Origin: Saprospiraceae bacterium
GTDB taxonomy: Bacteria > Bacteroidota > Bacteroidia > Chitinophagales > Saprospiraceae
NCBI GenBank assembly: GCA_013001595.1
Contig: JABDMH010000136.1
Coordinates: 1-64,000, forward strand
Direction: 5' to 3'
DNA: 64,000 nucleotides
Within the stretch, counting starts at the first letter, position 1, and every line of letters starts with the position of its first letter. Made by a program: the position numbers and the translations under genes. Positions 1 through 64,000 of the stretch are shown piece after piece. Below the pieces are notes generated by a model. It was not told the origin of the DNA. It saw only the letters and a program-made list of their open reading frames with translations, and ran no database searches.

Positions 1-38
1 AGCAGATCCGTCATTGAGGTATTGCCTATTTTTACGTT

Positions 39-558
39 ATGACAGTCAAGGAAGTACACGCCAATGAATATGCACAATTGTTCACGGGCTATATGGAGTC
101 CGTAGATCAGACACTCGACCTTAGGGAGGGCATGAGAAGTACACTCCAGCCCATTGTCGATTTTTTTTCAGAACTATCAGAAGACCAGGGTGATCTGCGC
201 TATGCTGCTGACAAGTGGTCTATTAAGGAAGTGTTTCAGCATATGATCGATACTGAACGAATTTTTGTCCATCGTCTATTTCGTTTGGGCCGTAGAGATG
301 ATACACCTATTGAGTGGTTTCAATCAAGATCTATATATTGATCATCAAAGTGTGGATGAAAAATCACTGCTTGCGCTTATCGAAGAATTCGTGGTAACTA
401 GGCAATTCACCATTAGTGTGCTCAATGGTTTTTCCGATAGTCATCTCGAATTTATTGGCACTTCATCTGGGGCACCCTTGTCAGCTCGGGCAGCAGCATT
501 TATTATAATTGGACATGCCAATTGGCACCTAAATAAGATTCGTGAACTCTACTTTTGA
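39..558 (+). pseudogene. DinB-family protein, frameshifted
   Basis: Two overlapping frames together read as one DinB-like four-helix protein of about 170 residues. The first frame (39-341) carries the N-terminal helices and the KWSIKEVFQHMIDTERIF segment, including a DinB-type metal-site histidine. The second frame (from about 310 to 558) continues with SGFNQD and ends in an IGHANWHLNKI helix with two further histidines. The frame changes by +1 at about 305-315, just after the TP of DDTP, where relatives continue with a PGFDQD-like stretch. DinB_2 proteins are usually metal-dependent thiol transferases or hydrolases of unknown substrate. The break could be a true mutation or a single-base error; no other lesion is visible. 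Confidence 0.72.
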
Positions 559-593
559 TCAATGCTCAAAAGTGGTCAGACACGATGATACCG

Positions 594-974
594 TCACTTT
601 GGGTCGAGTTGTGCAATCTTATGTTGCATAAGAAGTGCAATGGATTGTGCACGCTCAAGGGCTAAATCTGCTTTAGGACCGGAATATAATTCATCAATGG
701 ACTCGCGAAAGAAGTATAGCCATTTATCAAAGTGCTTTGCAGTTAGTGGATACTTTTGATGCAAGACCAAATGCATCTCCATGGCATTTCCACGATAGGA
801 TCCGGTTTGAAATAGAATACTATTCCAGAATTCTACTAGACGTGGTAGATGCGCAGCCGGATCAATTTTAGCAATGGAATGAAAGATGATCGCAAGGTCT
901 GGATCAGCCAACATCTTTTTATAGAACCGCTCCATTAGACGTGCAATGTCATCAGATGACGAGATATCTTCCAT
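594..974 (-). CDS. Group III truncated haemoglobin
   Basis: A 126-residue 2-over-2 globin fold protein that binds haem and probably O2 or NO in the cytoplasm. It resembles the group III (Ctb-type) family: the B10 tyrosine sits in RFYKKML, the likely E7 histidine lies eight residues before the FW of EFWNSIL, the proximal F8 histidine is in MEMHLVLH, and the G8 tryptophan is in HFDKWLYFF. The length is normal for the family. The gene ends 12 bases before the start of the next minus-strand reading frame upstream, so it is probably co-transcribed with the acidic-tailed protein at 987-1352. Assignment to group III rests on these residues recalled from the family, not on an alignment run here. Confidence 0.85.
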   Translation of the reverse strand: MEDISSSDDIARLMERFYKKMLADPDLAIIFHSIAKIDPAAHLPRLVEFWNSILFQTGSYRGNAMEMHLVLHQKYPLTAKHFDKWLYFFRESIDELYSGPKADLALERAQSIALLMQHKIAQLDPK

Positions 975-986
975 ATATAGTCCTGG

Positions 987-1352
987 TTAAAGATCGTCGT
1001 CAGTTTTCATGCTGTTTTCTTCATACTTATCAATATCTAACTCCTCATCCTCATCCTCGTCATCATCTGAATACTTTTCCTCGAATGCTTCACGAATGCC
1101 AGGTTTTAATACGCCTTTGGCATTGTAATCGTCATCTTTAGCGATAATGCTTTTGGCCTCTGGAGCAGTCATACGGACGAGGAAATATTTCTCTTCCGTT
1201 TCGAAAGGCAGCGCGCTCACCTTCTGGCCATGCTGATTGGTGAAGGTGATCAGGTGTCTGCTAAATCCAAGAGGATATTTTAGCTTTATCTGCTCTTGAA
1301 TTTCTTCAGCGAGCTTTTCAAAATCCTTAATTACCCTGGGTTTAGTGATCAT
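987..1352 (-). CDS. Conserved hypothetical protein with acidic tail
   Basis: A protein of about 121 residues beginning MITKPRVIKDFEKL; an in-frame ATG eight codons further upstream (1376) is possible, but the MITKPRVIKDF start looks like the natural family start. The N-terminal two thirds form a compact mixed alpha/beta domain with QIKLKYPLGF and TFTNQHGQKVSALPFET. The C-terminus is strongly acidic (runs of D and E around residues 95-112). No catalytic motif is visible. I recall similar short proteins as widespread in Bacteroidota without known function. It lies upstream of the truncated globin on the same strand. Confidence 0.7.
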   Translation of the reverse strand: MITKPRVIKDFEKLAEEIQEQIKLKYPLGFSRHLITFTNQHGQKVSALPFETEEKYFLVRMTAPEAKSIIAKDDDYNAKGVLKPGIREAFEEKYSDDDEDEDEELDIDKYEENSMKTDDDL

Positions 1353-1458
1353 AGTTTTTGAATTTGTAACCAGCAACTACAAATGGCAATCAACTACATT
1401 TAGTGTTTGTGAATCTCTAGTAAGTTCGCCTAGCTCTCTTTTTGGACAATGCTAAAAT

Positions 1459-2820
1459 TTATGCAATCTCTGGTGTTTGTAGTTCGGCCAAAGAATTGCT
1501 AATTTCTGAGTCAGATAATTCGTGGCGCACTAATTTTCCGGCAAAGTAGTCTTCGTAGGCCTTCATGTCAAAGTTGCCATGACCACAAAGATTGAATAAT
1601 ATGGTCTCTCTGGAACCTTCGGCTTTACATCGCTCTACTTCTGCAAATACGGAGGCAATGGCGTGGTTTGCTTCTGGTGCAGGAATGATGCCCTCCGCTT
1701 TTGCAAAGGTGACACCTGCTGCAAAGGCCTCGAGTTGGTCATGAGCTTGTGCTTCAATTAGTTGGTCTTTGAGTAGCTGACTCACCATAACACCTGCACC
1801 ATGGTATCTCAATCCACCGGCATGTATCGGTGCTGGGATGAAGTTATGTCCCAAGGTATACATGGGCAGTAGTGGGGTCATGCCCACTGTATCACCAAAG
1901 TCATAGCGAAAGACGCCTCGGGTCAGTTTAGGACAAGAAGCAGGTTCACTGGCAACACAACGAATCTGTTTGCCTTCTTCCAGGTTGTAGCGTAAGAAAG
2001 GGAATGATAATCCAGCAAAGTTAGAGCCACCACCGAATGGAGCAATGACCACATCTGGCAACTCACCAGCCTTTTCCATCTGCAATACCGCTTCTTGACC
2101 TACAATGGTCTGATGCAAGAGGACATGGTTAAGTACGCTACCCAGCGAATATTTGGTGTGTTCGTCCATGGCAGCACGCTCAATCGCTTCTGAAATGGCA
2201 ATACCTAACGAACCAGGACTGTCAGGATCTGCTGCCAATATTTTTCTTCCCGCCTCTGTTTGGTCCGAGGGTGAAGGTATAACAGATGCGCCCCAGGTAT
2301 TCATCATCACTTTACGGTAAGGTTTATGATGGAAGCTGAGTTTGACCATATAAACCTCACACTCTATATTAAAGAGGTTGCAAGCAAAGCTAAGTGCACT
2401 TCCCCATTGGCCTGCACCAGTCTCGGTTGTAATTCGTTTGACTCCTTCTTCCTTATTGTAAAAAGCTTGTGCAACGGCTGTATTCGGTTTATGCGACCCA
2501 GAGGGTGAGCTTCCCTCATATTTGTAAAATATTTTTGCCGGAGAATCCAACACTTTTTCCAGTCCTCTGGCACGATATAAAGGAGTGGGACGCCAAATAC
2601 TGTAGATGTCTCTAACTTCGTCAGGAATTTCAATCCATTTCTCAGCGGATACCTCCTGCTTGATCAATTCCATGGGAAATAATGGGGCAAGTGCCTCAGG
2701 ACCAATTGGTTCCTTCGTGCCGGGATGCAGAGGAGGTAGTGGCTTGTTGGGCATATCGGCAGCAATGTTGTACCAGTTTTCAGGGATTTCCTTCTCTGAC
2801 AGCGTTATTTTTCTCGTCAT
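1459..2820 (-). CDS. trpB: Tryptophan synthase beta chain, TrpB2 type
   Basis: A 453-residue PLP enzyme that condenses indole and serine to tryptophan. The PLP lysine is K111 in [22 protein letters not shown] and the phosphate-binding GGGSN loop follow. The long N-terminal extension and the SGSHKPN context fit the TrpB2 class rather than the classic TrpB1. The ATG at 2820 was chosen because the family starts near MTRKITL; the upstream extension to 2898 shows no conservation. No trpA or other trp gene is adjacent, which is common for TrpB2, often a stand-alone salvage enzyme. Confidence 0.9.
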
Positions 2821-2947
2821 GTCTTTTTTGTGTTTAATTGAACTGGGGGAAGATAGGATATCGTTCGAATCCCACAAAATGTTTTTTGCTCTAAACAAAT
2901 AAGTACAAGACCATCAGAATGAATGGAAGTTGATATGACCGCAGAGC

Positions 2948-4027
2948 TTAGCGAATCAGGTGGACATTGCCAAAAAATCTTCTAGAAGCACCATCAATAT
3001 ATTCTACAACGGTCAGATAGGCAAAGGTACCCGTAGACAGCTGCCGTCCATCCGAGGAACCATCCCATCCTTCTTGTGCTAGACCAGGAGTTATGTCCTC
3101 TTTGCGAAATACCAATCTGCCATGACGATCATAAATGTTGAGAAACTTGATATTGACCATCGTTGCATCACCAAAAACGGTTAGGTAGTCGTTGTTTTGG
3201 TCTCCATTTGGACTAAATGCATTGGGTACGTAGGCAAATCTCTTGCGACCGAAAGTGGTGAGGACTACAGCTATTTCCTTCTCCGCAATACAACCATTTT
3301 CATCTTCCACTCTTACGCTATATGGAACAGTGCTTGAAGCCAAGTCGTTAATGGAGGAACAGTTGGTGCACAGGAGGCTGTCATTTTTAAACCACGAATA
3401 GGTCACGTTACGATCTGCTGGTGAATGATATGCCTGTAGCTCAACAATTTGAGGTTTCTCTATTAAGACGTCTTCTGATGTGCTAACACTTAGTAATCCG
3501 CAATCCATTTGGTCTAGGGTGTCACCCATAAGAGGTGAAAATGAGTTGATACAGATACCGAAATTACCTGCCTGGGTCATCTCACTGCCAACTTGAAGAT
3601 AGATGCGCTCACCTTTTCGGATATCCTGAATCCAATGAACTGCTGGACCGTGCTGCATAGTATTTTGACAGTCGATGAGCGTTAGATTTGCACAAGAACC
3701 TTTGTACAAGGCTGTAGCAAATTTCGTCAGACCATTTTGGTCATCGTCTTTGGAGGACGTCGCAATGAATAAGCTACTACCCGCTGCAACGAAAGTAAAC
3801 CAAACTTGAACATTGGCACCAGTCTGGCAAGTCATCTCCTGGTCACTGATGGCGGCCTCGACATTAGAAAAACTTCCTAAGTCAGAGCACCACCCACCTA
3901 TCGAAGTTACTTCTAATGCATTTATACAATCATCTTGCTCCATCTGTGCGGAAGAGATATATGGCACCAGCCATATACTAGCGATTGTAGCATAAAAAAT
4001 CGGAGTTCTGTCGGTCAATATTTTCAT
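2948..4027 (-). CDS. Secreted protein with type B gliding/T9SS C-terminal domain
   Basis: A 359-residue exported protein. A signal peptide covers about residues 1-27 and ends in SSAQ. The first half is a cysteine-containing beta-rich domain (DCINALEV, CQTGANVQVWFTF) like those that precede adhesin repeats. Next comes an Ig/PKD-like segment (YSWFKNDSLL, VEDENGC), then the hallmark CHU_C domain beginning YVPNAFSPNGDQNNDYL and ending GNVHLIR. This C-terminal domain directs type IX secretion and surface attachment in Bacteroidota. The natural ligand is unknown. It appears monocistronic. Confidence 0.88.
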   Translation of the reverse strand: MKILTDRTPIFYATIASIWLVPYISSAQMEQDDCINALEVTSIGGWCSDLGSFSNVEAAISDQEMTCQTGANVQVWFTFVAAGSSLFIATSSKDDDQNGLTKFATALYKGSCANLTLIDCQNTMQHGPAVHWIQDIRKGERIYLQVGSEMTQAGNFGICINSFSPLMGDTLDQMDCGLLSVSTSEDVLIEKPQIVELQAYHSPADRNVTYSWFKNDSLLCTNCSSINDLASSTVPYSVRVEDENGCIAEKEIAVVLTTFGRKRFAYVPNAFSPNGDQNNDYLTVFGDATMVNIKFLNIYDRHGRLVFRKEDITPGLAQEGWDGSSDGRQLSTGTFAYLTVVEYIDGASRRFFGNVHLIR

Positions 4028-4117
4028 CCTTCGTGAAGTGCTTTATGGAAGTAATGCTACTTGATTCAGGCCTTTAAAGATAGCTAGGCACAAACTCTGC
4101 TGCATTAAAATGATGAA

Positions 4118-4636
4118 CTATTGATCAGTGTTCAAAATTCGATGGAATAGGGTTGTATTCACATCTTTGCTAATCCGTTTTATTGGCAGCATTCCCAGAC
4201 GATTATTGAAACGAATGGACCGGATGTTCGGTTCATCAACAGCCGCGTCGATGTAACTGAACTTTAGATGACGGAAGGCATAATGAACAACCGCTTTCGC
4301 AGCATCTGTAGCATATCCTTTGCCGCAAAAGAGGGGTAGCAAGCCATACAATAATTGAGGTTGGGGTTCTTCGAAGAAAGGCCAAAGACCAGCAAAACCC
4401 ACTGGTTCCCATTCGGGTTTGGCTAAAATCTTCCACAAGGCCCAACCATCTTGTTTAAGATCAAGCTCATTTTGATCGAGTATGGATTTACTCTCTTCTT
4501 GTGCGATCTCGTCATCATCCCATAAGTACTTGCGCACAAATGGATCTGTAAACATTTGATGCAGTATTGTAAAGTCTTGCTTTCGAAAGGGCTGAAGCTT
4601 GAGTCGTTGGGTAGTCAACACAAGATGAGCAAGCAT
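4118..4636 (-). CDS. GNAT-family N-acetyltransferase (RimJ/RimL-like)
   Basis: A 172-residue acyl-CoA-dependent acetyltransferase. LTTQRLKLQPF is the typical RimJ/RimL N-terminal strand, and the acetyl-CoA binding region is degenerate (FCGKGYATDAAKAVVHYAF, where QGKGYATEA-like is usual). The helix after it and VDEPNIRSIRFNNRLGM match the family end, where N and R contact the cofactor. Its start lies 5 bases after the stop of the DEAD-box helicase, so the two are co-transcribed. The substrate cannot be told from sequence; alanine of a ribosomal protein or a small amine are both possible. Confidence 0.82.
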   Translation of the reverse strand: MLAHLVLTTQRLKLQPFRKQDFTILHQMFTDPFVRKYLWDDDEIAQEESKSILDQNELDLKQDGWALWKILAKPEWEPVGFAGLWPFFEEPQPQLLYGLLPLFCGKGYATDAAKAVVHYAFRHLKFSYIDAAVDEPNIRSIRFNNRLGMLPIKRISKDVNTTLFHRILNTDQ

Positions 4637-4641
4637 ATTCG

Positions 4642-5916
4642 CTATTTACTTCTTCGACGATTTCCTTTGGATCGAGACTGTCCTCGGCCACGGCCCGACT
4701 TGGTATTCTGGCCCGACGATCTACCATGACCTCCTTTTCTTCCAAAGCGAGATGGTGGTCGCTGTTTAGGGTTATATATGGGACCTTCGCCCAGGTCTGC
4801 CGGTAGCGGGATTTTCATGACATCACGCTCAATCAGGTTTTCGATCCGACCAAATTTATACATGTCATCTTCGTTAATCAATGTCAAAGCTACTCCGGTC
4901 GTATCCGCCCTAGCTGTCCTGCCAACTCGATGAACATAGTCTTCGGCATCATTAGGTACATCATAATTGATCACTAGATTGATGTCTTTAATATCAATAC
5001 CTCGGCTCAATACATCGGTAGCTACCAAAATCCTGGTTCGCTTTGATCGAAAACGTGCCAGTACATTCTCCCGTTCCGATTGTTCCAGATCTGATGAAAT
5101 ACCCGCAACCTCAAAATTATTTCCTTTGAGCGCCCTGACAATTTCGCCAACTTTCTTCTTGGTTGAGCTGAAGATCAGTATGCTCTTGTATTCCTCTTTC
5201 CCCTTAACAAGTTCAATAATTAGGGGTGATTTTTGATGATCGTAGGTCAGGTAGGCTGCTTGCAATACACCTTCTGCTGGTTTAGACAGAGCTAAGGAAA
5301 TCTCTGCCGGATTATTCATGATTTGTTTAGCGAGTTGACTAATCTTTAGAGGCATGGTGGCACTAAACATCAGATTTTGTCGCCTTTTCGGAAGGTAAGA
5401 AATGATCTTTTTAATATCCTCGTGAAATCCCATATCCAGCATGCGATCAGCTTCATCTAAAATTAGATGCTGTATTTGATCAAATTTTACATACCCTAAA
5501 TTGAGGTGCGATATTAGTTTTCCCGGGGTAGCTACAATAATATCTGTGCCCCTAGTTAGGGTTTTTTTCTGTTGCTCAAATTCTGGGCCGTCCCCACCAC
5601 CATAGATGGCCATGGATTCTACTGGAACAAAATACCCTAACCCTTGAACCTGTTGATCTATCTGCATGGCCAACTCGCGCGTGGGAACAATAATCAAAGC
5701 CCTAATTTGATGGTCACTCTTCATACTGAGCAGATTCAAAATCGGGAGTAGGAATGCTGCAGTCTTACCAGTACCCGTCTGAGCACATGCAAGGAGGTCT
5801 CCACCATCAAGGATGATGGGAATCGCCATTTCCTGGATCGGTGTAGCTTCCTCGAAGCCCATATAAGAGATCGCCTCAAGGAGCTGATCGTTTAGTGCTA
5901 ATTCTGTAAATTTCAT
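4642..5916 (-). CDS. DEAD-box ATP-dependent RNA helicase (RhlE-like)
   Basis: A 424-residue RNA helicase for ribosome assembly or cold adaptation. The Q motif (GFEEATPIQ) lies at about residues 20-28, motif I AQTGTGKT at 45-52, PTREL near 78-82, DEAD at 154-157, SAT at 185-187, and the HRVGRTAR motif in the second RecA domain. The last 40 residues are a basic R/G/S-rich tail, typical of RNA-binding extensions in RhlE-like proteins. It is followed directly by the acetyltransferase gene. Confidence 0.93.
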   Translation of the reverse strand: MKFTELALNDQLLEAISYMGFEEATPIQEMAIPIILDGGDLLACAQTGTGKTAAFLLPILNLLSMKSDHQIRALIIVPTRELAMQIDQQVQGLGYFVPVESMAIYGGGDGPEFEQQKKTLTRGTDIIVATPGKLISHLNLGYVKFDQIQHLILDEADRMLDMGFHEDIKKIISYLPKRRQNLMFSATMPLKISQLAKQIMNNPAEISLALSKPAEGVLQAAYLTYDHQKSPLIIELVKGKEEYKSILIFSSTKKKVGEIVRALKGNNFEVAGISSDLEQSERENVLARFRSKRTRILVATDVLSRGIDIKDINLVINYDVPNDAEDYVHRVGRTARADTTGVALTLINEDDMYKFGRIENLIERDVMKIPLPADLGEGPIYNPKQRPPSRFGRKGGHGRSSGQNTKSGRGRGQSRSKGNRRRSK

Positions 5917-5999
5917 AAATGGTATTAGAGCTTATCAAAGCCTGACAAAGATACCGATTTAAATTTTGCTCTCCTTGCATTCTCTTGAGGAGCAAAGTA

Positions 6000-7409
6000 T
6001 TAGTCTCTTCGACGATAAACGATGGTGTTTTCTCCAAAGGTTTTCACCTGATTATATGATTGGGATATCTGCGTTTGAAATGGACTAGGCACTTTATCAC
6101 GAATGACGTAATAAAGAGGTTGCTTAGCTCGTATGTCTTGAAAAGCCCTATTCGTGTCAATACCATAAGATTTGATCAGATCTTCTTTATATAACAGAGA
6201 CGTATGGACATATCGAGTCGGTGGATCTGTGCCACATAGATAGTACAGAATGTTTTTATCATTAGTATAGACCAGTTTATCCTTCGGCAAATCTTTTTCT
6301 ATAAAAGATGCAATTTCCCTGATGTGGTCTGGCTTTCGATAAAGTTGCAAGAACTGATTGACCCATGTGCATAACAATGCGACAGAAAAGGCCACCAATA
6401 TTTGTCTTTTAGAGATGTGTTGTATTCTTTGAAATAATTTGGGTTGTTGGTTGACAAATGCTCCGATTAAAAAGGTAAATGGTATCAGGGCTTGGTATAG
6501 ATAGTGAAAATAGTATTTACCGGTTACTAGGATGCCGGTCCAGGTAGACAATATCCAAATAATCCAGATAAAAAACCATTTGTTACCTTGTTTGCTTTGG
6601 CTGTATATGTTATAAATACCCAGTATAAATACTAAAGATATTGGAAGAAAGGACAGGTAAAACTCACCAAATAGTCCGATTGCCTTAGCAAACGAATGTT
6701 GATTGCTATATCTTGACGGGATTAGGACTGTGGCTTGCAACAAGTCGTCGAGATGCCCATAAAAGTAATAACATAGAGTGATCGTTAAAATCGGAATCAG
6801 GAACGACATACCTAGCACTAGGAGCGATTTTACTAGTCTGTTCAATGGTAGCATCTTTACCCAGACGATAATTGCTAGATAGGGCACAATGTCAAATAGG
6901 ATGTGATATTTAAATGAAAATCCAATACCAAGTATAATTCCGGCCCAAAGAAAATCCCGGATGGATTTACTTCTTGTCATTAAGTAAAGCGACCACAGAG
7001 AGCAACAGACAAAAAATATTTCGGTATTGCCGGACCAACTCCATTTGTGTAGTGAAGCGCAGAAGACAAATAGTACCCCTGTCAGCATGGCACCTGTTTC
7101 CATACCAAACAGGTTTTTATGTGATTTATATGCAAGCAGCCCGGAAAATCCTATTACAATTGTTGTGAGCAAGCGAATGGAAAGTATGGAATCGCATATC
7201 GACAAGATGGCGGCAAAAAGCACATAGATTGCTGGTGGCTTTACATCGATGTTATGTACATAGGGCCACTGCCCAGACAGTAGTTGGTCAGCAATGATGA
7301 TGTAAGTAGATTCATCATGGTCGATGACTGCAGGGAAGAAGGTCCAGAAGCGAAATCCAATGGATAGTGCTAAGAAGAACAACACTCTTTGATAAGGGCT
7401 GAGCAACAT
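6000..7409 (-). CDS. Membrane glycosyltransferase, GT39/PMT-like
   Basis: A 469-residue polytopic membrane protein with roughly ten to eleven hydrophobic segments. The first periplasmic loop holds the acidic pair HDESTYI and the DVKPP motif, as in ArnT/PMT-type enzymes that use polyprenyl-phosphate sugars. The C-terminal 100 residues are soluble and probably periplasmic. Likely role: transfer of a sugar to a lipid or protein outside the membrane. It is divergent from tamB, with 220 bases of shared upstream DNA. Confidence 0.78.
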   Translation of the reverse strand: MLLSPYQRVLFFLALSIGFRFWTFFPAVIDHDESTYIIIADQLLSGQWPYVHNIDVKPPAIYVLFAAILSICDSILSIRLLTTIVIGFSGLLAYKSHKNLFGMETGAMLTGVLFVFCASLHKWSWSGNTEIFFVCCSLWSLYLMTRSKSIRDFLWAGIILGIGFSFKYHILFDIVPYLAIIVWVKMLPLNRLVKSLLVLGMSFLIPILTITLCYYFYGHLDDLLQATVLIPSRYSNQHSFAKAIGLFGEFYLSFLPISLVFILGIYNIYSQSKQGNKWFFIWIIWILSTWTGILVTGKYYFHYLYQALIPFTFLIGAFVNQQPKLFQRIQHISKRQILVAFSVALLCTWVNQFLQLYRKPDHIREIASFIEKDLPKDKLVYTNDKNILYYLCGTDPPTRYVHTSLLYKEDLIKSYGIDTNRAFQDIRAKQPLYYVIRDKVPSPFQTQISQSYNQVKTFGENTIVYRRRD

Positions 7410-7629
7410 AGGTGGGACGGCGAAGCTGTGTAATTTAAATGTGGAAAAGAGGCGTTAAGATAAGGTTAATTTAGTTGACTGTAAAAGACAATAGTGGTGC
7501 GAACGTTGTCTTATCAGCAAGTGGTAAGATTAACTAGGATGATGTCTCGCAGCGGTGCAAAGTATGGGATCTGATTGATGGTTTAAACATATTATTCTAT
7601 GTTCGCTGCGATGGCCCATTTGTAGACAT

Positions 7630-10600
7630 ATGGAGAGAGGAAGGATACGTAAGTTCGGGAGATATCTCCTTTTTGGAGTGGGTGCGCTGCTCTTGATGCC
7701 TATGCTATTGTATCTATCCATTCAGATTCCTACCGTGCAGAATGTTGTCGTCCACAAGCTGACTGGATTTCTGAGTAAGAAATTGGATGCAGAAGTCAGC
7801 GTGGATCAGGTGAAAATTAAATTATTTAAGACCGCCTCACTAGATGGTATTTATCTCGAAGATCTTAATGGTGACACACTGCTTCACATTTCAGAATTAG
7901 ATATAGATCTTGGATTATTCAACCTGTTTCGAAAGGAAATTGAAATAGACCACCTAGCCCTGCGGAATTCTAAGATCAATTTAAAAAGGTTACAGGGAGA
8001 CTCAACTTTTAATTACGAATTTATACTCGACGCTTTTTCAAAAAACGATCAAGATACCAGCAGATCTGCATGGAAGTTAGGAATAGGTAAAGTGGAATTA
8101 GATGACTTGTTTTTTTCGCAATTGGATGAAATTGATTCTAGCCACCTTGTAGCAGACTTGGTAAGACTCCGCGTATATGTGGATGAAATTAATTTACCTG
8201 AACGTAAACTAGCACTTAATCAGATTGGGGGTTCAGGTACGATGATTAAGTATGAATATTGGTCTGAGGTGCCTGCTGTAGATACACTCTCCCAAAGGGC
8301 AGCACCTGCCAGATTTCCCGGTACTTCCTGGGATATTGCGCTAAAGCAATTGCGATTGGAAGATGGTGGATTTGTTTTTGCGCAAAGGCATGCCGATCGA
8401 AATGAAGAACATGTTGACTTTCGAAATTTAGACCTAGATATAGGTCACCTTTTTTTGGATGAGTTGGTATGGTCTGCAGAGCAATTGGATGTTGTTTTGA
8501 GACGTGCTAGTCTAACTGATCATAGTGGTTTTGCAATCAAAAATGTCAAAGCTACCCTCTACATAAATCCTGAAATGCTACATATCAATGATTTTCAGGC
8601 AGAAACGCCATATAGTGCCATCGAAAGCAACACAGCTCTTGACTTTAATTCTTTTAGTGATTTGTCCCAATTTAGTGATTCGGTCTACATAACGGCATAT
8701 TTTGATGATGCACAGATAGGGTTGGCGGACCTTAATTATTTACTGCCAGTGTTGCAAGAGCAACGATTTTTTAATAATAAATTGAAAGAGATCATTCGTA
8801 TTGATGGTGGTGTAAAAGGCACGCTGTCGGAACTGAACATTGATCATCTGAAAATTGAGGTGCCAAACCATTTGAATCTTGCTGCGAATGGTCAGGTTAC
8901 TGATCTCACAGGTGAGCAAATAGATTTTGACATAGCCTTGACAGATTTTAGTACATCGTATGATGCGCTGCGTTCACTAACAAAAGATGTTGCCCTGCCA
9001 GAAGGAATTGCCCCTTGGGGGGATTTTGATCTAACCGGTGATTTCAAAGGCAGCATTAATGATTTATATGGTAGAGATATACAATTGAAAACCAGTGGAG
9101 TTACAGGATTTATAGGAGATTTTCGCATCCGCGGATTGCCAATGGTAGATCAAGCGGTATTTGACTTAGAAGTAGATGCACTTCGCAGCATCTCCCAGGA
9201 TCTAGATGGTTTTGTAGATGGAGGAATGCCAGATGCTGTGGATAGCTTAGGCGCATTTTTCTTTAGAGGAGACTTCCACGGCACTTTTCGGGAGTTTACG
9301 GTAGCAGGCGATTTTATATCTGAGGCAGGTGATGTCAGTACTAATTTTGATATCAAATTTGCACCAGACTACACCGACGCTATATATAGCGGAGATATTT
9401 CGACAGACTCTTTCGATTTGGGAAAGATATTAGCCGATGAACATGTGGGATTCTTGTCCATGGATGTGTACTCATATGGGCAGGGCCTAAATGAGTCAAA
9501 CTTAAAAACAGTGGTCATTGGTGATGTTGAGCATTTAGATTTGTTGGGGTATGCATATGAAGGTCTTGAGTTAGATGGTAGATTTGATAAAAAACAATTT
9601 AGTGGCCATGCTGAAATATCGGACGAAAATATTGATTTCGATTTTGAAGGTGTTATAAGTCTCAGCGATTCCATTAGTAAGTTTAGGTTTAAATCAAGGG
9701 TGGATACGATTAACTTTAAGGCGCTCAACCTATTGGATACAGAGTTGGGACTTAGTGCGCGTCTACGTTCCGATTTCAGAGGACCTGATCTCTATAGTAT
9801 GGATGGTGGGATAAAGGCCACTGGTCTGTCTTTATCTAATTTGACACATTCTTATCGCATTGATGCGCTTGATATTACTGCTGAGATGGTTCCAGGTGAA
9901 GGAAGGGAAATCAAAATCGAATCTGATATTCTCGATGGTTTTATCAAAGGTGATTTCACCATTGGAGACCTACCTAGCATGATGAAAAGTTATGTGAATA
10001 ACTATTTTCCAATAAATGGAATAGACTCGGTTGTAGTAGCAACAGATTCATTATTCTCTGAGCAAGAAGACACCATTTTACCAGACCAGTCATTCGCATT
10101 TGAATTATCATTGATAAATACTCAGCCAGTAATTGCTTTGGTAGCCCTTGATTTGCAAGTGCTAGATACCGTATTGTTGTCTGGGGGAATGAATGCATCT
10201 ACGAGAGAAATGTCTTTGGATGGATACCTTGGTCGACTTGAATATGGGTCAATCTCACTAGGCCCGATAAATTTACGAAGTAGAGGAGATGAGCATATGC
10301 TGGATAATGTGCTAGAGGTGAAGGATACTCGTTTGTCTGGAGATATTCACTTCCCATATTTGTATGCCGATGCTTTATTGGAGAATGACAGTGCATACTT
10401 TAGTATACTCTTGGAGGGGGATCGTGATTCTTTCCCTGAGAAATTGGGTTTGGCTGCTTTACTGGTGCGTGAGCAAGATCTCTATTCAGCAACCCTAAAT
10501 GATGTGATCACCCTAAATAATAAGACTTGGCAGGTGAATCCACAAAATCGAATCCAGTTTAAGGACAATTATTTATCGATCTCTGACCTCACCATGAGTC

Positions 10601-12657
10601 ATAGTGATCAAGTAATCAAGTTTTTCTCCAAAGATCGGGTAGAGGATAAAGACTACACACCAATAGGGGTGTACTTTGAGGATTTCCGAGTGAGGGAGAT
10701 CAGCGATTTTTTGGATCTGCAGGATGCCACCTATGACGGTGATCTCAATGGTGAACTAGTACTTCAGGATGTCACTCGTAAAGTGAGTTATCTGGCAGAC
10801 CTAGCTGTGAAAGACCTTACTTTTCAAGATGAACTTGTGGGTGATCTGACGATAAGTTCAGAGCAGAAATCTGAACAACGCATCGACCTGATGGTCAAAT
10901 TGGAAGGTGGAATAAGCGGGGTCGATCTACGAGGAACTTATAACCCTCAGTCCTCTGCTATAGATATTCAGGGTGAAGTAGATCGGTTAAGACTTAAGAA
11001 TCTAGATCCTTTTTTCAGGGACTACATTGAGCAAAGCGAGGGTGAAATATCGGGACTTATTGATATTCAAGGCACCACAAAATTGCCACAAATAAATGGC
11101 AGCATAGAGTTGGAAAACGTCTCTACAATTATTGACTACTTGCAAGGACGCTATACTTTGGACAACGAAGAACTGGAGATCAGACAAAATGAAATTTTAT
11201 TCGAAGATTTTACATTGACAGATCCTGAAGATCAAAGCGCTAAAATCAACGGTAAGATTGTGATCGAGAGTGTGGATGAGTATAGCTTGAGCTTAAAAGC
11301 CACAACGGATAAGTTTACCATTCTAAATACGTCATTGAAAGACAATGATCTATTTTATGGAAAGTTGGTTGTGCGTGCCAACGTAGACATCAGTGGTACT
11401 TCAGCGAAACCCATCTTGGACATGAATGTTCGCACACTTACAGGGACAGACCTCGCTATACGACCCTTGTCTTATGAAGCTAGTTTTCAACAGGAAGACT
11501 TCATCATTTTTGCCAATCCCGATGATTATATGCTGGATACCACCGTCTCCATTCAAGATTTGTATAAGTTGTCTGAATATGGTATTGAATTAACAGCCAA
11601 CCTCGAGTTGACACCGTCAGCGAAACTTACCATTGTGGTGGACCCGACCACTGGAGACAAATTGGTGTGCCGGGGTAGTGCCAATTTAACCGTTGATGTG
11701 ACCCCCCAGGGGAACCTATCGATTCTTGGTAACTACTCGATAACAGAGGGGCAGTATGCTTTTAATTTTCAGCGGGTACTCAAACGTACTTTTGAAATTG
11801 AACCTGGCAGTACGGTGTCATTCATTGGTGATCCTCTGAAGTCTCGCTTTGACATTACAGCGAGGTACTCGGTCAGTACTACAACCTATGAATTGATCAG
11901 AAATCAAAGTACGCTGAGTCCGGCAGAAGAGTCTAGGTCGAGGCAACGTCGTCAAGTCTTTGTGAAATTGGACCTGGAAGGGAACTTGGAAGATCCGGAG
12001 GCAAAATTTGATATCGTGCTTTCAGAGAATAGCGGTGCGGGTGTCACCAGCAGTGTGAGTAGCAAGCTTTTGCAATTGAGGGAGGATGAGTCATCGATGA
12101 ACAAGCAAGTTTTTGGTTTATTGATTTTCAATAGTTTTATCGCCGAGGAGCAGAGCGTAGGAGCGGCATCTCTAATTGCTGACGCTGGCCAATCAGCGAT
12201 TCTAACCAGTGTGAGCAATCTGTTGTCGAACGAATTGAATCGGTTGGCCAAACGCTACATTAAGGGTGTGGATCTCGACTTTGGTGTAGGTTCCTACAGT
12301 AGTGCTTTTGATGATGAAAATTCCCTTATTACCGAGCTTCAAGTGGGACTAAGTAAGAGTTTGCTCAATGATAGGCTTACGGTAAAGTTGGGTGGTAATG
12401 TGCAGTTTGATAATAGTTCTAGGGAGGATCTGGCTGCCAATCAAAATTCAACTTTTTCTGGTGACTTTGTCCTGGAGTATAAATTGACAGGAGATGGTGA
12501 TTATCGATTGCGTTTTTTCCAATCATTGAGCAATGAAGAGAATCTTTTTGAAGCTGGAACCAACTATTCTGAAACAGGTGTCTCAGTCTTTTTTACACGA
12601 TCTTTCAATAGTAAGAAATATCAACTACAGATTGAGGAAGGTAGCAAATCAGAATAA
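7630..12657 (+). CDS. tamB: TamB-family translocation/assembly module protein
   Basis: A 1675-residue protein anchored by one N-terminal membrane segment (about residues 11-32), with the rest in the periplasm. An AsmA/TamB N-terminal segment (LTGFLSKKLDAEVSVDQVKI) is followed by long repeating beta-groove repeats rich in DLxGxF patterns, and by the conserved DUF490/TamB C-terminal domain (LSILGNYSITEGQYAFNFQ, then GVDLDFGVGSYSS). In Proteobacteria TamB works with TamA in outer-membrane protein insertion and lipid transport. The reading frame is intact over 5 kb. tamL follows after 23 bases. Confidence 0.93.
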   Translation: MERGRIRKFGRYLLFGVGALLLMPMLLYLSIQIPTVQNVVVHKLTGFLSKKLDAEVSVDQVKIKLFKTASLDGIYLEDLNGDTLLHISELDIDLGLFNLFRKEIEIDHLALRNSKINLKRLQGDSTFNYEFILDAFSKNDQDTSRSAWKLGIGKVELDDLFFSQLDEIDSSHLVADLVRLRVYVDEINLPERKLALNQIGGSGTMIKYEYWSEVPAVDTLSQRAAPARFPGTSWDIALKQLRLEDGGFVFAQRHADRNEEHVDFRNLDLDIGHLFLDELVWSAEQLDVVLRRASLTDHSGFAIKNVKATLYINPEMLHINDFQAETPYSAIESNTALDFNSFSDLSQFSDSVYITAYFDDAQIGLADLNYLLPVLQEQRFFNNKLKEIIRIDGGVKGTLSELNIDHLKIEVPNHLNLAANGQVTDLTGEQIDFDIALTDFSTSYDALRSLTKDVALPEGIAPWGDFDLTGDFKGSINDLYGRDIQLKTSGVTGFIGDFRIRGLPMVDQAVFDLEVDALRSISQDLDGFVDGGMPDAVDSLGAFFFRGDFHGTFREFTVAGDFISEAGDVSTNFDIKFAPDYTDAIYSGDISTDSFDLGKILADEHVGFLSMDVYSYGQGLNESNLKTVVIGDVEHLDLLGYAYEGLELDGRFDKKQFSGHAEISDENIDFDFEGVISLSDSISKFRFKSRVDTINFKALNLLDTELGLSARLRSDFRGPDLYSMDGGIKATGLSLSNLTHSYRIDALDITAEMVPGEGREIKIESDILDGFIKGDFTIGDLPSMMKSYVNNYFPINGIDSVVVATDSLFSEQEDTILPDQSFAFELSLINTQPVIALVALDLQVLDTVLLSGGMNASTREMSLDGYLGRLEYGSISLGPINLRSRGDEHMLDNVLEVKDTRLSGDIHFPYLYADALLENDSAYFSILLEGDRDSFPEKLGLAALLVREQDLYSATLNDVITLNNKTWQVNPQNRIQFKDNYLSISDLTMSHSDQVIKFFSKDRVEDKDYTPIGVYFEDFRVREISDFLDLQDATYDGDLNGELVLQDVTRKVSYLADLAVKDLTFQDELVGDLTISSEQKSEQRIDLMVKLEGGISGVDLRGTYNPQSSAIDIQGEVDRLRLKNLDPFFRDYIEQSEGEISGLIDIQGTTKLPQINGSIELENVSTIIDYLQGRYTLDNEELEIRQNEILFEDFTLTDPEDQSAKINGKIVIESVDEYSLSLKATTDKFTILNTSLKDNDLFYGKLVVRANVDISGTSAKPILDMNVRTLTGTDLAIRPLSYEASFQQEDFIIFANPDDYMLDTTVSIQDLYKLSEYGIELTANLELTPSAKLTIVVDPTTGDKLVCRGSANLTVDVTPQGNLSILGNYSITEGQYAFNFQRVLKRTFEIEPGSTVSFIGDPLKSRFDITARYSVSTTTYELIRNQSTLSPAEESRSRQRRQVFVKLDLEGNLEDPEAKFDIVLSENSGAGVTSSVSSKLLQLREDESSMNKQVFGLLIFNSFIAEEQSVGAASLIADAGQSAILTSVSNLLSNELNRLAKRYIKGVDLDFGVGSYSSAFDDENSLITELQVGLSKSLLNDRLTVKLGGNVQFDNSSREDLAANQNSTFSGDFVLEYKLTGDGDYRLRFFQSLSNEENLFEAGTNYSETGVSVFFTRSFNSKKYQLQIEEGSKSE

Positions 12658-12680
12658 AATCGGTCTGCTTTAATAAAATT

Positions 12681-14987
12681 ATGTTAAGAGTCATATCATA
12701 TCTGTGCTTGCTGTTGGTATTGAGTAGCTGTACTGTGGGTAAGTATATTGATGATGACATACGTCTCTACGGAGGAGCATCAGTGGAGTTGAGGGAGCCT
12801 GATTATTTTATTAATGCGGGCTCGGTAAGGGCTGACTTATTAGATATTTCGCAACCAAAGAAAAATAGGGGATTTCCTCTATGGATTCATTATGCTTTTG
12901 GAAATCCAGAGCGAGAGAGAGGTTTCGGAAACTTCATTAAACGGCAGTTCGGTCAAGAACCTGTTTTTTACAGTGATGATGAAGTTGAACGGTCGAAACT
13001 GGGTATGCGCAAGTTCCTTTACGATCAGGGTTATTTTAATGCTACCGTAGAATACGACAGTATTCACCGAGATCAGCGTGTACATGTGCGGTATGTCGCA
13101 GGAACGACTGGTCGGTATCGTATGCGGGACGTCCATTTTCCTAGGGATAGTAGTGCCATGGCTCGGGTGGTCGAAAATCTAAGGCAACATACAGAACTGA
13201 GATCCGATGCATACTATTCACTCGAAAGGCTTGTCAAGGAGCGTAGTAGAATAGGCACCGAGGCACGAAATCAAGGATTTTATCATTTCACGGATGAGGA
13301 CATCTTTTATTTTGTGGATACCAATGCGGTCAATCGGACCGATTCTTTATACGCTGATATTTGGTTGAGGATAAGGGCACCGAGGGAAGGGGAAAATTAT
13401 AAACAATACAGAATCGGCCATAGCTATATTTATCCAAATTATGATTTGAGTTTAAACTCAGTCGAAGGGCTCTTCGACTCCACGGTATACGGGGACTTGC
13501 GCATTTTTCAAAACACGCAGATTCTAAAACCCAAGACACTGGATGAGTCCATTACACAAAATTATAACGATATATACTCAGAAGAGCGGCAGATCGCGAC
13601 CACTAATCATCTGTTAGATCTGGACATTTACAAATTTGTCAATCTGAATTATCGAATCCGTGAAGTTGGAGACACCAACTACCTTGACAGATACATTTAC
13701 TTGACACCGGGCCAAGTGCAGACTATTTCCGCAGAATTGGAAGCTACTACGCGAGCCAATACATTGGGTATGTCGATCAAAGGTAGCTATGCACATAAAA
13801 ACCTTTTCCATGGTGCAGAAAGGTTGGACTTGAGCTTATCTACTGGATTTGAGAATGGTGGGCGAATACAGGTGGGTGATGATACCTTACGCAATAATTT
13901 GGTCGAGTTGACGGCCAGGGTGGATCTTTCCATTCCAAGATTTGTCGTTCCCTTCGTGAGAATTGATCAAGGATCAACATTCCATATCCCACGAACTAAG
14001 ATTGGCATCCTGGCAAATTTTCAACGCCGCAGGAGCTTATTTACATCGAGAAATTACAAATTTACATTTGGATACGATTGGGAAGAAACGCGAGAGAAAA
14101 GGCATCAAATAGATCTATTCTCCTTTAACATCTTTAATATTTCTCAGAAGTCGGAGCCATTCCAGCGGTTGCTGGATGAGAATACAAGACTGGAAAGAAG
14201 TTTATCAAATCTGCTCATCTTAGGTTCGACCTATATCTATACCTACACTAATCAAGAACTCGACAAGCGAAAGGACTACTTTTTCTTCCTAGGACAATTA
14301 GAGGCTGCAGGAAATACCAGTTACTTGGCATCTAGGATGTTTAAGGGTACTAGTCCGGAGCCATATCGGATGTTTGGGCGCCAGTTTTCGCAGTTTACAA
14401 AATTCGATTTCGATGTGCGCTACCATTGGGTGGGAAGGAACAGCAGCTTGGTTACGCGCTTTGTGCCAGGAATCGGAATACCATACCTTAATTCCACAAG
14501 TTTGCCTTACATCAAACAATATTACCTGGGTGGAGCCAGCAGTATGCGGGCATTTCCCATCAGGAGTCTCTTGGGTAGTTATACACCAGATGTTGAGAAT
14601 AATGTTGCTACCATTAGTTTTGAGCAGACTGGTGAAGTGAAGTTGGAGGGAAATATTGAATATCGATTTGATATTTTATCTGCACTGTATCTCAAGGGTG
14701 CCTTTTTTCTGGATGTGGGCAACACTTGGCTCCTGGATCCACAAAAACTAGAGGCAGATAGGGCGAAGGTTTTTAATACCAATAGCTTTGCTAGCGAGTT
14801 GGCATTTGGGGCCGGAGCCGGTGTTCGAGTTGATATACAATATGTGGTGTTGCGGTTGGATTTTGGTGTTCCGTTGAAGAAACCATTCTTGGAGGTTGGT
14901 GAAAGGTGGACCTTTGGTCGAATGGGAAATAGAGGTTGGTTTAAGGATAATCTCACATTGAATATCGCATTGGGTTATCCGTTTTAG
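12681..14987 (+). CDS. tamL: TamL, BamA/TamA-family outer-membrane lipoprotein
   Basis: A 768-residue Omp85-family protein. A lipoprotein signal ends in VLSSC with the lipid cysteine at residue 17, the feature that separates Bacteroidota TamL from proteobacterial TamA. POTRA-like domains with FLYDQGYFNATVEYD and VHVRYVAGTTGRYR follow, then a 16-strand barrel domain from about residue 350, with YLGGASSMRAFPIRSLLGS as the (V/I)RGF-region equivalent and a C-terminal strand ending in phenylalanine (ALGYPF). It is expected to form a membrane-spanning complex with the TamB encoded just upstream. Confidence 0.92.
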   Translation: MLRVISYLCLLLVLSSCTVGKYIDDDIRLYGGASVELREPDYFINAGSVRADLLDISQPKKNRGFPLWIHYAFGNPERERGFGNFIKRQFGQEPVFYSDDEVERSKLGMRKFLYDQGYFNATVEYDSIHRDQRVHVRYVAGTTGRYRMRDVHFPRDSSAMARVVENLRQHTELRSDAYYSLERLVKERSRIGTEARNQGFYHFTDEDIFYFVDTNAVNRTDSLYADIWLRIRAPREGENYKQYRIGHSYIYPNYDLSLNSVEGLFDSTVYGDLRIFQNTQILKPKTLDESITQNYNDIYSEERQIATTNHLLDLDIYKFVNLNYRIREVGDTNYLDRYIYLTPGQVQTISAELEATTRANTLGMSIKGSYAHKNLFHGAERLDLSLSTGFENGGRIQVGDDTLRNNLVELTARVDLSIPRFVVPFVRIDQGSTFHIPRTKIGILANFQRRRSLFTSRNYKFTFGYDWEETREKRHQIDLFSFNIFNISQKSEPFQRLLDENTRLERSLSNLLILGSTYIYTYTNQELDKRKDYFFFLGQLEAAGNTSYLASRMFKGTSPEPYRMFGRQFSQFTKFDFDVRYHWVGRNSSLVTRFVPGIGIPYLNSTSLPYIKQYYLGGASSMRAFPIRSLLGSYTPDVENNVATISFEQTGEVKLEGNIEYRFDILSALYLKGAFFLDVGNTWLLDPQKLEADRAKVFNTNSFASELAFGAGAGVRVDIQYVVLRLDFGVPLKKPFLEVGERWTFGRMGNRGWFKDNLTLNIALGYPF

Positions 14988-15209
14988 AGCAGATTACGGC
15001 CAAGGGCTGAACGGATGTAGCTATGTGAACTTTTCTTTGATAATCTGCTGTCCAGTGACTTTAGGTGTGATCCAAATGGATGCCGGTTAACTCTTGTTAA
15101 GAGATTCCCCGGAAGAGACATTCGACAGAACCATTGGCTTACAATATGTACTCATTTAATGAGCATCACCAAAAAAGGCTATCTTATATGGAATAAGCCA
15201 GTCAACAGC

Positions 15210-15899
15210 ATGCGCTACGAGCTAACCCACGATTCCATCGCCAAACAAATCTACGACAAGGCGTCTGGCGAGGTCCTACAGCGACGGAAGATCGAGCGAG
15301 CGATAAAAGAGGCACATCTAGATTTTCAGGAGCGAGGAGCAAGCCTAACCCAAGAGAATGCTGATCATTACAAATCCTTTTTGAATCAGGTCAATATAAC
15401 TGACGATGAAGAGGCATTTGTCGTCGATGCGAGTAAGACACTACGTAGGGCGAGGATACTCAGGACTACTGGTTATGTAGTTATTGGGGCATTATTCGTC
15501 ATCGTCCTAGGCTGGGCGTTGCTTACCTTCTCCTACGCGATGGCTCAAACTGCAGAGAAACAGGCTATTGAGCTTGTAGATCAAGCCAAAATTGCTCTTA
15601 ACACAGGCAACCTAATTATGTCACTCCGGCTCAGTCAGGCCGCATATGACATTTGTATGCCTAAAAATAGAGTCCTAAGAATAGCATGGTGGGTACAAGG
15701 CTTTTTTACATTTCCTGATTTACCCTTCGCGGAAGTGGATGAGGTGCTGAAAAAGTGCTTGTCATCAAAGGAATTTGCTGCTCTGAAAATGCAGACTGCT
15801 GGGGAACGGCCCACACCTAAGGAGACCTTCGAATGGCTACAGAAAGCAGATATACCACATTTGACTTCTGAGGATAGCACCACATTCAGGCTTAAATGA
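15210..15899 (+). CDS. Detached C-terminal half of a STAND NTPase, membrane anchored
   Basis: About 229 residues from the ATG at 15210; an ATG at 15159 would add 17 residues without visible homology. The start RYELTHDSIAKQI equals the end of the winged-helix region of STAND NTPases (IELAHDSLAQLI in the copy at 23700-25898). FLNQVNITDDEEAFVVDASK also matches FLSLLDVDQHVLNFVDASQ in that copy. A transmembrane helix follows at about residues 88-110, then a helical tail of about 115 residues. There is no P-loop. The STAND NTPase at 17805 stops exactly where this protein begins. It is the first gene of the operon, 42 bases before the CHAT gene. It may pair with the truncated NTPase as a separate subunit or be the remnant of a tandem duplication. 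Confidence 0.68.
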   Translation: MRYELTHDSIAKQIYDKASGEVLQRRKIERAIKEAHLDFQERGASLTQENADHYKSFLNQVNITDDEEAFVVDASKTLRRARILRTTGYVVIGALFVIVLGWALLTFSYAMAQTAEKQAIELVDQAKIALNTGNLIMSLRLSQAAYDICMPKNRVLRIAWWVQGFFTFPDLPFAEVDEVLKKCLSSKEFAALKMQTAGERPTPKETFEWLQKADIPHLTSEDSTTFRLK

Positions 15900-15941
15900 A
15901 GCCACTGGCCTCGGTAATTAAAGTAATTTGATCACATAGTT

Positions 15942-17801
15942 TTGAAAAAAAATCCGCCGATTCTATTCTTTTCTTTCGCCAATGACCAGGATCAGTACCT
16001 GGCCATGCTCAAGCAGGAGAGTACCCAAATTTATGATAGTCTGGAAGATCTAAAAATTAAGGGATTTATCTCCATCCATCGTGAAGAAAGTGCCGATATT
16101 GATAAGATCTTCGACCGGTTTTCTAAATACAAAGAAGACATTGCCATCTTTCACTATGGAGGTCATGCGAATGGAACCCATCTGAAACTTGAGGGAGATG
16201 CCGGTCATGCGGAGGGACTGGCACAATTGATGGGACAGCAGCCCAATCTCAAACTGGTATTTCTAAACGGCTGTGCTTCTAAGGGGCAGGTCCAATGTTT
16301 ATTTGATGCCGGTGTGCCGGCCGTAATAGCCACTTCTGTTAAAGTTCAGGATAGCTGGGCCTTGAACTTCGCCCGGTATTTTTACAAAGGGCTCTCTAAT
16401 GGTCGCACGATCGGTCAAGCTTTCAGACACGCCCAGGCGTATCTGAAGACCATCCCTGGTTCGATCTCCGCCAACTATTTGTATGAACTACCGGCATGGG
16501 GTAAACCTGTAGATAGCATTCCCTGGGGGTTGTACATGAATCCCAATGCAAAGGATGATATCACGTATTGGCGTCTGCCCTATTACAAGCCAGTGAGTTT
16601 TTCACAAGATTTGATTCAGTACATCCGGGAGAGTTTTCCCAGCAATCGCTATATCGTTCAATACGTACTCGAAGAGATGTGCAACGACAATCCAGATATT
16701 CTGAACGATATGTATGAAGCGAAAGCCGGAGAACGTGTAAAAAAAGACAGCAGCCAATACCCCTGGATCCTGATTGAAAATTTTCCCTGGCCAATAGGTG
16801 CTCAGATTCTCAAACTATTTCAATTTCGGGGTCCCACCTTAGAGCGATTGGAGCACCTCGTCAGCACGTATGTGCTGACATCTCAGGTCTTGTATTATAT
16901 CATACTGTCCGATCTATGGATGAAGTGTCGTGAGGAGAAAATGCCTATCCCTTGGGCCAGTATTGACATGGACAAGTCGACCTATTTGGAATTTGATTTT
17001 CTGCAGCAGGTTAAACCACTCTATGAACAGGTGCTCAAAAAGGGTACCCCATTTGTAGATGAATATGAAAAAATCGTTGGAGATTTAACAGAACAGGGAA
17101 GTCTGCTCCAGAAATCGCATTTGCACCTGGAATCGCTCAAGAAAACGCTATTAACCCAAACGCCGCAACGGGATGTTGACACCTTATGTCTGCAGGCAGA
17201 GCAAGCCTTGGTCCACATCCTCAAGGCAGCCACATTTCTTTCCCGTTACCGGATGTTAACCGTTCGTCAAGTGGGTATTTTTAGGCCACGTTTCGCTGCC
17301 CCAGAATATGAACTGGATATGGGACCACTCAATGCCTCCCATGATTCGAGCCTGAGCCTTTATAGAGATGCCGACCGGAGAAAAAAACCGACCATCTCGG
17401 ACAGCACTTCAATCGTGCTTGTTCCCAGTGAAGACAGCATGGAACATTCACTCAATTTATCTCCCTTTATAATGGATAAAAATACCTTCGCGCAAGTGAA
17501 AAAGAGTGAATCCACCGATCAGGATAAGATCCCCCATGTCTTTGTCATGGGCTGGAAGGAGGATGGAGAATTGCACTATCTGGATGTAAAACACAGCATA
17601 TTTACCGCGGCTAAAAAAGTTTCGGACCAAGTTCATACGGGAATGACTTTAGATGACTTTGTGGAGGGTCGAACCATTCCAGAAGTAGAACCCAACGATT
17701 TTGGCCTGGATATGGATCCAGTGCAACCAGCGGACAGCCCGAAAGTATTTCAATTGCTGAAGGATCAGTATGACCAGTTGGTCGCAGACCAAAAAATTTA
17801 G
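15942..17801 (+). CDS. CHAT-domain caspase-fold protease
   Basis: A 619-residue protein starting at TTG (15942). The CHAT domain covers about residues 1-190. The predicted catalytic histidine is H75 in FHYGGHANG and the nucleophile is C111 in LVFLNGCAS; VPAVIATSVKVQDSWA and FRHAQAYLKT complete the fold. Residues about 195-470 are mostly helical, without TPR repeats that I can see. The last 120 residues are a mixed beta module containing SLNLSPFIMDKNTF, also present in the second CHAT protein at 25895-27715. CHAT proteases are usually activated by a sensor partner and cleave downstream effectors. The next gene, a STAND NTPase, begins 3 bases after the stop. The substrate is unknown; the metacaspase protein encoded downstream is one possibility. 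Confidence 0.83.
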   Translation: MKKNPPILFFSFANDQDQYLAMLKQESTQIYDSLEDLKIKGFISIHREESADIDKIFDRFSKYKEDIAIFHYGGHANGTHLKLEGDAGHAEGLAQLMGQQPNLKLVFLNGCASKGQVQCLFDAGVPAVIATSVKVQDSWALNFARYFYKGLSNGRTIGQAFRHAQAYLKTIPGSISANYLYELPAWGKPVDSIPWGLYMNPNAKDDITYWRLPYYKPVSFSQDLIQYIRESFPSNRYIVQYVLEEMCNDNPDILNDMYEAKAGERVKKDSSQYPWILIENFPWPIGAQILKLFQFRGPTLERLEHLVSTYVLTSQVLYYIILSDLWMKCREEKMPIPWASIDMDKSTYLEFDFLQQVKPLYEQVLKKGTPFVDEYEKIVGDLTEQGSLLQKSHLHLESLKKTLLTQTPQRDVDTLCLQAEQALVHILKAATFLSRYRMLTVRQVGIFRPRFAAPEYELDMGPLNASHDSSLSLYRDADRRKKPTISDSTSIVLVPSEDSMEHSLNLSPFIMDKNTFAQVKKSESTDQDKIPHVFVMGWKEDGELHYLDVKHSIFTAAKKVSDQVHTGMTLDDFVEGRTIPEVEPNDFGLDMDPVQPADSPKVFQLLKDQYDQLVADQKI

Positions 17802-17804
17802 TTC

Positions 17805-18881
17805 ATGGCAGAAAGTCCCTTCCTCTTTTTGGCTGCATATGAGAAAAAAGACAAGAATAAATTCTTTGGCAGGACTAAAGAGGTGGCCCAACTCTATAAC
17901 GCGGTACATGCTTCTAACCTCATTTTACTTTATGGCACATCAGGCACCGGTAAAACCAGCTTGGTCAATTGTGGTTTGGCCAATCAATTCCACGATACGG
18001 ATTGGCTACCCATTTTCGTTCGGCGCAACAGCGACTTAAATCAGAGCTTGGATCTTGCGGTCTCTAAATATGTCCGTTCCACCGGCAAGGATGACACGCT
18101 GGTCCAACGAATCCGTCATATCTATCGCGAGCAATTTAAGCCCGTTTACCTCCTTTTTGATCAATTTGAAGAGCTCTATATCTTGGGATCTAGGCAAGAA
18201 CAGGGTGCCTTTCATGCGACAATCGCAGACTTGCTTCAGTCGGGCGTTCAATGCAAAGTTCTGCTGATCATGCGAGAAGAGTATCTGGCTTCCCTAGATG
18301 GATTCGAAAAAGCAGTACCATCCCTCTTTGACAATCGGTTGCGCATTGAGCGGATGAATAATCTTGGCTTAAGCAAAGTCATTTTGGGCACGGCCCAGGA
18401 GGGTAGTATTGAGATCGCTGAACCCAAAGTTACCGTCCATGGTATTCTTGACAACATTAGAGATAAACGTGAAGGGATCGACTTGACTAATCTACAGGTC
18501 TACTTGAAAGAACTTTGGGATTTAGATATGGAAAGGCAGACTGGAGGTCAAAAACTTCCGGATGAGAATTACGTTGCCCGATTTGATCCGGCGTTAGTGA
18601 AAAAGGCAGGGCGTATTCAAAATGTGCTCTCCGATTTTCTGGACAAGGAAATGGAAGCCTTGGAGTTGCGGCTGGAGCAACAAGGAGTAGAGCATGCCGA
18701 GGGACTGCCGTTGGAAATTCTCTTTACCCTGGTCACGGATGACGGTACTAAGCGGCCCATGGACCTAGAATCGATCGTCAAAGGTCTACCCAAGCACCGT
18801 CGTCTCGATTCTCAGCATTTGCAATATTGTATGAAAGAATTCGAAAGGATTAGATTACTGACGCCTTTGACCAGCGATTAA
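17805..18881 (+). CDS. Truncated STAND-type NTPase (nSTAND1-like)
   Basis: A 358-residue NTPase. The linker EKKDKNKFFGR precedes the P-loop. Walker A is GTSGTGKT at 44-51 and Walker B is VYLLFDQFEE at 114-123. KVLLIMREEYL resembles the sensor-1 strand and arginine, and helical/winged-helix sequence follows. The protein stops at FERIRLLTPLTSD, inside the winged-helix domain, where the paralogue at 23700-25898 continues with the AHDSLAQ segment, membrane helix and sensor domain. The missing piece is encoded 2.6 kb upstream at 15210-15899. STAND NTPases act as ligand-gated switches that oligomerise when ATP bound. Its place next to the CHAT gene suggests it controls that protease. Confidence 0.82.
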   Translation: MAESPFLFLAAYEKKDKNKFFGRTKEVAQLYNAVHASNLILLYGTSGTGKTSLVNCGLANQFHDTDWLPIFVRRNSDLNQSLDLAVSKYVRSTGKDDTLVQRIRHIYREQFKPVYLLFDQFEELYILGSRQEQGAFHATIADLLQSGVQCKVLLIMREEYLASLDGFEKAVPSLFDNRLRIERMNNLGLSKVILGTAQEGSIEIAEPKVTVHGILDNIRDKREGIDLTNLQVYLKELWDLDMERQTGGQKLPDENYVARFDPALVKKAGRIQNVLSDFLDKEMEALELRLEQQGVEHAEGLPLEILFTLVTDDGTKRPMDLESIVKGLPKHRRLDSQHLQYCMKEFERIRLLTPLTSD

Positions 18882-19005
18882 TTTACCTTTTGTATCTTTT
18901 GTAACTCGTCACATGAACACCCGTTGACTGCAATGCTATGGGATCTTACATGGCATCAGATTGATGCTAAGCGAAACCTCAGCATGTTCAAATTAAATAG
19001 ATAAA

Positions 19006-22000
19006 ATGAAGAAAAAACTCTATGCTTTGTTCGTCGGAATTAATGACTACCCCTCACCCGTTTCAAAGCTTGGCGGCTGCATCAAGGACGTTGACAATTT
19101 GGAGAAATTTGTCAAGGATCATTTAGCGGGAACTCATGAGATCAACATTAAACGATTGATTGATAAGGAGGCCACATATGAGCAAATCATTACCACCTTT
19201 CGATCTCATTTGGGACAAGCAGAATCAGATGATGTGGTTTGGTTTCACTACAGTGGCCACGGATCTGAAGAGACTACTGCCGAAGAATTTAAAAATACGA
19301 TTGAACCCAGTGGAAAAGATCAGACACTGGTTGTGTACAATGCACGACTATCGGGTGGGCATCATCTGGCAGACAAAGAACTAGCAGTTTTGCTGCATGA
19401 ATTGACAGAAAACAGACCCGAAGGCCCACCCCACATCGTAGTATCTCTCGATGCCTGCCATTCCGGATCTGGTACCAGGGATCACCCTCCCGATCTATTT
19501 AAAACACGAGCAGCACCATCAAGTGGAGGTGGGCGTACATTGGACTCATACGTCGATGGCTACTACAGCGCGCAGTGGAAGGCTGAGAAGAGATTGAGTG
19601 TTCCGGTGGCACCCCACATAGCCTTCTCCGCCTGTGAAACAGTACAACTCGCTGGTGACCTCAGTTCGGGAGGTGCATTTTCATCAGGGCTGGTTGGAGC
19701 CCTTAGGAAAACGAGAGGCGATATCAATTATGCAGACCTCTTTCTCCGGGCGAGATCGTCTGTGCAGAAGATCAATCGTAAGCAGACTCCCCAATTTGAG
19801 ACCATCGGCAGTTTTAATCCGTATACCAAATTTCTCGAAGGTTCTCCACATGGATCGCCGGACATGCATGAGGTTAGGAAGTTTAACGACGGCTGGTACA
19901 TTATGTGTGGAGCTGTTCATGGCCTACCTACTCAATTTGACGAACCCATTGAAATTGAAATATGGGAACCAATCCCTGACAATGAACTCAAGGGCTTAGC
20001 CACCATTGTCAGTGTGGGTGCCCAGAAGAGTAAAATAGACCGAAGTGGAAAAGTTAAATGGAAGCAGCTATTGGACATGCTAGACCCAGGAGCAGACCCT
20101 TATCGTGGTGTTATAAAACATCTACCGGCACCTCCAGTAGCGGTTTGGGTACATGGTGACCCCAACGCAGTCGCACAACTAACCACGGATTCTGGGGCGA
20201 TTTGGGATCATTCAAAGAACATCATTCCAGTGACAGAGACGACAGAGCCTAAGCCGAATCTGGAAGTGCTCGCCGAGGACGGCCATTATCGCATTCTGGA
20301 TCACGAGCTTGGCAAGCAAGCTTATGCAACTAACAAGGCAACCATCGCTGATGCCAAACAAATCATGCAGAGCCTGGAGAGAATCGTAAGATGGCGGCGA
20401 ACGGTTGCATTAGCAAATCAGGATCCCAAGTCGCGTATGCCAGACCTATTCCGTTTTGAATTGTTGGTTCACGATACGGAGCAGGGAGCAACCATCTATT
20501 CAAATCCCGATATCAAAATTTATCCAACGCCAGACAACAGCATGGAAATCAAGGACGAAAGCACCGGTGATATTGTCGGGCATCAGCTGGGATTTCAGCC
20601 ACAGGTCGTATTCAAACCACTCAAACAACGACTCTACTTTTACGTTTTTCACCTGCGTTCCAATTATAGCATTCTTTCTTATGAGGGAGAAGTCGTCTAC
20701 ATTCCCGCTGATCATCCAAAAACTGGAAAGATCACATTACCTATGTGGACCGAAGAAAATAAAGAAATCCGCGGATGGGGTCCAGACCTAGATGAGAATG
20801 AAACTAAGTCTTATTTTAAACTTATTGCAACATCAGAACAGTTGGATTACCATACCCTTGAGCAGATGGGATTAGGAGACGACCGCGATTCCGGCGGAAG
20901 GGCCTGGGGTCACAACAAGATATTTAATGATTGGACTGCGAAGATGATTGCCGTGACCCTGGTATGGAAAGGAAATAATATCCAAGGTGCCAATGCGGTC
21001 GAATTAGGCGATGGGAAATTAATCATCAGGCCACATGAAAGTGTCAAAGCGGGGGTCAGTCTTGCCAATGCACCCACGGGAACGAGAAATGGCGATCCTG
21101 GTGCCAAGCTGACTCTGTTTGATTCACCAGATATGGAGATGTTGCATTTTAATGCCAGAAGAGATTTACTTGCTGAAAACATTCTGGAGTTAAACGACCT
21201 TGAAATACATGATCCAGGCATGCTGGTTGAACATCCTCTACAGATCGATCTCGCACTAGAGGCGGATGATGACCTAGTCGTGGCCCTCACATTTGATGGT
21301 GACCACTTCAAGGCCATCGGCACGGGCGATGCAGAAAATGATAAGACAACGGTGAAGATTGGGGAGCTGCCCAGCATTCAGCTCAAAGAATCTCCTGAAG
21401 GTATGGTGGCATCTCCATTCGATGAAACCCCCCAGGACCGGAGTCTATTTTCGGCCATGAAGATGGCTTTTTTCAAGGTTGTCCTAAAAAGGGAAGATGC
21501 AGTACATACGCTACGCTGGGCAGAGCCAGCATCCATGAAACTTCATGCAGAAGGATTGAGGGGAAAAGTCTCGAGTGGCAAACGCATCTTACTGCTCGTT
21601 CCAGGATTATTTGGTGACAGCGATGCTATGCTCAAACCCTTGGTCGAAGGAGACGCTCATGAGGAAGGACAAAGGTGGATCGATCAATTTGATTCGGTGC
21701 TGACCTTTGATTATGAGAATCTAAATACGCCTTTGGATCAATCAGCGGATAAACTAAAACAAGCACTGGAAACCCATGGTCTACATGAAAACGAAGAGGC
21801 CCATGTGGTCGTCATCGGACATGGAATTGGTGGCTTGGTAGCAAGGTGGCTGATCGAACGTCAAGGGGGCAATCAATACATCGATCATTTAATACTGGTC
21901 GGTGTGCCTAATGATGGCTCTCCTTTTGGCAAAATCGATCAGGCAAGATCATGGAGCACCACCGTGCTCGATTTTGCCATCAACTTTGTACCCAACATCA

Positions 22001-22404
22001 TTCCATTTTCAGGATATGTCCTAAAATTTCTCAAAAATGTTGGCGAGTTAACGGGTACGCTAGGAGATGTGGCTACCGGTTCCAATTTTCTCAGTACGCT
22101 TAATCAGAGTCCAGACCCAGGTATTTCCTATACCTTGATTGCAGGTGATGCTCGAGATTATGAGGTAAAAGGCGGTGGCGTCAAACGCTTTTTTGAAAAA
22201 ACACAATTGCAATTAGGAGCGCTGTTTCAAGGCGATCGTGGTCACGACACCTTTAGCTCAGTAACCAGTGCTCAAAATATAAATGGCTGGAAAAATAGAA
22301 CGCCAGAACCCCAAATATTGCCAACGGTTACCAGCCACCATTATAGTTATTTCACTAATCCTGATGTCCTGGAGCAATTGGCAACCAGTGCTTTGGAGAA
22401 ATAA
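19006..22404 (+). CDS. Metacaspase (C14) fused to an inactive-looking alpha/beta-hydrolase
   Basis: A 1132-residue protein. The caspase domain (about 1-280) has its catalytic histidine at H85 in HYSGHGSE and its cysteine at C151 in SLDACHSGSGTRD; YALFVGINDY is the typical first strand. Residues 290-850 are beta-rich and unrecognised. From about 855, GKRILLLVPGLFGDSD opens an alpha/beta-hydrolase domain like those fused to caspase and CHAT proteins. Its nucleophile elbow reads GHGIGG (G940) instead of GHSxGG, so the serine is lost although the likely acid D1081 and the histidine pair H1111-H1112 remain. No signal peptide or membrane helix is visible. The gene lies 124 bases after the truncated STAND gene on the same strand and may be an effector or protease partner in the same system. 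Confidence 0.84.
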   Translation: MKKKLYALFVGINDYPSPVSKLGGCIKDVDNLEKFVKDHLAGTHEINIKRLIDKEATYEQIITTFRSHLGQAESDDVVWFHYSGHGSEETTAEEFKNTIEPSGKDQTLVVYNARLSGGHHLADKELAVLLHELTENRPEGPPHIVVSLDACHSGSGTRDHPPDLFKTRAAPSSGGGRTLDSYVDGYYSAQWKAEKRLSVPVAPHIAFSACETVQLAGDLSSGGAFSSGLVGALRKTRGDINYADLFLRARSSVQKINRKQTPQFETIGSFNPYTKFLEGSPHGSPDMHEVRKFNDGWYIMCGAVHGLPTQFDEPIEIEIWEPIPDNELKGLATIVSVGAQKSKIDRSGKVKWKQLLDMLDPGADPYRGVIKHLPAPPVAVWVHGDPNAVAQLTTDSGAIWDHSKNIIPVTETTEPKPNLEVLAEDGHYRILDHELGKQAYATNKATIADAKQIMQSLERIVRWRRTVALANQDPKSRMPDLFRFELLVHDTEQGATIYSNPDIKIYPTPDNSMEIKDESTGDIVGHQLGFQPQVVFKPLKQRLYFYVFHLRSNYSILSYEGEVVYIPADHPKTGKITLPMWTEENKEIRGWGPDLDENETKSYFKLIATSEQLDYHTLEQMGLGDDRDSGGRAWGHNKIFNDWTAKMIAVTLVWKGNNIQGANAVELGDGKLIIRPHESVKAGVSLANAPTGTRNGDPGAKLTLFDSPDMEMLHFNARRDLLAENILELNDLEIHDPGMLVEHPLQIDLALEADDDLVVALTFDGDHFKAIGTGDAENDKTTVKIGELPSIQLKESPEGMVASPFDETPQDRSLFSAMKMAFFKVVLKREDAVHTLRWAEPASMKLHAEGLRGKVSSGKRILLLVPGLFGDSDAMLKPLVEGDAHEEGQRWIDQFDSVLTFDYENLNTPLDQSADKLKQALETHGLHENEEAHVVVIGHGIGGLVARWLIERQGGNQYIDHLILVGVPNDGSPFGKIDQARSWSTTVLDFAINFVPNIIPFSGYVLKFLKNVGELTGTLGDVATGSNFLSTLNQSPDPGISYTLIAGDARDYEVKGGGVKRFFEKTQLQLGALFQGDRGHDTFSSVTSAQNINGWKNRTPEPQILPTVTSHHYSYFTNPDVLEQLATSALEK

Positions 22405-22541
22405 TGTGGGACACCGGGAAATTCTAAATTGACCTGGATTCGAATCTCCCGCAAGCAACCGATATAGCAATTGTTTACGGACACCTGGCATTGCTTGAAT
22501 GAGGATTGTCATTTGAGAACCCGACCTCGTCAATTCGATTT

Positions 22542-23617
22542 TTACTTGCCGAGTTGCACGGCGCGTTGCATGGCCCGGTATCTCTTTTTCCATTTGGCCT
22601 TATTCTGATTCAGGCCGTCATCGATATGAACGGGATCTTTCGTGCGAAATTTACCACACCAGCGAAGACTCGGATCATCAATGATGGATTTTAAGAATTG
22701 TTGCACCGGGCTAGCCACTGCGAGGTATTTCTCCAGGGTTCTTGAGTTGGCCCACTTCTCATCTCCGTAAACAATATTCATATCGATGCCATGTCCGGCC
22801 AGGTGATTAGAAAAGATCGCCGATTGCACAATGGCACCCCTTACGTTGGTGGTGGTGCGGAAAGAACTAGTAATATGCAGATAGATGTCTGCTTGTTCGG
22901 CATACTCGTTTATTTTTTTCAACGATGGTACAAACTGCCGATCGGCTCGGCAAGGATTACCGCGGAACCGCGAGCCTTCAAATAGTAACAGTGGTGATCC
23001 TTCACCCGGCAAATTATTGCTCGCTAGATCGCTCCAATTGCCCCATAATAGTGGTTGATATGCTTTAGCATCAAATTAATAAGTGGACGTGTCAACAAAT
23101 CGCCATCCGATTGGATGCCATGGTCTTTGGCATAAGCAATAACTGCTTTTTTAGTATTCTGGCCATAGAGGCCGTCGGCTCCAAATTTAGCAAAGTTGAG
23201 TAGCTGACCGTACCCAAAGGTGTGCAGCAAAACCTGAATGGAAGTGATGCTCATCGCGGTGCCAGAGAAAAATATTTTTTCGTGCGCATGTCGGATGAAT
23301 AAACCCGCCATAAAATATACATGCCTGGAAGAAAATCATGACCCTGTAAAATTAATTTAAGCAGTGCATTAGAAACGGAAGAGCCATCACTGCGGTTATT
23401 ATTTTTTTGTGCAAAAGCTGCCAGGGCGGCGGAGGTAGCCTTTCCATAATCACCATCGGCTTGAATAATGATCCCATTTTAATTCCTTACGGAAACCCAG
23501 TTCAAATAACGTCCGCTGTAGATCGCTCACCGAGGCTTTGTCAGACGAGCCGGCGAACAAAGTCTTGCTGACATCTCCTTTTTAAATTTCCGCTTCCAGT
23601 AAATTTGAACATTCCAT
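22542..23617 (-). pseudogene. Decayed peptidoglycan-binding plus M15 peptidase gene
   Basis: Four fragments read in order on the minus strand. From the ATG at 23617 a short start is cut by TAA at 23584-23582. A first PG-binding repeat (SVSDLQRTLFELGF, then QADGDYGKATSAALAAF) changes frame near 23480. A second repeat (FGADGLYGQNTKKAVIAYAK, 23024-23300) is entered by another frame change. A third shift near 23035 leads into an M15-type metallopeptidase (AGHGIDMNIVYGD with H and D ligands, DPVHIDDGLN with the last histidine). Intact relatives cleave cell-wall peptides. The fragment order is normal, so this is one dead gene. It lies 83 bases beyond the end of the right-hand STAND gene, same strand, and could once have been the third gene of that operon. 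Confidence 0.8.
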
Positions 23618-23644
23618 GATTATAAGGCTAGTCTCTGATGAGCA

Positions 23645-23672
23645 ACACTCAATAGAATAAACTATTGAGTGT
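23645..23672. terminator. Hairpin after the right-hand STAND operon
   Basis: An 11-bp perfect stem (ACACTCAATAG at 23645-23655 and its complement at 23662-23672) with a 6-base loop lies 28 bases beyond the STAND stop. The T-rich flank (GTTTTGATTTT) is on the plus side, so it fits best as a terminator for plus-strand transcription, though it may slow transcripts from both operons. Confidence 0.5.
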
Positions 23673-23699
23673 GTTTTGATTTTGCTTGTCAGCAGTTAC

Positions 23700-25898
23700 T
23701 TATTCTACCGTAAATTTCGTTTCTCCAATAATGTAACCGGTTCCATTTCTTAAAACGACTGTATATTCTCCCGCTTGATTACGAAACCTAGCCCTAATTG
23801 GCGCTAATACCCGGTAACCGACGTTAGAAGTATTTCGTTTAACTTCAAGCGACTCTTCAAATGAGATAAGGGAACCGTCCGGTTGTCTTAGTTCAAATTT
23901 TACATCTTCTGTTACGGTTGATCTGATACCAGCGTAAACAAAGATAGGTTCTCTATTCCCGAAGTTGGTTTTTGCTGTAGGTAACCTTCCCCTGGAAGGC
24001 AATGAGCGCTGTCCGGTGGTGAAGAAATGTTTTTTGTCATTAATAAATGCATGTCGAGCCTTATTCTCAATATCGATGGAGGCGTCGCCATCCAGCAGAC
24101 CTTTAATTGAGATTACAGTGGAGACCACCTGATACACATCTGGATCTCTTCCCTCAGCTACATCATCTAACGATTGCATTTGATTCTCGATAACGGCAAT
24201 CAATTGTTGCCGCTCCTTAGAGATGTCACTAATAGAATCTTTGAGTCTGCTAATCTGATCCCTTTCTGCAATAGCGGTTTCAGCTTCCCCCTCGGCCGTT
24301 AATCTTGCGGCTTCTTCCAATTCCCTTTTCTCACTGAAATTCAAAGCTGCAACGCTGGCCAATAGTGCGATGATTGCTAAAGAGGCAAGCAAACCGTACA
24401 ACCGAACTCGTGACTTTTTTTGAGCAGTTACAACAGCTTGCTCCGCTTGTAATTTTTCCTTGACTGCCTTTATCTTCTCTTGTTCCATCTCGGCCTTATC
24501 CGCCATCAATTGAGCTCGCTTTTTCTCGGCCTCCACTTCAATTTCTCGACGTTCTTGCTTAATGAATTCTTTTTGACTTGCATCGACAAAATTCAACACA
24601 TGTTGGTCGACATCCAGTAAAGACAGGAATCCGGAAAATTCTGCATGTTGCTTGCGATTGAGAAATTGCTTAGATGCCTCATATTCAGTGTAACTATTCA
24701 TCAGTCGTTTGCGTACCTCGATCAATTGGCGTTGCTGACTGGTTCGTTTTTTATTAATCAACTGTGCCAGACTGTCATGTGCCAATTCTATGCTGTCTTC
24801 CGAAATTCGTAATATTCGAGAACGATCCAAAGCCGCAAATGCCGCTGCGATGGCTTTCGGACCAAACTTGGCAAGTTTTTTTGCAACCTCAGCATTATGC
24901 ACGACGTATCTATCCTGCTCCAGCTTATATCTGACTGGAATTTTAGTGCCTTCACCCGTAGCAAAAGCATCCAGAATCTGCCCGACTCCATTGTCCGGAA
25001 AGTCATCATGGTTTTCAGACAAAAAGGTCTGAATCTCTAATTCTTGATCGTCCAGGAATCGATCCAACACATCTTTAATTTCACCGAATGCCTGAATTTC
25101 CTCGGAGGTAATTTCCAGAGGTTTTATGCCATTGAAAGGATGCCCATGAGTCTCTAGGTAATCTTTTTGATATAGTTGATCTAAATACACCTGCAAATAA
25201 GGTAAGGACACTATTTGATTCTTGTCGCCGATGTTTTTAATCATCAAGGACATCAGATCATCCGCTTCTTCCTTCGGTTGAAGGTGAATATCATATTTAT
25301 CAAAAGAGGACTGGATCACATTCTTGATCCCTTTAGGCCCCATCCGCTCTACCCTCAATCGAAAATCTAATAGTGCTGGGATGGTCCGCTCAAACGGGTA
25401 CAATTGTCCCAAATACTCCTCACGTACAACAAAAAGCACTTTGGTAGAAAGATCCGCTGATATCAACGTTTGGATGGCCTCCATAAAGGTTGCTTGTTCT
25501 TCATCGCTTCCCATGATAAATAGCTCCTCAAACTGATCAAAAATCAGGTATACTGGACGCGAATATCGTTTGGTGATGTAGGCAATGTTTGACACCAAAT
25601 CTCCCATATCCTTGCCCTGCAAGGCAATATCAAGCGCATGCGATGTGGAAATGTTTATATCATCGTTACGCCGAATGAGAAAGGGATACCAATCTGGACC
25701 TTCAAATCGGCCAGCCAGTCCACAGAGGATTAAACTCGTCTTACCAGTTCCTGACAAACCATAAATTAGAACAAGGGGTGTTTTAAACACCATGTCATAC
25801 AACGCTTCGATCTCCGTATCTCTGCCAAAGAAGGCGTCTTTCTGCTCCACGGTATAAGCGTCGAGAAATTGAAAAGGACTTTTCTTTTGATTCTTCAT
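23700..25898 (-). CDS. STAND NTPase with membrane helix and C-terminal Ig-like domain
   Basis: A 732-residue NTPase, the complete counterpart of the truncated one at 17805. Walker A is GLSGTGKT at 47-54 and Walker B is VYLIFDQFEE at 116-125. The winged-helix end IELAHDSLAQLI lies near residue 377. A long charged coiled coil follows (about 430-495), then a membrane helix (about 497-518), a second coiled coil, and a C-terminal beta-sandwich-like domain (FGNREPIFVYAGI, GEYTVVLRNGTGYIIGE). This topology puts the NTPase in the cytoplasm and the last domain in the periplasm, suggesting signalling across the inner membrane. Its ATG overlaps the CHAT stop as ATGA, so the two are translationally coupled. 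Confidence 0.86.
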   Translation of the reverse strand: MKNQKKSPFQFLDAYTVEQKDAFFGRDTEIEALYDMVFKTPLVLIYGLSGTGKTSLILCGLAGRFEGPDWYPFLIRRNDDINISTSHALDIALQGKDMGDLVSNIAYITKRYSRPVYLIFDQFEELFIMGSDEEQATFMEAIQTLISADLSTKVLFVVREEYLGQLYPFERTIPALLDFRLRVERMGPKGIKNVIQSSFDKYDIHLQPKEEADDLMSLMIKNIGDKNQIVSLPYLQVYLDQLYQKDYLETHGHPFNGIKPLEITSEEIQAFGEIKDVLDRFLDDQELEIQTFLSENHDDFPDNGVGQILDAFATGEGTKIPVRYKLEQDRYVVHNAEVAKKLAKFGPKAIAAAFAALDRSRILRISEDSIELAHDSLAQLINKKRTSQQRQLIEVRKRLMNSYTEYEASKQFLNRKQHAEFSGFLSLLDVDQHVLNFVDASQKEFIKQERREIEVEAEKKRAQLMADKAEMEQEKIKAVKEKLQAEQAVVTAQKKSRVRLYGLLASLAIIALLASVAALNFSEKRELEEAARLTAEGEAETAIAERDQISRLKDSISDISKERQQLIAVIENQMQSLDDVAEGRDPDVYQVVSTVISIKGLLDGDASIDIENKARHAFINDKKHFFTTGQRSLPSRGRLPTAKTNFGNREPIFVYAGIRSTVTEDVKFELRQPDGSLISFEESLEVKRNTSNVGYRVLAPIRARFRNQAGEYTVVLRNGTGYIIGETKFTVE

Positions 25899-27715
25899 GC
25901 CGGACTAAGGGGTTTTTCAAATAGGATCTTTGTAAAAGCGTTAAATTGGTCCTTGATGATTTGTAGATCTTCGCCTTCCCTGATTAATAGTGGTGGATCA
26001 TTGGGTTGATACACGTGCTTAAAGGCAAAGGCATCACTGTCTGGGTCATAGCGGTCAAAAAAATACAAATTGGGCCGAGAAGCCTTATCCACAAATGCAC
26101 TTCGATCGATCACAAACGGACTTAAATTGAGATACTCGTTTGCCTTACCTAAGCCCTTTCGCAATAGCACAGAATTACAATCTAGCGAGCTCTTTCCTAC
26201 CAAGAATTTCTCCTCCAGTTTTTCTTTGGTGGGTTCCAAATTGATGATGCGATGTTTGAATCGGGGGGTAGGTCGATGTGGATATTTTTCGACATCAATG
26301 GCTTTGATGGATACCAGCGAATAATTGGCAAGAAAACCGATCTCTTTTACAAAAGCGGAAAGATGCTTCTCTCCGACGACACATAATTGCTTTGCTTCCG
26401 ATTCCTCGATATGACCTTGCAGCTTATGATCGAGCGTTTCAAAAAATTGGACTGCCGATGCAAAGTCTGTCTGATCATTTATTTTCTCAGTGATACCTGG
26501 TAATTCTTCCATGAAATAGTGTATTCCGTTCCGGCTAAAGAAGCCCTCTAGGGAATGCATCAGATCCCCAAATTTGACATTCGATTGTTTGGTAATACTG
26601 GATTGGAAATATTGCCGCAATACTTTTCTCTGTTCATCCGTGATCTGTACTGCCTGGTCAGTTTCATTTTCATCTTTTACTCTGGTCAATTCCCAGATCT
26701 GGGACAATGCTGTGAAGGCCACAATATCGATTAGCGTGGCATAGATTACATAAAACTGCTGCAACCTATCCAGACCAACTTTGTGATAATGTTTGCGTTG
26801 TGCGGTTCCCGGAGCTGGTTCCACCAGGAGCTTATTGATCTGCTGAGAAATCGGTCGCGGCAATGCTGCTTTGATCAATGCAATTTTATCTGCCACCGCA
26901 TCCTCTGTATCTACAACTTGAAATTCGGATTCACCCATTTCCTCAAAATCTCCCTCGTCCGTACTAGTCTCACTCTTCAGGATGGTCTGGATTTCCTTCC
27001 GATAAGGTGACAGGCTTTCCAGGAGTGACTGAATCAATAACTTATTAGGTTCATATTTTTCGTCTGTATCAAACTCTATATTTGAAGGGAGTTGCCAAGT
27101 GAGCACCGATTTTTGATCGGGTAAGGTGAAAAGGCCCCAGATAAAGCTTGGCGCAGCACTTCCCCAACCGGGTAATTCATGACTAAGCGAAGGTTTAATG
27201 TTGGGATCTCTCATGGTAACCTCATTCTTACCGGCAGCAAATGCGTCATCTATGGAACCTTGGTTAGCTAGTGTTTCGAAAAAACGCATGGAAAATTTCG
27301 CAGCTTTATTATCATCGATTTTTGCACTGGTGGCTAAAACTGCGGCTACATTAGCTTTCAAAAGACCTTCTACTTGTCCACCCGTCGAACATCCATTGAG
27401 GAAGACCAAGCGTAATTTTGGACAAGCGCCCAGAAAGCCGGCCAGGCCCTCTGCATGTGCAGCTTGGTCATCAAATAAAAGGACACTTTCGTCGGCATGA
27501 CCGCTGTACAAAAACAGTATTAATTCATTGCGATAATTCGTGAGATCCGCTGCGATCTGATCGGGAGTAATGGAAGGCTTGATGATCAAGCTAAACTGCT
27601 TGTTGACCGACAGGGGCTCAAGTACCTTTCTAATCGATTCCTCTTCCTCGCTCAAAAAAGGCAGCTTAGAATCACTGTCAGAACTGTTTGCAAAAGCTAG
27701 GTAGATAACACTCAT
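25895..27715 (-). CDS. CHAT-domain caspase-fold protease, second copy
   Basis: A 606-residue protein with the same layout as the CHAT protein at 15942 but strongly diverged. The catalytic pair is H73 in LYSGHADES and C109 in LVFLNGCSTGG; AAHAEGLAGFLG matches DAGHAEGLAQLMG in the other copy. A helical middle (about 200-470) and a C-terminal module containing YLNLSPFVIDRSAF follow. It is the first gene of a two-gene minus-strand operon with the STAND NTPase. Upstream DNA to 28655 holds no intact gene. The predicted role is a protease released or activated by the partner NTPase; the target is unknown. Confidence 0.83.
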   Translation of the reverse strand: MSVIYLAFANSSDSDSKLPFLSEEEESIRKVLEPLSVNKQFSLIIKPSITPDQIAADLTNYRNELILFLYSGHADESVLLFDDQAAHAEGLAGFLGACPKLRLVFLNGCSTGGQVEGLLKANVAAVLATSAKIDDNKAAKFSMRFFETLANQGSIDDAFAAGKNEVTMRDPNIKPSLSHELPGWGSAAPSFIWGLFTLPDQKSVLTWQLPSNIEFDTDEKYEPNKLLIQSLLESLSPYRKEIQTILKSETSTDEGDFEEMGESEFQVVDTEDAVADKIALIKAALPRPISQQINKLLVEPAPGTAQRKHYHKVGLDRLQQFYVIYATLIDIVAFTALSQIWELTRVKDENETDQAVQITDEQRKVLRQYFQSSITKQSNVKFGDLMHSLEGFFSRNGIHYFMEELPGITEKINDQTDFASAVQFFETLDHKLQGHIEESEAKQLCVVGEKHLSAFVKEIGFLANYSLVSIKAIDVEKYPHRPTPRFKHRIINLEPTKEKLEEKFLVGKSSLDCNSVLLRKGLGKANEYLNLSPFVIDRSAFVDKASRPNLYFFDRYDPDSDAFAFKHVYQPNDPPLLIREGEDLQIIKDQFNAFTKILFEKPLSPA

Positions 27716-28038
27716 TTTTGGAGATTTTCAATATGGTTGCTGAAGTCTGGATGTTCCAGGTTTGGGATGGAGGTAGAGAAAGATACAATTCTTTTGTTAA
27801 CCCGAAGATACTACTTGACCGAAAGGAAAAATCGATCATTCGTACAATTCCCCTGATGCGAAATCATCAACAAAAAAGTCTGTCTATTGAGCTCTTGGAT
27901 GACGGTGCTAGATTCTTAATCTGTTACAGTTGCACTTGTCCTCTTCCTTAAGGGGGTTAGTATCTTGATCCCTATATTCCACCAAGATCACTAAAACCTA
28001 GTTTCTTGTGCGACAGTTGCTTTTTCGCCCCACAGGCA
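27716..28038. other. Intergenic DNA upstream of the second CHAT gene
   Basis: I see no supported gene here. A 77-codon plus-strand frame (27718-27951) has low-complexity, non-domain-like sequence and is probably chance. The promoter of the minus-strand CHAT-STAND operon should lie in the first 150 bases, but no clear Bacteroidota TAnnTTTG element was found. Confidence 0.5.
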
Positions 28039-28270
28039 TTACTGGATGTTGTTAATCAAGATGGTAATGGTAAAAGTCTGCCAGTCCGGCTCAAAGGGAT
28101 CCAATGATTTTCGGGCTTCGCGCATGGGATAAAGAAAGTCAGCGTCGATCGGTAAACCCAAATCATTCATCGGTCAGTGTTAATGGCCTCTGTAGCAATC
28201 CAAGTTGAATGTAGGTCTTAGCCATGTCTCCCAGCCGCGCTATATAATCTGAATATCGATCAAGGTTGAG
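28039..28270 (-). pseudogene. Short coding remnant of unknown family
   Basis: Two adjoining minus-strand frames look protein-like: RYSDYIARLGDMAKTYIQLG (a helical, TPR-like piece) runs into a stop, and after a one-base frame change a segment with NDLGLPIDADFLYPMREARK continues to a TAA at 28039-28041. Upstream of about 28270 the frame is closed by stops. It looks like the C-terminal end of a decayed gene. I do not recognise the family. It lies directly upstream of the CHAT gene on the same strand. Confidence 0.4.
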
Positions 28271-28655
28271 TTAATAGCTGAAGAAATATTGGCTTCAAGA
28301 TTGGATTATTTCAATTTCATAAAAATCAATTAAACCATTGGAGCAAAAACAAAATACCTATGAAATAGAGAAATACTGATTGGATCGTATAAATTATTTC
28401 GTACTCCAAATAGGATCATTAAATTCAGGTGAGATAGCAGATCCACCGTGCAAAGTATCTGGAAACTTCACTCTTTTTGACCGTCAAGAGATCTCCGTAA
28501 TTTGAAAGGAAGCGATGATCGACCTAAATAACTTCGTTTTCTGATGCGAGCAATCTGGATCATCTGCACCAATCGTCTATTGGGTAGTATATGTAAAGAT
28601 GGGCACTTTATCGAAGCGCCCATCTCTATATCAAGATCTGTTTTAGACCGCTTGC
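28271..28655. other. Intergenic DNA without recognised features
   Basis: This AT-rich stretch contains no reading frame with protein-like sequence on either strand and no clear hairpin. It may be non-functional DNA left from decay of the gene whose end is at 28039-28270. Confidence 0.45.
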
Positions 28656-29090
28656 TTAGCGCTCTCCTCCACCGGCTCCTGAAATATCTCCGCGCGAACC
28701 CTGACCATTTAAAGCAGCTATGATCACCCCTAAAAGACCAACTTTTATGATATTATACACCGAGTCAATTAGCCACATAGATAGAGAGCCAGGAGTTTCG
28801 GTAGCATGTCGCATCAGTGCATAAGAAACATACACCATGAGTCCAATCATCACACCGTACCTGATACCTCCCATGATTCCACTACCATCTTTGATGGGAA
28901 ATAATCTACAGAATACATAGCTGAAAATAACATAAGAGAGAACCAACCAGAGAAACAGTGGTGTGTCGCGCATGATGTCGGCTAGACCTTCATAAGGTCC
29001 AATAGTAATCAAGGCATACCACAGATAGTCGATTAGAAGCAGGAACACGGTTCCCACGGCTGTGCAAATGAGCATTTTTTTCATTTTCAT
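28656..29090 (-). CDS. Small four-helix membrane protein
   Basis: A 144-residue integral membrane protein. Hydrophobic segments lie at about residues 5-28, 44-63, 73-92 and 104-125, with a short G/R-rich tail (GQGSRGDISGAGGGER). The helices carry conserved-looking polar positions (DYLWYAL, GGIRYG, DSVYNIIK), similar in style to DUF1761/DUF2177 proteins, but I cannot assign it firmly. No cofactor motif is seen. It is divergent from the cyclase gene at 29258. Confidence 0.65.
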   Translation of the reverse strand: MKMKKMLICTAVGTVFLLLIDYLWYALITIGPYEGLADIMRDTPLFLWLVLSYVIFSYVFCRLFPIKDGSGIMGGIRYGVMIGLMVYVSYALMRHATETPGSLSMWLIDSVYNIIKVGLLGVIIAALNGQGSRGDISGAGGGER

Positions 29091-29257
29091 AATAACTTGG
29101 TTTTTCTGTTAAGAAATGAGAACAAAATTGATGGTGGGGAGCGGAATTCCAACAATCACTCAATTTTTAGGAAGTCGGAGTGGCATTTTCACTAAATTTA
29201 ATAAATATCCAGCACTCGAAGCCCAGTGTTTTTACCTGAGAATTTGATGCACACTTG

Positions 29258-31495
29258 ATGACGGAACAGAGCAACAGAAGACTCGCAGCAGTGATGTTTA
29301 CCGATATTTTGGGCTATACGGGTATGGTCCAGGAAGACGAGCAGCTAGCCCTACGTACCATGGCCACGCACGAGCGGCTGATAAAGGAGTACGTGCAGGC
29401 ATATCATGGTCGAGTAATCAAATTTTACGGAGACGGTAGCTTAAGCATGTACGAAAGCGCTGTTGACGCTGTGCGATCTGCAATAGAAATCCAGAAGAGG
29501 CTGCGTCAGGCGAAGGTCCCAGTAAGAATTGGTATTCATTTGGGGGACGTCGTTCTTCGTGGTCAAGATATTTTTGGTAATGGTGTAAATATTGCTTCGC
29601 GTATTGAACAACAGGGAATCGCTGGTTCCATTCTAATATCGGATCGCGTGCAGCAGCAATTGACAAATCAGAAAGATTTGCGGACAAAGTATCTTGGCTG
29701 GTTTAAACTTAAAAATGTTAAAATTCGAGTTCCGATCTATGCCGTAGATGCAACCGGCATTTTACTCCCCCCCAAACCAAATCTCTTCAAACGATGGCAG
29801 CAAACACAAAAATGGCCCTACTATGCGGGTCTTTTGATTCTTGGCTTGAGTGCCGTAGCACTTGTTCAGCAGGGTAAATTGAAATCTCTCCTGCATGGAG
29901 ATCTGGATGATGTTTTCAGGGAGAGGAAAGAAGTCATAGCCGTTCCAGTTTTTGAAAATTTTACTGGAATTGATTCTCTAGACTTTATTGCAAAGATGGC
30001 TTCCCACTGGATCACCAAGGGCCTTTCTGATATCGGAGAATTGCCTGTTGTAAGTTATGAGTCTGTAGAAGATGAACGTCCTGTCAACATGGCATCGCTT
30101 TCCTCACTACAAAACTTTGGTCGCAGCACAGGCGCAGTAAACTTAGTGATGGGATCATTTTCCAGAAGAGGAAGAGATTCATTAGAATTTAGCACCTTCG
30201 TTAAGAAGGCAAGTACGGGCGAGGTTGTGTCTCTTGACGTTCCTAATATCTATGTTTCGATGAATAATCCTTTGCCAGGGATTCATGCCATATTGAATCA
30301 CCTCAGGGGATATTGGGCAAGTCGCAATCTACACCTTTCTTCAGTCCCCAGTTACGGTGCCTACCGCAGTTTCATCGCAGCAAAGGCAGCTTGGAATAAG
30401 GACAGAGATCGGGCCGAAGAATATCTGCTTCTATCTATCCAGCAAGATTCTTCCTTTTTTGATTCCTACGATTTGTTGGCTACGCATTATACGAATGAGG
30501 GCAGATATGTAGAAGCCAAAGAGGCATTGGAGACCCTAAAAAGGAGTATCAATGGGTTGAGCGATCGTCAGAAATTGAAAGTGCAATTGCGAGAAGCTAG
30601 AATTTTCGGTGATAATGTAGATGCTTTTAGGTATAGTCTGGAAGAATATGCAGAAAATCCACAGGACTTATTTGCCAATACGGCTGCAATGGTTTTTGCA
30701 CTGGAGTCTGTAAATGAGCCTGAGCAATGTCTGGAGATATTTGATAGAATTTCATTAGATAGTTTGGATTTTGGATCATGTTCTTACTGTAATGAAAGAG
30801 TTCATTTGGGCTTACTTGCCCACTTGCGTTTGGATGATGTGGAAGAAGCTAAAGAAATTGCCACTTATTTTCCTGCTCGGCTCCCATCCCGAAAATATTT
30901 TGTAGGACTGATTAGGTTAGCTGCACGTGAAAGTGATACTCTACTGGTAAACCAAATCATTCAGAGGGCAAAGATTCAATTGGAGGATAAGACCAGCCAT
31001 CGATATCTGTATTATTTGGCAGCAGAGTGTTTTCAATTATTAAATAATGAGGAATTTGTTCATGTTTATGCGCAAAAGACAATTGATGCTTATGAACACA
31101 GGCCTGATCGCACAGTTGCCAGGGCATATTATTTGCTGGGTAAATACGAAAGATCTATTCAATTCTTCGATGTATTGATCGCTCAGAATCCTGAGCACAT
31201 TGCAAATATTGGACAAAGGGCTATTATTCAAGCGAGGCTAGGAAATCTGAAGGATGCTGAACGGGCGATCTTAACGATGGAAGGTTTACGGGCTGAATTT
31301 CAATTTGGAGATGTACCATATCAGCAAGCCAGAGTTTATCTCAGTATGGGCAAGACTGATCAGGCACTGCTAAAATTAGAGCAGGCCATTCAAGAAGGAT
31401 GTCGTTTTTATTATTGGCTCTTCGAAAACGATCCAGATTTAATGACACTGTTTAGAAATCCACGATTTCAAGAAATTGTGCACCCATCGAGATAG
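29258..31495 (+). CDS. Class III nucleotide cyclase with TolB-like and TPR regions
   Basis: A 745-residue protein. The cyclase domain (about 8-170) has metal-binding aspartates D16 (MFTDILGYT) and D59 (KFYGDGSL), the base-contacting lysine K55, and FGNGVNIASRIE with the transition-state Asn and Arg. These fit an active adenylate cyclase. A membrane helix lies at about 188-207. The next region (VIAVPVFENFTGIDSLDFIA) resembles the TolB/FlgO-like domain often fused to such cyclases, and the last 350 residues are TPR-like helices. The cyclase is expected in the cytoplasm with a periplasmic TPR sensor. The ATG at 29258 is preferred over the TTG one codon upstream. Confidence 0.87.
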   Translation: MTEQSNRRLAAVMFTDILGYTGMVQEDEQLALRTMATHERLIKEYVQAYHGRVIKFYGDGSLSMYESAVDAVRSAIEIQKRLRQAKVPVRIGIHLGDVVLRGQDIFGNGVNIASRIEQQGIAGSILISDRVQQQLTNQKDLRTKYLGWFKLKNVKIRVPIYAVDATGILLPPKPNLFKRWQQTQKWPYYAGLLILGLSAVALVQQGKLKSLLHGDLDDVFRERKEVIAVPVFENFTGIDSLDFIAKMASHWITKGLSDIGELPVVSYESVEDERPVNMASLSSLQNFGRSTGAVNLVMGSFSRRGRDSLEFSTFVKKASTGEVVSLDVPNIYVSMNNPLPGIHAILNHLRGYWASRNLHLSSVPSYGAYRSFIAAKAAWNKDRDRAEEYLLLSIQQDSSFFDSYDLLATHYTNEGRYVEAKEALETLKRSINGLSDRQKLKVQLREARIFGDNVDAFRYSLEEYAENPQDLFANTAAMVFALESVNEPEQCLEIFDRISLDSLDFGSCSYCNERVHLGLLAHLRLDDVEEAKEIATYFPARLPSRKYFVGLIRLAARESDTLLVNQIIQRAKIQLEDKTSHRYLYYLAAECFQLLNNEEFVHVYAQKTIDAYEHRPDRTVARAYYLLGKYERSIQFFDVLIAQNPEHIANIGQRAIIQARLGNLKDAERAILTMEGLRAEFQFGDVPYQQARVYLSMGKTDQALLKLEQAIQEGCRFYYWLFENDPDLMTLFRNPRFQEIVHPSR

Positions 31496-31721
31496 CGTGT
31501 TTGCCTAAATACGATAGAATAAACTTTTTCTATGCGATGGTCTTGGTCAAGCAGACTTCATGATTGTATTCTCTTCTTAGAAATTGGATAGGGCGAAAAA
31601 GGTCGGTGAACTTGGGGTACCTTTTTAGATCTCATCGACGGAAATAGATCGTCAGAACTATGCGGACTTTATTATGGTAGACGTTGTCTCCCATTTTTTA
31701 CCTTTTACTAAATAGAGTTCC

Positions 31722-32104
31722 GTGGCCATTCTCGGTAGCCTTATGAAATCTTTTACGGAAGTGTCCGCTAAGCTTCCGCTAGATGGACAAGACCCTGTGA
31801 CTTCCCAAAGGATTCAACTTAAATCAATGCTGGATCGGGCATCTAATACTTTATTTGGATTGTACTATGGGTTTAGTAAAATGGAACTATGCAGGAGCGG
31901 TGATGGGAATAACAGCAGAAATATCCAGACATCACATTGCCCGGTCATCCAGATTATTTTGCTCTGAGCAGTGGAACTACCGGTAAGGAGAGTAAGCGTG
32001 TCCCCGTTACAGCAGATATGATAAAGAGCATTCGCAGTATTGGTGTCTCACTGCTACGAGATCTTGCCTCTTTGACTAGACGGACCAAGTACTTTAAACC
32101 CTGA
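31722..32104 (+). pseudogene. Truncated, frameshifted GH3-family protein
   Basis: A GTG start at 31722 opens AILGSLMKSFTEVSAKLP and FGLYYGFSKM, the N-terminus typical of bacterial GH3 (auxin-responsive promoter/acyl-adenylating) proteins. After about 57 poorly matching bases the family's ATP-binding motif FALSSGTTGKESKRVPVT appears in another frame (31937-32104), which then closes with TGA. About 400 C-terminal residues of the usual 500 are missing. GH3 enzymes adenylate a carboxylate and conjugate it to an amine; this copy cannot work. The phoH gene begins 78 bases later. Confidence 0.82.
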
Positions 32105-32182
32105 TACCCATCGTTGACAGTGTATTTATATATATTTGAAATTAATATATGTACATTGATCCATCAACAAGCTGATTCCGCC

Positions 32183-33505
32183 ATGAGAAAGACCTTCGTA
32201 CTTGATACGTCCGTTCTATTGTTTGACCATAACGCCATTACAAATTTTGAAGAGCATGATATCATCATACCAATTATCGTCCTTGAAGAATTGGACCAAT
32301 TCAAGATTGGAAACAACACACAAAATTTTGAGGCAAGAAGTGTTATTCGGCTACTGGATAACTTATCTGAGGACCAAAGGCTTGACTCCTGGGTCTCACT
32401 GGGAGAAAAAAAGGGAAGATTGAAGATCCTTATGCACCATGGATCCTCTGCAGACATGGAGGTAGACGCGGAATCCATTTTCGGATCCACCAAAAATGAC
32501 CATCGCATTATCAATGTGGCACTACATATGATGGCAAAAGAGAGTCAGTCCATCATATTGGTCACCAAGGACATAAACCTTCGCCTCAAGGCTAAAGCGT
32601 TAGGTCTGCAAGCAGAAGATTACAAGACAGGTAAGGTCGAAGACATGCTGCAAGTAGACAAACGCCTACCAACCATTGATGAGCTAGATGCAGAACTAAT
32701 CAAGAACTTGTATCAGCATAGCAGTATTGATGAAGGGGGTATCCTCAAGGAAGCGAAAATTTCCAATGGCTACTATATTTTGAATAATTGTGCCCAGTCT
32801 GCACTGGTCAGGTATAATAGACGAACAGACCAACTAGAGCGTGTCGAAAAGAAATATGCATTTGGTATAAAACCCAAAAATGCTGAGCAAACCTTTGCTA
32901 TGGATGCATTGCTCAATAGCGACATACATTTGGTAGTTCTCCAAGGTGTAGCTGGCACCGGTAAAACGCTATTGGCTCTTGCTGCAGCCTTAGAACAGAT
33001 GAAAAAGTATGATCAGATCATCTTGTCCAGGCCCATCGTTCCGCTATCCAATCGTGACATTGGATTTCTACCAGGTAATGCAGAGGATAAGATTTCACCA
33101 TACATGCAGCCGTTGTGGGACAATCTTAAGTTTATCCGTTCCTTGTTCAGGAAGAATGAAAAGAGAGGCAAAATGCTGGAGGATATAGAACAATCTGGTC
33201 AATTGGAGATCACAGCCCTTACCTTCATCAGGGGAAGAAGCCTAAGCAATGCCATGTTTATCATTGACGAGGCTCAGAATCTTACTCCACATGAAGTGAA
33301 GACCATCATAACCAGGGCAGGTGAAGGCACTAAGATCGTTTTTACGGGAGACATCAATCAAATCGATACACCCTATATGGATGAGCAAAGTAACGGCCTT
33401 TCCTATCTCATTGATCGATTCAAGGGCAATGAGCTTTTTGCGCACATTAGATTAGAAAAAGGTGAACGATCAGAGCTGGCTAATCTCGCCACGGATCTTC
33501 TTTGA
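32183..33505 (+). CDS. PhoH-family protein with N-terminal PIN domain
   Basis: A 440-residue protein of the PhoH2 type. The PIN domain (about 1-150) has the acidic ribonuclease positions in VLDTSVLLFD and VTKDINLRLK. The PhoH ATPase has Walker A GVAGTGKTLLAL and Walker B AMFIIDEAQNL. PhoH2 proteins are RNA-unwinding, RNA-cleaving enzymes, often tied to toxin-antitoxin-like control. The ATG at 32183 was chosen because the PIN strand MRKTFVLDTS begins there; the upstream 23 codons look like leader DNA. Confidence 0.92.
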   Translation: MRKTFVLDTSVLLFDHNAITNFEEHDIIIPIIVLEELDQFKIGNNTQNFEARSVIRLLDNLSEDQRLDSWVSLGEKKGRLKILMHHGSSADMEVDAESIFGSTKNDHRIINVALHMMAKESQSIILVTKDINLRLKAKALGLQAEDYKTGKVEDMLQVDKRLPTIDELDAELIKNLYQHSSIDEGGILKEAKISNGYYILNNCAQSALVRYNRRTDQLERVEKKYAFGIKPKNAEQTFAMDALLNSDIHLVVLQGVAGTGKTLLALAAALEQMKKYDQIILSRPIVPLSNRDIGFLPGNAEDKISPYMQPLWDNLKFIRSLFRKNEKRGKMLEDIEQSGQLEITALTFIRGRSLSNAMFIIDEAQNLTPHEVKTIITRAGEGTKIVFTGDINQIDTPYMDEQSNGLSYLIDRFKGNELFAHIRLEKGERSELANLATDLL

Positions 33506-33542
33506 AGCTATGAGGTTTTAGAGGGTCCCAAAGCTGCAAAAA

Positions 33543-33566
33543 AAAGGCTGTCATACGACAGCCTTT
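33543..33566. terminator. Rho-independent terminator shared by phoH and the RRM gene
   Basis: A 10-bp perfect stem (AAAGGCTGTC and GACAGCCTTT) with a 4-base loop lies between the two convergent genes. The minus-strand transcript ends in a run of at least eight U, a strong terminator for the RRM gene; the plus side has a shorter T run. Confidence 0.85.
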
Positions 33567-33592
33567 GATTAAGCATTTTATAGGGGCCTATC

Positions 33593-33928
33593 CTAATATC
33601 TTCGATCGTAACGGCCACCGCCGCCGCCGCCACCGCCGCCATATCCGCCGCCACCACCGCGGTTTCCACCACCGCGACTACGGTTTTCTCTTGGCTCAGC
33701 TTTCTTAACGACGATCGTTCTTCCATCAAATTCAGTGTCATTCAAAGAATTGATGGCTTCTTGACCTTCATCATCGTTGGGCATTTCAACAAATCCAAAT
33801 CCTTTTGACTTTCCGGTAAACTTGTCCATAATGATCTTGACAGAGTCTACAGCTCCGAAACGCTCGAACGCTTCCTGTAGCTCGCCTTCACGTGTGCTAA
33901 AATTCAATCTTGCAACAAAAATATTCAT
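33593..33928 (-). CDS. RRM RNA-binding protein with glycine-rich tail
   Basis: A 111-residue RNA-binding protein. RNP2 is IFVARL near the N-terminus and RNP1 is KGFGFVEM near residue 45; the RRM ends at about residue 80. The tail is an RGG/glycine-rich repeat ending RYDRRY. Such proteins are cold-induced RNA chaperones in Bacteroidota and cyanobacteria. The long A-rich leader and a TATCTTTG element upstream fit strong, regulated expression. Confidence 0.93.
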   Translation of the reverse strand: MNIFVARLNFSTREGELQEAFERFGAVDSVKIIMDKFTGKSKGFGFVEMPNDDEGQEAINSLNDTEFDGRTIVVKKAEPRENRSRGGGNRGGGGGYGGGGGGGGGRYDRRY

Positions 33929-34459
33929 AATAAAAAATTAAATAAAGAAAAAAACGTGAGTACCTAAGTGTAGCAAAATCAATCCTAGCAATTTACCCTA
34001 CTAAACTGAAACGTAACTCAACTTGCAAACAAAGATACACTAAGAAAAGGTTCCTGTTGCCGTTTATATTTGAGAATTTGTAAAAAAAAGTATTGCGAAA
34101 CTCAGTCATCTTGGGCTTTTCAGAGAGAAAAGCATTCACTTCCCCAGCCACTTAGGTACTTAATGTGGCATGCTGGCGGGAAAGTAAGTTGAAGCATTAT
34201 AAATTAATGGTCTGAATGTCAGTTTTTTACATATTGCAAACGGCGTATGTATAAATGATTCGATTGCTCAGATTAGCTCCAAATAGTGATCAACACCGCT
34301 GTTTTTTATAATTGACTTATTAGCCAGGACGCCGACTGGTGGAGCACTAACTCTCAATCTCTGTGACCCACAGCGCCATATGGCGTTTACGGCACGCCCC
34401 AAGTACAACATACCTGGTCGAAAAGATGTGCCTGATGACAGTGGGGTGACAGCCCGATG
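33929..34459. other. Long intergenic region between the RRM gene and msrA
   Basis: No gene is supported here. The RRM-proximal 120 bases are probably its 5' untranslated leader and promoter. A perfect 12-bp palindrome CGCCATATGGCG lies at 34374-34385 and may be a protein-binding site. The rest has short frames only. Confidence 0.5.
34030..34037 (-). promoter_or_regulatory. Possible -7 promoter element of the RRM gene
   Basis: Read on the minus strand this is TATCTTTG, an exact match to the Bacteroidota -7 consensus TAnnTTTG. It lies about 100 bases upstream of the RRM start codon. No clear -33 TTG box is seen at the usual distance, so this remains tentative. Confidence 0.4.
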
Positions 34460-35107
34460 TCAATGGCTGGAGTCTTTCAATAGTTCTGGATGCTTGGCTT
34501 GAAATCTCTTGAGACGCGGGATGGATACTGCCCTGATATACGGATTATTTGGGTGCTTGGCTTCATAGTCTTGATGATAATCCTCAGCCTCCCAAAATTG
34601 AGTTAGGGGACTGACTTCAGTAGTAATCTCTCCACTGAATGCTTTTCTTTCTTCGAGGTCCTTTATGAATTGCTCGATCTGACTTCGTTCACGTTGATTC
34701 TGATAAAAGATGGCCGATCGGTATTGCGGTCCTGCATCCGGCCCTTGACGATTTAGGGTAGTCGGATTATGAGAATCGAAGAAGACAGTAAGCAGGGTTT
34801 GATAAGATACCTTAGTGGAGTCGTAGTATACTTCTACGGCTTCGGCATGTGATGTTGCTCCGCCGCTCACCTGTTCATAGGTGGGATTCTTGCGGGTGCC
34901 TCCGGCATAACCTGAAATTACTTCGCCGACTCCCTCTACACTTTCAAACACGGCCTCAACACACCAAAAGCAGCCGCTAGCAAAATAGGCTTTCTGTAAT
35001 CCAGCAGTCTGTTTTTGTTCTATTGTTCGAGGTTTTGAAGCAGTCTCCAAACAGGTACTTGCTGAAGTGAGACCAAGTAGGGATACGATTGCCAAGAGAT
35101 ATCTCAT
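34460..35107 (-). CDS. msrA: Peptide methionine sulfoxide reductase MsrA, exported
   Basis: A 215-residue repair enzyme reducing the S-form of methionine sulfoxide in proteins. The catalytic motif GCFWC has its nucleophile at C46; GYAGG, SHAEAVEV and YRSAIFY are family motifs. Residues 1-20 form a hydrophobic leader, suggesting export to the periplasm, possibly as a lipoprotein (C19), although the lipobox is weak. No msrB is fused or adjacent. Confidence 0.92.
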   Translation of the reverse strand: MRYLLAIVSLLGLTSASTCLETASKPRTIEQKQTAGLQKAYFASGCFWCVEAVFESVEGVGEVISGYAGGTRKNPTYEQVSGGATSHAEAVEVYYDSTKVSYQTLLTVFFDSHNPTTLNRQGPDAGPQYRSAIFYQNQRERSQIEQFIKDLEERKAFSGEITTEVSPLTQFWEAEDYHQDYEAKHPNNPYIRAVSIPRLKRFQAKHPELLKDSSH

Positions 35108-35649
35108 AGTGGTGATTTATAATTATGAAAACGAAAGTACGATAAGATAGTTCAACCTATAGAATGGTGCCCTTAGGACCGCATTCAGGAGGTAATCACC
35201 AAGAACTGACCAATTGAGTATCACAATCCACGGGTAGTACGAAGTGCAGATTTAATCCTCCGGAAGTTTTCAACTTCTTCTAGTTCAACAAGGGAACGAA
35301 TTGTAAAGGACATGTAGGAATCTGCATACCATCTGTTAGGCCAAATGGATGATCCACGACGGCCGTAACTTCTAATTTGAACTGCTTGAATGCATTTGAA
35401 TTGATGCAGATGGATTACACATTGCTCCTTTGTCACCAATTAAATGACCACTAATTCGCTACCATTCTTTTCTCATAAAGTGTTGATTTAGAGCAAAATA
35501 TTGATTTGTAAACGAATACAAGCGCTTACAAACATCTATAAATGTATGTAAGTAATTAGGATACGAATAAAGCTTGCAAACGACCACATCTTTGTTTCGA
35601 CATCGATGATCAAGTGTTTTAGCAATTATTAATTCAAAAAAATGTAATC
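35108..35649. other. Intergenic region between msrA and ssb
   Basis: No gene is convincingly supported; a 72-codon minus-strand frame (35221-35439) lacks recognisable features. Bases 35511-35580 are AT-rich and contain repeated GTTTGTAA-like words in inverted orientation (around 35507-35534), which could belong to the ssb promoter region. Confidence 0.45.
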
Positions 35650-36009
35650 ATGAAAAATTTATCAAATTGTGTACAGCTGATTGGAAACCTAGGCAAGGAC
35701 GTAGAAATCTTAGATGTAGGTAATGGAGGGAAGCTCGCCAAAGTTAGCATTGCTACGAGCGACTACTATTATAATAAGGAAGGTGAGAAAATCGAATCCA
35801 CAGAATGGCACAATCTTGTTGCCTGGGGAAAGACAGCCGAACTTATGTCAAGCCTCGCTTGTAAGGGATCTCAACTGATGATTAGTGGTAAACTTACCAA
35901 CCGCAGTTATGAGAATAAGGAAGGTGTGAAAAAATACGTTACCGAGGTTAAGGTCGACAATTTTCAGTTGTTGAGAAACGGTGCGGAGCGTACAAAAAAT
36001 CCTTTTTAG
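35650..36009 (+). CDS. ssb: Single-stranded DNA-binding protein
   Basis: A 119-residue OB-fold protein that coats single-stranded DNA. NCVQLIGNLGKDVEI opens the fold; ESTEWHNLVAWGKTAELM and KGSQLMISGKLTNRSYE are core SSB segments. The tail is short and basic (RTKNPF) and lacks the acidic tip of replication SSBs, so it is probably an accessory SSB. It is followed by a strong terminator. Confidence 0.92.
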   Translation: MKNLSNCVQLIGNLGKDVEILDVGNGGKLAKVSIATSDYYYNKEGEKIESTEWHNLVAWGKTAELMSSLACKGSQLMISGKLTNRSYENKEGVKKYVTEVKVDNFQLLRNGAERTKNPF

Positions 36010-36117
36010 CGCTTACTTTCTGAGCAGAGTGTTGATGTACAAGTAGCAAAATTGAGACTCAATCAACACCTTGCCTAGGTTATAATGGTTCATAATCCGT
36101 ATTGACAGTGTGAATAT

Positions 36118-36153
36118 TTGAAAGGGACATGGCAATGAGCCGTGTCCTTTTTT
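36118..36153 (+). terminator. Rho-independent terminator after ssb
   Basis: A GC-containing stem (AAAGGGACATGGC pairing with GCCGTGTCCTTT, one G-T pair, 5-base loop) is followed by a T run. It lies about 110 bases after ssb. The ATG at 36129 falls inside this stem, which is why a downstream start is used for the next gene. Confidence 0.82.
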
Positions 36154-36194
36154 ATTTACGATGTCTATATTGCATCCATCATTATCAGAACACT

Positions 36195-37718
36195 ATGCCA
36201 CCTAAACGACTTAGACTAGCATTGCACATTTTTGTATGGGCCTCCTTCATGATTCTTGCATGCCAATCAGAGCCAAAACTGGATCAAAATACTGTTGGAG
36301 AGGTCTTGATGGACACTATCGGCCCCCTGTGTTTGCATCCTGACAATCCACACTACTTCTTATATAAAGGTAAGGCCATGGCATTGATCACCTCAGCAGA
36401 GCACTATGGTGCCGTGATTAATGGCGCATTTGACTATATTACCTATCTGCAAACATTGAAAGCCGCAGGCATGAACTATACCCGAATTTTCGCGGGTACC
36501 TATTTTGAAATCCCTGGAGCTTTCAATATCCAGCACAATACCTTGGCCCCCTCTCCCGATGACCGCACGCTGCCGTGGACCACCATCCTAGATCCCACCC
36601 AGGGTCTCATTAGGTATGATCTGATTCGTTGGAATGATACCTACTTCAACCGACTACATGATTTCATGAAACTTGCCGATACACTTGACATCATCGTTGA
36701 AGTGACTTTGTTTTCATCAATTTATTCAGAAGATACTTGGAGCCTTCTACCGGGCAATCCAAAGAATAACATCAATATCGATCACCCAATCTCCAAGATT
36801 CAAGCACATACCTTGGATAATGGAGAACTGCTCATTCACCAGGAGAATTTCGTCAGAAAGTTGGTTGAAGAATTGAATGAGTATGACCACTTCTTTTTCG
36901 AAATACAAAATGAACCCTGGTCCGATCATCCAACGACGGTTCTCAACACCGTGAATAAGGAGGACTTGTTAGTTGATGAATGGCAACAACGCGTCGATTA
37001 TGCTCGTGAATCAGCCCTAGCTTGGCAGGAGAAAATGGCTTCCATAATTGCCAATGCAGAAGAAGATTTACCGAAGAAGCATCTGATAGCGCAGAACTAT
37101 GCCAATTTCAAAGTTTCCATCCCTGAAGTCTCTTCCAATATTTCTATTTTGAACTTTCACTATGCTTGGCCCGAGGCTGTCACTTGGAATTATAATTATG
37201 ACAAAGTAATCGGTTATGATGAATCCGGTTTCGCTGGATCTTCTGATAAAGTCTATAGACGACATGCATGGCAGTTTATGCTGAGTGGCGGTGGCCTATT
37301 CAATAATCTAGATTATTCCTTTTACGTCGGTGAGGAAGAAGGCAAAGGTAGCAACGATGCGCCCGGTGGAGGCAGCGTAGAACTGCGGTTTCAGTTGAAA
37401 GTCTTGAGTGAATTTCTCCATGAATTTGACCTTGCATCCCTGGTTCCCAACAACGACCTAGTTATTCGATCACCAGGCCTACAGACATTTACTATGTCTG
37501 ACAATGCTGGAACGCATGCCATCTATGTTCGATCCCATGGAGTGGATTCCAGTTATATTGATATTCAGGTGCACGTTAGTGAGTACGCTGTGCAATTTCT
37601 TGACCCAACTACTGGAAAGCAATCCGATGCATTAAAGATGGCATCTGAAAAGGGAATCCTTGAAGTGCCCGTAAGAATATCGGATAGTGAGTTGGCCCTT
37701 AAGATTACACCATTTTGA
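36195..37718 (+). CDS. Lipoprotein glycoside hydrolase, GH5-like
   Basis: About 507 residues from the ATG at 36195. A signal with lipobox ILAC anchors it as a lipoprotein. The TIM-barrel has AAGMNYTRIFAG, the acid/base glutamate in FFEIQNEPW, and a later glutamate in GYDESGFAG as likely nucleophile. NNLDYSFYVGEE and a small C-terminal beta domain follow. It probably cleaves a polysaccharide or glycoside at the cell surface or in the periplasm. The exact family and substrate are not certain. Confidence 0.75.
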   Translation: MPPKRLRLALHIFVWASFMILACQSEPKLDQNTVGEVLMDTIGPLCLHPDNPHYFLYKGKAMALITSAEHYGAVINGAFDYITYLQTLKAAGMNYTRIFAGTYFEIPGAFNIQHNTLAPSPDDRTLPWTTILDPTQGLIRYDLIRWNDTYFNRLHDFMKLADTLDIIVEVTLFSSIYSEDTWSLLPGNPKNNINIDHPISKIQAHTLDNGELLIHQENFVRKLVEELNEYDHFFFEIQNEPWSDHPTTVLNTVNKEDLLVDEWQQRVDYARESALAWQEKMASIIANAEEDLPKKHLIAQNYANFKVSIPEVSSNISILNFHYAWPEAVTWNYNYDKVIGYDESGFAGSSDKVYRRHAWQFMLSGGGLFNNLDYSFYVGEEEGKGSNDAPGGGSVELRFQLKVLSEFLHEFDLASLVPNNDLVIRSPGLQTFTMSDNAGTHAIYVRSHGVDSSYIDIQVHVSEYAVQFLDPTTGKQSDALKMASEKGILEVPVRISDSELALKITPF

Positions 37719-37817
37719 GACGAGCTATGCACTAAAGTTGATGATAGCTTCGCATGAAGATACTATCTGAGAGTGGTGAGGTTCTTATCTTTAACTGTCG
37801 AGAAAAAATAGCCTACT

Positions 37818-39398
37818 ATGAAGTTCAGCTACTATCGTGATTTTGGATGTATATATGCGCTCTTTATCTGCTACCTACTTATCAGTTGCACAACCGCTTC
37901 TACAAGCAGAGAACAAAGCGCATTGCCACGGATTGCAATAGCTGGGCTGGCCATAGAATCAAGTACATTTTCCCCGGCAAAAACCCACGAAGAAGCTTTT
38001 CATGCAAAGTCAGGTGACGCTATTTTTGACATTTATCCTTTTTTTTCTGCTGATTCTGCATTGCGGAGGCAGGCAAATTGGTTTCCGGCTTTAAAAGGCC
38101 ATGCGCTTCCAGGAGGGATAGTGACTCGCGAAGCATATGAGTCTTTGGTAGGTAAGACCCTTCAATTTTTGGAGAAGAATCTGCCATACGATGGTCTATT
38201 CTTTGATATCCATGGTGCTATGAGTGTGGAGGGTTTGGATGATCCTGAAGGCGACCTCATTAAACGAATAAGAAAGGTCATTGGATCTGAGACCCTTATT
38301 TCGACTTGTATGGATTTGCATGGAAATGTATCGCAAACGCTGGCCGCACATACCGATTTGATGACCTGCTACAGACTGGCACCACATGAAGATGCCATGG
38401 AATCAAAAGAGCGTGCGGTGCGCATTCTTTTGGATCGATTGGAAAATGGTCTGGGGAAGCCGGCATATAAAGCGTGGATTCCGGTTCCCATACTATTGCC
38501 AGGCGAGAAGACTAGTACTAGAATTGAGCCGGCTAAAAGTTTGTACGCAAAAGTAGCACCTCTCACGGCTAAACCAGGGGTGTTGGACGCAGGTATTTGG
38601 GTTGGATATGCGTGGGCTGATGAACCACGGAATCATGCAGTGGTAATGGTGGTGGGTGATGAGAAAGAAGTTGTGGTGCAGAGTGCTGAGAAACTGGCAA
38701 ATCATTTTTGGACAGTTAGGTCAAAATTTGAATTTGTGGCACCTACGGCATCCCTGGAAGAAAGCCTTGAACTGGCCATTGCTAGCAATGTCAAACCATA
38801 TATCATAAGCGATATGGGAGACAATCCGACAGCTGGAGGTGCTGGCGATGTGACATGGACGCTGCAGCAAATACTCGATCGACAGGAATTTCAGTCGGCC
38901 AATGGACCTACATTAATTTACGCATCCATTCCAGGTCCTGCCTTGGTCACTCAAGCAATAGAAGTGGGTATAGGAGGCACCGTAGATGGGACAGCCGGAG
39001 CGGAAATTGATGATCGATTTGCTCCTCCAGTTCGACTGCGAGGAGAGGTTACAGCTATACGGCATGGAGATGTTCATGCGGAGATAGAAGTGGTGATCAA
39101 ATGTGGATCTGTGCAGGTAATTGTTACCAAAAAACGGAAGCCATATCACAAGGAAAAAGATTTTACCAGATTGAATCTCGACCCACGCAACACGGATATC
39201 GTGGTCGTTAAAATCGGATATTTGGTTCCGGAACTTTACGACATGCGGGCTGATTGGATCATGGCCCTCACGCCGGGTGGCGTAGATCAAGACCTAGAAA
39301 GACTCGACTATCAGCGTATTCGACGTCCAATGTTTCCTTTAGAAAAGGACATGGAAGATCCTGACCTGTCAGCGGTATTGATACCTGTATACCAATGA
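37818..39398 (+). CDS. M81 (MlrC-like) metallopeptidase lipoprotein
   Basis: A 526-residue protein. The signal ends in LLISC (lipoprotein). The N-terminal domain carries metal-ligand motifs FDIHGAMS, MDLHGN and APHEDAMESKERA; the C-terminal MlrC domain has ISDMGDNPTAGGAGD. The best-known member, microcystinase C, opens linear peptides in Sphingomonas; most members have unknown substrates. The gene starts 99 bases after the GH5-like gene on the same strand. Confidence 0.88.
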   Translation: MKFSYYRDFGCIYALFICYLLISCTTASTSREQSALPRIAIAGLAIESSTFSPAKTHEEAFHAKSGDAIFDIYPFFSADSALRRQANWFPALKGHALPGGIVTREAYESLVGKTLQFLEKNLPYDGLFFDIHGAMSVEGLDDPEGDLIKRIRKVIGSETLISTCMDLHGNVSQTLAAHTDLMTCYRLAPHEDAMESKERAVRILLDRLENGLGKPAYKAWIPVPILLPGEKTSTRIEPAKSLYAKVAPLTAKPGVLDAGIWVGYAWADEPRNHAVVMVVGDEKEVVVQSAEKLANHFWTVRSKFEFVAPTASLEESLELAIASNVKPYIISDMGDNPTAGGAGDVTWTLQQILDRQEFQSANGPTLIYASIPGPALVTQAIEVGIGGTVDGTAGAEIDDRFAPPVRLRGEVTAIRHGDVHAEIEVVIKCGSVQVIVTKKRKPYHKEKDFTRLNLDPRNTDIVVVKIGYLVPELYDMRADWIMALTPGGVDQDLERLDYQRIRRPMFPLEKDMEDPDLSAVLIPVYQ

Positions 39399-39435
39399 AT
39401 TAATAGCATATAAGATCACCAAAGATACTGAATAG

Positions 39436-39873
39436 ATGAAGCGAACTAAAAAGGATAAGGATTTTGTAAAGAAGCCATTCTTCAAGGGAGGCAATAAGGC
39501 GATGAATGCCTTTCTCAAAAAGCAGCAGGTCTATCCAGAACAGGCACTAACAGAAAGGGTGGAGGGCTCGGTACACATTCGCTATACCATCAGCCATGAG
39601 GGCAAGGTGATCGGAACCAAAGTGATCTCCGGAATAGGTGCTGGCTGTGATGAAGAGGCCGAACGAATGGTGCGTTTACTCATCTTCCAAGTGCCCAAGA
39701 CGCACAAACTTCGTGTTCAATTTCACAAGACGATCCGCATTCATTTTAAGCTACCTCGTCCCAAGAAGCCCGCGCAGCGATTGGTACAATACGAGGTATC
39801 TCCGTACAGTAAGCAGACGGATGATGCCCAGGATAAGTCTGATAAATCTTACCACTACCAGATTCGTTGGTAG
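39436..39873 (+). CDS. TonB C-terminal-like domain protein
   Basis: A 145-residue protein without signal peptide or membrane helix. FFKGGNKAMNAFLKKQQVYP and VEGSVHIRYTISHEGKVIG match the TonB C-terminal domain found in many Bacteroidota envelope proteins; the helix CDEEAERMVRLL follows. The usual proline-rich linker and anchor are absent, so the protein may be cytoplasmic or a degenerate relative. It lies 37 bases after the M81 gene. Confidence 0.72.
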   Translation: MKRTKKDKDFVKKPFFKGGNKAMNAFLKKQQVYPEQALTERVEGSVHIRYTISHEGKVIGTKVISGIGAGCDEEAERMVRLLIFQVPKTHKLRVQFHKTIRIHFKLPRPKKPAQRLVQYEVSPYSKQTDDAQDKSDKSYHYQIRW

Positions 39874-40179
39874 CGTAAGCCACCGCATACCATTCTTCTC
39901 GTACTTGACTGAGTTGAAAAGGATGGGAACCCTTATCTTTCCATCTGAATTACGTTTTAACTCAAACTTTGCATTAAGAATCTACTTCGGGCTGAAATAG
40001 CTGCCTGCTCAACTGAAAGCTGTTCGAGCGGGTAAAATAAGACACCATACTGAATTTCTGATCACAACCTAGCGGTGCTGACTCGACCAGAAAATCCATT
40101 ATTTTATTGCAGTTACAGCTCTCATGATGGAGTGTTAATGCATAGTTTGAGATTGAGAAAACAAAAAAAATCGAATGCC
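39874..40179. other. Intergenic region upstream of the DUF6340 gene
   Basis: No coding potential is convincing. Two small frames here are continuations of frames inside neighbouring genes. The start of the next gene could be moved to 40075, but that sequence is not signal-peptide-like. Confidence 0.45.
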
Positions 40180-41229
40180 ATGACCAGATCTCATTTGATC
40201 CTCTGCCTTTTAGCCATCATGACCGCATGCAAGCCGACCACCATGTTGGAGGTCGTCCAACCCGCTCTAATTACTTTGCCAGATCATGTAAATGTGCTCG
40301 CTACGATTGATCGTAGTAAGCCCAGCAGTGGTTTTATTAATGTCCTAGAAGGTGGTGTCACGGGAGAATCCATTCACCAAGATCGAGATGGAAGAAAAAA
40401 TGCCTTGGACGCCCTCGCAGAAGCATTAAGTCGTACTCCTCGATTCAAGGTCGTTCATACCGGATTGGAATATACAGGTACAGAAACGGGGTCGACCTTT
40501 GCACAGCCTTTGCCTTGGGATGAGATTGCATCCATTTGTGAGCAATATGATGCTGATGCAGTCATTGCCATAGAAAAGTTTGATACAGACAATCGCCGTG
40601 AGGTGACCTCACGAAAAAAGAAAGTGAAAAGGGACGATAAGGAAATAGAAGTGACCGTTTATGATGGATCTCTTGAGGTCGATGTGCATTTGGGCTGGCG
40701 GATTTATGATCTAAAATCTCAGCGCATCATTGATGAAGTTGATGTCTCAGATGGTGACAATGACAGTAGATCCGGTGTTGAGACGGAGGATGAGTTGTTA
40801 GAAGACCTGGCAGATGCGCGGGCACTGACCTATCGGGTGAGTCAACGGGCAGGAAGAAAATATGCAGAGCGCATTGCACCCATCTGGATCACAGTGAATC
40901 GCAGCTTTTATAAAAAGGCCAAGGGTCCAGAGCAGGAAGAAATGGCGAAAGCAGCTAGACTTTTTGAAACCGATAGTTGGAATGAAGCAGTAGATATTTG
41001 GCATACCATAGTCGAGCGTCCTTCTACAAGTAGTGAGGTAAAAGGTATGTCTGCTTACAATCTTGCTGTGGCATATGAAAAGCGTGGAATGCTTCCAACT
41101 GCATTAAGCTGGGCACAAAATGCATATGGTCAACACGGAAATAAAAAAGCAAGAAACTATGTAAGCATCTTGCAAGATCGGATTCATGATCAAGAGATTT
41201 TACGAGAACAATTGAAGCAACGCTCCTGA
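40180..41229 (+). CDS. DUF6340-family lipoprotein
   Basis: About 349 residues from the ATG at 40180. The signal peptide ends in IMTAC. Sequence such as VNVLATIDRSKPSSG, the central strand YDADAVIAIEKFDTD and the C-terminal TPR-like region (GMSAYNLAVAYEKRGM) fit the Bacteroidota DUF6340 family of unknown function. Its TGA overlaps the ATG of the NlpC/P60 gene by one base, so the two are coupled. Confidence 0.8.
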   Translation: MTRSHLILCLLAIMTACKPTTMLEVVQPALITLPDHVNVLATIDRSKPSSGFINVLEGGVTGESIHQDRDGRKNALDALAEALSRTPRFKVVHTGLEYTGTETGSTFAQPLPWDEIASICEQYDADAVIAIEKFDTDNRREVTSRKKKVKRDDKEIEVTVYDGSLEVDVHLGWRIYDLKSQRIIDEVDVSDGDNDSRSGVETEDELLEDLADARALTYRVSQRAGRKYAERIAPIWITVNRSFYKKAKGPEQEEMAKAARLFETDSWNEAVDIWHTIVERPSTSSEVKGMSAYNLAVAYEKRGMLPTALSWAQNAYGQHGNKKARNYVSILQDRIHDQEILREQLKQRS

Positions 41230-42386
41230 TGAGAAGCTTTCTTGCCATAGCAGTTGCATTGATCGGGACATGGTGTTGTAATGACTCTATTCATGAAGAG
41301 CAAAGTAAATTGGTGCTTACAGAAATTGAAAACAAACGCAACACCTACGCCGCAGATAAACGCACGGCCATATTTGATGTGTTCTGGGATGCAAAGCAAC
41401 AGATGCTTTACGGCGAATCCAATCAACCTGAAGGAGTGGATCAATTGCGCAGGACCATCGAAGATCTAGAAATTCCCTTTGTCGACAGCATTCACCTTCT
41501 CTACGGTCAACCTGCCTTGGTCAATTTATCGGTTTGTAACATGAGGTCCCATCCTAAACATAGTGCTGAGTTGGCCACACAATCTCTGATGGGAACTCGT
41601 CTCAACGTCTATAAGAAGAATGGCGGTTGGTATCTGGTGCAAACACCAGACGGCTATCTGGGGTGGCTAGATTCCGGTGGTCTCCACTTATTATCTTCCG
41701 CAGATTCTCTCGCGTGGGGGCAGGCTCAGAAGGTTGTGGTCATTGAGCCTTATGAATTTGTATTTCAGATTAATACTGAAGAAATACTTACAGACGTCGT
41801 CGCAGGTAATATCCTGCTACTGCAGCGAGACCTTGGATTGACTCTGGAAGTATCCCTACCTGATGGCAGGGTAGGGTGGATTGATGCAAATGCAGTATCT
41901 GGTTATCAGTCTTTTCTTAGACCACATAAACCGCTGCTGGAGAATATTCTTAACGTGGCACATGATTTCATGGGTCTACCCTATCTCTGGGGAGGCACTT
42001 CTCCCAAAGCGATGGATTGCAGTGGATTTACCAAAACAGTTTATTATCTCAATGGATTGGAATTGCCAAGAGATGCGAGCCAACAAGTTCAGGTAGGCCA
42101 GCCGGTTGAGACCGATACCACTCTAATAAATTTGGAAAAAGGTGATTTTATTTTTTTTGGTAGAAAAGCATCAACGCAGCACGGTGAAAAAATAACCCAT
42201 GTGGCCATTTATTTAGGTGAAGGAAAGATCATTCATGCATCCGGGCGTGTGCAAGTAGAAAGTTTGCGACGTGGAGATGCTAATTTTAATGAATATAGGT
42301 TACAAACTATGGTTCGAGCCAAACGGATGCACGAAAGTCTAGGCGAACATGGTGTCATTCCTTTATCCGAACATCCTTGGTATTGA
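41229..42386 (+). CDS. NlpC/P60 cell-wall peptidase with SH3-like domains
   Basis: A 385-residue exported peptidase. A hydrophobic leader with cysteines (ALIGTWCC) suggests a lipoprotein. Two SH3-like modules (VCNMRSHPKHSAELATQSL and a second to about residue 235) precede the NlpC/P60 domain. The nucleophile is C264 in MDCSGF and the histidine is in THVAIYLG, with IIHASG after it. It should cut peptide stems of peptidoglycan. It is coupled to the DUF6340 gene upstream. Confidence 0.9.
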   Translation: MRSFLAIAVALIGTWCCNDSIHEEQSKLVLTEIENKRNTYAADKRTAIFDVFWDAKQQMLYGESNQPEGVDQLRRTIEDLEIPFVDSIHLLYGQPALVNLSVCNMRSHPKHSAELATQSLMGTRLNVYKKNGGWYLVQTPDGYLGWLDSGGLHLLSSADSLAWGQAQKVVVIEPYEFVFQINTEEILTDVVAGNILLLQRDLGLTLEVSLPDGRVGWIDANAVSGYQSFLRPHKPLLENILNVAHDFMGLPYLWGGTSPKAMDCSGFTKTVYYLNGLELPRDASQQVQVGQPVETDTTLINLEKGDFIFFGRKASTQHGEKITHVAIYLGEGKIIHASGRVQVESLRRGDANFNEYRLQTMVRAKRMHESLGEHGVIPLSEHPWY

Positions 42387-42460
42387 GATACCTGATCAAG
42401 GTGATAGATGAAAGGAGTTGCATTATTTTACAATGGTTGGCAATAGATCCAAATTAAAAT

Positions 42461-43261
42461 ATGAATAAAGAAGTATTTCAAAAAGCATATGAAGAATCCG
42501 TATCGCAATTGCGTTCGTATATCCTACGAATGACCGCCAGCGTCGAAGATACTGAAGACCTCATGCAGGATACTTGGATCAAAGCCAGTCGGAATCTGTC
42601 GAGTTTTAAAGGTGATTCCTCGATCAAGACCTGGATATTTGCCATTGCCTCCAATCTTACCATCGACAATTTACGCAAGAAAAAGAGGTGGCCAGAAAAT
42701 GTAACTGATATTTGCAAGGATGCGGCTAAGAAGAATCCCAAGCATTTTCAGGAAACACTCCAGATTATGGAAACTTCGGCACATGCGAAGTTTGAAATAA
42801 AAGAGCACATCGCCTTTTGCTTTACCTGCATCGCCAAATCACTTCCGCTCGAACAGCACCTCTGCATTCTCTTGAAAGAAGTTTATGGATTTAAAATCCA
42901 GGAAGTATCCCAGATTTTGGACACCAGACCTGCGCGTGTCAAATATCATTTATATACAGCCAGGAAGAAGATGATTGATGTTTTTGAAGGCAGGTGTGCA
43001 TTGATCAATAAAGAGGGTGTGTGTCATCAATGTAGTGAGATCAATGGTATTTTCAATCCCAAACAAAATACACAGGAAGAATTGGTAAAGATTAAGATGG
43101 CAAAGGAGGCGGAAAAAGGGGAAAAGGAGAGATTGCTGGACTTGAGGTTGCAAGTATTGAAAGATCTGGATCCTTATCATTCATCCGCACACGACCTGCA
43201 ACTACATCACCTAGAGCACAACAGGCGGGTGATGGAACAATATCTGAAAGAGAAGGAATAG
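42461..43261 (+). CDS. ECF sigma factor with C-terminal extension
   Basis: A 266-residue sigma-70-family protein. Region 2 covers about 10-85 (EDTEDLMQDTWIKASRNL, IKTWIFAIASNLTIDNLRKKKR) and region 4 about 110-175 (LPLEQHLCILLKEVYGFKIQ, ARVKYHLYTARKKM). The last 80 residues are an added tail with a CxxC pair in GVCHQCSEING and a charged helix, probably sensing or regulatory because no anti-sigma gene is adjacent. The tail's end is partly duplicated downstream at about 43540-43650. Confidence 0.88.
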   Translation: MNKEVFQKAYEESVSQLRSYILRMTASVEDTEDLMQDTWIKASRNLSSFKGDSSIKTWIFAIASNLTIDNLRKKKRWPENVTDICKDAAKKNPKHFQETLQIMETSAHAKFEIKEHIAFCFTCIAKSLPLEQHLCILLKEVYGFKIQEVSQILDTRPARVKYHLYTARKKMIDVFEGRCALINKEGVCHQCSEINGIFNPKQNTQEELVKIKMAKEAEKGEKERLLDLRLQVLKDLDPYHSSAHDLQLHHLEHNRRVMEQYLKEKE

Positions 43262-43706
43262 AAGTTTGTTTAGATTTTCCAATGTCGTCTTTCCTCTCCC
43301 TGTCGATCCACTTATCGCAACAATGTCTTGAGACCATTTGGTCGTGCCATATAGGAACAAGCGGTATTTTTTATCCTGATTACATAAGAGAATTTCCTGG
43401 GTATGCTTGCAGTTCTTCCAAATTACTGTCTTTAGATCACGACAAGATTGATAAAAAAAGTGTCGTTTGATGAGGACAAATTTGACTAAAGAGTAATCCC
43501 TAAAAAGCGTAAATCTGGCAATCGGGATTATAGCTTGTTGAAGCATATATTTCTCAAAATTCAGATTCTTCTCATTCATCTGTACATGACTTACAACTTC
43601 ACTACCCCACTGTACACTAGATCGATTATGGACAGTGTCTGAAAAGAAGACATGGATATCCTATCCTTTTTGTTCGGTCGTCCGTCAAAAGAGTAAAGAT
43701 TTATCC
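43262..43706. repeat. Non-coding region with a decayed copy of the sigma-factor 3' end
   Basis: Bases about 43540-43650 resemble 43150-43260: the copy reads HSSVHDLQLHY where the gene reads HSSAHDLQLHH, and QCLKRR where the gene reads QYLKEK, but with stops and a frame change. The region thus holds a degraded partial duplicate and no intact gene. Longer frames here lack protein features. Confidence 0.6.
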
Positions 43707-44216
43707 ATGTATCACACTACCTTAATATTCTTACTTATGACGAGCATGACTTATGGCCAGCCAGATGGCAAGGCCACTACCATTCGAAAGACATTTAGTC
43801 GGACCACTGCGGTAAGTATCGGCATTAATGCAGATCGAGCCATTGTCTGGGCACTGCTAACCAATGCAGCAGACTATGCACGATGGAATTCGACGATTAT
43901 TTCCATTGAAGGAGACATTATGGCTGACGCTAAAATTAAATTGAAGAGTACTCTTGACCCCAGTCGAACGTTTAAGCTGCACATCAAAGAAATGATGCCC
44001 GAGGAGAAATTAATGTGGGGCGATTCCATGGGACAGCGAACCTTCAGTTTGAATAAAGGTTCTGTGAATGGGGTGACTTTCACCATGCATGAAAAGATTG
44101 GTGGTCTGATGTTCCCACTATTTGCCAATAAAATACCTTCCTTTGATGCATCTTTTGAGGCCTTTGCGAGAGACTTAAAAAGCGAAGCAGAAATCATACA
44201 AAAATCAAGTAGATAA
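43707..44216 (+). CDS. Exported SRPBCC (START-like) domain protein
   Basis: A 169-residue protein from the ATG at 43707, where a clear signal peptide ends in MTYGQ. The SRPBCC fold is seen in SIGINADRAIVWALLTNAADYARW near the start, a central strand region, and the C-terminal helix FDASFEAFARDLKSEA. These proteins bind hydrophobic ligands in a deep pocket. It lies 2 bases before the next gene, indicating co-transcription. Confidence 0.82.
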   Translation: MYHTTLIFLLMTSMTYGQPDGKATTIRKTFSRTTAVSIGINADRAIVWALLTNAADYARWNSTIISIEGDIMADAKIKLKSTLDPSRTFKLHIKEMMPEEKLMWGDSMGQRTFSLNKGSVNGVTFTMHEKIGGLMFPLFANKIPSFDASFEAFARDLKSEAEIIQKSSR

Positions 44217-44218
44217 TT

Positions 44219-44632
44219 ATGAATTACAAGGAAAGAATCGGAACCAAAGAAAATCCATTAACGCTCAAGACACCACCCCTTTCCTCGGAATACACCATGC
44301 ATGTAGGAGAGAAGGATGGAAGAGAAATACTGGTTTGTACGGTCGGTAAAACCATACTGCATTATGATATTCGATGCCTAAGCGACTTGCATGAAATGTT
44401 GATCAAGCACGGTGATTGGATGTTGCTTGGGAGTAAGGACGAAAAGGTTGATGCGAAGCCTGACACGGTCGAGCATTGGGGAAGATCCGCTAATAATCCA
44501 ATCGGAGGTTGGTATGGGTTGAAGAAGAATTTCAGGGGTCGCTTTGGTATGTATATTCCTCCACTTATGGAACATCTTGGGCTGGCGGAAGTAGAACATA
44601 ACAAGCGAAATAACCGCATGCGTGCCATTTGA
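44219..44632 (+). CDS. DUF6855-like conserved hypothetical protein
   Basis: A 137-residue protein with no signal peptide. Motifs such as VEHWGRSANNPIGGWYGLKK, RGRFGMYIPPL and the end HNKRNNRMRAI are strikingly conserved with a family I recall as DUF6855, function unknown. It is 2 bases after the SRPBCC gene. Its last 255 bases overlap, on the opposite strand, the C-terminal tail of the esterase at 44378-45598. Confidence 0.78.
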   Translation: MNYKERIGTKENPLTLKTPPLSSEYTMHVGEKDGREILVCTVGKTILHYDIRCLSDLHEMLIKHGDWMLLGSKDEKVDAKPDTVEHWGRSANNPIGGWYGLKKNFRGRFGMYIPPLMEHLGLAEVEHNKRNNRMRAI

Positions 44633-45598
44633 ATGGTTGCCCATCAAATTGGTCATCAAATGTTCTATAAACCAGCCAAGCTGCAAGGCTTCGATTTCTT
44701 CACGGCTGGGATTTATTTGGGCGTGAGGTGGATCGGGCTTAAATCCATGCCCTGCATTTTGAACAGAAATCAGCCTTGAGGTCACCTGCTTTTTCTGCAG
44801 TGCTTTGTTGAGTAGTTCGGACTGATGGTGGGGTACTGACATGTCTTTAACACCATGGATCATGAGTGTAGGAGGATCATCCTCGTCTACATAGTGAATG
44901 GGGTTTGCCAATTGTACTTTTTCAGGTATGGTTTGTATCGGTGCTCCCATAAATGCAGACTCAGGTGAGTTGGGATCGTCATGATCTATTTTGCCAGGTG
45001 CATCATTCATCTGTAGGAAATCTGTCGGCCCATAGTTGTTGACAATTGCCTGAACATGACTGGGATACTCAGTATAAGCGCTCGTACCTTCGAGAAATTT
45101 GTCTCCCGTTGAGAGACCAGTAATGGCGGCTAAATGGCCGCCGGCAGAACCGCCAATTAGACCGACACGTTGTGGATCGATGCCATACTGATCTGCATGT
45201 GCTCTCGCCCAGCGAATGGCTGTTTTACAGTCATGTACTGCCGCAGGAAAAATGGCTGCTCCACGCAATGTGTAATTGATGCTAATGCCGACAAATCCTA
45301 CACTAGCCCAACGTTCTGCAATTTTTCTCGATGCTTGTCCTTTGCGCAATCCTCCACTATGAAAATGAATGATGGCAGGTCGGGGTGTGTTGCTGTTGCT
45401 GTTATAGGCTATGATCAAAGTCTTGGATCTCTCTTCCCGACCCGTATAGACAATATCCTTGACTACCACAATCACTGTTGAGTCTTGCTTAGATGTCATC
45501 ATATCAGGCTTCTCTGTTGTGGTCAGATTTAGTTCCGGTAGAGCACCACTCAAAGCAAAAAAAGTAAATAGAGAAAGCACAAAAAGGTGTATCACCAT
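44378..45598 (-). CDS. Exported alpha/beta-hydrolase (BD-FAE/COG0657 esterase)
   Basis: A 406-residue protein with an N-terminal signal peptide (FTFFALSGALP). The oxyanion motif is FHSGGL, the nucleophile serine lies in GGSAGGHLA, and the likely acid and base are in VKDMSVPHH and NAGHGFKP. The enzyme fold ends near residue 320 (GWFIEHL). The remaining 85 residues are unlike the family and are antisense to the DUF6855-like gene, so the original stop was probably lost. A hairpin overlaps the start codon. Confidence 0.84.
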   Translation of the reverse strand: MVIHLFVLSLFTFFALSGALPELNLTTTEKPDMMTSKQDSTVIVVVKDIVYTGREERSKTLIIAYNSNSNTPRPAIIHFHSGGLRKGQASRKIAERWASVGFVGISINYTLRGAAIFPAAVHDCKTAIRWARAHADQYGIDPQRVGLIGGSAGGHLAAITGLSTGDKFLEGTSAYTEYPSHVQAIVNNYGPTDFLQMNDAPGKIDHDDPNSPESAFMGAPIQTIPEKVQLANPIHYVDEDDPPTLMIHGVKDMSVPHHQSELLNKALQKKQVTSRLISVQNAGHGFKPDPPHAQINPSREEIEALQLGWFIEHLMTNLMGNHSNGTHAVISLVMFYFRQPKMFHKWRNIHTKATPEILLQPIPTSDWIISGSSPMLDRVRLRINLFVLTPKQHPITVLDQHFMQVA

Positions 45599-45607
45599 AG
45601 TGATACA
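45588..45607 (-). promoter_or_regulatory. Palindrome over the esterase start codon
   Basis: Two perfect 8-base arms (TGTATCAC and GTGATACA) flank a 4-base centre that contains part of the ATG (45596-45598). It could act as an operator or fold in the mRNA to hide the start codon. Confidence 0.45.
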
Positions 45608-45882
45608 ATATACATTTATCGGAATGGAATCTCTCGATCGAAATTGTGGTGAATTAGCTATTATCGATTGAAATCCATGGTTCTGTAATGTTGATCCTTG
45701 CTGCGTCCTGAGATTTACACGGTAGAATGGACATCAATAATTATTATATCTACAACGATTTCAAATATGAACTTCTCATTCTATAGACTTTGTCAATCGC
45801 ATGATGAACGGGTAAAATATCTATGCCAAAGAAGTCATGCAACGTCTTTAAAACAGATGGTGGTGGATCCTGAATTAATTGA

Positions 45883-47250
45883 TTATACAGTCATAGAGAA
45901 AATCCTGGTCTGGGGTTTGTTGCGGATCAGATGTAAGTCAAAGGCCATACAAACGTTTCGAACGAATGCTCTGGCGTGATCCGGTATGATCAGTTTATCT
46001 CCAATTAGTACCACTAAGCCATCGTCTCTCATTTCTTGTAAAAGGGTTAGCGTATTTTTCAAAGCTGGAAATTTCATTTTATCGTTATCCCAAGTGGTCT
46101 CAAAGTGGCACATAATATTTAGGATGTGGCGTCTGACAATAAGGTCCTCTCCAGTTAGTAGGTGTCCTCGAAGGAGGGGAAGATTTCCTTGATGGACCTC
46201 TTCCATATACTTCTCTACCGATTTTAGATTTTGGGAGAAGGCATACCACGAATCACTGATGGAACTCATACCCAAACCTACCATGAGTTGAGTTTTATTT
46301 GGTGTATAGCCCATGAAATTGCGATGAAGTGTGTTATTTTGTACTGCTAGATAAAGTGCATCTGTTGGCAACGAAAAATGATCCATGCCTATTTCCTGGT
46401 ATCCTATTTCACTCAGCAATTCCTTGCCAGTTTCGTAGAGCGCTCTCTTTTCTTTACCGGAAGGAAGATCATTTTCATTGTAGCCCCTTTGGCCTACATT
46501 TGTAATCCAGGGCACATGGGCATAGCTATAAAATGCAATGCGGTCAGGTTTTAGCTTTTGAGTTAATCTGATGGTATTATTGATGCCATCGAGATTTTGA
46601 TAGGGGAGCCCAAAAATCAAATCTTGGCCAATAGAGGTGTAACCTATTTCGCGAGACCATTCAGTTACTTCCCTTACTATTTCAAAAGGTTGAATGCGAT
46701 TGATGGTTTTTTGCACCTTTTCATCATAATCTTGAACGCCAAAGCTGATGCGGCGAAAACCAAGATCGTGAAGTGTTTTAAGGTGAGCTCTAGTTGTATT
46801 GTTGGGATGAGCTTCAAAACTAAACTCGTAGTTGTCAGACAACTTCGCGGGAGCCAGCAAGTGCTTAATTAAGTGAGCCAGATTATTGGGTTTGAAGAAG
46901 GTTGGAGTACCACCCCCGAGGTGCAATTCTTTGATGGTCGGACGGCGATCGAAGAGCTGCAGATATAGTTGCCATTCCTTAAGCAATGCATCGATATATG
47001 GTTGCTCAAACTGATGGTTTTTCGTGATCCGTTTATGGCAAGCGCAAAACGTACATAATGATTCGCAAAAAGGAAGGTGAATATAGATACTGATGCCTTC
47101 GTCAATGTTGCTTTCTTGAAATGATCTTGCTGCCGAAACTTGCCATTTAGTTTCAGAGAAGCGCTCTGTTTTCCAGTATGGTACGGTAGGATAGGAAGTA
47201 TAGCGTGGACCTGGAATGTTGTATTTCTGAATCAGTGATGCTTTTTCCAT
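45883..47250 (-). CDS. hemN: Oxygen-independent coproporphyrinogen III oxidase
   Basis: A 455-residue radical-SAM enzyme that makes protoporphyrinogen IX for haem without oxygen. The cluster motif is CESLCTFCAC, with the HemN-specific extra cysteine; GGGTPTFF and YPTVPYW are family motifs. The ATG at 47250 (MEKASLIQKYNIPGPRYTS) is preferred over 47259. It fits a facultative lifestyle together with the hydrogenase. Confidence 0.93.
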   Translation of the reverse strand: MEKASLIQKYNIPGPRYTSYPTVPYWKTERFSETKWQVSAARSFQESNIDEGISIYIHLPFCESLCTFCACHKRITKNHQFEQPYIDALLKEWQLYLQLFDRRPTIKELHLGGGTPTFFKPNNLAHLIKHLLAPAKLSDNYEFSFEAHPNNTTRAHLKTLHDLGFRRISFGVQDYDEKVQKTINRIQPFEIVREVTEWSREIGYTSIGQDLIFGLPYQNLDGINNTIRLTQKLKPDRIAFYSYAHVPWITNVGQRGYNENDLPSGKEKRALYETGKELLSEIGYQEIGMDHFSLPTDALYLAVQNNTLHRNFMGYTPNKTQLMVGLGMSSISDSWYAFSQNLKSVEKYMEEVHQGNLPLLRGHLLTGEDLIVRRHILNIMCHFETTWDNDKMKFPALKNTLTLLQEMRDDGLVVLIGDKLIIPDHARAFVRNVCMAFDLHLIRNKPQTRIFSMTV

Positions 47251-47540
47251 CGACTGCAAATATAAAGGTTGTGGTAATGAAATTGGATAGAGAACCTGTC
47301 ACATCGGAGGCTCTCACCATCTTAATGGAAGATCTTGGCATTTGACCTACAGGCGCAAAAGCAATGGCAGTAAAAGTGCCAAGAATATGGATCTTAGTAT
47401 AGCCATGAGAATGTGTGTAGCTTGTTGAAAGGACGAGAGCTTGGTGGATACAATGTCGTTTCCGATCATTTTCACATTAAGTTCCCAGTCTTTTGGCAGG
47501 GATGTCGATATGTGTACTTTCGTCTTAAAGTATTGCAATT

Positions 47541-48011
47541 ATGACATTACCTGAAGACCCGGCCAGTCGCAGGTCCTTCAATATTTACTTGGGAATCATC
47601 ATCGTCATTATGTTAATCACCGGGGTGATGGCTTTGGTTGATATTTGGCATGGCGATGTGGTGGAAAGTACCGAATTAGGTGAAGAACGTCAGTTGCGGT
47701 TACCCGATGGCACTCAAGTGACGTTACAGCAATCCTCGGAGCTAACTTTTCATAAAGGGGATCCCCAGGAACTGCGATTGCAGGGATCGGCGATATTTAA
47801 TACCCAGAATCGTGAAGTAAAAACGAAAGATTTAGAAGTAGAAACCATGGACCTCACGGTAGAAGCTGGGTCGGCTCGTTTTTCAATGGCGTATTCTGAT
47901 CGGACTTCCGTTGAAGTCTTGGCAGGACAAGTGACCGTTGTCCTTAAGCCAGATGGATATGAAAAGGTCCTTGAGGCTGGTGATTCCATCAGTCATCGCC
48001 ACCAACCCTAG
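47541..48011 (+). CDS. FecR-domain membrane protein
   Basis: A 156-residue protein with one membrane helix (about residues 14-36) and a periplasmic FecR-type beta domain (RQLRLPDGTQVTLQQSSEL, FSMAYSDRTSVEVLAGQVTV). FecR proteins normally partner an ECF sigma and a TonB receptor, but neither is adjacent; the nearest sigma is 4.3 kb away with other genes between. The cytoplasmic part is too short (about 13 residues) for an anti-sigma domain, so it probably does something else. Confidence 0.8.
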   Translation: MTLPEDPASRRSFNIYLGIIIVIMLITGVMALVDIWHGDVVESTELGEERQLRLPDGTQVTLQQSSELTFHKGDPQELRLQGSAIFNTQNREVKTKDLEVETMDLTVEAGSARFSMAYSDRTSVEVLAGQVTVVLKPDGYEKVLEAGDSISHRHQP

Positions 48012-48026
48012 TATTAAACGGTAATG

Positions 48027-49247
48027 TCAACGTCTGGTTTTATCCACGAAAGGGTCATAGGATCCTTCAGCCACCTGCTTTACTTTTTGCAAGAATTGAA
48101 ATCCATATTTTCTATCTGGAAGCAGGTATCCACCTTCAATCCATTCATTCCATGAGAAAATGGTGATTATCTGGGGCTGATCAAGATGTGTTGCAGAATA
48201 CTCCTTGGCTTCCTGCAGATAGGCGGCGAAACTTGCAGGCGATTGATGATAGCGAACAATATCTTTGGCTCCTTTTTTGGGGAACCTCGGCGTATCATCC
48301 CAACCTATGGATACATTGGGAAAAAAGGGTATCGATACTCTTTGATCCCAGTGATTGCGAATGTCGATGGCTTTTTCAGCCCAGTGAATATAATCTTGTT
48401 CTCTCATCCAACCCCAATTGTACTGGGTAAGGCTATTTATCTTTAGTGATTGGTAGGTTTTTAACCTATCAGGATTAGTTCTACCATAGATAATGAGCTG
48501 GATGTGTAAATCTGGAAAACCGGCCTCTTTTGTCTTCTCCCTAAAGTATTCCAAGGCCTTTTTTGTCTGGCCTAAGCCTCCAAGGCCATCAATTAGGTTA
48601 TTCAAGCTGAAGATGGAGAAGACGGGGCTGCCGTCAATTTTTAAGTAGTTATCTTCTTTGAAATATCTACTAATTACCCTATCGACAACGCGCTCGAAAT
48701 TCATTAAGTCTACTGCACCTCTCCATAACAAAGTATCGACGCCCTCATATTTATGGACATTCCAATAGTTTTGTTTTACATCGTGATTGGCCCACATTAA
48801 ATAGAAATTCATTTTATCCCGATTATCGGCTTTCAGGAATCCATCATTCAGAGTGCTCTCAAGAAAGGGTCCTTCATCAAACCAATACCAATCAAAGATG
48901 AAGGTGTTTATGTTATGTGCTGTCGCTGCTTCGATCCATTTCTCCATGACTTTTGGGTCATTATCCATTTCATAACCCCAAAGCGGTACCTTTGGCTGAT
49001 AGTGTCCCTCGAATCGAGTGCTGCCTTTCTTGATAACTTCCCATTCTCCCATTTTGTCAGGCCAAAGCATGTCTCCGAAGCGCTGGTCATGATGACAAGA
49101 TGGCCAGATGTATGCGGCTATATTGATGCTGTTATTTTCTTCCGTTTGGTGTGATTCTGCGGAGGAAGAAGTCGGGCTGTCTTGAGCTATAATGGTCACG
49201 TGCAGACATCCAGAAGTTATCATAAAAGCGATCAGTATACGGAGCAT
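48027..49247 (-). CDS. GH99-like (WbsX-type) domain protein, exported
   Basis: About 406 residues from the ATG at 49247, which opens a signal peptide (MLRILIAFMITSGC); ATGs at 49295 and 49358 would add a non-signal extension. AAYIWPSCHHDQRF, FIFDWYWFDEGP, IYGRTNPDRL, and IFSWNEWIEGGYLLPD are typical of WbsX/GH99-like proteins. The WNEW glutamate is a likely catalytic residue. It may act on mannose-containing or other surface glycans. It follows alkC. Confidence 0.83.
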   Translation of the reverse strand: MLRILIAFMITSGCLHVTIIAQDSPTSSSAESHQTEENNSINIAAYIWPSCHHDQRFGDMLWPDKMGEWEVIKKGSTRFEGHYQPKVPLWGYEMDNDPKVMEKWIEAATAHNINTFIFDWYWFDEGPFLESTLNDGFLKADNRDKMNFYLMWANHDVKQNYWNVHKYEGVDTLLWRGAVDLMNFERVVDRVISRYFKEDNYLKIDGSPVFSIFSLNNLIDGLGGLGQTKKALEYFREKTKEAGFPDLHIQLIIYGRTNPDRLKTYQSLKINSLTQYNWGWMREQDYIHWAEKAIDIRNHWDQRVSIPFFPNVSIGWDDTPRFPKKGAKDIVRYHQSPASFAAYLQEAKEYSATHLDQPQIITIFSWNEWIEGGYLLPDRKYGFQFLQKVKQVAEGSYDPFVDKTRR

Positions 49248-49317
49248 GCAATTGATGCATAGAAAGTATTTGCATCTAAATGAAGTGCGGTACATATAGG
49301 TTTCTTTTGACAGTGTA

Positions 49318-50421
49318 TTATTGCAGATTAAAAGTGTGAGCATCAAGTTCCTGACCATTGATTATTGGTGCAATTTTATGTAGTCCAGGATGAAGTTTTC
49401 GCGTCGTAATTACTCTGAAGTGTTGCCTCCTTTGGATTTTGGTTTTTGAGTCCTTAGGATAAGATCTTTCGCTGATTTTATAGACTTTCTTAGACAAGCT
49501 TCCATTTGCTTTCTGGTAGTAGATGGCATATTCCAATCTGACTTTTGTATCTGAACTGCTCTGATTGCACAATACAAATGAGAATTCAAGATCTTCCCCG
49601 ATAGATATATTAGATTTTGCAATAGAGAAATTCGCAATGTCTAGCTCTTCAATTGATCCGAATCCGAATAATTTCATGAGCTCGGGATTGCCTTGCTTTA
49701 GCAATGTCCTACAGGCATGCTTTACCAATGCATCGATTTCTCTATTATTTCCCTTCCATTTTACCGCAATGTCAATAACTACTTGAGGGTGATCTTTTGA
49801 AATATCATTTAGGTTATTTGCCACACTTCTCCTAACTGAACCCGATGGGTCTTTCTTCAGGTTTTCGAGAATGGGTATGATTGGGCTGGGGTTTTCTTTC
49901 AAAAAGGGAATGGCCATTGCCCAAGGCAGTCTCGGCCTGCAACCCTCCGACGATAGTCTTCTAACCATTGGATTAGGATGTGTAGACCATGCTAGCATTT
50001 GATGCATCATTTTTTTGGGATATCTTATGAGAAAGGGCCTCACAGCAAATTCACAGGTTATAAATTGGGTAATGGTTTCAATGGCCTTGATTGATACTGG
50101 ATAATGATCCAGGCCATAGACTTCGATAAAATCAGGAAGAAAGATATAGCCGAGCAGGTCCCGCTGGCTACTTTTGGTTTTAAGAATGGGTATCAGTGTC
50201 AGCAGCAATTCGACTTTTCTTTCGAAAGCTCCTGGAAGATGGCTATTCAGCACCACAGTTATGTGTCGCATTCTTTCCTTTAGCTCCCGGTCCTGCCACG
50301 TGGTATCGAGAATATCATGGACGAACAATTTTCTATTTAAACCGGGCACAATCTCTTGCAGGGTATCGGATAACTTCTCTATGAAAGAGGCATTAAAGAC
50401 GTTCTTAAGCGGTTCGGCCAT
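49318..50421 (-). CDS. AlkC-type DNA alkylation repair protein with Ig-like tail
   Basis: A 367-residue HEAT-repeat DNA glycosylase. The motifs RRLSSEGCRPRLPWA and VRRSVANNLNDISKDHP are signatures of the AlkC/AlkD-like family, which excises N3-alkyl purines. The last 100 residues form a beta domain (IEELDIANFSIAKSNISIG onward) like the Ig-like domain of one AlkC subgroup, where it touches the DNA. It lies 26 bases after the DUF1801 gene. Confidence 0.87.
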   Translation of the reverse strand: MAEPLKNVFNASFIEKLSDTLQEIVPGLNRKLFVHDILDTTWQDRELKERMRHITVVLNSHLPGAFERKVELLLTLIPILKTKSSQRDLLGYIFLPDFIEVYGLDHYPVSIKAIETITQFITCEFAVRPFLIRYPKKMMHQMLAWSTHPNPMVRRLSSEGCRPRLPWAMAIPFLKENPSPIIPILENLKKDPSGSVRRSVANNLNDISKDHPQVVIDIAVKWKGNNREIDALVKHACRTLLKQGNPELMKLFGFGSIEELDIANFSIAKSNISIGEDLEFSFVLCNQSSSDTKVRLEYAIYYQKANGSLSKKVYKISERSYPKDSKTKIQRRQHFRVITTRKLHPGLHKIAPIINGQELDAHTFNLQ

Positions 50422-50447
50422 AACTTAATAAGAGCTACTTATACTGC

Positions 50448-50876
50448 TCAAAGTCCAAGATTGGGTAAACCTTTTACTGAATGATAGGTGAGACCAGCAG
50501 CGATGCACTTTTTAAGTGCTTCTACTGGCAATTTGTCTTTCATTTGAAAAACGATGGCTCGATTGCCTTCGTAGTTGAATGTGTCATTAAATACCGCTTC
50601 AAATGAGGGTACGAGTTTACTGGTGCATTTAAAATAGACGGCATACTGATTTGGTGTCTTTGATTTCCAATCGATGCGAATGGTACTTCCATTCTTGGTT
50701 AGATAGCTTGGCTCGCCCCATTTTAGTGTCTCCTCAATTTCACTAACATTGGCAGATTCTTCCGCCACCCCCAAGATGATATTTCTCAACTGAAGTAGCT
50801 TTGTCCTGGCAAATTCAGGATATTTCTCAAAAACCAATTCAACTCTGGGGTCACTAAGTACTGTCAGATTGGTCAT
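50448..50876 (-). CDS. DUF1801-domain protein
   Basis: A 142-residue YdhG-like protein. IEETLKWGEPSYLTKNGSTI, YAVYFKCTSKLV and the C-terminal GLTYHSVKGLP match DUF1801, a widespread family of unknown function. It is the first gene of a likely operon with alkC. Confidence 0.85.
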   Translation of the reverse strand: MTNLTVLSDPRVELVFEKYPEFARTKLLQLRNIILGVAEESANVSEIEETLKWGEPSYLTKNGSTIRIDWKSKTPNQYAVYFKCTSKLVPSFEAVFNDTFNYEGNRAIVFQMKDKLPVEALKKCIAAGLTYHSVKGLPNLGL

Positions 50877-51070
50877 ATCTTGAAATAATCAAAATTTCGG
50901 CAGAAGTTATCAAATTATTTACAAAGACTCCTGAAGGCTCCAGTACATATTGACACTGATGATTGTTTGAGTGGATTCTTGCCTTCAATGTTTTTTACTG
51001 GTAGATACTTGAAATTGAAGGGATTTCATGATCTTGGTGAATATTTAATTGGTCGGTATAATGTGCAAAT

Positions 51071-52279
51071 ATGATTAACGTCGCTAGGTTATCGGTGTTC
51101 TTATTTTTTGCCTTGTGCAATTCTTTGCAGTCCATAGGGCAGATTCATATTGATGCTGATTTCCCAGGCGGCAATGGGGTTGTCGATTCAATCATCGGAG
51201 ATACAGTCTATTTCCACCCAGATCTCACGGGAACCGAAGGGGATTGGTTTTATTGGAACTTCCGAGCCATTAGCGATCAACCACAAACCTGGCACTTCAA
51301 ATCTACCAAGCCTAATGTGATGACTGCATTGGGTGCAGCATTTTCCGAGGATGGAGGATATCACTGGCAGTGGATTGATCAACAGCATAATTTGGGGCAA
51401 GATGTTTTTGCCTTTACCTTCAGTGGGTTCGACCAGGCCATTCGTTTCAGTTTTGCGCAACCGTATACGCAAAAGAACTTCGAGCGCTTCATAACATCTT
51501 ACCAAGATGATGAGCGCCTCCATCTTTCATCCCTGTGCCAATCCAACCAAGGTAGGAACGTCGAACAGCTAGTGATTAGTAATTTTCGCAGCGAGGCAAG
51601 CTCTAAGATCTTGATTATTGGAAGGGCTCATGCCTGCGAGATGATGACCAACTATGTAATTGAAGGGATTATTGAGGCATTGCTAAGCGGTACACCTGCA
51701 ATGGCATCTCTACTAGAGAAGGCAGAGGTTATGATCATTCCCTTTCTCGACAAAGATGGCGTGGAAAACGGTAATCAGGGCAAAAATCGAATTCCGCGTG
51801 ACCATAATCGCGATTATTCCGGTGAAAGCATCTATGCTACCACTCGAAAGATTCGATCATTTATTCCAAAATGGACTGGTGACCTTCCTTGGATAGGTAT
51901 TGATTTGCATAATCCATGGATAAAAGGAACGAATAATGAATGGGCATATCTTGTCGGCAATGCAAATCCGGAGATTGAAGAACAGCAAAGACGGTTCGCC
52001 CAGATTTTAGCTGAGAGTCGTCGCGGATCCCTAATCTTCGATACTAAACACGGTCTCTTGGCCTTTGGAGAAGCATGGAATAAGGGCAGCAACTACGAGA
52101 AGGGTAAGCCATTCACTGCCTGGGCAGGGCAATTTTTTGGTAAGGGCTTACGCCTTACTACAACGTTGGAGTTTCCTTATGCTATAAATCACGATCAGGT
52201 GGTGACAGCGGACAATGCACGTTCATTTGGTCAGGATCTAATTCATGCAGCAGCCATTTATCTTGCCGTTATAGAATAG
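51071..52279 (+). CDS. Exported M14-family zinc carboxypeptidase, CCP-like
   Basis: A 402-residue exported peptidase. The signal peptide ends in SIGQ. An N-terminal beta domain (DWFYWNFRAI) of the cytosolic-carboxypeptidase type precedes the M14 domain. The zinc ligands are in GRAHACEM and IDLHNP, and the catalytic glutamate is in TTTLEFPY. RIPRDHNRDY supplies the substrate-carboxylate arginine. CCPs trim C-terminal residues; the natural substrate here is unknown. Confidence 0.86.
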   Translation: MINVARLSVFLFFALCNSLQSIGQIHIDADFPGGNGVVDSIIGDTVYFHPDLTGTEGDWFYWNFRAISDQPQTWHFKSTKPNVMTALGAAFSEDGGYHWQWIDQQHNLGQDVFAFTFSGFDQAIRFSFAQPYTQKNFERFITSYQDDERLHLSSLCQSNQGRNVEQLVISNFRSEASSKILIIGRAHACEMMTNYVIEGIIEALLSGTPAMASLLEKAEVMIIPFLDKDGVENGNQGKNRIPRDHNRDYSGESIYATTRKIRSFIPKWTGDLPWIGIDLHNPWIKGTNNEWAYLVGNANPEIEEQQRRFAQILAESRRGSLIFDTKHGLLAFGEAWNKGSNYEKGKPFTAWAGQFFGKGLRLTTTLEFPYAINHDQVVTADNARSFGQDLIHAAAIYLAVIE

Positions 52280-52503
52280 AATAGTTTTGCTTTTAGTCGC
52301 CTGGTCGATCAGGGTTTTGAAAAAAAGCCATCAAACTTAGATCACTTCGGAATCGGATTTGTCGAGGTTGGACTTTTCGATGGAATGAAGTCGTCTTAGA
52401 GCCCGTCAACCAAAATGCATAGATTGTTGCTGCCGTTGAAGGTTAAAACCCTATATTTATAGATACAGCATTCCTTAGTTCGTAATCCTGTAAAAAATCA
52501 ATC

Positions 52504-54108
52504 ATGAAGCGACGAGATTTTATTAAAGTGTCTTCAGCCTCTGGGGTAGCAGGTATGGTAGGACCAGAGTACTTACCCCTGGCCAGTGGTTCCGTTGGAG
52601 AGGAGGATGGTTTTGATTTACATCCGTTCATCAAAGAACATCCTGAGGCTGTTTTCATAAATCGTACTCGGGTAAAGAAGATCACCAATGATAAAACCAT
52701 TTATAAGGCCGCAAATAAATTGGCTGGTGAGATGTTTGTGAAAAGTTCAAGTGAAAAAGGTTTTTCTAACAGTACAAAGGTTACCTGCAAGCCCAACTGG
52801 ACTTGCAATGGTGGACCCGAAATGGATCCTGAGGAAAAGCTAGGCATTACCACAGACATACACTTTGTAGAGGGATTTCTGAAAGGTGTCCAAACACTAG
52901 GGCCACAGCAGTTTTATCTACGGGAATGTGCTTGTCCGCAAAATTGGGAGGCCAATGGTTGGACAGCAATGGCAAAAAGGAATGGCTTTGATTTCAGAGA
53001 CCTTACCTCTAAAGATTATTGGAACCTTAGTGAGGATGATTTAATATTTCGAGATGTGCCTGATGGAGTAGTTTTCAATAAGGTTGCCTTCATGGCACCA
53101 ATGACGGCACCAGATACCTTTTTAATCAACATCGCCAAATTCAAGGCGCATATGATGGGCATAACTGGTGCCGTAAAGAACCTTCAGGGTATAACCGCAC
53201 GAAAATTTCATCAGTATTGTGGAGGGGTCTTTGATATTTTTAAATCCTACGATAAGCGGTATCATCAATTTTTTCATGCCGACTATATGGAGAAAATTAA
53301 GTCCTTACATGAGAGACATGTGGCTGAGGGGCTTCCACGTTGGAATGCCATTCCTATTGGTTCCTCATTTGGCGGAGGAGTATTTATGGAGCAATGGGTA
53401 CAAAGAATGCTTGATTCTTACAGTGTAACACCTACCGGTATTAATATGATCGAGGGTGTATACAGTTTAGATGGTAACGGATTTGGAAGTGGTCCACATA
53501 AAGGTAGGGGTAAAACCTACAAGTCCAACCAGGTGATCTTTGGCAAAGACGCTTTCCGAGTTGACATCATTGCGCACTGGTTGGCAGGTCATGAACCGGG
53601 TAACTTTGGCTTATTCCACATCGGTATTGAAAGAGGACTCTCAGACGTACTTAATCCATCTGACATTCCGCTATATCTATGGGAAGATGGAAAAGCCAAA
53701 AAAATTAAGTTGGACACTTTGAAAAGAACTCCGCTACTTACAAATTATCTCACGTTAGGTGATGAGGTTACCCATGAGGACAAATATCACTTATGTGATG
53801 AACCTTTTGACTATAGTGCCTGGAAGGGATTAGGCAATGTGAATCCCGTTGAAAGACCATCCATCCGAGCACTGGGCACAAATGCAAGGGACAATGTAGT
53901 TATGGAGGTGGCCGTGCCGGAGGAAGGCAATGTGTATATGGATATACTAAATAAGAAGGGCGAATTAGTTTGGCGGATGGAAGCTCCGGACCTGGAACCT
54001 GGCAAGCACGAGATGGTTTGGGATGGATTTTCTCAGCCCGGAATATATAACGTGTATGTCAAGGGAATGAATTGGGATGCTACTAGAGAAATGGTGATTT
54101 ACAGCTGA
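52504..54108 (+). CDS. Tat-exported DUF362 protein with FlgD-like C-terminal domain
   Basis: A 534-residue protein starting MKRRDFIKVSSASG, a twin-arginine-like leader. The DUF362 domain covers about 55-430 (TYKSNQVIFGKDAF, PDTFLINIAKFKAHMMGITG, VKNLQGITARKFHQYC). DUF362 proteins often carry iron-sulphur ferredoxin segments, but no such cysteine motif is visible here. The last 70 residues (YMDILNKKGELVWRMEAPDL) look like a FlgD-type Ig domain. Function unknown; periplasmic or secreted. Confidence 0.82.
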   Translation: MKRRDFIKVSSASGVAGMVGPEYLPLASGSVGEEDGFDLHPFIKEHPEAVFINRTRVKKITNDKTIYKAANKLAGEMFVKSSSEKGFSNSTKVTCKPNWTCNGGPEMDPEEKLGITTDIHFVEGFLKGVQTLGPQQFYLRECACPQNWEANGWTAMAKRNGFDFRDLTSKDYWNLSEDDLIFRDVPDGVVFNKVAFMAPMTAPDTFLINIAKFKAHMMGITGAVKNLQGITARKFHQYCGGVFDIFKSYDKRYHQFFHADYMEKIKSLHERHVAEGLPRWNAIPIGSSFGGGVFMEQWVQRMLDSYSVTPTGINMIEGVYSLDGNGFGSGPHKGRGKTYKSNQVIFGKDAFRVDIIAHWLAGHEPGNFGLFHIGIERGLSDVLNPSDIPLYLWEDGKAKKIKLDTLKRTPLLTNYLTLGDEVTHEDKYHLCDEPFDYSAWKGLGNVNPVERPSIRALGTNARDNVVMEVAVPEEGNVYMDILNKKGELVWRMEAPDLEPGKHEMVWDGFSQPGIYNVYVKGMNWDATREMVIYS

Positions 54109-54202
54109 TGAATCAACTGTACTGATTCTACCACATCTTGTCTAGCAAAGATTTGCTTCTATATTATTGTTGTTTGTAAATACCAAAAGATATGCAGGTA
54201 TA

Positions 54203-55456
54203 CTATTCACCAAAAAGGGGTATCATATGCCGGTCCAGGAGATTTCCGGTGACCTTCTTACCAACGATCTCTTGATTTGCATTTAATGCCTCCAAATATC
54301 GATCACCGAGTTGGGCAGCAATTTTAAAACCTACATGCAGCAACTGACGTAGATCCTTATTATAAGCCGGATTTTTTTGGTCATGGGTTAAGGCAGCTAC
54401 ATATTGTTCGCTTGTCCACTGCTTTACCGCTTCCGCTGAGGGAAGGTTGGCGTCATCTATATCGATTACCGTCGCATAAGGTTCACAGAGGGCTGCCTTT
54501 TTATCCAATGCTTTTGCATAGATGTCCTTGGCGAGCTCCAGCGCGTCACCACCGGCTTCTGCCAAGCCGATCACTTCTTCCAACCAGTTGGTGCCGGCAG
54601 TCTTGATGTGTAAGCCTGCACCCGTCCGGGCCAATGCTTTTTTTATGGGCTCATAAATGGAGAATTTATCGGAGCCTGAGTGCACAGATAATTTAAGTCC
54701 TACCGGAAGTCCATAGGTACTGATGGCATGAGCGATCACAGCTAGATCGTCATTAAACTCCTTTTCAAATTGGGCAATATCACCAACATAGTCGACCCCC
54801 TTGTTGAACCGCCCGGTGAATTTTGGGGCTATTGTTTGGATGGGTATGCCTTGATCCGCGATCGCTGCAAGGATGATCAGCATCTCAGGAGGAGTTTGTG
54901 GGTTTTCGGTCTCGTCCATGGAGATCTCAGTAACAAAATCATCCACACCACCCTTTGCGTCAACAATGTGGTTGTAGATTAGCTTTGCTTTTTGGGTGGC
55001 TTTCAAAAATTGGTTGGCGGTCTTTCTGATATCTTCTTTGGTCAAGTTAAATGGTTGGTCAATACCCTTTACGGTGATGGTGCCGATTAGCTCGGGGTGT
55101 CGATCGATGAATGCATCTATTTCTAGGGTATCTGCTGCCTCCCCAATATCATCTGCCACATCCAGTGTAAAGAAATCACTTGGTGCTATAAACCGGTCCA
55201 CGGTGTCAAGATTGATGTGATCTGCATCAAGCAAGTAATCATTAGACCATCCAAGATCTGCAACAGCTTTGTCAGCAGCATCTCTGGTTTGCTGTGGCTG
55301 TGATCCAATGATGTCATGCTCACGGTTGGATTTGTTCCAGACCGGAACAATATCGATACCCAGCTCTTTGGCCGCTATGAAGGCTTTTAGTTGTGCATGA
55401 GCACTTTGAGCGAATCGATCACCAACGCCAAAGGTGAATTTAGGACATGTTTTCAT
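54203..55456 (-). CDS. uxaE: Tagaturonate/fructuronate epimerase, UxaE family
   Basis: A 417-residue enzyme. KFTFGVGDRFAQSAHAQL, PVWNKSNREHDIIGS, DADHINLDTVDRFI and SDFFTLDVADDIGEA are characteristic of UxaE, which interconverts D-tagaturonate and D-fructuronate in uronate breakdown, using a metal ion. KLSVHSGSDKFSIY and the C-terminal HVGFKIAAQLGDRY are also typical. No other uronate genes are adjacent. Confidence 0.85.
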   Translation of the reverse strand: MKTCPKFTFGVGDRFAQSAHAQLKAFIAAKELGIDIVPVWNKSNREHDIIGSQPQQTRDAADKAVADLGWSNDYLLDADHINLDTVDRFIAPSDFFTLDVADDIGEAADTLEIDAFIDRHPELIGTITVKGIDQPFNLTKEDIRKTANQFLKATQKAKLIYNHIVDAKGGVDDFVTEISMDETENPQTPPEMLIILAAIADQGIPIQTIAPKFTGRFNKGVDYVGDIAQFEKEFNDDLAVIAHAISTYGLPVGLKLSVHSGSDKFSIYEPIKKALARTGAGLHIKTAGTNWLEEVIGLAEAGGDALELAKDIYAKALDKKAALCEPYATVIDIDDANLPSAEAVKQWTSEQYVAALTHDQKNPAYNKDLRQLLHVGFKIAAQLGDRYLEALNANQEIVGKKVTGNLLDRHMIPLFGE

Positions 55457-55587
55457 AGAAATGTCTTTTAGTTTTTAATAGACGTACTCTTTCGGACTTA
55501 GGAATCAATGGTCATCGAAAGTATAGCTATGCTTAATTATTTTCAAACAGGGTTCAAATATAATGGATTGCGCTTCATCAACCTGGC

Positions 55588-56055
55588 CTACAAGAATTCT
55601 GTATTCAGATAGTTCCAAGCCTTGTCAAAATTAGCTGATCCTTCTTTACTCAATCCCATATTTAAGGACCAATCTTTGCCTTCAATCAGTAGCAAAAGCG
55701 CCTGAGGTGATTTCCGATAGAGGTCTTGACAGAGATGAAGAATGGACTCGGGAGGGATCTCGTGGGTACTGAATGCAAAAGATAGAGCCGGTTTACATAT
55801 TTGTACATCAAAGCCATCCTCAAGTAAGGTGCGGCAGGCGTCTACGAAAATCACCGTCTTATAGTGACTGATCACCTCAGCATCTTCCACTTGCAGTTGA
55901 TATCGAAAAATAGTATCTCCCCTATATAGACCGCTTTTTTCTAGTTTGTCTATCAGTGACCAACCCAAACCGTCATCTCCACGGCCGTTATTTCCTATAC
56001 CAACTAATAGGGTATGGTTATGATTTAAATCGTGTGTCAATGAGGTTGTCGGCAT
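55588..56055 (-). CDS. hoxW: [NiFe]-hydrogenase maturation protease
   Basis: About 155 residues. GIGNNGRGDDGLG with a metal-binding aspartate, the second segment YQLQVEDAEVI and VDACRTL fit the HycI/HyaD/HoxW endopeptidase family, which cuts the C-terminal extension of the large subunit after nickel insertion. It overlaps the end of hoxH by 38 bases from the ATG at 56055, so it is coupled to its substrate. An ATG at 56070 is also possible. Confidence 0.85.
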   Translation of the reverse strand: MPTTSLTHDLNHNHTLLVGIGNNGRGDDGLGWSLIDKLEKSGLYRGDTIFRYQLQVEDAEVISHYKTVIFVDACRTLLEDGFDVQICKPALSFAFSTHEIPPESILHLCQDLYRKSPQALLLLIEGKDWSLNMGLSKEGSANFDKAWNYLNTEFL

Positions 56056-57469
56056 GATCGAATAATTCAACTTTCAAAGGCATACTGCCCACTGCATGGG
56101 TTGCACAACTTAAGCATGGGTCATAGGCACGAATGGCAATCTCGATTTGATTTAACATGCCATCGGTGATCTCCTGTTGTTTGTCCAATACTTTTTTTGC
56201 CACCCACCGAACCGCTCGATTCATGGCTTCGTTGTTATGCGTTGTGGAGACGATCAAGTTGCATTTGACGATTTTCCCGTCATCATCAACCCGATAGTGA
56301 TGGATTAGTGTACCCCGTGGAGCTTCAATGATGCCAATGCCTTCTGGTCTTCGCTCTCCTTGGCGCATCAAGTCATCACCAAGAACGGTATCGTCGATTA
56401 ACAGTTCTTGCATCAGTTCGGCGCAATGCAACGTCTCGATTAACCTGGCCCAATGCGAATGCATGGTGCTGTTATTTGGATAACCACCCGTATAGGACTT
56501 GAACTCCTGAAGTTCTTTGTTGGCCAATGGAGTAGAGATGTATTCGCTGACGTTCAGTCTTGCCAGTGGACCCACTCTATTCCATCCTTTCTTTATTCCC
56601 AGTTCTTTTATATATGGGAATTTCATGTAAGACCACTTTTCTACCCCTTCATTGAAATAGTCAATGTACGTGTCATTTGGAATATCGTCCAGGGTTTTTT
56701 CCCCTTCACTATCAATGGCTCTCATGAAGCCATCATAAAGCTCCATACCCCCATCTTTGGTGACGAGACCCAAATGCCCGCTGGGATAATGCGCAAAGGA
56801 ATCCAACCAATCTTGATTTTTGCTGTGATAATCCTTGATGAATTGGACCATTTCCAAAGACCAATCTATCATGGTTTGCACACCAGGGATTTCCTCATCA
56901 TTGAGAAAAAATGCCCGCTCCGCCGGACTGAATGTTTTATGTACTCCGCCAGGAATGGCAGCTATCCCATGGATCCTTTTTCCTGTGATGGCTTTAATAA
57001 TCCGCTGGCCAAATTTGCGCATGAGTATGCCCTTGCGGGCCAATTCTTTGTTCTCTATAGCGACGGCAACAATGTTTCTCTGCTCTTTCGCAGCTTCCAG
57101 TCCAAATAGAAGGTCAGGTGAAGCGAGGTAAAAGAAATGCAGGGCATGAGATTGAAAGACTTGACCATAGTGCAGAAGCCGCCTCAATTTATCAGTGGTG
57201 GGTGATAGATCTGACGGGTCTACACCCACGATCTGATCCATTGCTTTAGCTGCTGCTAAGTGATGGCTCACGGGGCAAATGCCACATAGACGCTGCACCA
57301 ACATGGGTGCTTCCCAGTATGGATGTCCTTGGATAAATCGTTCAAATCCTCGAAACTCAACGATGTGAAAAAACGCATCCTTGACCGCACCCTCATCATC
57401 GAGATGCACAGTCACTCTGCCATGCCCTTCTACCCTAGTTACAGGGTCAATGATTACTTTATTAGTCAT
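56018..57469 (-). CDS. hoxH: [NiFe]-hydrogenase large subunit HoxH
   Basis: A 483-residue catalytic subunit. The nickel cysteines are C62 and C65 in RLCGICPVSHH and C452 and C455 in DPCLSCATH. A 25-residue extension after H458 is removed by the maturation protease. VTRVEGHGR is the usual L0-like start. Its neighbours identify it as group 3d (NAD-linked). It lies 9 bases after the hoxUY fusion. Confidence 0.94.
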   Translation of the reverse strand: MTNKVIIDPVTRVEGHGRVTVHLDDEGAVKDAFFHIVEFRGFERFIQGHPYWEAPMLVQRLCGICPVSHHLAAAKAMDQIVGVDPSDLSPTTDKLRRLLHYGQVFQSHALHFFYLASPDLLFGLEAAKEQRNIVAVAIENKELARKGILMRKFGQRIIKAITGKRIHGIAAIPGGVHKTFSPAERAFFLNDEEIPGVQTMIDWSLEMVQFIKDYHSKNQDWLDSFAHYPSGHLGLVTKDGGMELYDGFMRAIDSEGEKTLDDIPNDTYIDYFNEGVEKWSYMKFPYIKELGIKKGWNRVGPLARLNVSEYISTPLANKELQEFKSYTGGYPNNSTMHSHWARLIETLHCAELMQELLIDDTVLGDDLMRQGERRPEGIGIIEAPRGTLIHHYRVDDDGKIVKCNLIVSTTHNNEAMNRAVRWVAKKVLDKQQEITDGMLNQIEIAIRAYDPCLSCATHAVGSMPLKVELFDHADNLIDTRFKS

Positions 57470-57478
57470 ATCTATACC

Positions 57479-58765
57479 TTAATCATATTTAAATTCAGAA
57501 TATAACACCGAAAACTCATCGCCCCAAAGTAAATTTGAAACTGCTTTCCAGATGTGGTTGGCTGTGGGTGGGCATCCTGGTATGTGATGATCTATTTTCA
57601 CCAGTTCATGACAAGGGTATACTTTGTCTAGTATTTTGGGTAGATCTTCATGATAAGGAACTGTATTCTCCCCAGGCTCTGTTGTCATGGAGTTTAAATA
57701 GGCCTCTTCCAGGCATTCTTCCAATGGAACAGTGTTTCGCATAGCTGGCACACCGCCCCAGATAGCACATTCGCCAACAGATACTAAAAGCTTACATTTT
57801 TTCCTGAATTCTCTAAGTACTTCAATATTTTCTGCATTGCAGCATCCACCCTCAATTAGACCGACATCACATTGTTCGGTAAATTCCTTGATGTCGGTGA
57901 GGGGAGATTTGTTAAAATCTACCACTTTAATTATGTCTAGGAGTGCCAGGTCGACATCTAACAACGACATATGACAGCCAAAGCAGCCGGCAAGTGAAGT
58001 CGTTGCAATGATTTTTTTCGTTTTAGGTGACATGTCCTTTGGTAGGGGAGCAGCTGCCGAAGTTGACTTTTCAGATTTGTGAGCTGAAGTCTTATCGAAT
58101 CTCCGATCACCAAAAGGATGTGCAAAACTCTTTCCTTTGACCAGGATGGCACCAGTTGGGCATAGGTGCATGGCTGCAAATGCCTGTTCCTCGCTTAGAG
58201 TAGCTTCTTGCTCATAGTCAATACCTACAATGGTTTCGTTGCCCCGATTGCAGAAGGAAAACACGCGTTCTCCTGAATCGGAAAATACTTCCTCGACACA
58301 GCGGCGACACTTCACACAGCGGTTGTGCTCAATGAGCATTCTCTTAGGCGTAAAATCAATCAGGCGGTCTTTAAACAAGTGAGGAAATCGAGTGTGCGAA
58401 ATCCCCATTTCATAGCCCATGTGTTGCATGTCGCAGTCTCCACTTTTTTCACATGCCGGACAAAAGTGGTTGCCTTCTGCAAACATCATTTCTACGATCG
58501 CCTTTCGTGTATCAAGCAACTCTTCCGAATTCAACTCCACTTCCATACCATCATAAGTCTTCCTCGTACATGCGGGCATAGCATTGCCATTAATTTTGCA
58601 GACGCAGACTCTGCATGTACCTAGAGGAGGATCTATGTGTTTGTAATAGCATAGGGAAGGAATAAATATTTCATGTTCAGTAGCCACATCTACCAAGTTT
58701 AATCCTGGTTTAGTTTTGATGGCCTTTCCATCTATCTTAATGGTGATCTCGTTATTCATCGGCAA
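57479..58765 (-). CDS. hoxUY: Fused diaphorase subunit HoxU and hydrogenase small subunit HoxY
   Basis: A 428-residue fusion. Residues about 1-225 are HoxU: [2Fe-2S] cysteines near 39, 51, 54 and 66, an NuoG-type cluster with H100, C102, C105 and C111, and a ferredoxin-like cluster with NRCVKCRRCVEEV near 150-156 and CPTGAI near 202. A Ser/Lys/Ala-rich linker follows (about 216-250). Residues about 250-428 are HoxY, with the proximal cluster CFGC near 261, GEC near 331 and PGCPPT near 397. In Ralstonia and cyanobacteria HoxU and HoxY are separate; fusion fixes their contact in the electron chain. Confidence 0.9.
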   Translation of the reverse strand: MPMNNEITIKIDGKAIKTKPGLNLVDVATEHEIFIPSLCYYKHIDPPLGTCRVCVCKINGNAMPACTRKTYDGMEVELNSEELLDTRKAIVEMMFAEGNHFCPACEKSGDCDMQHMGYEMGISHTRFPHLFKDRLIDFTPKRMLIEHNRCVKCRRCVEEVFSDSGERVFSFCNRGNETIVGIDYEQEATLSEEQAFAAMHLCPTGAILVKGKSFAHPFGDRRFDKTSAHKSEKSTSAAAPLPKDMSPKTKKIIATTSLAGCFGCHMSLLDVDLALLDIIKVVDFNKSPLTDIKEFTEQCDVGLIEGGCCNAENIEVLREFRKKCKLLVSVGECAIWGGVPAMRNTVPLEECLEEAYLNSMTTEPGENTVPYHEDLPKILDKVYPCHELVKIDHHIPGCPPTANHIWKAVSNLLWGDEFSVLYSEFKYD

Positions 58766-58768
58766 TTG

Positions 58769-60505
58769 TTAGTCTTTAAATCTTTCGTAGGGTTGCAAGG
58801 CCTGCTCCATGTTGAATTTCATATTTAGCCCAGCACCGTTTTGATCTACTTTTTGTGCAAAGAATTCTGGAAATTTGTCGATGGCCATGGATAATGTATT
58901 TGTGGCAGCTTGCCCAAGTCCACACCGACTGGTCATACGCATAATCTCACCCCATCTTTTGATCTCTTCATAATCTGCCGGGTAGGCCAATCCATTGGCA
59001 ATTCTTATGAGTTTTCGCTCAATAATATAATTCCCAGCTCGGCAAGGAGTGCATACACCGCAGGATTCATGTTTGAAAAAAGCTGTAAAATTTTGGAGAA
59101 TACTTAGAATGTCTCGTTTTGAATTGAAAATCATAAACGAACCCCCACACTTGACATCCTCCATCGAAATACTCCTGTCAAATTCTGATTTTGATAGACA
59201 TACACCAGAGGGCCCGCTGATCTGTATATAATAAGGATCATCGGCCTGGCATTTATTTAGAATGTCTGATATTTTGGTTCCCCACTCTATTTCATAAATC
59301 CCAGGCAAGTGACAGTCGCCAGATATGCTCAATAATTTTGTTCCTGGTGAATTTTTGGTACCCGTTTTTAGAAAGTGTTGTGCTCCTAGCTCCACGACCC
59401 TTCCGACGGCACAAAGAGTCTCCACATTATTGATCAGTGTGGGTTGATTGAGAAATCCCCTCTCAGTGGGATAGAATTGCTTGGTCCGAGGTTCACCTCG
59501 TTTTCCTTCCATGGAATTCAATAAGGCCGTTTCTTCACCGCATACATATGATCCGGCACCTAGTTGGACCCGGATATCGAAGTCAAAACCAATGATTCCT
59601 GCCACAGATTTGCCCAGGAATCCGCGTTTATAAAAATCTTGGATGGTGGCTCTGAGGTGTTCCATCATCCAATAATATTCTGCACGCAAATAGATGATGC
59701 CTTCACGTGCACCCACCGCATATCCGGAAGCGATCATGCCTTCTAAAAGCAGCCCAGGATATTTATTCATAAGAACCCGATCCTTAAAGGTACCTGGTTC
59801 ACCTTCATCTGCATTGCACACCACATACTTCATCTCTGCCTTGATCGATCGGCATGCCTCCATCTTCAAACCCGTAGGGAAATAGGCGCCGCCCATCCCT
59901 TTGATAGAGGCTAATTTGACTTGTTCGATTACTCCTTCATCGCCCAAGTTTGCTAGTTTAAGGACAGCTCTTCCCTGATGGTATTCACGTATACAGATGC
60001 TTTTATCGATTGGGGGTGTATATCGCAGATGATCTGGGACATCGTCAGAAAGTGTATGGAGTGGTGTGCCTTTTTTAAGTTCGGCAACGATATGTTTTAC
60101 CTTAAGTGTCGTCAAATTGGTGAAGGGAAAGAAATTAATCAACGCCGCTGGTTCTTGGTCGCTTAAACCAATACAGGGCGTTTCAAATAGGCCAAATTTT
60201 CCGGAGGGATCAACCTGGCCCAAAGTCGCACCAGTTTCTCGTTCGAAGGCAGATTTGATACGTCTGTATCCTTTGCATTCAGATACAATACTGTTGTTAA
60301 TGTAAATGGTGAATTCTCCGGCAGACTGTCTTCTGAAGAAATGATAAAAAGAAATCACTCCTTCCAACTCAACAGTAGAGATTCCTAGATCTTTTGCGCA
60401 CTCTTTTACAAAAAGATCTGTCAAGTACCCATGCGATCTTTGAAAAGACCACAGAGCATCTAAAGTTTGTGTCCTATTCAAAATTGATAATTTTTTATGG
60501 CTCAA
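58769..60505 (-). CDS. hoxF: Diaphorase subunit HoxF with fused HoxE-like domain
   Basis: A 578-residue NADH-binding subunit. The first 165 residues are HoxE/NuoE-like but only two of the four [2Fe-2S] cysteines remain (SECKGY and TPCIGLSDQEP), the others being serine. The NuoF-like part has the NADH/FMN motifs GMGGAYFPTGLK, NADEGEPGTFKDR and GAGSYVCGEETAL, and [4Fe-4S] cysteines in CGVCTPCRAGN plus TSRCGLG. The same cysteine loss is, as I recall, seen in Ralstonia-type HoxF, so this looks like the group 3d form. It is the first gene of the hox operon. Confidence 0.92.
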   Translation of the reverse strand: MSHKKLSILNRTQTLDALWSFQRSHGYLTDLFVKECAKDLGISTVELEGVISFYHFFRRQSAGEFTIYINNSIVSECKGYRRIKSAFERETGATLGQVDPSGKFGLFETPCIGLSDQEPAALINFFPFTNLTTLKVKHIVAELKKGTPLHTLSDDVPDHLRYTPPIDKSICIREYHQGRAVLKLANLGDEGVIEQVKLASIKGMGGAYFPTGLKMEACRSIKAEMKYVVCNADEGEPGTFKDRVLMNKYPGLLLEGMIASGYAVGAREGIIYLRAEYYWMMEHLRATIQDFYKRGFLGKSVAGIIGFDFDIRVQLGAGSYVCGEETALLNSMEGKRGEPRTKQFYPTERGFLNQPTLINNVETLCAVGRVVELGAQHFLKTGTKNSPGTKLLSISGDCHLPGIYEIEWGTKISDILNKCQADDPYYIQISGPSGVCLSKSEFDRSISMEDVKCGGSFMIFNSKRDILSILQNFTAFFKHESCGVCTPCRAGNYIIERKLIRIANGLAYPADYEEIKRWGEIMRMTSRCGLGQAATNTLSMAIDKFPEFFAQKVDQNGAGLNMKFNMEQALQPYERFKD

Positions 60506-60521
60506 TACTGCACCTATATAC

Positions 60522-60540
60522 CTGACTACTGGTTAGTCAG
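60522..60540. promoter_or_regulatory. 19-bp palindrome between hox and hyp operons
   Basis: CTGACTA and TAGTCAG arms flank a 5-base centre, a perfect 7-bp inverted repeat 16 bases upstream of the hoxF start and 137 bases upstream of hypA. Its shape (TGACTA-n-TAGTCA) recalls TetR-family operators. It may control one or both divergent operons. Confidence 0.55.
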
Positions 60541-60676
60541 ATTGCATCAATGTAGTCCCCAAGGAATTAATTTACGTTGCTCCGGAACATCGAGATGAAT
60601 GATCTTGGTCATCCGAATTGCCACTTCGACACTGTAATTTCATCGCCGACTGTGAATGAGCTATTGTCATTTGGTT

Positions 60677-61018
60677 ATGCATGAATTGAGCATTGTGTTG
60701 AATATTTTGGAAATTGCCGAGCATCAGTTAAAAGAGCATGCAGGCAATAAGGTGGACGCAATCGAACTTGAAATAGGTACCATGGCAGGAATCGAAATGG
60801 ATGCATTTCATTTTGCATGGGATGCCGCCCTCCCTGGATCTGTCTTGGAACGATGCAAACTGACCATTCATTCGGTGGATGCCAAGGCGTTATGTAGTGA
60901 ATGCGGCTACATGTATAGGATGTTGGAACATTATATGGCTTGTCCAGCATGTGGAAGTTTTCGCAATTCGATGATCCAGGGAAAGGAATTAAAAGTCAAT
61001 TCACTCGAGATTATTTAA
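60677..61018 (+). CDS. hypA: Hydrogenase nickel-insertion protein HypA
   Basis: A 113-residue protein. The start at 60677 gives MHELSI, where histidine 2 is the nickel ligand, so the upstream ATG at 60656 is not used. The zinc site is formed by CSECG and CPACG. It delivers nickel to HoxH with HypB, which follows after 23 bases. Confidence 0.93.
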   Translation: MHELSIVLNILEIAEHQLKEHAGNKVDAIELEIGTMAGIEMDAFHFAWDAALPGSVLERCKLTIHSVDAKALCSECGYMYRMLEHYMACPACGSFRNSMIQGKELKVNSLEII

Positions 61019-61041
61019 ATCTTCTTTAAAAAATAATACCT

Positions 61042-61911
61042 ATGTGTAGTACTTGCGGATGTGGTCACGCAGATATGATCACCATTACCAAAATCGGCGA
61101 TGAGGAAAACCATGAGCATTTTTCATTACACGCTGAAGAAGCAGTCTCACATGCTCACCACCACCATCATCACGAGTCAGGCCAGGCGCATACACATCGT
61201 CATGTGCACGAAGATGGTACTGTAGCACATCATCACCATGAAGTACCAACTAGTAGGATCGTCGTTGATCTGGAGATGGATATTCTTCATAAAAATGATC
61301 TCATGGCTTCGCGAAATCGCGGCTATTTTGAAGCCTTGCAGATTGTAGCTCTAAACTTGGTGAGTTCACCAGGTTCTGGAAAAACCAGTTTACTTGAAAC
61401 AACACTGACTGCGCTCTCTTCTGAGGTAAATTGCCATGTTATTGAGGGTGATCAGCAGTCTTCAAATGATGCACAAAGAATTGCAGAGACTCAAGTGCCC
61501 GTTGTACAAATCAATACCGGTAAAGCCTGTCATCTCGATGCCCAGATGGTGCAGAAAGCCTATAAGCAGCTGTCACCGGAAAATCGTTCTATACTATTTA
61601 TAGAGAATGTTGGCAACTTGGTCTGCCCGGCCATGTTCGATCTAGGAGAATCAGCCAGAGTGGTGATTATTAGTGTGACCGAAGGAGACGATAAGCCTAT
61701 CAAATATCCGGATATGTTTCATTCCGCTGATATTTGTGTAATTAACAAAATAGACCTGCTTCCATACGTTCAATTTGACGTGGACAAGGTGAAGGAATAT
61801 GCACTTCGTGTCAATCCGAATCTGGAATTCTTTGAATTATCTGCAACAACTGGCGAAGGCATGGAGAGTTGGTATAAATGGTTGCATGACCGACTTCGCG
61901 ATGCACCATGA
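61042..61911 (+). CDS. hypB: Hydrogenase nickel-insertion GTPase HypB
   Basis: A 289-residue GTPase. MCSTCGCG is the high-affinity nickel motif; a histidine-rich stretch (about residues 35-70) probably stores nickel. The P-loop is SSPGSGKTSLLE, followed by EGDQQSSNDAQRI and NKIDLLPY (G4). It works with HypA. Its TGA overlaps the hypF ATG (ATGA). Confidence 0.94.
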   Translation: MCSTCGCGHADMITITKIGDEENHEHFSLHAEEAVSHAHHHHHHESGQAHTHRHVHEDGTVAHHHHEVPTSRIVVDLEMDILHKNDLMASRNRGYFEALQIVALNLVSSPGSGKTSLLETTLTALSSEVNCHVIEGDQQSSNDAQRIAETQVPVVQINTGKACHLDAQMVQKAYKQLSPENRSILFIENVGNLVCPAMFDLGESARVVIISVTEGDDKPIKYPDMFHSADICVINKIDLLPYVQFDVDKVKEYALRVNPNLEFFELSATTGEGMESWYKWLHDRLRDAP

Positions 61912-64000
61912 AGACTGTCCGAATACAAATGGAAGGACGGGTGCAGGGTGTGGGGTTTCGGCCATTTTCCTACAACTTGGCGGCTAGATATGATCTCAAG
62001 GGAATCATTAGAAACAGCATGTTTGGTGTTGAATTCTTGTTGACAGGGACAGCGGATAAACTCAATGAATTCTACAATACACTCGTAAATCATCCACCCG
62101 AGAAAGCAATTGTAAATAAACACAGCATTAGTAATGTAGAATATCAACCATTCAATTCCCTACGGATCAAAATGAGTAGTGAAAGTGGACATCCCAGACT
62201 AACCATGACACCAGATATTGCGACTTGTAAAGCTTGTTTGGAGGAAGTTCATGGCAGGGATGACCGACGAGCTGATTATGCATTTACTTCCTGCGAGCAA
62301 TGTGGGCCTAGGTATAGCATTCTCAATAAACTACCATTCGATCGATCGAGCACTAGCATGGAAGCATTTCTGCTTTGTGATGAATGCCAGAATGAATACG
62401 AAGATCCATCTGATCGACGCTATTATGCACAGACCAACTCTTGCCCTCAATGTGGAATAGCAATGAACCTGTACGGGAATATCTCCTTAGCATCAAGCTC
62501 AAGGCCTACAGACATATATGGATGTATAATTAGAGCACTACACAGCGGAGAGTTGGTGGCTGTCAAAGGCATCGGAGGATATTTACTATTGGCTGATGCT
62601 ACCTCAATGAAAGCGATCAAGGCCTTGCGAGAAAAGAAGCATCGTCCGCATAAACCATTTGCCCTCTTGTACCATAATGTCGAAGAATTGGATAAGGACG
62701 TATACTATAGCAAACTGGAGTTGCAAGAATGGCATTCCGATGCAGCTCCCATTGTGCTCTTCCGTCGGAAAGAATATCCAGCAAACCCAATTCAAACAGC
62801 ATTGATCGCTCCTGGATTAAGTGATCTGGGCATCATGCGACCGTATGCACCTATTCTAGAGATTATTTCTTCGCGATTTGGAAAACCATTGGTGGCTACC
62901 AGTGCTAATGAGGTTGATGCACCAATCATTTGTCAGGATGAAATGGCAAGGGAGCAGCTGGCAGATATTGCTGATCTTATTGTGGCAAATAATCGACGCA
63001 TCACCATACCGCAGGATGATAGTGTTGTGCTAATTACACCCAAATTTGGACAAAGAATATTATTGCGCAGATCTAGAGGCCTGGCGCCATCTTTAAATTG
63101 GATCCCAGGCTTCGTAGGGGAAAATGAGATTCTGTGTATGGGTGCATTGCTCAAAAGTACGTTTGCCATACAATGCCATGGCAATATCTACCTAAGTCAA
63201 TACTTGGGAAATACCCTTTATCTGGAAACTCAGGATAACTATTTACAAGTCTTGAATCATCTGCTGGAAATGTTACATTGTCAGCCAAACCTGATTGTGG
63301 TGGATCAACACCCGGAATATTTTACGACTATATTGGGAAAGCGAGTGGCTGATTCGTTCGGAGCTACCTTGCTTCAAGTCCAGCATCACAAGGCCCACTT
63401 TGCTGCCGTCCTGGCTGAACATAATTATTTAAATAGCAAAGAAAACATTTTGGGGGTAATTTGGGATGGTACGGGATATGGAGAGGATGGGTGCATTTGG
63501 GGTGGTGAATTCTTTACCTGTGAAAATGGTGAGATCATCCGCACTGATCACTTTAGTTACTTTGATCAATTACTTGGCGACAAGATGGTCAAAGAACCTA
63601 GATTAAGTGCACTATCAGTCCTTTACCATGTGTCATTTGCCAAGGGTCATTTGCAACCATATTTTACAGACCAGGAGTGGGATTTATATAACAAATTGTT
63701 GTCGCAGGATCAAATTCTGCAGACCTCCAGTGTGGGAAGGATATTTGATGCAATAGCATTTCTGTTGGGCATTTGTGAGAAGCCGACCTATGAAGGTGAA
63801 GCTGCGGTGAGGTTACAGACGATGGCCGAACAATTTGACCAAACGCAAGAGGAGATAGAGCCGTATCCATTAACATCACCGGACACGCAACAGATCGCTC
63901 AATATGTCCTTAGCGATATTAAAAATGACGTACCAAAGCCTGCTATTGCCTATAGGTTTCATTTGACCTTAACGGAGCTCATTGGGTATATTGCAAGGCA
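61908..64000 (+). CDS. hypF: Carbamoyltransferase HypF (cut by window end)
   Basis: About 697 residues are visible of roughly 750; the reading frame is open at the window edge. The acylphosphatase domain has MEGRVQGVGFRPF; two zinc-finger pairs follow (CKACLEEV with CEQCGP, CDECQNEY with CPQCG); then a YrdC-like domain (VAVKGIGGYLLLADA, RPYAPI, ATSANEVDAP) and a Kae1/TobZ-like domain (HHKAHFAAVLAEH). HypF makes the thiocarboxamide precursor of the CN ligands with HypE. Confidence 0.93.
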   Translation, partial: MKTVRIQMEGRVQGVGFRPFSYNLAARYDLKGIIRNSMFGVEFLLTGTADKLNEFYNTLVNHPPEKAIVNKHSISNVEYQPFNSLRIKMSSESGHPRLTMTPDIATCKACLEEVHGRDDRRADYAFTSCEQCGPRYSILNKLPFDRSSTSMEAFLLCDECQNEYEDPSDRRYYAQTNSCPQCGIAMNLYGNISLASSSRPTDIYGCIIRALHSGELVAVKGIGGYLLLADATSMKAIKALREKKHRPHKPFALLYHNVEELDKDVYYSKLELQEWHSDAAPIVLFRRKEYPANPIQTALIAPGLSDLGIMRPYAPILEIISSRFGKPLVATSANEVDAPIICQDEMAREQLADIADLIVANNRRITIPQDDSVVLITPKFGQRILLRRSRGLAPSLNWIPGFVGENEILCMGALLKSTFAIQCHGNIYLSQYLGNTLYLETQDNYLQVLNHLLEMLHCQPNLIVVDQHPEYFTTILGKRVADSFGATLLQVQHHKAHFAAVLAEHNYLNSKENILGVIWDGTGYGEDGCIWGGEFFTCENGEIIRTDHFSYFDQLLGDKMVKEPRLSALSVLYHVSFAKGHLQPYFTDQEWDLYNKLLSQDQILQTSSVGRIFDAIAFLLGICEKPTYEGEAAVRLQTMAEQFDQTQEEIEPYPLTSPDTQQIAQYVLSDIKNDVPKPAIAYRFHLTLTELIGYIAR

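Follow-up and report, generated by a model that had tools for sequence, protein, structure and literature searches.

The window, by which we mean the whole stretch of 64,000 nucleotides analysed here, carries on its minus strand, read from 60505 to 55588, the genes hoxF, a fused hoxUY, hoxH and a maturation protease (hoxW). The protease reading frame and the end of hoxH overlap; Pfam gave no match for the protease at E 0.001, and no NCBIfam HoxH model reaches its cut-off for the window's HoxH. The HoxH residues continue past the last CxxC motif and the protease frame adjoins, such that a C-terminal extension and a protease of its own are present, with the cleavage itself predicted. On the opposite strand lie hypA, hypB and hypF, and hypC, hypD and hypE come after hypF, beyond the end of the window, giving a complete hypABFCDE set beside the hox operon. 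The assignments of hypF, hypC, hypD and hypE rest on TIGR00143, TIGR00074, TIGR00075 and TIGR02124, each over its cut-off, and HypD is additionally supported by PF01924.

Table 1 Positions of the hox and hyp features in the window.
Feature	Position	Strand	Basis or remark
Fused hoxU-hoxY gene	57479-58765	-	Single ORF of 428 aa, stop-free inside
HoxU half	58094-58765	-	Residues 1-224 of the 428-aa frame; Pfam and 5xf9_B match
Joint	58007-58093	-	Residues 225-253, 29 aa
HoxY half, [NiFe]-hydrogenase small subunit	57482-58006	-	Residues 254-428; Oxidored_q6 and 5xf9_C match
hoxF, NAD-/FMN-binding diaphorase subunit with NuoE-like and NuoF-like parts	58769-60505	-	2Fe-2S_thioredx, Complex1_51K, NADH_4Fe-4S (Pfam)
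hoxH, NiFe catalytic subunit	56018-57469	-	NiFeSe_Hases (Pfam)
hoxW-like maturation protease	55588-56070	-	TIGR00072, 65.4 bits (cut-off 47.45)
hypA, divergent from the hox operon	60656-61018	+	HypA PF01155; TIGR00100 over cut-off
hypB	61042-61911	+	TIGR00073, 288.9 bits (cut-off 121.2)
hypF	61908-64000	+	Continues to contig position 64223

After the hox operon and on the same strand, a UxaE-like gene (tagaturonate epimerase family, 54203-55456) has no evident connection to hydrogen metabolism; it is adjoined by a gene for a 534-residue DUF362-domain protein (52504-54108, plus strand). A second HoxH C-terminal piece was found on contig C78 of G000 (L203, 3717 bases; 2767-3706, minus strand), with 92% identity to the HoxH of the window across 169 residues, and the contig also holds a reading frame resembling the window's protease, broken off at the contig end. 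This HoxH piece is a paralogue, a strain variant or a contaminant contig.

The fused frame opens with a TTG codon at 58765. The ATG at 58759, which would give 426 residues, is the likelier start, because the alignments of many relatives begin at about query residue 3. Pfam places Fer2_4, NADH-G_4Fe-4S_3 and Fer4_Nqo3 in residues 5-207 and Oxidored_q6 in residues 261-411, and a search of solved structures matched residues 8-226 to 5xf9_B (E 1.2e-37) and residues 241-428 to 5xf9_C (E 2.2e-53), which are chains of the same NAD-reducing hydrogenase. The NCBIfam HoxU equivalog NF005745 scores the fused protein at 170 bits, under its cut-off of 333. An AlphaFold monomer model (pLDDT 75.4, pTM 0.55) does not settle the packing of the two halves; Foldseek matched them separately, to 5xf9_B/F and 5xf9_C, and alignments of more than 400 columns gave an rmsd of approximately 17-25 Å and are hence meaningless. 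An earlier reading made from the sequence only had claimed that HoxU and HoxY form one chain, which the reading frame, the Pfam domains and the 5xf9_B and 5xf9_C matches bear out. Its linker of about 35 residues was an overestimate, as the joint between conserved landmarks measures 29 residues.

The same reading had stated that the cluster cysteines were retained, and this holds across the 69 fused loci collected. The HoxU half keeps C39, C51, C54, C66, C102, C105, C111, C150, C153, C156 and C202, with a single alignment gap at C39, and the HoxY half keeps C261, C264, C333 and C398, with one gap at C398. Following established knowledge of NuoG and HoxU, we take the former to bind one [2Fe-2S] and two [4Fe-4S] clusters, and the latter presumably bind one [4Fe-4S] cluster, as is established for the small subunit. 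The histidine of the second HoxU site (H98, A1 numbering) is invariant in 56 sequences. In the partner subunits, the [4Fe-4S] site of HoxF (C482, C485, C488 and C528) occurs in 56/56 fused loci with full-length HoxF, and both CxxC motifs of HoxH (C62, C65, C452 and C455) in 63/63 with full-length HoxH. The NuoE-like part of HoxF probably lacks a [2Fe-2S] cluster, since C111 is the only one of its cysteines common to the fused loci. We also observed a Cys-Cys pair, C308-C309, in the EGGCCNAEN loop of HoxY (window 57838-57844), which is no classical ligand site. It is absent from distant relatives, and was rejected as a fusion-specific feature because its two cysteines occur in 63 and 61, respectively, of 64 near split relatives, which is more often than among the 69 fused loci (56 and 47).

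The joint was delimited by the landmarks R-x-[FY]-D at the end of HoxU and [AG]T-x-SLAGC at the start of HoxY. Its length falls between 24 and 31 residues in all 69 fused loci, with 26 residues in 25 loci and 25 residues in 20. Mean pairwise identity among these loci is 0.196 for the joint, 0.621 for HoxU and 0.703 for HoxY, and residues 229-240 are one of the three stretches to which the AlphaFold model gives a pLDDT under 50. Constrained length with a variable sequence is what a flexible tether would show, and the joint is best read as such, presumably with no role in electron transfer.

When 84,980 species genomes were scanned, at least 586 encoding stretches emerged, of which the best 80 were kept, a set biased towards full-length single alignments. 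Judged by reading frames, 56 of these 80 are fused (L033-L088, with L077 and L079 broken by contig ends) and 24 are split (L089-L112). The sequence-only reading had implied that the fusion is rare; in a large clade it is instead the norm. Lutibacter, Winogradskyella, Maribacter, Pontibacter, Ginsengibacter and Lutimonas each contribute named isolates, and the names of the fused loci cover Flavobacteriia, Chitinophagia, Cytophagia, Saprospiria, Bacteroidia, Balneolia, Rhodothermia, Chlorobiota and one Acidobacteria bin, which places the fused clade in Bacteroidota, Balneolota, Rhodothermota and Chlorobiota, plus that bin. Loci whose HoxY frame repeated an earlier one were dropped before counting. 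In each of the 69 different fused loci, the window's counted in, the joint is read through without a stop, and the fusion is therefore confirmed as genuine, beyond chance or error.

It had been proposed that the fusion be sought in other Bacteroidota, and the fused gene was indeed found in many related genomes, at full length in 12 of the 60 genomes that the search of relatives covered, the window's own among them. No split near relative was seen in that search, the other listed matches being to the HoxU half only. Three of five same-genus genomes have no full-length match, all three of them drafts of 86-91% completeness, and the hox operon is patchy among relatives. A species-specific fusion was considered and rejected, as the fused gene recurs across genomes of relatives and species scans.

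Within the window's phylum, 119 of 395 genomes have a HoxY-half match at E ≤ 1e-10, in most cases with distant hydrogenases; at 53% identity or more there are eight genomes, seven fused (own included) and one split. The search of G452's phylum covered the window's phylum again, with 5 of 6 matches at the same contig places, and is not independent. The phylum of the Acidobacteria bin gave matches at E ≤ 1e-50 in 31 of 297 genomes, one of them fused; in the phylum of a Spirochaetales bin, 29 of 198 genomes match, none of them fused. For these 60 matches the joint was read in 40 loci plus G542 and G1098, and the other 18 (10 and 8) were scored by their open frames, none longer than 236 residues. 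Several loci depart from the usual arrangement. Winogradskyella alexanderae (L061, 1469-9307) has a tandem hoxF-hoxUY-hoxF-hoxUY followed by one hoxH, a partial operon duplication, and two Lutibacter loci (L054, 1199-4979; L058, 1186-4971) have two successive hoxF-like genes before one hoxUY. In a Flammeovirgaceae bin (L043, 6248-7707), HoxH is split over two overlapping frames of 183 and 364 residues, which is either a frameshift or an assembly error.

HoxH and HoxF are proteins separate from the fused gene, and can therefore act as independent judges of the fusion's history. HoxH rows under approximately 440 matched residues were dropped (143 left), followed by near-copies (119 left). In the resulting 119-row tree, built with a quick method, the 57 fused rows make up one side of a branch with an SH-aLRT of 99 and a single change of state suffices; a long-branch warning applies to the outer rows, Cupriavidus necator included. 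A mixture-model HoxH tree of 53 rows, with every second row dropped and outermost, plasmid and distant small-subunit rows excluded, placed 29/29 fused rows in one clade (100/100). The HoxF tree (70 rows, quick method) likewise has 47 fused rows in one clade with a support of 100. The window's locus belongs to this fused clade, characterised by a one-frame HoxU-HoxY with a joint of 24-31 residues, by its joint, its HoxH and its HoxF.

A single, ancient origin of the fusion seems to account for the sampled tree, and several independent fusions are not needed to explain this sample on either HoxH or HoxF. The direction would be a gain of the fusion, given that the outer rows, among them C. necator, Lichenicola and Acaryochloris, have split genes; none of the 57 fused rows of the HoxH tree has gone back to separate genes. 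G542, with an open frame of 478 residues, was considered as a second origin and rejected, as it proved split when the joint was read (L192), and the same reading of the joint removed G676, G506 and G1098 (frames of about 300 residues) from the fused candidates. The fused Acidobacteria bin (G451/L062) is, on its HoxH, which sits among Flavobacteriaceae, a case of transfer or mis-binning and not a separate origin.

A comparison with split relatives suggests how the joint came about. In 57 of these, the HoxU tail and HoxY head, measured to the landmarks used above, together span 14-33 residues, most commonly 17, and the fused joint is some 8-9 residues longer than these summed free ends. When stops and spacer are counted as codons, 36 same-frame split relatives have 21-50 codons between the landmarks (median 24.5), and the 28 with a single stop have 21-28 (median 24). 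The fusion was probably created when a hoxU lying in frame with hoxY, a few codons away, lost its stop codon, a simple origin because translation of a single-stop spacer gives nearly the observed joint length at once. A Met is retained at the split-HoxY start position in 8 of the 69 fused loci. In all 24 split loci of the best-80 set the two genes share a frame, but the search ranks single tblastn segments and favours same-frame loci. Less biased samples gave 5/17, 7/18 and 0/5, about one third and thus at chance level, and a same-frame rule among split relatives was rejected on these grounds. With same-frame pairs no more frequent there than chance would give, stop loss counts as the simplest route and no more.

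The window most likely encodes an ordinary group 3d enzyme with three structural chains, HoxF, HoxUY and HoxH. A HoxF-type diaphorase with a 51K FMN/NAD domain and a [4Fe-4S] site, a HoxU-type iron-sulfur subunit (by 5xf9_B and Pfam, with the NF005745 cut-off unreached), a HoxY small subunit with four cluster cysteines and a HoxH with two CxxC motifs are all present. The HoxH joins the C. necator and Lichenicola rows in the starred 106-row set of the 119-row tree, which contains no reference rows from other hydrogenase groups. By homology, electrons would pass between NAD(H), the FMN of HoxF, the HoxU clusters, the HoxY [4Fe-4S] cluster and the NiFe site of HoxH, and the predicted catalysis is H2-dependent NAD(P)+ reduction. 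The joint would tie together two subunits that are adjacent along this path, at the boundary between diaphorase and hydrogenase.

On balance we favour, with more confidence than doubt, a cytoplasmic NAD(P)-linked HoxFUYH group 3d [NiFe] hydrogenase in which the HoxUY tether blocks parting of the modules at the U-Y contact, and which goes back to a single stop-loss origin. The tether would fix the F-U diaphorase and the Y-H hydrogenase at 1:1 and make them inseparable at that contact, and the covalent link would leave no orphan, superoxide-forming diaphorase; the fusion would have been kept after arising in an ancestor. Any benefit, such as the lack of such an orphan diaphorase, is presumptive, as are the effects on stability or O2 response that the sequence-only reading suggested. 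According to the abstract of PMC3189943, isolated C. necator HoxFU is active, and most reactive oxygen formation by the C. necator enzyme is attributed to it. That the fusion became fixed in a Bacteroidota-centred ancestor by stopping superoxide formation by an orphan diaphorase, or by keeping NiFe wired to NADH for reactivation after O2, is a tentative and rather doubtful proposal.

Fixation might have had no such cause. A neutral fusion, in which one stop loss drifted to fixation with nothing important changed, and which presupposes subunits already assembling side by side at 1:1, is possible, if on the unlikely side. It agrees with the identical operon order and ligands of split relatives and with the barely conserved joint sequence, but sits less easily with the complete absence of reversals among 57 fused rows and a joint length held at 24-31 residues. 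Neither of these proves a benefit, because reverting needs both a new stop and a new start.

We regard it as very improbable that HoxUY is accompanied by free HoxY from an internal start, or is cleaved after synthesis, so that the mature enzyme would be fused in appearance only. The Met found exactly at the split-HoxY start in eight fused loci would suit an internal start, as would a nearby Met within the window's joint, but 61/69 fused loci have no Met at that position. Shine-Dalgarno-like tetramers precede the HoxY start in 12/69 fused versus 44/59 split loci (5 of 64 split loci left out), a comparison that says little because HoxH starts in the fused genomes have them in just 6/59. The probability that a sequencing or assembly error erased a stop and a start is negligible: the source of the window is a draft assembly of 161 contigs, but 69 different loci have the open joint, and 12 of the 60 genomes in the relatives search, the window's own counted in, carry the fused gene. 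For the clade, error is refuted by this recurrence in independent genomes, several of them named isolates, which also excludes the missed stop that the sequence-only reading had seen as a threat. That reading had further allowed for the fusion proving common and already described; common it is, with no description found in the open-access literature searched.

Among the open-access matches listed, no title or opening of an abstract names a HoxU-HoxY fusion, subscription papers and preprints lying outside this scope. The term 'HoxUY' in the available text of PMC1904212 was dismissed as an earlier description, being part of plasmid names such as HoxUYH, and PMC2974642 contains neither 'fused' nor 'fusion'. 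The kind of enzyme is already well known, and the fused form is a variant thereof. If our reading is correct, the clade has a three-chain soluble hydrogenase throughout, with no release of free diaphorase, unlike the cyanobacterial enzyme. In cyanobacteria, a role of its own for the free Hox diaphorase is an open question (excerpts of PMC7363133), for which a clade with modules inseparable at the U-Y contact would be a ready natural comparison. The fused enzyme may also offer a ready-joined scaffold for NADH-recycling biocatalysis, where complexes are suspected to lose integrity on purification (PMC12809855, in part), and the fusion can serve as an easily scored marker of one branch of group 3d hydrogenases.

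Among characterised enzymes, both halves match the HoxU and HoxY chains of Hydrogenophilus thermoluteolus HoxFUYH (PDB 5XF9/5XFA), which likewise lacks HoxE and HoxI (PMC7363133, in the part available); there, HoxU (242 residues) and HoxY (189 residues) are separate chains, unlike in the window. HoxFUYHI2 of C. necator H16 (pHG1) shares the gene order hoxF-U-Y-H-protease-hypA-hypB-hypF and 46.2% identity over 99% of the fused query, but has separate hoxU and hoxY with a 4-base overlap in different frames, and a cyclic-nucleotide-binding-domain gene between the protease gene and hypA. The cyanobacterial HoxEFUYH has homologous subunits (Acaryochloris, 31.1% identity over 95% of the fused query) with HoxU and HoxY separate and HoxE as its own gene; a separate HoxE with a [2Fe-2S] cluster was not encountered in the window's operon, where a NuoE-like part is fused into HoxF. 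The Synechocystis HoxEFUYH readily falls apart into HoxEFU and HoxYH, as stated in the consulted part of PMC7363133.

The nearest split relatives are the enzymes of Bacteroidales, Aminicenantes and Spirochaetes bins (L089-L112), with HoxY 56-64% identical, the same operon and frequently a single stop between the two genes; their HoxU tail is of a PIGS(E/D) type, which the fused clade lacks. NiFe-HydABCSL (PDB 7T2R/7T30) is homologous in the N-terminal part of HydA and in its small subunit, but is electron-bifurcating, with a larger HydA (692 residues) and a separate small subunit (from the accessible sections of PMC8880783).
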